A stretch of 20,725 bases of DNA from IMG/VR virus record IMGVR_UViG_3300027749_000545, positions 1 to 20,725 of that record; one strand, 5' to 3'. Origin of the DNA: a virus. Made by a program: the position numbers and the translations under genes. Numbering within the stretch: the first letter of the stretch is position 1; every line of letters begins with the position of its first letter. The notes below the pieces were generated by a model. It saw nothing but the letters and a program-made list of their open reading frames with translations, made no database searches and was not told the origin of the DNA. Positions 1-20,725 of this stretch are shown here, piece after piece.

Positions 1-64
1 AAGTTGCCTATGTATGTTGCCTATCTAAATTACTTAGATCAATTGTTGCCTGTGCCACAAAAGA

Positions 65-99
65 AAAAGCGCAAACACAGTAGTAGTATATGCGCTTTT
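65..99 (-). terminator. Hairpin terminator after the glycine-zipper protein gene
   Basis: A perfect 9-bp inverted repeat, AAAAGCGCA at 65-73 and TGCGCTTTT at 91-99, encloses a 17-nt loop. On the minus strand the stem is followed by more T residues, as in a Rho-independent terminator, and its A/T flanks could allow it to work in both directions. It lies about 26 nt beyond the stop codon at 125-127. Confidence 0.65.
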
Positions 100-116
100 G
101 TCTGCTGTGTCAATGT

Positions 117-123
117 TATTTAT
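117..123 (-). promoter_or_regulatory. Putative late promoter core ATAAATA
   Basis: The minus strand reads GATAAATAAC directly beyond the stop codon of the glycine-zipper protein gene. It matches the core of the T4 late promoter (TATAAATA) and the other copies in this window. It points out of the window to the left, but the hairpin at 65-99 lies only about 20 nt downstream. It could therefore make a very short RNA, read through to the next gene, or be fortuitous. Confidence 0.4.
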
Positions 124-124
124 C

Positions 125-2650
125 TCATTTGAGCAAAGCCAATGATTTTATTCTTGCCAAAAGTGCAGAGTCTGAGTTGGATTCCATGTGAATCAAATTC
201 TTAGCAACTTCTTTTCCGCTGCCACTCACTAGATCACCGAGACCTTGTGTGGCTGCCTTCATTGCACCTTTGACTACTGCACCAGTAGAAGAGTCTTCGT
301 CGGTTTCTTCTGGGCCGCCAAGTTTGTCCCCAATTTTGCCGCCTGCTAGGCCACCAATGGCGCCTCCGATTGGGCCGCCAGCCAAGGCACCCATTGCTCC
401 ACCAGCAATGGCTCCAGGAACTCCGCCAACGGCTCCACCTAGGGCCGCACCGGCTGCTGGGCCCAGGGCTTGTCCGGCCATGTCACCTGCGATGCCTCCG
501 GCAGCACTGCCTGCCAAGGTGCCCTTCCAGCCGTCATTGAGTTTTCGAGCGTTTTGAACAATTTCGTTGTCTTCATCTCCGCGAGCCTGCCCAGGATTCG
601 CATCTGAATCATGATATAATAGTTGTCCGGCACTGTAAATTGCATCAGCAGGTGCATTTGCTACGTCGGCAGCAGTTGCCCCAATGTCTTTTGCAATGTT
701 GGTTATTGGAGAATTGGTTTCTCTTACAAATGGTGGTGTCTCGTCTGGGGTGCCCGCATTATTGGCATTGGTGGCCATTTTATTGCCAAGCGTGGCTCCT
801 ACTATTCCTCCAGCAAGTGCTCCTGGAAGTCCGCCAGCGGCAAGGCCACCCATGCTGCCAACGAACCCACCGGCACCGGCACCGGCTAATTTTTCTCCAG
901 GGTCATCTTCTTCGCCCAGGGCCAATGATATTATTCTTGACAAAAGTTCATTGTCTTCTGCCAACGCACCCAATGTAGCACCGGCTGCCATTCCAACAGG
1001 ACCTCCAATTAATGCACCAGTTCCGGCCCCCATTAATGCACCAGGTATATTTGGTTTAAATGCTTTGTCATCAGACTTTTGCTGTTCTGCGTCTTCGTAT
1101 GTGCCGCACTCCTCCAGGCCGTGTTCTGGGCAGTACTCTCCCGCCTCGGTGTGGTTGCATTCAGCCTCTTCAAAGGTGGCAAGGTTGTCACCTTCCGCCA
1201 TGCCTTGCTGTTTAGCCTTGTTTTTGCGGAAGATTTCACGGAAGTAGTCATCATCCTCTTCTTTGCTATAAGGATAGGGATTGTGTTCATCACTGGCAGG
1301 TGGTCGACGTGGTCCTTCTCCTGGACGTAGGTAATCAATACCAGGCAAGTCGTATGGACCGTTTTCAGCCACAGGAGGGGTTGCAGTTGCCGCGGCAGGT
1401 TCTGCAGGACTTACCATGTACACGCCTAGTTCTTCCAGGCGATTTTGCACACGCGGATCGTCCCAGCAGTTAGCATCTGGATCTACAGCAATGTCGCCAA
1501 TGATATCAAACAACTCATCGTCACCAACCAAGCCATACAGTTGTTCTGTGGCATTCATGCCATCAGCACCTGCAATAAGTGGTTGACTCATCAGCATTTT
1601 GAGTTCATCTTGTTGCTCAGGAGTTTCTGGCAAGGCCCAGGTACCTTCTACGATACGATTGGCCCAGGATTCAAATATTTCCGCTTCTTTCATGGCTTGT
1701 GCTTCCTTTTGTATTCTTGCCAACATGGGCAATGCCTGCTCTATGCGTGGATCAATACGTGTTTCCACAAAGAGGCTTTTGAGATCTTCCACTATGAGAT
1801 CCGATTCCGACACTGTAGCCGGGCTCCAGGATTCAAAGTATTGGGTGTAACCGCGATCGTGACTGACTGCTTTGAGATTGTGACGCAGTCGGTCAAGATA
1901 TTGTATGGTTTCTGCTACCAGTTCACCGGCAGCACCTTCAAACACTCGTCCTTGATGTGCCCTGCGGAACTGACTGAGTACATTGATCTGCTCAACCATT
2001 TCCACAATATGCTGTCCACGAGCATCATAAGGTGTGCCACCGTGACGCACATGTTCCAGCATGGCTCGGCCTCCAGCCAGTTTACGGAACGGCAGTCGAA
2101 AACGCTCTCCGGCCACTGTTTCAATAAACAGGCTTTCCACATAGCGGAAACGTGCATCGTTTTCACCCAGAGTACGATCATGCTTGATCATGAGTCTGGC
2201 TTCAGTGGGCTTGCCAGCATAACTGACCTTGCGGTTGCCATAGTAGCCTTCAAACAGGCCTTCTTTGATGGCTGCCATTCCGGCCATGGTGTATTTTAGT
2301 CTACGCAGATTCTGGAGGTCATAGCGTAACAAATTGCGTTTGGCAAAGTTGCGCAATTGTGCCAGGAATTCATACCAGTCATTCTTATCATCAAACTCCA
2401 TGCCACGTCCCAGATTGTCACCAAAATAAACTTCAAAGTTGTTGTCAGCGCCCAGCAAGCAAACCACTGTGCCGTAGTTTTTACCAGAGTTGGCAACCCA
2501 GTCAAATGTGAACATGTCGGCTGCTTCAGAATCAGGAGCGCCTTGTGCATCCAAGGGCGGCTTGCCGGTTCGTGCATCCAGTGCTTCAGGGTCAAAATTT
2601 CTAGTGACCAATAGATCGTTAAGTTGTTGTCCGGGTGAGTTGGCTGCCAT
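125..2650 (-). CDS. Large virion-associated protein with a C-terminal glycine-zipper region
   Basis: An 841-residue protein of unknown function. I choose the ATG at 2650 (start MAANSPGQQL) over the upstream ATG at 2698, because the latter overlaps the terminase end and the MA(A/D)NSP start matches my recollection of a family common in aquatic phages. Residues 1 to about 400 are a soluble, charged mixed alpha/beta region. Residues 498-515 form a Cys/His cluster (C498, H500, C507, H510, C515) that could bind metal. From about residue 535 to the end there are three blocks rich in GxxxG and AGG motifs (glycine zippers), separated by hydrophilic linkers. A short motif, LLSRIISLAL, recurs as LLARIKSLAL at the extreme C terminus. 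Glycine zippers suggest membrane insertion or tight helix packing, so a role in genome ejection or virion assembly is possible. It follows the large terminase directly and has a late promoter core 7 nt before its ATG. Confidence 0.8.
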   Translation of the reverse strand: MAANSPGQQLNDLLVTRNFDPEALDARTGKPPLDAQGAPDSEAADMFTFDWVANSGKNYGTVVCLLGADNNFEVYFGDNLGRGMEFDDKNDWYEFLAQLRNFAKRNLLRYDLQNLRRLKYTMAGMAAIKEGLFEGYYGNRKVSYAGKPTEARLMIKHDRTLGENDARFRYVESLFIETVAGERFRLPFRKLAGGRAMLEHVRHGGTPYDARGQHIVEMVEQINVLSQFRRAHQGRVFEGAAGELVAETIQYLDRLRHNLKAVSHDRGYTQYFESWSPATVSESDLIVEDLKSLFVETRIDPRIEQALPMLARIQKEAQAMKEAEIFESWANRIVEGTWALPETPEQQDELKMLMSQPLIAGADGMNATEQLYGLVGDDELFDIIGDIAVDPDANCWDDPRVQNRLEELGVYMVSPAEPAAATATPPVAENGPYDLPGIDYLRPGEGPRRPPASDEHNPYPYSKEEDDDYFREIFRKNKAKQQGMAEGDNLATFEEAECNHTEAGEYCPEHGLEECGTYEDAEQQKSDDKAFKPNIPGALMGAGTGALIGGPVGMAAGATLGALAEDNELLSRIISLALGEEDDPGEKLAGAGAGGFVGSMGGLAAGGLPGALAGGIVGATLGNKMATNANNAGTPDETPPFVRETNSPITNIAKDIGATAADVANAPADAIYSAGQLLYHDSDANPGQARGDEDNEIVQNARKLNDGWKGTLAGSAAGGIAGDMAGQALGPAAGAALGGAVGGVPGAIAGGAMGALAGGPIGGAIGGLAGGKIGDKLGGPEETDEDSSTGAVVKGAMKAATQGLGDLVSGSGKEVAKNLIHMESNSDSALLARIKSLALLK

Positions 2651-2657
2651 AGTGTTA

Positions 2658-2664
2658 TATTTAT
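2658..2664 (-). promoter_or_regulatory. Late promoter core upstream of the glycine-zipper protein gene
   Basis: The minus strand reads TTGATAAATATAACACT and then ATG. The ATAAATA core overlaps the terminase stop codon by one base. Only 7 nt separate the core from the ATG at 2650. In T4 the late transcript starts several bases after this element, which leaves almost no leader and no room for a Shine-Dalgarno sequence. Confidence 0.6.
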
Positions 2665-4235
2665 CAATACATAGTTGATATAAAGGGCATGGGCTCAATT
2701 ACATTGTCTGAGTGATCTTTCATTTGACTGTCTAGTTCTGTGTAAAAACTCTGCAAAACCTGCATCATACGCACGGCCAGCAACATACTCATGACCAAGT
2801 CATCTGTTTCGCCTATTTTGGCGGCAAAACTTAGGCCAGAAGCCACAAAGGTTTTGAGTTCTGAGATCAAGGCAGAACTGTACACAGTCATTCTGTTGGT
2901 TTCTACGAGATTTTTGACTTTGGCACAGGCTGATAGTTTGCTCTTGTGTGTGGTGTTAAAGCCCTTGCGCATACGGCGGTTACTGCCGCTCATGTGCGGA
3001 TCTGACAAAAAGTAGCCCTGTATGTTTTCTTCGCCAAATTCTGCAATAGAGATCAAGCCTGCTTCGCCAATGGTGTTGTTTTCAATGCTGTAGTAGATGT
3101 TCTTGTCATTTTTCACAGTTTCATTGATGTACTTGCAAATGTCTGACAGGATACGTATCTGTTCCGGAATGGGTGTGCGATTGTGTGTCCACTCGCCCAC
3201 TTGACGTGTGGTGTTGGCTTCAAAGATTTGTATGGCTGCAGGGTCACCTCCGGTGCCTAATGACGGGTCTAATGCCACTACGTAGATACTTTCGGGCTTG
3301 ATGGCTTCGTACCAGCGCACATGTCCTGTGCGCTTCCAAGGGTCGCGACTTTCTAAATCTAGTAACTTGGCCGGAGCAATCAAGGTCTCATCATTGATAA
3401 TAAACTCACAACCGATCTCTCTGCGGAATCTATCATCGCCCAACTGCGCTCGCATGCTTTCGCCCCACTTTTCGTCACGGTCTGGGTGCTCTTGCCAGTA
3501 ACTTCTAAATGCTCGGAACCCATTCATGCCCAGTTCAGTTGGGTTGCCAAACTCGTCTATGCATTTGTTGGCACCTTTCCAGATCAACGCAAACTGATCT
3601 TCGTCTGAGTTGGGGGTACTTGTGATAATGGCCTTACCACCTGTGGCCAGCGTGGGTGAGATACTGGTCCAAAACTCAGTGGCAATGGTGGGTCGCACAA
3701 ACGCAAATTCGTCAGCGTACAGCAAGGTAATACTCATACCACGACCAGTTGTTTCAGTTGTGGTGGCTGATACTATTCGTGATCCGTTTTCAAAGTCTAT
3801 GGAGCCTTTGTTGTAGGAGGTCACACCTGCTCGAATATGATCTGGGCACAGTTCGTATGCAAATCTAATACGTTGCATGATTTCCTGGGCACCTGTGTAC
3901 TTGTGTGCGGCAATCAAAATTGTCGAGTCAGGAATGAACATGGCATACCAAAGAATATAGCCAGCGGCCGATGTTGACTTGCCGGTCTGTCGCGGCATCA
4001 TGGAGATTGAGTAGCGATTGTTGTGGTATGTTTCTATCAGTTTCTTTTGATAAGAGAACGGATGATACAGCATCTTGCCCTGTGTGGGATGCTGTATATA
4101 AAAGAAGTGGTTCAAGAAGTAGTGCGGTCCATCCTGAGGATCAGCACACGCAAGAAACTCCTGCAGTTGATCGTCTGAGAATGTTTGACGCCGGTATGGT
4201 GCTTTGACCAGTACGCCTTCTGGTGTGTTGTTCAT
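2664..4235 (-). CDS. terL: Terminase large subunit (T4 gp17 family)
   Basis: A 523-residue ATP-driven packaging motor and headful nuclease. The N-terminal ATPase has a Walker A motif at 82-88 (RQTGKST), a Walker B at 171-176 (LLYADE, catalytic E176) and a coupling motif at 205-209 (TSTPN). The C-terminal RNase H-like nuclease has the expected acidic residues: D323 in the ALDPSLGTGGD motif, E385 in SIENN, and D478/D479 near the end. T4 gp17 is about 610 residues, so this is a compact version with all key residues present. In T4 it works with gp16 at the portal. Here the gp16 gene lies about 7 kb upstream, separated by the internal-protein cassette. A 70-nt gap with no recognisable promoter separates it from the NUC nuclease gene, so it is probably read from the promoter near 5155. 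Confidence 0.97.
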   Translation of the reverse strand: MNNTPEGVLVKAPYRRQTFSDDQLQEFLACADPQDGPHYFLNHFFYIQHPTQGKMLYHPFSYQKKLIETYHNNRYSISMMPRQTGKSTSAAGYILWYAMFIPDSTILIAAHKYTGAQEIMQRIRFAYELCPDHIRAGVTSYNKGSIDFENGSRIVSATTTETTGRGMSITLLYADEFAFVRPTIATEFWTSISPTLATGGKAIITSTPNSDEDQFALIWKGANKCIDEFGNPTELGMNGFRAFRSYWQEHPDRDEKWGESMRAQLGDDRFRREIGCEFIINDETLIAPAKLLDLESRDPWKRTGHVRWYEAIKPESIYVVALDPSLGTGGDPAAIQIFEANTTRQVGEWTHNRTPIPEQIRILSDICKYINETVKNDKNIYYSIENNTIGEAGLISIAEFGEENIQGYFLSDPHMSGSNRRMRKGFNTTHKSKLSACAKVKNLVETNRMTVYSSALISELKTFVASGLSFAAKIGETDDLVMSMLLAVRMMQVLQSFYTELDSQMKDHSDNVIEPMPFISTMY

Positions 4236-4305
4236 GGATTAAACAGGACTGTAGGGGTTACGAAATCTGTCGTGGCCGTCGTCCTCGGGCAATACAGGAT
4301 ATTGA

Positions 4306-5127
4306 TCAGTCGGCTGAGGCACTGGCGCCACACTTGGCTCTTTTTGCATTGGTTAGTGCTCCAAAATCCACTGGCCATTCTTTGCCTGGATCAAGTTCCT
4401 TGACATTCTTTGGAAAAGCAAATTTAACACCAGCAGTGGTTTCTATTTGTGAAATAGGTAAACGGAACCGGGTCAAGTCATTGCCCAGGTTAGGATAAGG
4501 TGCCACATGGGGAAACGCCCAGCCAGCCGTTTCGCCTGTGGCTTGATTGATCACAATCTTGTAAAAGCCATGTGGCACAACTACGCCTCGACCAATTTTC
4601 TTGTCTGTGGCATCATAAACTCCGCCAGCAATGATGGTGTACGACTGATTGCGTTGTACTGCCCAGCCACGAACTGATGTTTCCAACAATTTCCAGATGC
4701 CACGATTGAGTGAACCTGCCTGCGGGCTTATGTTGGTCATCAAGAATGACTCAAACTCAACTTGTGGATCCCAACTCAAGTCACCATCTGGGGCCATGTG
4801 CCCTTTGTCGTAGCCTGTGGCAGCATAATCATCTGGCGTGGCTCCACCCGAGACGCTTTGATCAGCGGCAAATGCATTGGTTCTAGCAACACAACCCAGT
4901 GCATTGGGCGGTGTCAGTGTGTAGGCCACATAGTTGGGCAACCTAGCCGCCGCATCATAGGCCACCAGGTATGCTTGGCGACAGATGGGTTGCAGTTGAC
5001 GTGCAGTTTGTGCAAAGCCGTAAGGCTGGTGCACCTGACATTGTGCAGGAGGATTTGGAACACGTTGTGTCCAGGCTTGCGCTGATAGACTCACAGCCAA
5101 GACCACAAGGGCAAGAATTCGTTTCAT
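4306..5127 (-). CDS. Secreted DNA/RNA non-specific endonuclease (NUC / endonuclease G family)
   Basis: A 273-residue protein with a Sec-type signal peptide: positively charged MKR, a hydrophobic core through residue 16, and a likely signal-peptidase site after AQA at residue 18. The mature part carries the beta-beta-alpha-metal nuclease signature: YDKGHMAP at 106-113 with general base H110 (a DKGH variant of the usual DRGH), then TNISPQ (N132) and LNRGIW (N141), which match the metal-binding region of Serratia nuclease and EndoG. Cysteines at 30, 49, 79 and near the C terminus fit an exported, disulfide-bonded enzyme. Such enzymes cut DNA and RNA without sequence specificity. It lies between the internal-protein cassette and the large terminase, behind a late promoter-like element, so it is likely made late and exported to the periplasm or medium. 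Confidence 0.9.
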   Translation of the reverse strand: MKRILALVVLAVSLSAQAWTQRVPNPPAQCQVHQPYGFAQTARQLQPICRQAYLVAYDAAARLPNYVAYTLTPPNALGCVARTNAFAADQSVSGGATPDDYAATGYDKGHMAPDGDLSWDPQVEFESFLMTNISPQAGSLNRGIWKLLETSVRGWAVQRNQSYTIIAGGVYDATDKKIGRGVVVPHGFYKIVINQATGETAGWAFPHVAPYPNLGNDLTRFRLPISQIETTAGVKFAFPKNVKELDPGKEWPVDFGALTNAKRAKCGASASAD

Positions 5128-5145
5128 AGAGATACTTTCTAAATA

Positions 5146-5160
5146 GGCTAATATTTAGCC
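5146..5160 (-). promoter_or_regulatory. Late promoter-like element inside a small hairpin, before the NUC gene
   Basis: On the minus strand, GGCTAA and TTAGCC pair around a 3-nt centre. The same bases contain CTAAATAT (5151-5158), a one-base variant of the ATAAATA core. It lies 23 nt before the ATG at 5127, a normal spacing for a late promoter with a short leader. The palindrome could also act as an operator or a weak hairpin after the gene ending at 5167. Confidence 0.45.
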
Positions 5161-5166
5161 GTTATC

Positions 5167-5568
5167 TCAACGTGGATATCCTTTGAATCCACGCACAGGA
5201 CTCACTGTGGCCACATCAGGTGCTTCTTCACTGCCTTGTGTGCCAATACGCACAGCATCACTAGAGGGCATGTTCATGCTGTGTAGCGCATCGTCAATGT
5301 AGGTTTTAACGTGTGGATCATAACTCACGATAATCATGTCTTCACCAAACACACTTTCTGGTCCATCAAATGGCGGTACACCGTCTCGGGCACGTTGTGC
5401 GGCACCTTTGGCACCAGCAATGGCCACACCAAATCTATACTGTCGGTAAGGGTCATTGTTTTGTAGTCGAGGAATTTTAAAAGCACCAGGCAGGGCCAGG
5501 CCCACATCACGAGTGATTGTGCCTGTACGTCCTGGTTGTGATTCAGTGACAAACTCTCGGGCTCTCAT
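5167..5568 (-). CDS. Tagged internal-head-protein candidate, MRAREF paralogue 3
   Basis: A 133-residue protein, the third of three tandem paralogues. It begins MRAREFVTE-SQ, which resembles a T4 capsid-targeting tag with a prohead-protease site after E9 (V-T-E; the usual P3 residue is I or L). It ends SPVRGFKGYPR, a C-terminal signature shared with its two upstream neighbours. The middle (about residues 35-60) has NNDPYRQYRFGVAIA, clearly related to NNDAYHTYRLSVAIA of the middle paralogue. The start codon overlaps the stop of the previous gene as ATGA, so translation is probably coupled. Nothing suggests an enzyme; a small packaged protein is my inference from the tag. Confidence 0.85.
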   Translation of the reverse strand: MRAREFVTESQPGRTGTITRDVGLALPGAFKIPRLQNNDPYRQYRFGVAIAGAKGAAQRARDGVPPFDGPESVFGEDMIIVSYDPHVKTYIDDALHSMNMPSSDAVRIGTQGSEEAPDVATVSPVRGFKGYPR

Positions 5569-5579
5569 CTGGGATATCC
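5555..5579. repeat. 25-bp junction repeat, copy 1
   Basis: Identical to 5935-5959. It spans the overlap of two adjacent paralogues: it encodes the C-terminal GYPR and stop of one gene and the MRARE start of the next. Copies are 380 bp apart, one gene length, so recombination between them would add or remove exactly one gene. Confidence 0.9.
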
Positions 5580-5948
5580 TTTAAATGGTCGTACTACGCT
5601 TTGATCATTGACAAAATTGGGTTCTTGACTGTTTATGGTTCCAACTAGACGTTTGCCGCCCGGAGTATCTGTCAATTTCAATGCTTGGTCTAGAATAGTT
5701 TCTACACTGTCATTGAATCCAGCCACAATGGCATTTTGTCCAAATGCACTCACACTGGCAAATTCAGGCATGCCATTGCCATATCCGCCTGCATCGGCCC
5801 TGGCTCGAGCAATGGCCACGCTGAGTCTGTAGGTGTGATAGGCATCGTTGTTTTTTATGCCTGGAAGAAAATAGGTATGTTGAAGCGGTTCCCCTTGTGA
5901 GTCCGGCAACTGCCCTAGTTGTTCTGTTATGAATTCTCGGGCTCTCAT
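5565..5948 (-). CDS. Tagged internal-head-protein candidate, MRAREF paralogue 2
   Basis: A 127-residue protein, the middle of the three paralogues. It begins MRAREFITE-QL, with I-T-E fitting the T4 gp21 cleavage rule (I/L-x-E) exactly. It ends VVRPFKGYPR. Its centre (residues about 31-48, NNDAYHTYRLSVAIARA) aligns with paralogue 3, and its C-terminal third (SVETILDQALKL) parallels HVKTYIDDALHS there. It overlaps both neighbours by ATGA, so the three genes form a translationally coupled set. No known catalytic motif is visible. Confidence 0.85.
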   Translation of the reverse strand: MRAREFITEQLGQLPDSQGEPLQHTYFLPGIKNNDAYHTYRLSVAIARARADAGGYGNGMPEFASVSAFGQNAIVAGFNDSVETILDQALKLTDTPGGKRLVGTINSQEPNFVNDQSVVRPFKGYPR

Positions 5949-5959
5949 CTGGGATATCC
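5935..5959. repeat. 25-bp junction repeat, copy 2
   Basis: Identical to 5555-5579, again across a paralogue stop/start overlap. A shorter, imperfect relative is present at the start of the first paralogue (about 6314-6328), where the preceding gene is unrelated. Confidence 0.9.
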
Positions 5960-6328
5960 GGCAAATCCTCGAACAGGACTGATTTTATGCACATCAGAAT
6001 TTTCAGAACTTTTTTGACCACTCACAATGTGCTCTGATTCGGCTCCGATGGTTTTTAACGCACCCTGAAGCATGTTGTCTTCTTCCTGGGTGTAGGGATG
6101 AGCAGTGTTGTATTTTTCTACCCAGGATGCAGGATCCATCTGGTCACGAGGTATGGGCTTGTTGGTCTTGCCATCATGCATGGCTGCGGCCATCATCACA
6201 CGATTCAAGTGATTGGTTCTATCATAGCCACCGTTGTCACGCATGCGCCAAGCAGATGGCATGGCGTTGTGATGGTCGCCAGGAATATCGCCTTTACGAT
6301 CTTCAGCAACAAATTCTCGGGCTCGCAT
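5945..6328 (-). CDS. Tagged internal-head-protein candidate, MRAREF paralogue 1
   Basis: A 127-residue protein and the first of the three in reading order. It begins MRAREFVAE-DR and ends SPVRGFAGYPR. Its middle differs from the other two and includes LNRVMMAAAMHDG (about 42-54), an SWVEKYNTAHPYT stretch near 68-80 and a DNMLQGALKTIGAE segment. I recall proteins of this form, with TAHPYT, from other aquatic phages, where they are unannotated. It starts 2 nt after the stop of the 108-residue gene. The tag suggests targeting to the prohead and removal of nine residues. Confidence 0.85.
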   Translation of the reverse strand: MRAREFVAEDRKGDIPGDHHNAMPSAWRMRDNGGYDRTNHLNRVMMAAAMHDGKTNKPIPRDQMDPASWVEKYNTAHPYTQEEDNMLQGALKTIGAESEHIVSGQKSSENSDVHKISPVRGFAGYPR

Positions 6329-6330
6329 GA

Positions 6331-6657
6331 TTATGTTGAAGTTGATCCGTACACACCAACGGTGGCAGATGTTCGTGAGCCTAGTGCTACTGCTGTGAAA
6401 TTGTTGCCGGTTATAATCAAATAATTGCCTGCACCAACATATAGTTGATGTGTGGTTCCGTTGGGCACAGATATTGCATTGGCGTATAGATTACCTGTGG
6501 GCATGCTGGTATTTGCCGTGATTCCGCTGGTGTCAATCCAGGTTGTTTGTGTTAAACTGACTTGGTAAGTAACATTCACACTTTCAGCATTGATTTCAGC
6601 CTTGTCTGTGGTCCACAAAATGTTACCTGGTGTGTCCTTGATTACTTGAATAGCCAT
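6331..6657 (-). CDS. Small beta-rich protein of unknown function
   Basis: A 108-residue protein without a recognised family. It is rich in Thr, Ser, Val and Asn with alternating hydrophobic residues, the pattern of a beta-sandwich, and has few charged residues after the first 25. It lacks the head-targeting tag of its neighbours. Its ATG overlaps the stop of the 60-residue gene (TAATG), so the two are probably coupled. A capsid decoration or other small virion protein would fit the context and composition, but this is inference. Confidence 0.7.
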   Translation of the reverse strand: MAIQVIKDTPGNILWTTDKAEINAESVNVTYQVSLTQTTWIDTSGITANTSMPTGNLYANAISVPNGTTHQLYVGAGNYLIITGNNFTAVALGSRTSATVGVYGSTST

Positions 6658-6839
6658 TATTTTGATTCCTTGTTAGTATCTGTTACAGCCACTGGGCTAA
6701 ACAGATTTATGGTCTGACTTAATACGCCAGGTATCATCACAGGTTGATTGCGTACCTCTGCAGGTGTTGGTGCCGACGGATGGCGTTCGGCCAAGCGTGA
6801 CATTGTTTGTGCATAGGTTTGATATTGGGGTGTGGTCAT
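6657..6839 (-). CDS. Small hypothetical protein
   Basis: A 60-residue protein, MTTPQYQTYAQ at the start, rich in Pro, Thr and Ser with no transmembrane segment, Cys cluster or catalytic motif. I do not recognise it. It starts 6 nt after the 280-residue gene and overlaps the next gene by TAATG. The tight packing on both sides is the main reason to accept it as real. Confidence 0.6.
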   Translation of the reverse strand: MTTPQYQTYAQTMSRLAERHPSAPTPAEVRNQPVMIPGVLSQTINLFSPVAVTDTNKESK

Positions 6840-6845
6840 AATTTT

Positions 6846-7688
6846 TTACCAGTTACGGCATGACCAATAATTGGCACTGGTTCTTGGGCCGGGATTGTCA
6901 CAGTGATGTCTTGCTCTAAAACTTCTACGACGTGCAGGGTTGCTCTTGTGAATACGCATGTTGGGGTCACCAAAGTTGACTTTTTTGATGTTGCCAGTTT
7001 TGGGATTGCGAACATACACCTTGTATTTTTTTACATCTCCGGACATTTTCTTGCCCAAGGACACTTCACGACCGTGATACTTGGCTTCGTCGATGCTTTC
7101 GTCTAGTTCATCGCCTGCAAACTCCACGTGCTCATAGGGGCCAAATGGTTGACCGGTGCGACTGTCTATGGAGTCATCATGATCACCATGGTTGTAGTAG
7201 TCATCGCTGTAGATTTCTACACCGTCAAAATCTGAGTTGTAGTCAATGTGATACTTGCGAACTTTACCATCGCCACACACAATGCCGCGATTCAAAATCT
7301 TTTCCACTGCCACTTGTGCGTCAATGATCCGGCTCATGGGTGAGCCGCCTTGTTTCACAATGTCCTGCAACATTCCAATGTCGTGATTATACCAGGCACT
7401 GGCCAAGGCTTTCAAATAGTTGCCACTGTCACCGCCGTTGTCGGGGGCAAACTCTCTGAGTATCAACGATTCCATCACAGCATCACTGGCACCCAATAGG
7501 CCCCACTCGTCCAGCAAGGCGTAGATGTTGTCAGTAGAGTCCAACAAGATGTCACCACGATCGTCCTGATCCATCACATAGGTTTCAAGCAAGGTACCAT
7601 CTGCCAGTTCAAAGGCAAACCCATCGCCTGTGAGTGGGCGATGTTGATGCAGTTCTGCTTCGGCTAGATAATCACGTAGTGTTTTCAT
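6846..7688 (-). CDS. Tagged head-protein candidate with a conserved C-terminal basic/Cys-Trp domain
   Basis: A 280-residue protein. I use the ATG at 7688 (MKTLRDYLAE-AE) rather than the one at 7709, which would overlap the upstream stop and hide the tag. The first ten residues closely resemble the T4 capsid-targeting sequence, with L-A-E before the predicted gp21-type cut. Residues about 15-190 are acidic with many Asp and include a DDYYNHGDHDDS stretch. The last 80 residues (from AKYHGREV, about 200) form a basic domain with VYVRNPKTGN, VNFGDPNM, RRRSFRARHHC and a WSCRNW end. I recall this domain as widespread at the C termini of phage proteins; I believe it has a DUF entry but cannot name it safely. 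A SIDE-AK boundary just before it could be a second processing site. The gene starts 1 nt after the 959-residue gene. Confidence 0.85.
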   Translation of the reverse strand: MKTLRDYLAEAELHQHRPLTGDGFAFELADGTLLETYVMDQDDRGDILLDSTDNIYALLDEWGLLGASDAVMESLILREFAPDNGGDSGNYLKALASAWYNHDIGMLQDIVKQGGSPMSRIIDAQVAVEKILNRGIVCGDGKVRKYHIDYNSDFDGVEIYSDDYYNHGDHDDSIDSRTGQPFGPYEHVEFAGDELDESIDEAKYHGREVSLGKKMSGDVKKYKVYVRNPKTGNIKKVNFGDPNMRIHKSNPARRRSFRARHHCDNPGPRTSANYWSCRNW

Positions 7689-7689
7689 G

Positions 7690-10569
7690 TTAGATCTTGA
7701 AGTTAGCAAACTCTTTCATGAGGCTTTCTTGCATTTTTTTATCGTCTTTGGGCTCGGGCTTTTGACCTGTGGCAGGCACGCCCATTTTCTTTTGCAAGTC
7801 TTTGCGCATGTCTTCGTCCGAGCCATGGCCCAGTTTCTCAAGGCCTTTTTTTACCACGCCTTTGACAGTGTCAACAACACCTTCTGCCACATCTTCTTGG
7901 ACATACGGCAGTGTCATGTTGTATTTTTGGAACAACTGTTTTAACATTTTGGCGTTAGCAAAGTCTCCTGCTACTTTAGAGTCAGGAGATCCGGTATTAG
8001 ATACCGTTTGCATTTGATTATAGTCTTTCTCAAACCCTGGATCTAATCTATTTTGCTGTTTCAAATCTTTTACTGTGTTAATCATTGATCTTAACTGGTA
8101 ATTTATTCTTTGAGCCTGGGCCATACTACCCACTGTTTGTCCAGCGGCTTGTTGAGGAGTATTACTGCCGGCGTCTTGATTTCCAGATGTTCCAGCATGA
8201 GCACCACCTGCTCCTAATGCCATCGATCCTGCCAATGCGGCAGCAGCCATTTTTTCTTTCCAGCCTTCATCTAACTCATCTTCTTCAATTGTGTCTTCCT
8301 TCATGGTGCGTTCCCATGGCTTGAGTTCTTGTTGCTTGATACCGGCCATTTCACGCAGTCTGTTAATTTCGCCAAACTTGTCCATGCCGTCAATCTGCAC
8401 ATCAGTGACAGGAATAGTGGCCATACCACTGGCCTTGGGCTTGTTTAAGCCACCAGAATATTGCATGGCATCATCACTGTATTCAGTGTTGGTAGGCCAA
8501 TTAGGTTTGTTTTGTGAGGCATCGGTATCACCATATGCTTCGTCCATCATGGTATCGCATGCACATGGAGATTGTCCACAATCGGGGCAAACGTCATCGC
8601 AACCGCAGTCGGTTGAGCCGCAGGCAGGGCAAGGCTCTTCATGACTGTGATCATGACCATGTGACATACCGCCACCCAGTCCTGCACGTGCCAACAACTG
8701 GGCCAGAGCCTCGGCATCCTCATCGGCTGCTGTCACAGTGATGTTCTTGTGTGAACCGTTGTCATCGTTGGTCATACTCACGTTGATGCTCATTGATTCA
8801 GCAATCATGTTTTCCAGTTTGCGATTCAAACTGTCGTAAATGCCCTTGCCAATTTGTACGCCACCTTTGGTGGACTTGACGGCATCACCACCAGTGGCAA
8901 CTGATCCACTAGTTGTAGTTTCCGCTACTTTCTTTTCTTTCTTTTTCTCATCATACTCAATGTCTTTGGTCACTCGCTTGCCGGCCTTTTCGGCTTTGGT
9001 ATCTTCGGAGCCACGCTTTGCACCGTGGATGCCATCTTTCTTTTTCTCATCATACTCGATGTCTTTGGCTACCTTACGGCCAGCACGTTCAGCACGGTTA
9101 TCACGGGTGTTTGTGGATTCTTCTTCCATGTCAATATTGTGGCTCATTTCATCACCGCGCTCGTGTTGTGTCTGCATGTAGTCATCCACTGCGGTCATCA
9201 TGCCTTCAATCTTGGTCAGTTTGGCCTGTACCCATTCTGGCAGGTCTTCTTTGTTGCTCAAAATCTTTTCCAAGGCTCGTGCATGACGCACAATGGTATG
9301 GATATCATCCTTGGCTGCATCGCCTTCGTTGCCATATTCACCTGTGTCATCCTGGGTGGCGCCTGGCATGATGCCTTCTTCTTTGATTCGGCCGCCTTTG
9401 TGCTTGTAGGCCTTGCCTGTCACACGCTCTGGACCTTTGTCGGCGCCTTTTGGACGTCCGGCTCGACGCTTTTCGCCTGTGGGTTGTGCATCTTCTTCAT
9501 CATCATGACGACGTGTGGCACGGACGCCAGTGGCAGTGGTTTCAATATCGTGACGTGCGCCGCGGCGAACATCACCAACCTTGGGAGTGCTCAGTCGACG
9601 CTTGACATCACGTTCCATGTCGTCAAAGCCTTCGTCGGCCATTTGTTTCTTGCCACCTAATGCACTACGCATGGCTTCGGCTGCTACGTCGCCTAGCATT
9701 TCTTCAACTTCTTGTTTGGCGCCGGCAATCTTGTCATTGAATGATTTTTTCTTGGCAAGGTCATTGGCACCCTGACCATCAGCCGCAAATTTTGGAACTC
9801 GTTTTCCGTTGACTGTGGTCATTGGCAGGCCACCTTCATCAATTTCATCTGTATCAAATGTCTGACCAAAAGCATTGAATTTTTGTTTGCCAGACTTTTC
9901 TGCGGCAGTATCTTGTTGCTTAATATACTCACCACGACTGACTTCATCAAGGTCGGCTTCAGTCACACCGGGTTGACCAGCAACGCCTTTGCCTTGACTG
10001 GGTTTCATCATTAATTTGCCTGTGCGATCATTGGTATGTTTTGCATCTTGATAGTAAGTATCTTTATAAACAACTGGTGTTTCTTGACCGTGATATGTTG
10101 GTTCGGTTCTTACAGCAAGTGAACCGGTGTTGTCAGCGGATGCTCTACCACCCTGAGGTGCAACACGATTACCATAACCAGTTGTTGTTGTATCCGCTCT
10201 GTTGGTGGCGCGAGTTTGTTTAAACTGTTTTGCTATAATGTCACGTTCGGCCTGATTCACTGGCGGACGTATGCCCGCGTTGCCTACTGTAAGACCGCGC
10301 ACTGCTTCATCCATGCCTTCCGAAGGATGGCGCAGTTTGTTCAGCACCGCACCTGCCACACGCTTACCGGCTGCTTTGCTACCATAACGCTGGCCTGCAT
10401 CGGCAGCAATTTTAGAGAAGTTCTTGCCTGGCTTGCCAATATCCTTACCGGCGGCTGCTTTCTTGGCTGAATAGTCACCAGTAGCACGTTCGGCAACTGT
10501 GCCTTCTGCTAGAGTTTGTTTTTGGCTCAGTTCAGCCATGCGCTTGTTGAGATCGTAAAAAAATGTCAT
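7690..10569 (-). CDS. Giant multi-segment protein, probable packaged internal head protein
   Basis: A 959-residue protein from the ATG at 10569 (MTFFYDLNKRMAE), which has AAGGA about 8 nt upstream; an ORF extension to 10734 runs through the previous gene and is not credible. The N terminus looks like a lengthened head-targeting tag, with LAE-G and VAE-R sites by residue 27. Residues 30-490 are basic and low-complexity with many Lys, Arg and Gly. Two copies of an AGRKVAKDIEYDEKKK-like unit lie near 490-545. A His-rich run (HGHDHSHEE) and a cluster of eight cysteines in CPAC, CGC, CPDC and CAC follow at about 636-672, a likely metal site. A short hydrophobic Ala/Gly segment sits near 767-789, and more VAE-G sites occur near the C terminus. 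No enzyme domain is recognised. Processing into several packaged peptides is possible. Confidence 0.8.
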   Translation of the reverse strand: MTFFYDLNKRMAELSQKQTLAEGTVAERATGDYSAKKAAAGKDIGKPGKNFSKIAADAGQRYGSKAAGKRVAGAVLNKLRHPSEGMDEAVRGLTVGNAGIRPPVNQAERDIIAKQFKQTRATNRADTTTTGYGNRVAPQGGRASADNTGSLAVRTEPTYHGQETPVVYKDTYYQDAKHTNDRTGKLMMKPSQGKGVAGQPGVTEADLDEVSRGEYIKQQDTAAEKSGKQKFNAFGQTFDTDEIDEGGLPMTTVNGKRVPKFAADGQGANDLAKKKSFNDKIAGAKQEVEEMLGDVAAEAMRSALGGKKQMADEGFDDMERDVKRRLSTPKVGDVRRGARHDIETTATGVRATRRHDDEEDAQPTGEKRRAGRPKGADKGPERVTGKAYKHKGGRIKEEGIMPGATQDDTGEYGNEGDAAKDDIHTIVRHARALEKILSNKEDLPEWVQAKLTKIEGMMTAVDDYMQTQHERGDEMSHNIDMEEESTNTRDNRAERAGRKVAKDIEYDEKKKDGIHGAKRGSEDTKAEKAGKRVTKDIEYDEKKKEKKVAETTTSGSVATGGDAVKSTKGGVQIGKGIYDSLNRKLENMIAESMSINVSMTNDDNGSHKNITVTAADEDAEALAQLLARAGLGGGMSHGHDHSHEEPCPACGSTDCGCDDVCPDCGQSPCACDTMMDEAYGDTDASQNKPNWPTNTEYSDDAMQYSGGLNKPKASGMATIPVTDVQIDGMDKFGEINRLREMAGIKQQELKPWERTMKEDTIEEDELDEGWKEKMAAAALAGSMALGAGGAHAGTSGNQDAGSNTPQQAAGQTVGSMAQAQRINYQLRSMINTVKDLKQQNRLDPGFEKDYNQMQTVSNTGSPDSKVAGDFANAKMLKQLFQKYNMTLPYVQEDVAEGVVDTVKGVVKKGLEKLGHGSDEDMRKDLQKKMGVPATGQKPEPKDDKKMQESLMKEFANFKI
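8941..8969. repeat. In-gene direct repeat, copy 1
   Basis: A 29-bp segment that matches 9040-9068 in 28 of 29 positions, 99 bp (33 codons) apart. It encodes KDIEYDEKKK in the giant protein; similarity at the protein level extends to about 20 residues on the N-terminal side. Confidence 0.85.
9040..9068. repeat. In-gene direct repeat, copy 2
   Basis: The partner of 8941-8969, one base different. The in-frame 99-bp period points to internal duplication within the giant protein gene. Confidence 0.85.
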
Positions 10570-10573
10570 GTTA

Positions 10574-11182
10574 TTATCCTTGAGGTAATGCACCAGTTGC
10601 TGGCTTGGGTTGACGCTTGATATTGTCGAACGGGCTCTTGTTCTGTGTGGGAATATCATTTGTGGTTTTTGCAGGAGGTGTCTTGCCCCCGGCCACAGTA
10701 AAGTCTGAACGATATTTGTTCCGCAATACTGCATGTTGATAGGGATTGGCCGAGTAGTCTTGACTCAGGGCCCGTTGTTCTGCATCAGGTGCAGGATAAT
10801 CTGTGTCGGCAATTAGGTCCTGATTCTGTGCTGTGATGTCCGCAATCTCTTTGGCAATGCTGTCATCATAGGCCTGTGTCTGCAGAGTGATAAAGTTGGG
10901 ATTGAGACCCAACAACTGTGCCAACTGCTTGATCTGTGGTTCAATGGCAGGGTATCTAAAACTCACGTCCATGAAAGTGACACTTTGATTTTCTGCGCCC
11001 GGAAAGTCTTTTTGTAGTTTTTGCACAGGTGTGGTTTTTGGGCGACTCATACTGACAATGTCAAACTGAGCCATTTTTTCTTCGAGTTGTTTCAAGAACT
11101 CTGGAGGCACTTCACCCAGGACCTTGATCCTGTAGTCGTATGTGCGAGAAGATTCTGCGAGATATTGATGAAATGTTTTCAT
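10574..11182 (-). CDS. Tagged internal-head-protein candidate (MKTFHQYLAE)
   Basis: A 202-residue protein. It begins MKTFHQYLAE-SS, the clearest match in this window to the T4 capsid-targeting tag (MKTYQEFIAE in T4 internal proteins), with L-A-E before the predicted cut. Residues 12-115 form a mixed alpha/beta domain (YDYRIKVLGEVPPEF, then SVTFMDVSFRYPAIEPQI) that I recall from other aquatic phages without a function. The last 60 residues are Pro/Gln/Lys rich and probably disordered. The start has AGGA 8-9 nt upstream and a late promoter core at 11200-11206. It is the first gene of the cassette and ends 4 nt before the giant protein gene. Confidence 0.88.
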   Translation of the reverse strand: MKTFHQYLAESSRTYDYRIKVLGEVPPEFLKQLEEKMAQFDIVSMSRPKTTPVQKLQKDFPGAENQSVTFMDVSFRYPAIEPQIKQLAQLLGLNPNFITLQTQAYDDSIAKEIADITAQNQDLIADTDYPAPDAEQRALSQDYSANPYQHAVLRNKYRSDFTVAGGKTPPAKTTNDIPTQNKSPFDNIKRQPKPATGALPQG

Positions 11183-11199
11183 GTGGAGATCCTATATGA

Positions 11200-11206
11200 T
11201 ATTTAT
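11200..11206 (-). promoter_or_regulatory. Late promoter core before the internal-protein cassette
   Basis: The minus strand reads AATAAATATC, 17 nt before the ATG at 11182, with a Shine-Dalgarno-like AGGA in the leader. The core overlaps the stop codon of the small terminase gene (11203-11205). It would drive the whole run of tagged genes down to 5167. Confidence 0.65.
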
Positions 11207-11691
11207 TCTTTTTTCACGATTGAACGTCTATCGCCGATCAAGCGATCTAGTATTTCGTTGCGATCCAGCACATGGCCTTGCCCGGCATGAGTGGGTGCAT
11301 CGTCGGTGGGATTTTGTTGATCCAGTCGGGCTTTTTTCAACTGTAGATCGATCACCTTGAGTTTTTTGTTAAGTTTGGCTGTTTTGGCTGTGAGTGCATG
11401 GCCCAACATTGTGCCGGCTACGCCAAAGATTTCTGCGGCAAATCTGGAATCGACATTCATGCCTAAATCCATCAAGTCATCAAAACTCTTGGTTGCCTTG
11501 GCCGCTAGTTCGTCCATTTCGGCGTCACTGGCACTGAGATCGCGCACACCGGGTAGGGCCACATCAATTTTGTCAATGGCGTCGTCAATTTCGGCAATGT
11601 AGGTACGTGTTTCTTCTACCGTGGGTGGATCTTCGGGCTCAGTGCTGTTGTTTGGGGGTAAATCAAAGAGTTCTTCTAATTTGCGGGTCAT
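11203..11691 (-). CDS. terS: Terminase small subunit (T4 gp16-like)
   Basis: A protein of about 162 residues if it starts at the ATG at 11691 (MTRKLEELFDLPP); an in-frame ATG at 11757 would add 22 residues and overlap gp4 by 35 nt, so it is less likely. The composition is almost wholly helical. An acidic N-terminal part is followed by two long helices (roughly 55-130) with the pattern FDDLMDLGMN, FAAEIFGVAGTML, AKTAKLNKKLKVIDLQLKK, typical of the oligomerising coiled-coil core of T4-type small terminases. It regulates packaging by the large subunit and recognises DNA ends or concatemers. It follows the gp4 gene and is probably translated with it. Confidence 0.8.
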   Translation of the reverse strand: MTRKLEELFDLPPNNSTEPEDPPTVEETRTYIAEIDDAIDKIDVALPGVRDLSASDAEMDELAAKATKSFDDLMDLGMNVDSRFAAEIFGVAGTMLGHALTAKTAKLNKKLKVIDLQLKKARLDQQNPTDDAPTHAGQGHVLDRNEILDRLIGDRRSIVKKE

Positions 11692-11722
11692 GCCATATTT
11701 ACCGCGAACTCTGTGGTGCAGG

Positions 11723-12154
11723 CTATTTGCTACCGTTCTTGAACATTTGATCTTCATTTATGACGCGGAAGATCAGTCCGTTTTTCCTGGCCCACAATGT
11801 CGCAGAATGCCATTTGGCATGATTGACAGCAACCACAGCACGATCTCGCGGCGACATTTTGCCTTCAATCACGCTCTGCTTTCGGGGTTTGATTTCTATC
11901 AGTTCTGCTCGCACTTGATTGCCTCGAGTGCGATAGGTCATCAGGATATCAGGTATATATTGGCTCTGCTTGCCTGTGATGGGATTACGGTAAGGTATGG
12001 CTATGCTTTCGCTGGCCCACTGTAGCACCGCATCATTTGAGTCACAGAATTTAAAGAACGCATGCTCCCAGCCGGATCTGTATCTGGGTGCGCCTTTGCC
12101 CACATACTTGGCAGGATTCATCAAGGTATAACTGCCATTGGCAAAACGACTCAT
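11723..12154 (-). CDS. gp4: Head completion protein (T4 gp4/gp50 family, TnsA-like nuclease fold)
   Basis: A 143-residue protein close to the T4 gp4 length (about 150). Family features visible are RSGWEHAFFKFCDSN (27-41), W46 with ASESIAIPY (47-55), NPITGKQSQYIPDILM (57-72, with Asp69) and ELIEIKPRKQ (84-93). The E...PD...EIKP arrangement is the TnsA/PD-(D/E)XK-like active site. In T4 the protein is needed to finish DNA-filled heads before tail attachment. It overlaps the 122-residue gene by ATGA and precedes the small terminase gene. Confidence 0.88.
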   Translation of the reverse strand: MSRFANGSYTLMNPAKYVGKGAPRYRSGWEHAFFKFCDSNDAVLQWASESIAIPYRNPITGKQSQYIPDILMTYRTRGNQVRAELIEIKPRKQSVIEGKMSPRDRAVVAVNHAKWHSATLWARKNGLIFRVINEDQMFKNGSK

Positions 12155-12519
12155 GCCAGCACATTCCTCGCAGTATAGTAGTTGGGGGTGACTGCGGCAC
12201 CAAAGCCCAGCAAGGTGCTACCGCTTCGCATGTTGTTGAGATAGTAGCACAGGGTTTGTGTGAGTGTAAGTGAGTCTTGGCCTTCAAGACTTTGTAGTAC
12301 TGTCAGCACAGGGGTGCCAGTTTGATCGGCAATCCTAAACAAAGCCACAGTAAAGTTGCCTGCGGCAGCATCTGTTGTGAACACACTCTTGAGATAACTA
12401 TAGACCACATCATACTCTTCCACACTCACAAACTGTTCATAACTGTAAAAGCCGTCAAAGATTCTAACGGTTAGGTCACTGTCGGGATTGGGATTATTGA
12501 CTGAGCCGCCCATGATCAT
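12151..12519 (-). CDS. Conserved small virion protein of T4-like aquatic phages
   Basis: A 122-residue protein with FDGFYSYEQFVSVEEYD near residues 20-36, a VVYSYLKSVF helix, FTVALFRIAD, LTVLQSLEG and a YYLNNMRS segment. I recall very similar proteins listed as structural proteins next to tail genes in T4-like cyanophages. Its molecular role is unknown to me. Its start overlaps the stop of the tube-like gene (ATGA) and its stop overlaps gp4 (ATGA). A second ATG two codons in (12513) is equally possible. The placement suggests a tail or neck component. Confidence 0.75.
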   Translation of the reverse strand: MIMGGSVNNPNPDSDLTVRIFDGFYSYEQFVSVEEYDVVYSYLKSVFTTDAAAGNFTVALFRIADQTGTPVLTVLQSLEGQDSLTLTQTLCYYLNNMRSGSTLLGFGAAVTPNYYTARNVLA

Positions 12520-13661
12520 GCTCCTGGTGATCTAGGGAACACAAAGCCACCCGATCCACCTTGTGCTTGTCTCACTGCACCTGGTACAGTGTTACGTATC
12601 ACACTTTTTAGAGCCGCATTGGCTTCTTCGTTTACTATGCTCCGGATATTTTGACCCTTAAATGTGTTGTAGGCTGTGCCGGCTTTTTGCACAGCACCAA
12701 TGATGCCTGTCACGCCGCCGCTTTGTAGGTCTTCCACAATGCCAATGCCTGCATCCAACAATCCACCTTGGCCCAGTACCGATCTGGTGCTGCCAGGTCT
12801 GGCCAGGCTGGATCTCACATTGTCATAATGCGCAGGATCAGCAAATCCTTTGATGTTGGTGTCAGGTCTGGATCCGCCAATGGCACCTCTATAGTATTTG
12901 ACAGTTTCGTATTCAATAGTCATGTTATTCTCCATGATCCCGCCACCTTCACTGTAGTTGTACTGATCATGTTTCCAATCTTTGATCAAGGGATTGATCA
13001 GCACATAACTCACCCATTTGTGTTGATCCATACCATATATAGTGATGTCTCTAAAGAATGGTGGTTTACCTGTGTATTGATCTCCTCCAGATCCTATGCC
13101 TGTGCCGCCTGCATTGCCTTGATCATAGGATTCACCAATGTAGCCCCAGTCATTGACTGGTCGGTTGGGAGCATAGATGTCTCTGGTGTTGTAGGAGAAG
13201 CCGGGTTCATTGTCTACCTGACCTATACTGCCGTTCATGTTGGAAGCAGATCCATACTGTTGATTAGGATCTTTGTAGTAGTAACTGTAGTAGTTGTACC
13301 ATAACAGTCTGCTGACATCACCACCATCATCGTGCATGGTCAACTGAACTGGTTGGTAATTGATTTTCTTTTGAATTATTCTTTTGCGATTGTATTGATT
13401 CAGTGTTTCTGTGTCAATACTATATGCCGGCAACTGTACAGATTTAACCAGCAAACCTATTACAGATTTTTCACTTGTGGTATAGATTCTACCTAGACTG
13501 GGGATCTCTGCTGTGTTGAGATTGAAGTACACATGGAACAGGAACTTGTTTCTAGGAGCAAGTTCGTATCCATTGGTTCTAAAGGTCTTGCTGGCATGTG
13601 CATAGTCTTTGAGACCCTGCGCACCAAAGAAACCTGTCAGGAAATCCTGACCCCAGGTCAT
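12516..13661 (-). CDS. Tail-tube-like virion structural protein
   Basis: A 381-residue protein. Residues about 35-125 (APRNKFLFHVYFNLN, VKSVQLPAYSIDTETLNQYN, KINYQPVQLTMHDD) and 205-255 (FFRDITIYGMDQH, VSYVLINPLIKDW, MTIEYETVKYY) have the pattern of the tube-fold beta barrel of T4 gp19 and gp54, split by an insert rich in Gly, Tyr and Asn. The C-terminal 100 residues are Gly/Ala rich and probably extended. It could be a tube initiator, a baseplate-side tube protein or a second tube subunit. The start has AAGGA about 9 nt upstream, and the gene begins 12 nt after gp19. The general fold call is moderate; the exact T4 counterpart is not settled. Confidence 0.7.
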   Translation of the reverse strand: MTWGQDFLTGFFGAQGLKDYAHASKTFRTNGYELAPRNKFLFHVYFNLNTAEIPSLGRIYTTSEKSVIGLLVKSVQLPAYSIDTETLNQYNRKRIIQKKINYQPVQLTMHDDGGDVSRLLWYNYYSYYYKDPNQQYGSASNMNGSIGQVDNEPGFSYNTRDIYAPNRPVNDWGYIGESYDQGNAGGTGIGSGGDQYTGKPPFFRDITIYGMDQHKWVSYVLINPLIKDWKHDQYNYSEGGGIMENNMTIEYETVKYYRGAIGGSRPDTNIKGFADPAHYDNVRSSLARPGSTRSVLGQGGLLDAGIGIVEDLQSGGVTGIIGAVQKAGTAYNTFKGQNIRSIVNEEANAALKSVIRNTVPGAVRQAQGGSGGFVFPRSPGA

Positions 13662-13673
13662 ATCAGATCTTCC

Positions 13674-14315
13674 TTATTGCAAGGACTGGGCTGTACCAGC
13701 ACCGGTCACCACGTCGTTGACTGTTCTTGCAATTGCTGTGCCAATACCAGTGCCATTAGGAGTTTGATTGGCATTGTCATACACAATGGTCATGGCAATG
13801 GTCATTGGATCGTTGGTACCATAGTTGGCATCACCATAGTCAACACTGCTTAGATAACAGCCATACAGTTCCCATGTTTCAAGAATGTTGGGCGTGGCAG
13901 CGCCGTTGCCACCATCTAGTACTTCAAAGCGGGTGGTAAACTTATAGTCAATACCCGACGCAGCCGATGCCATTTCCAAGAAGTCCATTTGTTTCTGCAG
14001 TTGTTCGCCAACCAGGCGTGTGGTAGCGCCGGATGCATCATCACGCAGGGTACATGTGACATCTGCCCAGTGTGGCTTGCCTGACAATTTGAGTTCACTG
14101 TTGTAGATTGGAATCACAATAGGGTCAAAGTTCACTGTGGGACGCTTGAAGTCCATGACCTGTTTGGTCAATTCTGTTCTGGGTGTGCTCACACCAAAGT
14201 TTTCAAATACCACTCTAAAGCGATATTTGAGTTTGGGCATGAGTAGGCCTTGATTGCTTGCGCTTTGATCGCTTGCCAAGGGCACTGTCATTCTTGATAA
14301 TGATGAAACGGCCAT
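13674..14315 (-). CDS. gp19: Tail tube protein (T4 gp19-like)
   Basis: A 213-residue protein from the ATG at 14315 (MAVSSLSRMTVPL). This start has AGGAGA about 8 nt upstream and a full TATAAATA at 14336-14343; the in-frame start at 14357 would lie inside the sheath terminator. Visible features are LKYRFRVVFENFG (about 29-41), a KQVMDFKRPTVNFDPI stretch, and ETWELYGCYLSSVDYG followed by PMTIAMTIVYDNA, the usual C-terminal strands of phage tube proteins. T4 gp19 is 163 residues, so this one is longer, partly from a Gly/Thr-rich tail. It stacks as hexamers inside the sheath and carries the DNA. Confidence 0.88.
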   Translation of the reverse strand: MAVSSLSRMTVPLASDQSASNQGLLMPKLKYRFRVVFENFGVSTPRTELTKQVMDFKRPTVNFDPIVIPIYNSELKLSGKPHWADVTCTLRDDASGATTRLVGEQLQKQMDFLEMASAASGIDYKFTTRFEVLDGGNGAATPNILETWELYGCYLSSVDYGDANYGTNDPMTIAMTIVYDNANQTPNGTGIGTAIARTVNDVVTGAGTAQSLQ

Positions 14316-14335
14316 ATTAGTATCTCCTATAGTGT

Positions 14336-14343
14336 TATTTATA
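14336..14343 (-). promoter_or_regulatory. Late promoter TATAAATA of the tail tube gene
   Basis: A perfect copy of the T4 late promoter box, 20 nt before the ATG, with a good Shine-Dalgarno (AGGAGA) between. It lies just beyond the sheath terminator, so tube protein can be made independently of sheath. Confidence 0.8.
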
Positions 14344-14354
14344 TCGTTTGAGGC

Positions 14355-14385
14355 CAAAAAAAATAGGGTGTTGCCACCCTATTTT
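14355..14385 (-). terminator. Rho-independent terminator of the tail sheath gene
   Basis: An 11-bp perfect stem (AAAATAGGGTG at 14360-14370 with CACCCTATTTT at 14375-14385) and a 4-nt loop. On the minus strand a run of T follows the stem (the A run at 14356-14363 of the plus strand). It sits 18 nt beyond the sheath stop. Another short inverted repeat, CTAACG/CGTTAG at 14391-14406, surrounds the stop codon. Confidence 0.9.
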
Positions 14386-14402
14386 CGTGTCTAACGGCGT
14401 CG

Positions 14403-17400
14403 TTAGATTGCTTGTGCAGAGGCCACCTGCCCGGCTGCAATTGCGCCTGTGTTCTTGAGGCGAATTGGTATGTAGATAAATTCCACTGCTTTGGTTGGTT
14501 CAATGGCAATGTCCACCCACAGTTCGTTGGCATCAATTCTGGCTGGTGTGTTGTTGGTATCATCACACAAGACCAAGTAGTCATAGATACCACGTTTGGC
14601 CACCAGGTTTATCATGAGACTGTTCACAGCATTTTTAACTTCGTCACGTGTGATTTGATCATTGGGCTCAAACAAGAACTGCTTGCCAATCTCTTCCAGT
14701 CTGGCACGAATAAACACTACCAGACGTGCCACGTTGATGCGGTCCAGGCTGGTGGTTGCTATCTGTGTTGTTTTGTTGCCAAAGTTGGTGATGCCAACTC
14801 CGGGCACAAATGTGATTGGGTTCACACGGTTGGTGTATAACACATCACGCAGACCTTGATTCACACCCAGAGTGACAAACTCACCTGTCTGACCATTGAT
14901 GTAGCCAATGCGATCAGCGTTGTCAACCACGCCACGACGTGTGCCTGCTGGTGCCAACCATGGATAGGCCACTTCGTCATTGCGAATCATGGTGCGCACC
15001 ATCATGTGGCTTGGCGCTGTGACCACTTGAGATCCTGACAGATCTGTGGTCTGGCAACTGGGCCAAAACACACCTACGTATGGTGAACTGGAGGTCAGTC
15101 CGTCACCTGTTGGATAACCAGCGCCGGCATTGTCGGTTGCCCAACTCACAATATCAGTACTGGTTGCCGGCAATCTCATGGGTGTGTCGCCTACCACAAA
15201 CACTGTGTTGTTGCGCTCGTTGCTGAGTGCCAACATGTTGGGAATCAGTTCTGGGTATGCTGTACATGCTGTCAAGTTGAATTGATTTTGTTCTTCTCTT
15301 ATGGTCACACTGGTGTCAATTCCTGACTTGAGTGCTGCCACAATTAATTCACGTTGCGCAAAACGTCCCATGTTGGGGGCGCCTGAGTTGCGGTTGCCAC
15401 TGGCTGTGACCCAACTGTTGACCTGCAATTCACTCCAGTAACTGGTGTTGGTAGGCACATGGTTAGTACCTGCTTGGATGGCCACATACAGGGTGGTGTT
15501 GTACAACACTTGATCACCCACAGCATAAGCAGTTGCACTGCTATAGGCAGGGTATGCAAATGATGTGGCATTAAAATAGTTGGCCTGGAAACTTTTCACA
15601 TTGAATCCCGAACGACGTGTGTTGAACAACAACATGCCTGTTGGATACAGGGTATAGTCAGGTGCATCAATGTCGAGATAGTTACTGGTCAACAAACTTG
15701 TGATGCTGGGCACAGGATCTGTAATGGGATTTACAGCACCTGTTGAACTCCAACGTGCATCCTCAAACAACACACCATTTTGTGTGGTTTGATCTGTGTT
15801 GTCCAAGGTGATCCACTGATCCACTCCACTGATCACTGACCAACGATTGATCACTGGGTACAGTTCTAGATTTGAGGTGTCGATCCACAAGTCGCCATAG
15901 GCCAAGGCTGAGCCATTGCTTTGTGTGGTAGGTGCTGTGGCACTGATGATAGGCCCTGACGCATTGGTACTGCCCAAAACATAACCTCGAATATCTGTGC
16001 CGCCGTTGAGATAACCTGCCCAACCTGTGCCAGTTTGAATCATGATGTCCACCTGGTTGGTAGCAGAGTAATACCAGTAACGACCTGTGGCAGGATCTTG
16101 TCCGGGTGCCACTGCACTGGCAGTGTAGGTCAATGGAATCCAGTTGCTCAATTGCAGATATGTGTCATTGGCAGCAGTGGTGCTTGAGCCATAATACACT
16201 GTGCGGCATCCAGTGGGACCACCGCTTACTTGTGTGGTAAAGCCTGCGGCTGTGACCGGAGTACCCGACACGTTGCGCAACAGGATAACGCCACCAATGG
16301 CCTGTGTGAACACAATATAACCATTGTTGTCAATGCTGGCACTGACATTGGGCACAGCGGCACGACTCACTGCAGTCACAAAGTCAGTGGGTGTGGTTCC
16401 TGCCAGCGTGACCAACACAGGCGTGGTCAAAGTAGAACTGTTGGCCGTGGAGGTCAAGATATAGAAGGAGTTGCCTGTGATAAATGTAGCAGTGCTTGAA
16501 GTGCCAGTGATCACTGTGGCGCCTGTGGTATTTCTCTCAAACACCTGCAGAGTGTAGGTACCATTAAAAGGATAGTTGCCAGTGGCACCATTGGCTTCGG
16601 GTGCCACATTGTATTGAGTATAGGTTGTGCCCACAGCAATATTCTTGCCGCCGCCTGTGGCGTCCAGATATGCATTGGCATCTGCGTCATTGTCGTATAC
16701 TGTGGCACTTTGTTGAACAAATGCTGCCAGAGCAGTGGAATATTTCTTGACCACCATGGCGGTACCAAGATTCACGCTGTTGGTTTTGTTCCAGACTGAA
16801 CCTGTTGGACGAGGTGAAGGACCACCGTCTAGCCAGTTGGGATTTTGATAACTGTTGCTGGCCAACAAAGAAGGCGCAAAATAGTTTTCGTTGGCTGTGA
16901 TGCCCAGTGTGGTCAACAGGCCGGAGGTGCTGCCACTGCCGATCAAGATCACGCCATTGTTTTGATTGTTGCCACTGACATTGGCATCAGCGTTGGCAAA
17001 CAAACAGAACTTGTTGTCTATCACAGCACTGTATACACCTGTGATGGCTGCTGTGTTGACAGCGGCACTGAGTCCAGCCAAGGTATTGTTGGGACTTGCA
17101 GGAACTGTAACTGTGGTGCCGTTGATAATGATGATGTTGCCAGCAGTCAAATCTGCACTCACGGCATTGTTGCCAGTCACAGTGGGATAACTCAATTTCC
17201 AAGCATTACTGCCCACAAGAACCCAGGTATTGTAAAGACTGCTCAAAGCACTAGCAGTGGTTTGAGACGTGGTGGCTGCACCGTTTTTGTAGTACACAGG
17301 ATTGGCAGTGTTGGTTGTGACCACGGCATAGTCGCCAATGTTGCCATAACTGGCCACAGGAACACCTGAACTGAGATACACTGTGTCGGTGATCACACTG

Positions 17401-17882
17401 GGTACCACATTTGAGAATGTGGCTGTGGTGATATTCCATTCAAAAATACCCCACAAGGTGTCGGCAGTGTCCAGCCAGTAAGCACCATTGTTGGGCGCAC
17501 CTGTGGGTCGAACTAGACTGGCTGTGAGTTGTGTCAGGTCAATATCACAGCGTTGAACGTATGCTCGATTGCTCACACCCAGGGCAGAATAAGCAGCCAG
17601 TAAACCGTACTCATTGAGTTCATAACCATTGATTGGTGTACCAATTGTGGTCTTATAAAAGAATGGGTTGCCAAATGTGGCAGTCAAATCTCTTTGACTG
17701 GAGATCAAATAAGCCCGGTTAGCGTTGGCCTTGAGTGTGCCAGCGGCTACACCTACTCCAGATCCAGAAACTTTGTCCTGCGCTGTGGCAATCAAAAAGT
17801 AAGGTACCGAATTGGTTGCGGCTGGAAGATAATTGCTTTCGTCGACGATGGTGACTTGTACACCTGGGGAAACTAGTGCCAT
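14403..17882 (-). CDS. gp18: Tail sheath protein (T4 gp18-like) with large inserted domains
   Basis: A 1159-residue contractile sheath subunit, against about 659 in T4. The N-terminal sheath region is residues 1-125 (MALVSPGVQVTIVDES, then ISSQRDLTATFG). The C-terminal core runs from about 820 to the end (NMGRFAQRELIVAALK, RNDEVAYPWLAPAG, GVGITNFGNKTT, DRINVARLVVFIR, FEPND, AVEFIYIPIRL). Most of 126-820 is inserted and Thr/Asn/Gly rich, with four GxxW or YW motifs, two similar beta segments near 245-290 and 480-550, and a CBM5/12-like module near 776-818. The insert would face the outside of the sheath and might bind glycans. Start chosen by AAGGAG 6 nt upstream and a late promoter at 17908-17914; the gene ends in a strong terminator. 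Confidence 0.95.
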   Translation of the reverse strand: MALVSPGVQVTIVDESNYLPAATNSVPYFLIATAQDKVSGSGVGVAAGTLKANANRAYLISSQRDLTATFGNPFFYKTTIGTPINGYELNEYGLLAAYSALGVSNRAYVQRCDIDLTQLTASLVRPTGAPNNGAYWLDTADTLWGIFEWNITTATFSNVVPSVITDTVYLSSGVPVASYGNIGDYAVVTTNTANPVYYKNGAATTSQTTASALSSLYNTWVLVGSNAWKLSYPTVTGNNAVSADLTAGNIIIINGTTVTVPASPNNTLAGLSAAVNTAAITGVYSAVIDNKFCLFANADANVSGNNQNNGVILIGSGSTSGLLTTLGITANENYFAPSLLASNSYQNPNWLDGGPSPRPTGSVWNKTNSVNLGTAMVVKKYSTALAAFVQQSATVYDNDADANAYLDATGGGKNIAVGTTYTQYNVAPEANGATGNYPFNGTYTLQVFERNTTGATVITGTSSTATFITGNSFYILTSTANSSTLTTPVLVTLAGTTPTDFVTAVSRAAVPNVSASIDNNGYIVFTQAIGGVILLRNVSGTPVTAAGFTTQVSGGPTGCRTVYYGSSTTAANDTYLQLSNWIPLTYTASAVAPGQDPATGRYWYYSATNQVDIMIQTGTGWAGYLNGGTDIRGYVLGSTNASGPIISATAPTTQSNGSALAYGDLWIDTSNLELYPVINRWSVISGVDQWITLDNTDQTTQNGVLFEDARWSSTGAVNPITDPVPSITSLLTSNYLDIDAPDYTLYPTGMLLFNTRRSGFNVKSFQANYFNATSFAYPAYSSATAYAVGDQVLYNTTLYVAIQAGTNHVPTNTSYWSELQVNSWVTASGNRNSGAPNMGRFAQRELIVAALKSGIDTSVTIREEQNQFNLTACTAYPELIPNMLALSNERNNTVFVVGDTPMRLPATSTDIVSWATDNAGAGYPTGDGLTSSSPYVGVFWPSCQTTDLSGSQVVTAPSHMMVRTMIRNDEVAYPWLAPAGTRRGVVDNADRIGYINGQTGEFVTLGVNQGLRDVLYTNRVNPITFVPGVGITNFGNKTTQIATTSLDRINVARLVVFIRARLEEIGKQFLFEPNDQITRDEVKNAVNSLMINLVAKRGIYDYLVLCDDTNNTPARIDANELWVDIAIEPTKAVEFIYIPIRLKNTGAIAAGQVASAQAI

Positions 17883-17907
17883 TTTGGCTCCTTATAAAAC
17901 TTAAAGA

Positions 17908-17914
17908 TATTTAT
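17908..17914 (-). promoter_or_regulatory. Late promoter core of the tail sheath gene
   Basis: The minus strand reads TTGCGATAAATATC, 25 nt before the sheath ATG, with AAGGAG in the leader. It is nearly identical to the element on the opposite strand at 17968-17975, making a divergent pair. Confidence 0.7.
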
Positions 17915-17967
17915 CGCAATAGACCAAAACTGCTCCAGTTGCGATGCCCTTTCCAAAGGTTCGTTGC

Positions 17968-17975
17968 AATAAATA
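17968..17975 (+). promoter_or_regulatory. Late promoter core of the zinc-ribbon/HNH-like gene
   Basis: The plus strand reads TTGCAATAAATATC, 13 of 14 bases the same as the divergent sheath promoter. Only 4 nt separate the AATAAATA box from the ATG at 17980, so the mRNA would start at or next to the start codon. Confidence 0.5.
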
Positions 17976-17979
17976 TCCA

Positions 17980-18324
17980 ATGAGACCCATATGTCAAGCC
18001 TGTAATCAACGCCCAGTGGCTGTGAACTATCGTCGCGGAGATACAGTATACTATCGCCGAGCCTGCGACAACTGCATACGCCGTGGGCGGCAGGAAAAAG
18101 CACCTGTGGCACGTTGGCAATCGGCCGGTTACAAGAAAAAAACTGCTTGTGATCGTTGTGGGTTTAGATCAAGGTTGGCCAGTCAACTGCTGGTTTACTA
18201 CATGGATGGGCGTATGGACAACACAGAACTAACTAATCTGCGCACAGTTTGTTTGAACTGTGTGGAGGAGGTCAAGCGTCTGGCTGTGCCTTGGCAGCCC
18301 GGAGACCTGCAAGCAGATCATTGA
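17980..18324 (+). CDS. Zinc-ribbon protein with an HNH-like C-terminal half
   Basis: A 114-residue protein from the ATG at 17980 (MRPICQAC); an ATG at 17944 would run through the promoter and is less likely. It has four CxxC pairs: C5/C8, C29/C32, C57/C60 and C91/C94. The last two flank VYYMDGRMDNTELTNLRTVCLNC (about 72-94), which has the layout of an HNH nuclease (normally H-H-x-D-G-x3-N-x4-NL...C-x2-C), but Tyr replaces the first His. A single-domain HNH-type or Endo VII-like nuclease is possible, as is a nonenzymatic zinc protein. I recall this family from other aquatic T4-like phages. It reads against its neighbours and its 3' end overlaps the dNMP kinase gene by 53 nt. Confidence 0.8.
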   Translation: MRPICQACNQRPVAVNYRRGDTVYYRRACDNCIRRGRQEKAPVARWQSAGYKKKTACDRCGFRSRLASQLLVYYMDGRMDNTELTNLRTVCLNCVEEVKRLAVPWQPGDLQADH

Positions 18325-18937
18325 TCTGTGTGAATAGATCGTCCACTGTGGCATTGTTGTCTAGCACAGCGTCAAATTCAGTGCCCACCCAGGCAGTTTC
18401 ACTGGCATGGACGCCAAGACGTTCCAGTTTTTTATGACTCAGAGACCAGGTGGAATTGCCATTGGCACCACGGTTAACGCTGACTGCGGCATCATACCAG
18501 ACGGGTTCAGGACCACGAACAACTCTAATAACTCTCCCGCCTGCATTTTTAATTGCCTTGATTTCGTTAGGAAAACGGCAGTCTGAAATCACAACATCAT
18601 CCTGGCTGTGGCGCAGTTTGTTTTCTAGACTGGCAATCCAGATATCATCGTGAAAGCCGGCTCTGCACACTTCGGTGCCCCAGTACTGTAGGATCCAGCG
18701 TGGGGTCAGCGTGGGCATGTGCAAGCGTTCTGCCCACCACGGGTCCACTTGTTCGCGCCATTCACGTGCTTGTTTAGTGCGCCCTTCTAGCATGGTTCGA
18801 TCCCAACCAAACACCTGTGCCACAGCATCTTTTAGTGTTGCGGCAAATGATTCTCTGCGGAATCCATGAAAGTTAGTGAGATAATCAGCAATGGTGTCTT
18901 TGCCGGACGAAATAAAACCGCATACCCCAATGATCAT
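18272..18937 (-). CDS. gp1: Deoxynucleoside monophosphate kinase (T4 gp1 family)
   Basis: A 221-residue kinase, close to T4 gp1 (241). The P-loop GFISSGKDT is at residues 7-15. Other family features are FAATLKDAVAQVFGWDR (31-47), LEGRTKQAREWREQVD, PRWILQYWGTEVCR and VVISDCRFPNEI (a DxRFxNE motif). The enzyme phosphorylates dNMPs to dNDPs for phage DNA synthesis in the cytoplasm. Its ATG overlaps the dexA stop (ATGA), so the two are coupled and likely expressed early from the promoter at 19465-19493. Confidence 0.92.
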   Translation of the reverse strand: MIIGVCGFISSGKDTIADYLTNFHGFRRESFAATLKDAVAQVFGWDRTMLEGRTKQAREWREQVDPWWAERLHMPTLTPRWILQYWGTEVCRAGFHDDIWIASLENKLRHSQDDVVISDCRFPNEIKAIKNAGGRVIRVVRGPEPVWYDAAVSVNRGANGNSTWSLSHKKLERLGVHASETAWVGTEFDAVLDNNATVDDLFTQINDLLAGLRAAKAQPDA

Positions 18938-19458
18938 TTGAGTTCCTTTACGTTGAGATGTTGAAGTGTGTTTTGCAACATACCAATTTGCCTGCGACAG
19001 TCTTCCAGCGCATGGTGGCTGGTAGGCGGAATAGGCAGTTCAGGCCATAGGCTAAACACAGTACGGCTGTCTCGCACAGAATAATACTGCCACGGAATAG
19101 GCTTCCCATAACTCTTGTAGGCATGTTCAAGAATTGTACAATCAAACGTGGGTCCTTGGCAGTACAAAAATTTACTAGTCCAGATTAGTTTGCCCAAGTC
19201 ATCTAGAGCCTGATCTAACGGAACACGATCATCCTCAGCAAATGCTTCTTCCCTAGCATGTGCTGGTTGGGTCGCCCACCAATTTAAAGTACTGTCATCA
19301 ATGGTTCGATTTTCTTGACTTTCTAATGAAACCCTAGCGTAGTAATATTGGTTATAATACCCAGAACCCAATGGATCAAATGATTGGGCGGCTATAGTCA
19401 AGATAGTGGCAGCAGGTGCTACCCCAATGGTTTCGATGTCGATCATTAGTGAACTCAT
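18934..19458 (-). CDS. dexA: 3'-5' exonuclease, DEDDh type (T4 DexA-like)
   Basis: A 174-residue exonuclease from the ATG at 19458 (MSSLMIDIETIG). The ATG at 19479 lies between the -35 and -10 boxes and cannot be on the transcript. Motif Exo I is IDIET (D7, E9), an internal Asp is present in QGPTFDCTILEHAY, and the C-terminal HHALEDC supplies the H-x4-D pair. T4 DexA (227 residues) degrades DNA 3' to 5' and is thought to help turn over host DNA, which fits coupling with a nucleotide kinase. The length is short for DexA but all catalytic residues are there. Confidence 0.88.
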   Translation of the reverse strand: MSSLMIDIETIGVAPAATILTIAAQSFDPLGSGYYNQYYYARVSLESQENRTIDDSTLNWWATQPAHAREEAFAEDDRVPLDQALDDLGKLIWTSKFLYCQGPTFDCTILEHAYKSYGKPIPWQYYSVRDSRTVFSLWPELPIPPTSHHALEDCRRQIGMLQNTLQHLNVKELK

Positions 19459-19464
19459 GTCAAC

Positions 19465-19493
19465 ATTATACGTTAACATCTAAAAAATATCAA
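19465..19493 (-). promoter_or_regulatory. Sigma70-type promoter of dexA-gp1
   Basis: On the minus strand TTGATA (19488-19493), a 17-nt spacer and TATAAT (19465-19470). This is one mismatch from the -35 consensus, with a perfect -10 and ideal spacing. It is unlike the ATAAATA late boxes and marks the pair as early genes read by unmodified host polymerase. Six nt separate the -10 from the ATG at 19458, so transcription should start at or next to the start codon. Confidence 0.8.
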
Positions 19494-19570
19494 CTGTTAT
19501 GGTAAATAAAGGTGCCGATCGCGATACTGGACATATCCACCGGCTCTAACAGTTTATAGGAACTATCAGC

Positions 19571-20182
19571 ATGAATACTTATCCACTTAGATTTTATGTT
19601 TACGCATATCTGCGTAAATCAGATTTAACCCCGTACTATATTGGAAAAGGCACAGGAAGTAGAGCCTGGGCCAAACAGCACAATGTCAAAATTCCTACTG
19701 GTGCTAATAGAATTGTAATTGTAGAATCCAATCTTACCAACATCGGCGCTCTTGCAATTGAGCGACAATTGATAAGATGGTATGGTCGCAAAGATTTAGG
19801 AACAGGAATACTTCGAAATTTAACCGACGGTGGAGACGGCACGTTTAATCTTGCTCCGTCGGAAAAAAGAAAATTGGCTTGTATTAAATCTAATCAAGAA
19901 AGAATTTGGAGTACTATATCTAAAGATAAACTTAGAAAAGCCAATCTTGGGAAAACCTATTCTGCATCAACTAATTCTAAAAAAGGTACCACTAAGGATC
20001 GGCATTGGGTGCATAATACGCAAAAATCGATTCGCGTTACCTCCAATGATCTTGAAAAGTTTTTAATGGAGGGATGGTCCAGAGGTAGGCCAAAATATCA
20101 ATGTTCACATTGTGAGACATTTTTTGATCTCATGAATTACAAAAAATATCACGGCGACAAATGTAAACAAAAAATCAATTAG
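19571..20182 (+). CDS. GIY-YIG homing endonuclease with a C-terminal zinc finger
   Basis: A 203-residue protein. The GIY-YIG domain is at about 7-90: VYAYL (10-14) stands for the GIY part, YYIGKGTG (22-29) for YIG, then R31, catalytic E64 in AIERQLI and N83 in [11 protein letters not shown] middle region has NLGKTYS and a WVHN...GWSRGR module (about 145-173) seen in other phage homing endonucleases as a DNA-binding helix unit. The last 26 residues hold a CCHC zinc finger (C178, C181, H194, C198). The gene is visibly more AT rich and richer in Lys codons than its neighbours, and reads against them, which suggests a mobile insertion. AGGA lies about 10 nt before the ATG. Its stop overlaps the stop of the convergent gene. 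Confidence 0.92.
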
Positions 20183-20725
20183 CCAATTACAAAGGTAAGT
20201 GGCTGTGATCCATCCACATACATGACCAGTTCTTGGATCTTGGCATCCATTTGGGTCTGTGCTTCGGCCTTCATGGCTGTGCCGTTTAGGCTAGTGCCGC
20301 TCTGTGGACCAGCGATTGTGGCAAATTTCTCACGTGCTTCACCAATGATCATCTTGCAGGCCGCAACCATGTAGTCACGGATCCACTGTTGGATTTGGTA
20401 ATCACTCAGCAATTGGATTTCAGGTTTGAGATTGTAGGTCCACAGCAACACCACTTCGCCACCACCGGGGGGACTGCGGATCAGTTGCAGTTTCTTGGTC
20501 ACTGTGTTGTAGGTGTAGTTTAGGTAGCCACCAAACATACGTGCGGCCAGTTCAACATACTGTGAGTAGAAGTCATAAGTGGCCAAACCACCTGCTTGAT
20601 TGAAGTTGATCAAGTACACATTCATTTGTGCTTGACTGAACGGATCAAAGTTTGATCCAAACGGTCCTGTGGCAATACCAAAGGTGCGTCTAAAGATCTG
20701 ACGCACACTCTGCACTTCTTGCGGT
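20179..20725 (-). CDS. Virion structural protein of T4-like aquatic phages (5' end cut by the window)
   Basis: At least 182 residues are visible; the frame is still open at the right edge, so the true start lies outside. Recognisable stretches are [102 protein letters not shown] and the [12 protein letters not shown] end. I recall this family from T4-like cyanophages as a structural protein near neck and tail genes, but cannot assign a T4 gp number. GTG at 20715 could be read as a start, but similarity seems to continue upstream. Confidence 0.8.

Follow-up and report, generated by a model that had tools for sequence, protein, structure and literature searches.

Three short genes between positions 5,167 and 6,328 of a 20,725-base virus record (the window, i.e., the whole stretch of DNA that was analysed) encode proteins which share their starts and ends and differ strongly in between. 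The original prediction explained this format by exchangeable payloads, framed by an N-terminal tag and a second targeting or docking element at the C-terminus. This raises the question of whether the middles are really unrelated to each other, what each of the conserved ends may contribute, and which kind of phage protein is organized in such a way.

The gene array and its surroundings

The window represents a late-gene region of a T4-like phage, with T4-type genes for a head-tail adaptor, a sheath, two tail tubes, and the terminase large subunit (TerL) recognized by Pfam and PHROG. TerL (2,664–4,235, minus strand; Pfam PF03237 and PHROG terminase matches) is located downstream of the array, and the order of genes around the array is conserved among relatives. 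The array, likewise on the minus strand, is transcribed in the order copy 1 (P0001; 5,945–6,328; 127 aa), copy 2 (P0002; 5,565–5,948; 127 aa), and copy 3 (P0003; 5,167–5,568; 133 aa), with every start overlapping the preceding stop by 4 nt (ATGA). The proteins begin with MRAREFVAE, MRAREFITE, and MRAREFVTE and end with RGFAGYPR, RPFKGYPR, and RGFKGYPR, respectively; the ORFs and blastp thus confirm the predicted tandem of proteins with a common start and an F(A/K)GYPR end. Over the full length, blastp aligned copies 1 and 2 with 28% identity (E 3e-6), copies 1 and 3 with 32% (E 3e-11), and copies 2 and 3 with 38% (E 9e-26). Once the ends were stripped, a direct alignment survived only for copies 2 and 3 (34%, E 2e-15), which makes copy 1 the most diverged of the three, as had been expected. 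The three genes are diverged tandem paralogues, probably translationally coupled, in an uncultured T4-like water phage.

Two further proteins of the window feature tag-like starts. One is encoded upstream of the array (6,846–7,688, minus strand) and combines the start MKTLRDYLAEAE with a different body that matches phrog_7595 across its C-terminus; the other (10,574–11,182, minus strand) starts with MKTFHQYLAESS, which is kept in relatives as MKxFxxYLAES. In addition, several neighbors deserve mention in their own right. The gene at 4,306–5,127 (minus strand) encodes a DNA/RNA non-specific endonuclease (PF01223), the start of which resembles a signal peptide; it is present in 43 of 79 related loci, usually between the array and TerL and once on the opposite strand. 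A protein with a TnsA-like endonuclease N-terminal domain (11,723–12,154, minus strand) lies within the tail-gene block and is conserved in relatives. The sole clear plus-strand gene candidate of the region (19,571–20,182), which encodes 203 aa and matched nothing in Pfam, could represent a homing-type insertion. A 1014-aa ORF (7,690–10,734, minus strand) combines stretches of repeats and low complexity with a cysteine cluster and several LxE/IxE sites in its interior; it matched no family, and its real start is possibly more internal. The array proteins were also considered as a small terminase, an idea dropped in view of their tag and their occurrence in several copies; a better, though weak, candidate for this function is located at 11,203–11,757 (phrog_445, E 0.011).

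Relationship of the middle sections

Searches of uncultured virus contigs revealed 47 loci with relatives of copy 3 (subfamily 2; 50–87% identity) and 34 loci with relatives of copy 1 (subfamily 12), copy 2 being assigned to subfamily 1. The 104 unique tagged proteins from both searches formed a single blastp-linked group at E 1e-10. A body-only HMM, from which tag and end had been removed, found 352 ORFs in 177 loci. Tags were present in 349 of these: the tag pattern recognized 328, and inspection of the sequences added 21, which had either a GTG start with RAxEF behind it or a variant such as MKITEVIIE. The remaining three ORFs were cut at the 5' contig edge; the tag pattern for choosing members was loosened between scripts, which alters the counts of untagged members. 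Moreover, ends-stripped subfamily profiles aligned with each other in hhalign at E 6e-4 to 2e-30, compared with E 0.07–0.9 in column-shuffled controls, the value of 6e-4 being obtained when the subfamily of copy 2 was compared directly with that of copy 1. Body identity between subfamilies amounts to about 12–34%. As the ends-stripped middles stay homologous across relatives, the middle is one diverged family; swapped payloads are ruled out by the profile comparisons, and this part of the original prediction was not borne out.

At the level of structure, a single conserved fold of the middle, which sequence homology speaks for, was predicted with modest confidence only. The AlphaFold models reached pLDDT values of 78 and 67 and pTM values of 0.45 and 0.37, and predicted copies 3 and 1 feature two helices at corresponding positions. 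Foldseek against the PDB, run with a model of modest confidence, yielded no known fold and nothing with E under 1. Matches to ribbon-helix-helix antitoxins in the PDB (Foldseek; 27–33 columns only, E 4–9) were not used, and a partial PDB profile match to an S-layer protein (E 0.0034) was judged to be due to chance. T4 internal proteins (Ip) were absent from the PDB matches by profile and by Foldseek, Ip1–3 not being compared directly. In BFVD, the uncharacterized protein A0A6J5KNQ7 (123 aa), which stems from an uncultured Caudovirales phage, was matched over the full length (Foldseek, 24% identity, E 6e-5) and probably belongs to the family; the TM-score of this match is low (0.35), so that sequence contributes to it no less than fold.

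Altogether, 421 distinct family ORFs were collected from uncultured viruses, and their common format is seen much more often than expected by chance. One to four copies occur per locus and also in each of 20 larger related records, all of them fragments that were picked for holding a family member. The ATGA overlap was found in 158 of 182 adjacent pairs of family neighbors. A search of 50,697 annotated phage records with four divergent members yielded no relatives, nor did searches of plasmids and bacterial genomes with copy 3. P0001–P0003 matched no PHROG or Pfam family above cut-off, apart from chance-level matches, and three further family members likewise matched no PHROG family.

The N-terminal tag and T4-type head genes

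The tag of copy 1 (MRAREFVAE; 6,302–6,328, minus strand) is a putative propeptide for capsid targeting that would be cleaved after VxE, as suggested by its sequence, its portability, and the T4 gp21 motif L/I-x-E. Sequence and portability point to the same role for the tags of copy 2 (MRAREFITE with IxE; 5,922–5,948, minus strand) and copy 3 (MRAREFVTE with VxE; 5,542–5,568, minus strand). A DNA scan for MRAxEFIxE, unbiased with respect to the body, assigned 51 of the 95 matches listed to the family and 44 to other bodies. These non-family bodies comprise 21–482 aa among the matches listed, some of them cut by contig ends, and recurrent ones include HExxH-type and DUF6321-type proteins. The claim that the N-terminal tag is a targeting element is supported by this portability, since occurrence on unrelated bodies is expected of a capsid-targeting tag. 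A recurrent protein with an MRAxEF start and an end like YPGSPIEAMADMLAGKYIKIYG was observed in L112, L328, L347, L358, L363, L364, L370, and G003:18046; L112 offers its full-length reading, which contains an HExxH motif, and the protein is a candidate for capsid-targeted, metalloprotease-like cargo.

Among 401 members, tag position 7 is occupied by I (265), V (72), or L (59), i.e., in 396 of 401, and E9 is present in 401 of 401, both features being partly selected for by choosing members with a loose tag pattern. Valine at P3 (72 of 401, including copies 1 and 3 of the window) is a looser fit outside the strict T4 motif L/I-x-E. As judged from sequence, the tag matches the T4 capsid-targeting format, i.e., a short N-terminal propeptide ending in [IVL]xE.

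An S77 (gp21-type) prohead protease was detected above cut-off in seven of the 20 related records, all fragments; the other 13, all of them fragments as well, gave no protease match. In the records that were read, gp22-like scaffold and capsid genes adjoin the protease gene, and the N-terminus of the capsid protein contains LxE/IxE motifs.

The C-terminal tail

The tails of copy 1 (SSENSDVHKISPVRGFAGYPR; 5,948–6,010), copy 2 (SQEPNFVNDQSVVRPFKGYPR; 5,568–5,630), and copy 3 (SEEAPDVATVSPVRGFKGYPR; 5,170–5,232), all on the minus strand, follow the scheme SxE...SPV...FxGYxR with invariant S, E, S, F, and G columns and are restricted to the family. An unbiased scan for SPVxxFKGY listed 103 matches, of which 97 belong to the family according to the HMM, three are truncated and family-like, and three are due to chance, and among the matches listed none of the 44 tagged non-family proteins carries the end motif. 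Among the matches listed, the N-terminal tag is hence portable, and the C-terminal motif is bound to the family apart from the chance matches. The tail is not universal within the family either, as some members end with NKYGV, DWMKK, KDHRKK, NPGPIVLNRK, or NSG after a conserved SxE...SPV or SPH.

Tail agreement was computed for all pairs, per subfamily pairing, in sliding windows (plain and GC-matched shuffles), and at the codon level. In adjacent same-genome paralogues with diverged bodies, tail residues agree more often than in shuffled pairs. The agreement was 0.646 compared with 0.521 in shuffled pairs when pairs with a member at least 80% similar to a kept one were removed (n = 56, p < 0.001), 0.652 compared with 0.481 after 65% de-duplication (n = 27, p < 0.001), and 0.548 compared with 0.393 after 55% de-duplication (n = 16, p < 0.001); at 45%, with five very distant pairs only, it was not significant. 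When the pairs were split by subfamily pairing, eight strata retained five or more pairs after de-duplication, and p was below 0.03 in seven of them. In the two largest pairings, window scans identified the tail as the strongest window, with z-scores of 4.8 and 3.6 that GC-matched shuffling lowered to 2.6 and 2.8. The N-terminal tag showed no within-genome excess in these scans and a weak one in de-duplicated pairs at some thresholds (p 0.009, 0.18, 0.047, and 0.048). Amino-acid agreement within genomes is thus raised mainly in the tail, and a small number of independent events may stand behind it. Gene conversion as its origin is unsupported, as codon identity at shared residues rises within genomes by no more in the tail (0.479 vs. 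0.451) than it does in the tag (0.539 vs. 0.505).

Given the agreement of tail residues among divergent same-genome paralogues, the tail may serve as a docking element, and its probable contact is a partner shared by all copies within a phage. The idea of a second targeting or docking element consequently holds in part: the within-genome agreement favors docking, whereas a general format is contradicted by the restriction to the family and the absence from tagged non-family proteins. An additional cleavage at the invariant SxE, as in phiKZ-like phages, is unlikely, since the protease of relatives is of the S77 T4 type and their capsid propeptides contain LxE/IxE motifs.

Proposed function and alternative explanations

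By analogy with T4, the array is likely (probability roughly 0.7) to represent a tandem family of small internal-protein-like head proteins that are packaged by means of the tag, cleaved, and ejected. The comparison with T4 Ip is drawn because the tag ends in [IVL]xE and occurs on unrelated bodies, and because the S77 protease was found in seven of 20 related records. The nine-residue tag MRAxEF(I/V/L)xE would bind the scaffold core and bring the protein into the prohead, where the prohead protease would remove it after the glutamate. The mature protein of about 118–124 residues would remain with the DNA and then be ejected into the host like T4 Ip1–Ip3, and the copies may diverge because different host targets are met. 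The SxE...SPV...FKGYPR tail would be a family feature retained on the mature protein, with the scaffold, the inside of the capsid, the route of ejection, or a sibling copy as candidate partners.

It is less probable that the same tag logic brings the proteins into the prohead for them to act there as core or assembly factors in capsid assembly or DNA packing, comparable to T4 gp67, gp68, and IPIII, instead of being ejected effectors. T4 IPIII, which influences head assembly (PMC9026906), offers a precedent, the paralogue-wide tail agreement fits a common structural partner, and every related record holds at least one member (each was chosen for having one), in most cases close to TerL and tail genes. 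Nevertheless, a copy number varying from one to four and a body identity as low as about 12–34% between subfamilies are unusual for a core assembly part.

Returning to packaged and ejected internal proteins as the preferred reading, a further refinement is conceivable, which is rather doubtful at present: the family might possess two separable address signals, the cleaved N-terminal prohead tag and a retained tail that co-adapts with a genome-wide partner and sets the position or the exit of the mature protein.

The conserved ends could furthermore reflect an effect at the DNA level. The 25-bp block GGATATCCCAGATGAGAGCCCGAGA, comprising end codons, ATGA overlap, and start codons, is identical at the copy 1/copy 2 (5,935–5,959) and copy 2/copy 3 (5,555–5,579) boundaries on the minus strand and might be kept by gene conversion, junction recombination, or a role in ribosome binding. 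An AAAGGA at 5,577–5,582 overlaps the block and resembles a Shine-Dalgarno sequence for copy 3. Furthermore, internal copies favor GGA after the lysine codon of FxG: AAAGGA or AAGGGA occurs in this part in 54 of 94 K-containing internal copies vs. 21 of 97 terminal ones (Fisher p 4e-7). Because of this preference, the end codons probably double as the ribosome-binding site of the next gene. Still, F.GY is retained in 118 of 132 terminal copies, which have no family gene behind them, and the rise in codon identity is no larger for the tail than for the tag; the DNA role is thus additional and not the cause, and an explanation of the ends by it alone is very improbable. Finally, a two-ended cargo format with tag and tail as transferable packaging elements around exchangeable payloads, as suggested by both ends being conserved in three copies, by the transferable tag, and by tail residues agreeing within genomes, is largely refuted and hardly tenable, given the homologous middles and a C-terminal motif that, among the matches listed, is family-restricted and absent from tagged non-family proteins.

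Significance and comparison with known systems

The family occurs in hundreds of uncultured virus contigs, and four divergent members are unmatched in the annotated phage records searched. If the proteins are T4-internal-protein-like, they would be candidate counter-defense proteins delivered by environmental phages at infection, and MRAxEFIxE would offer a simple search key for many more delivered proteins.

Among known systems, head paralogue family A of phiKZ and SPN3US (PF12699) is similar in featuring a variable number of paralogues with identical N-termini in diverged copies and in being processed by the prohead protease (PMC5694885), the counterpart of this processing being putative here. 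In contrast to the array proteins, the SPN3US members have a size of about 31 kDa and propeptides of over 100 residues, and PF12699 was not matched above the Pfam cut-off by the window copies.

The leaders of T4 internal proteins are N-terminal, comprise 10–19 residues, and target the prohead core, with gp21 cutting after L/I-x-E (PMC9026906). T4 Ip1–3 are ejected, inhibit different Type IV restriction enzymes, and have only the leader in common (PMC12373910), so that homology to them is no requirement for belonging to this functional class; unlike them, the window copies constitute one homologous family with a conserved C-terminal tail. Besides, T4 internal proteins are described as basic, whereas the mature window proteins, with a pI of 6.1–6.7 (family median 7.2), are not especially so. 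Nevertheless, the family resembles T4 Ip1, Ip2, and Ip3 (IPI–IPIII) in the small size of its proteins and the short N-terminal leader ending in a putative [ILV]xE protease site, in the several copies per phage, in a leader common to unrelated bodies, and in the T4-type head genes with a gp21 protease, seen here in some of the related records.
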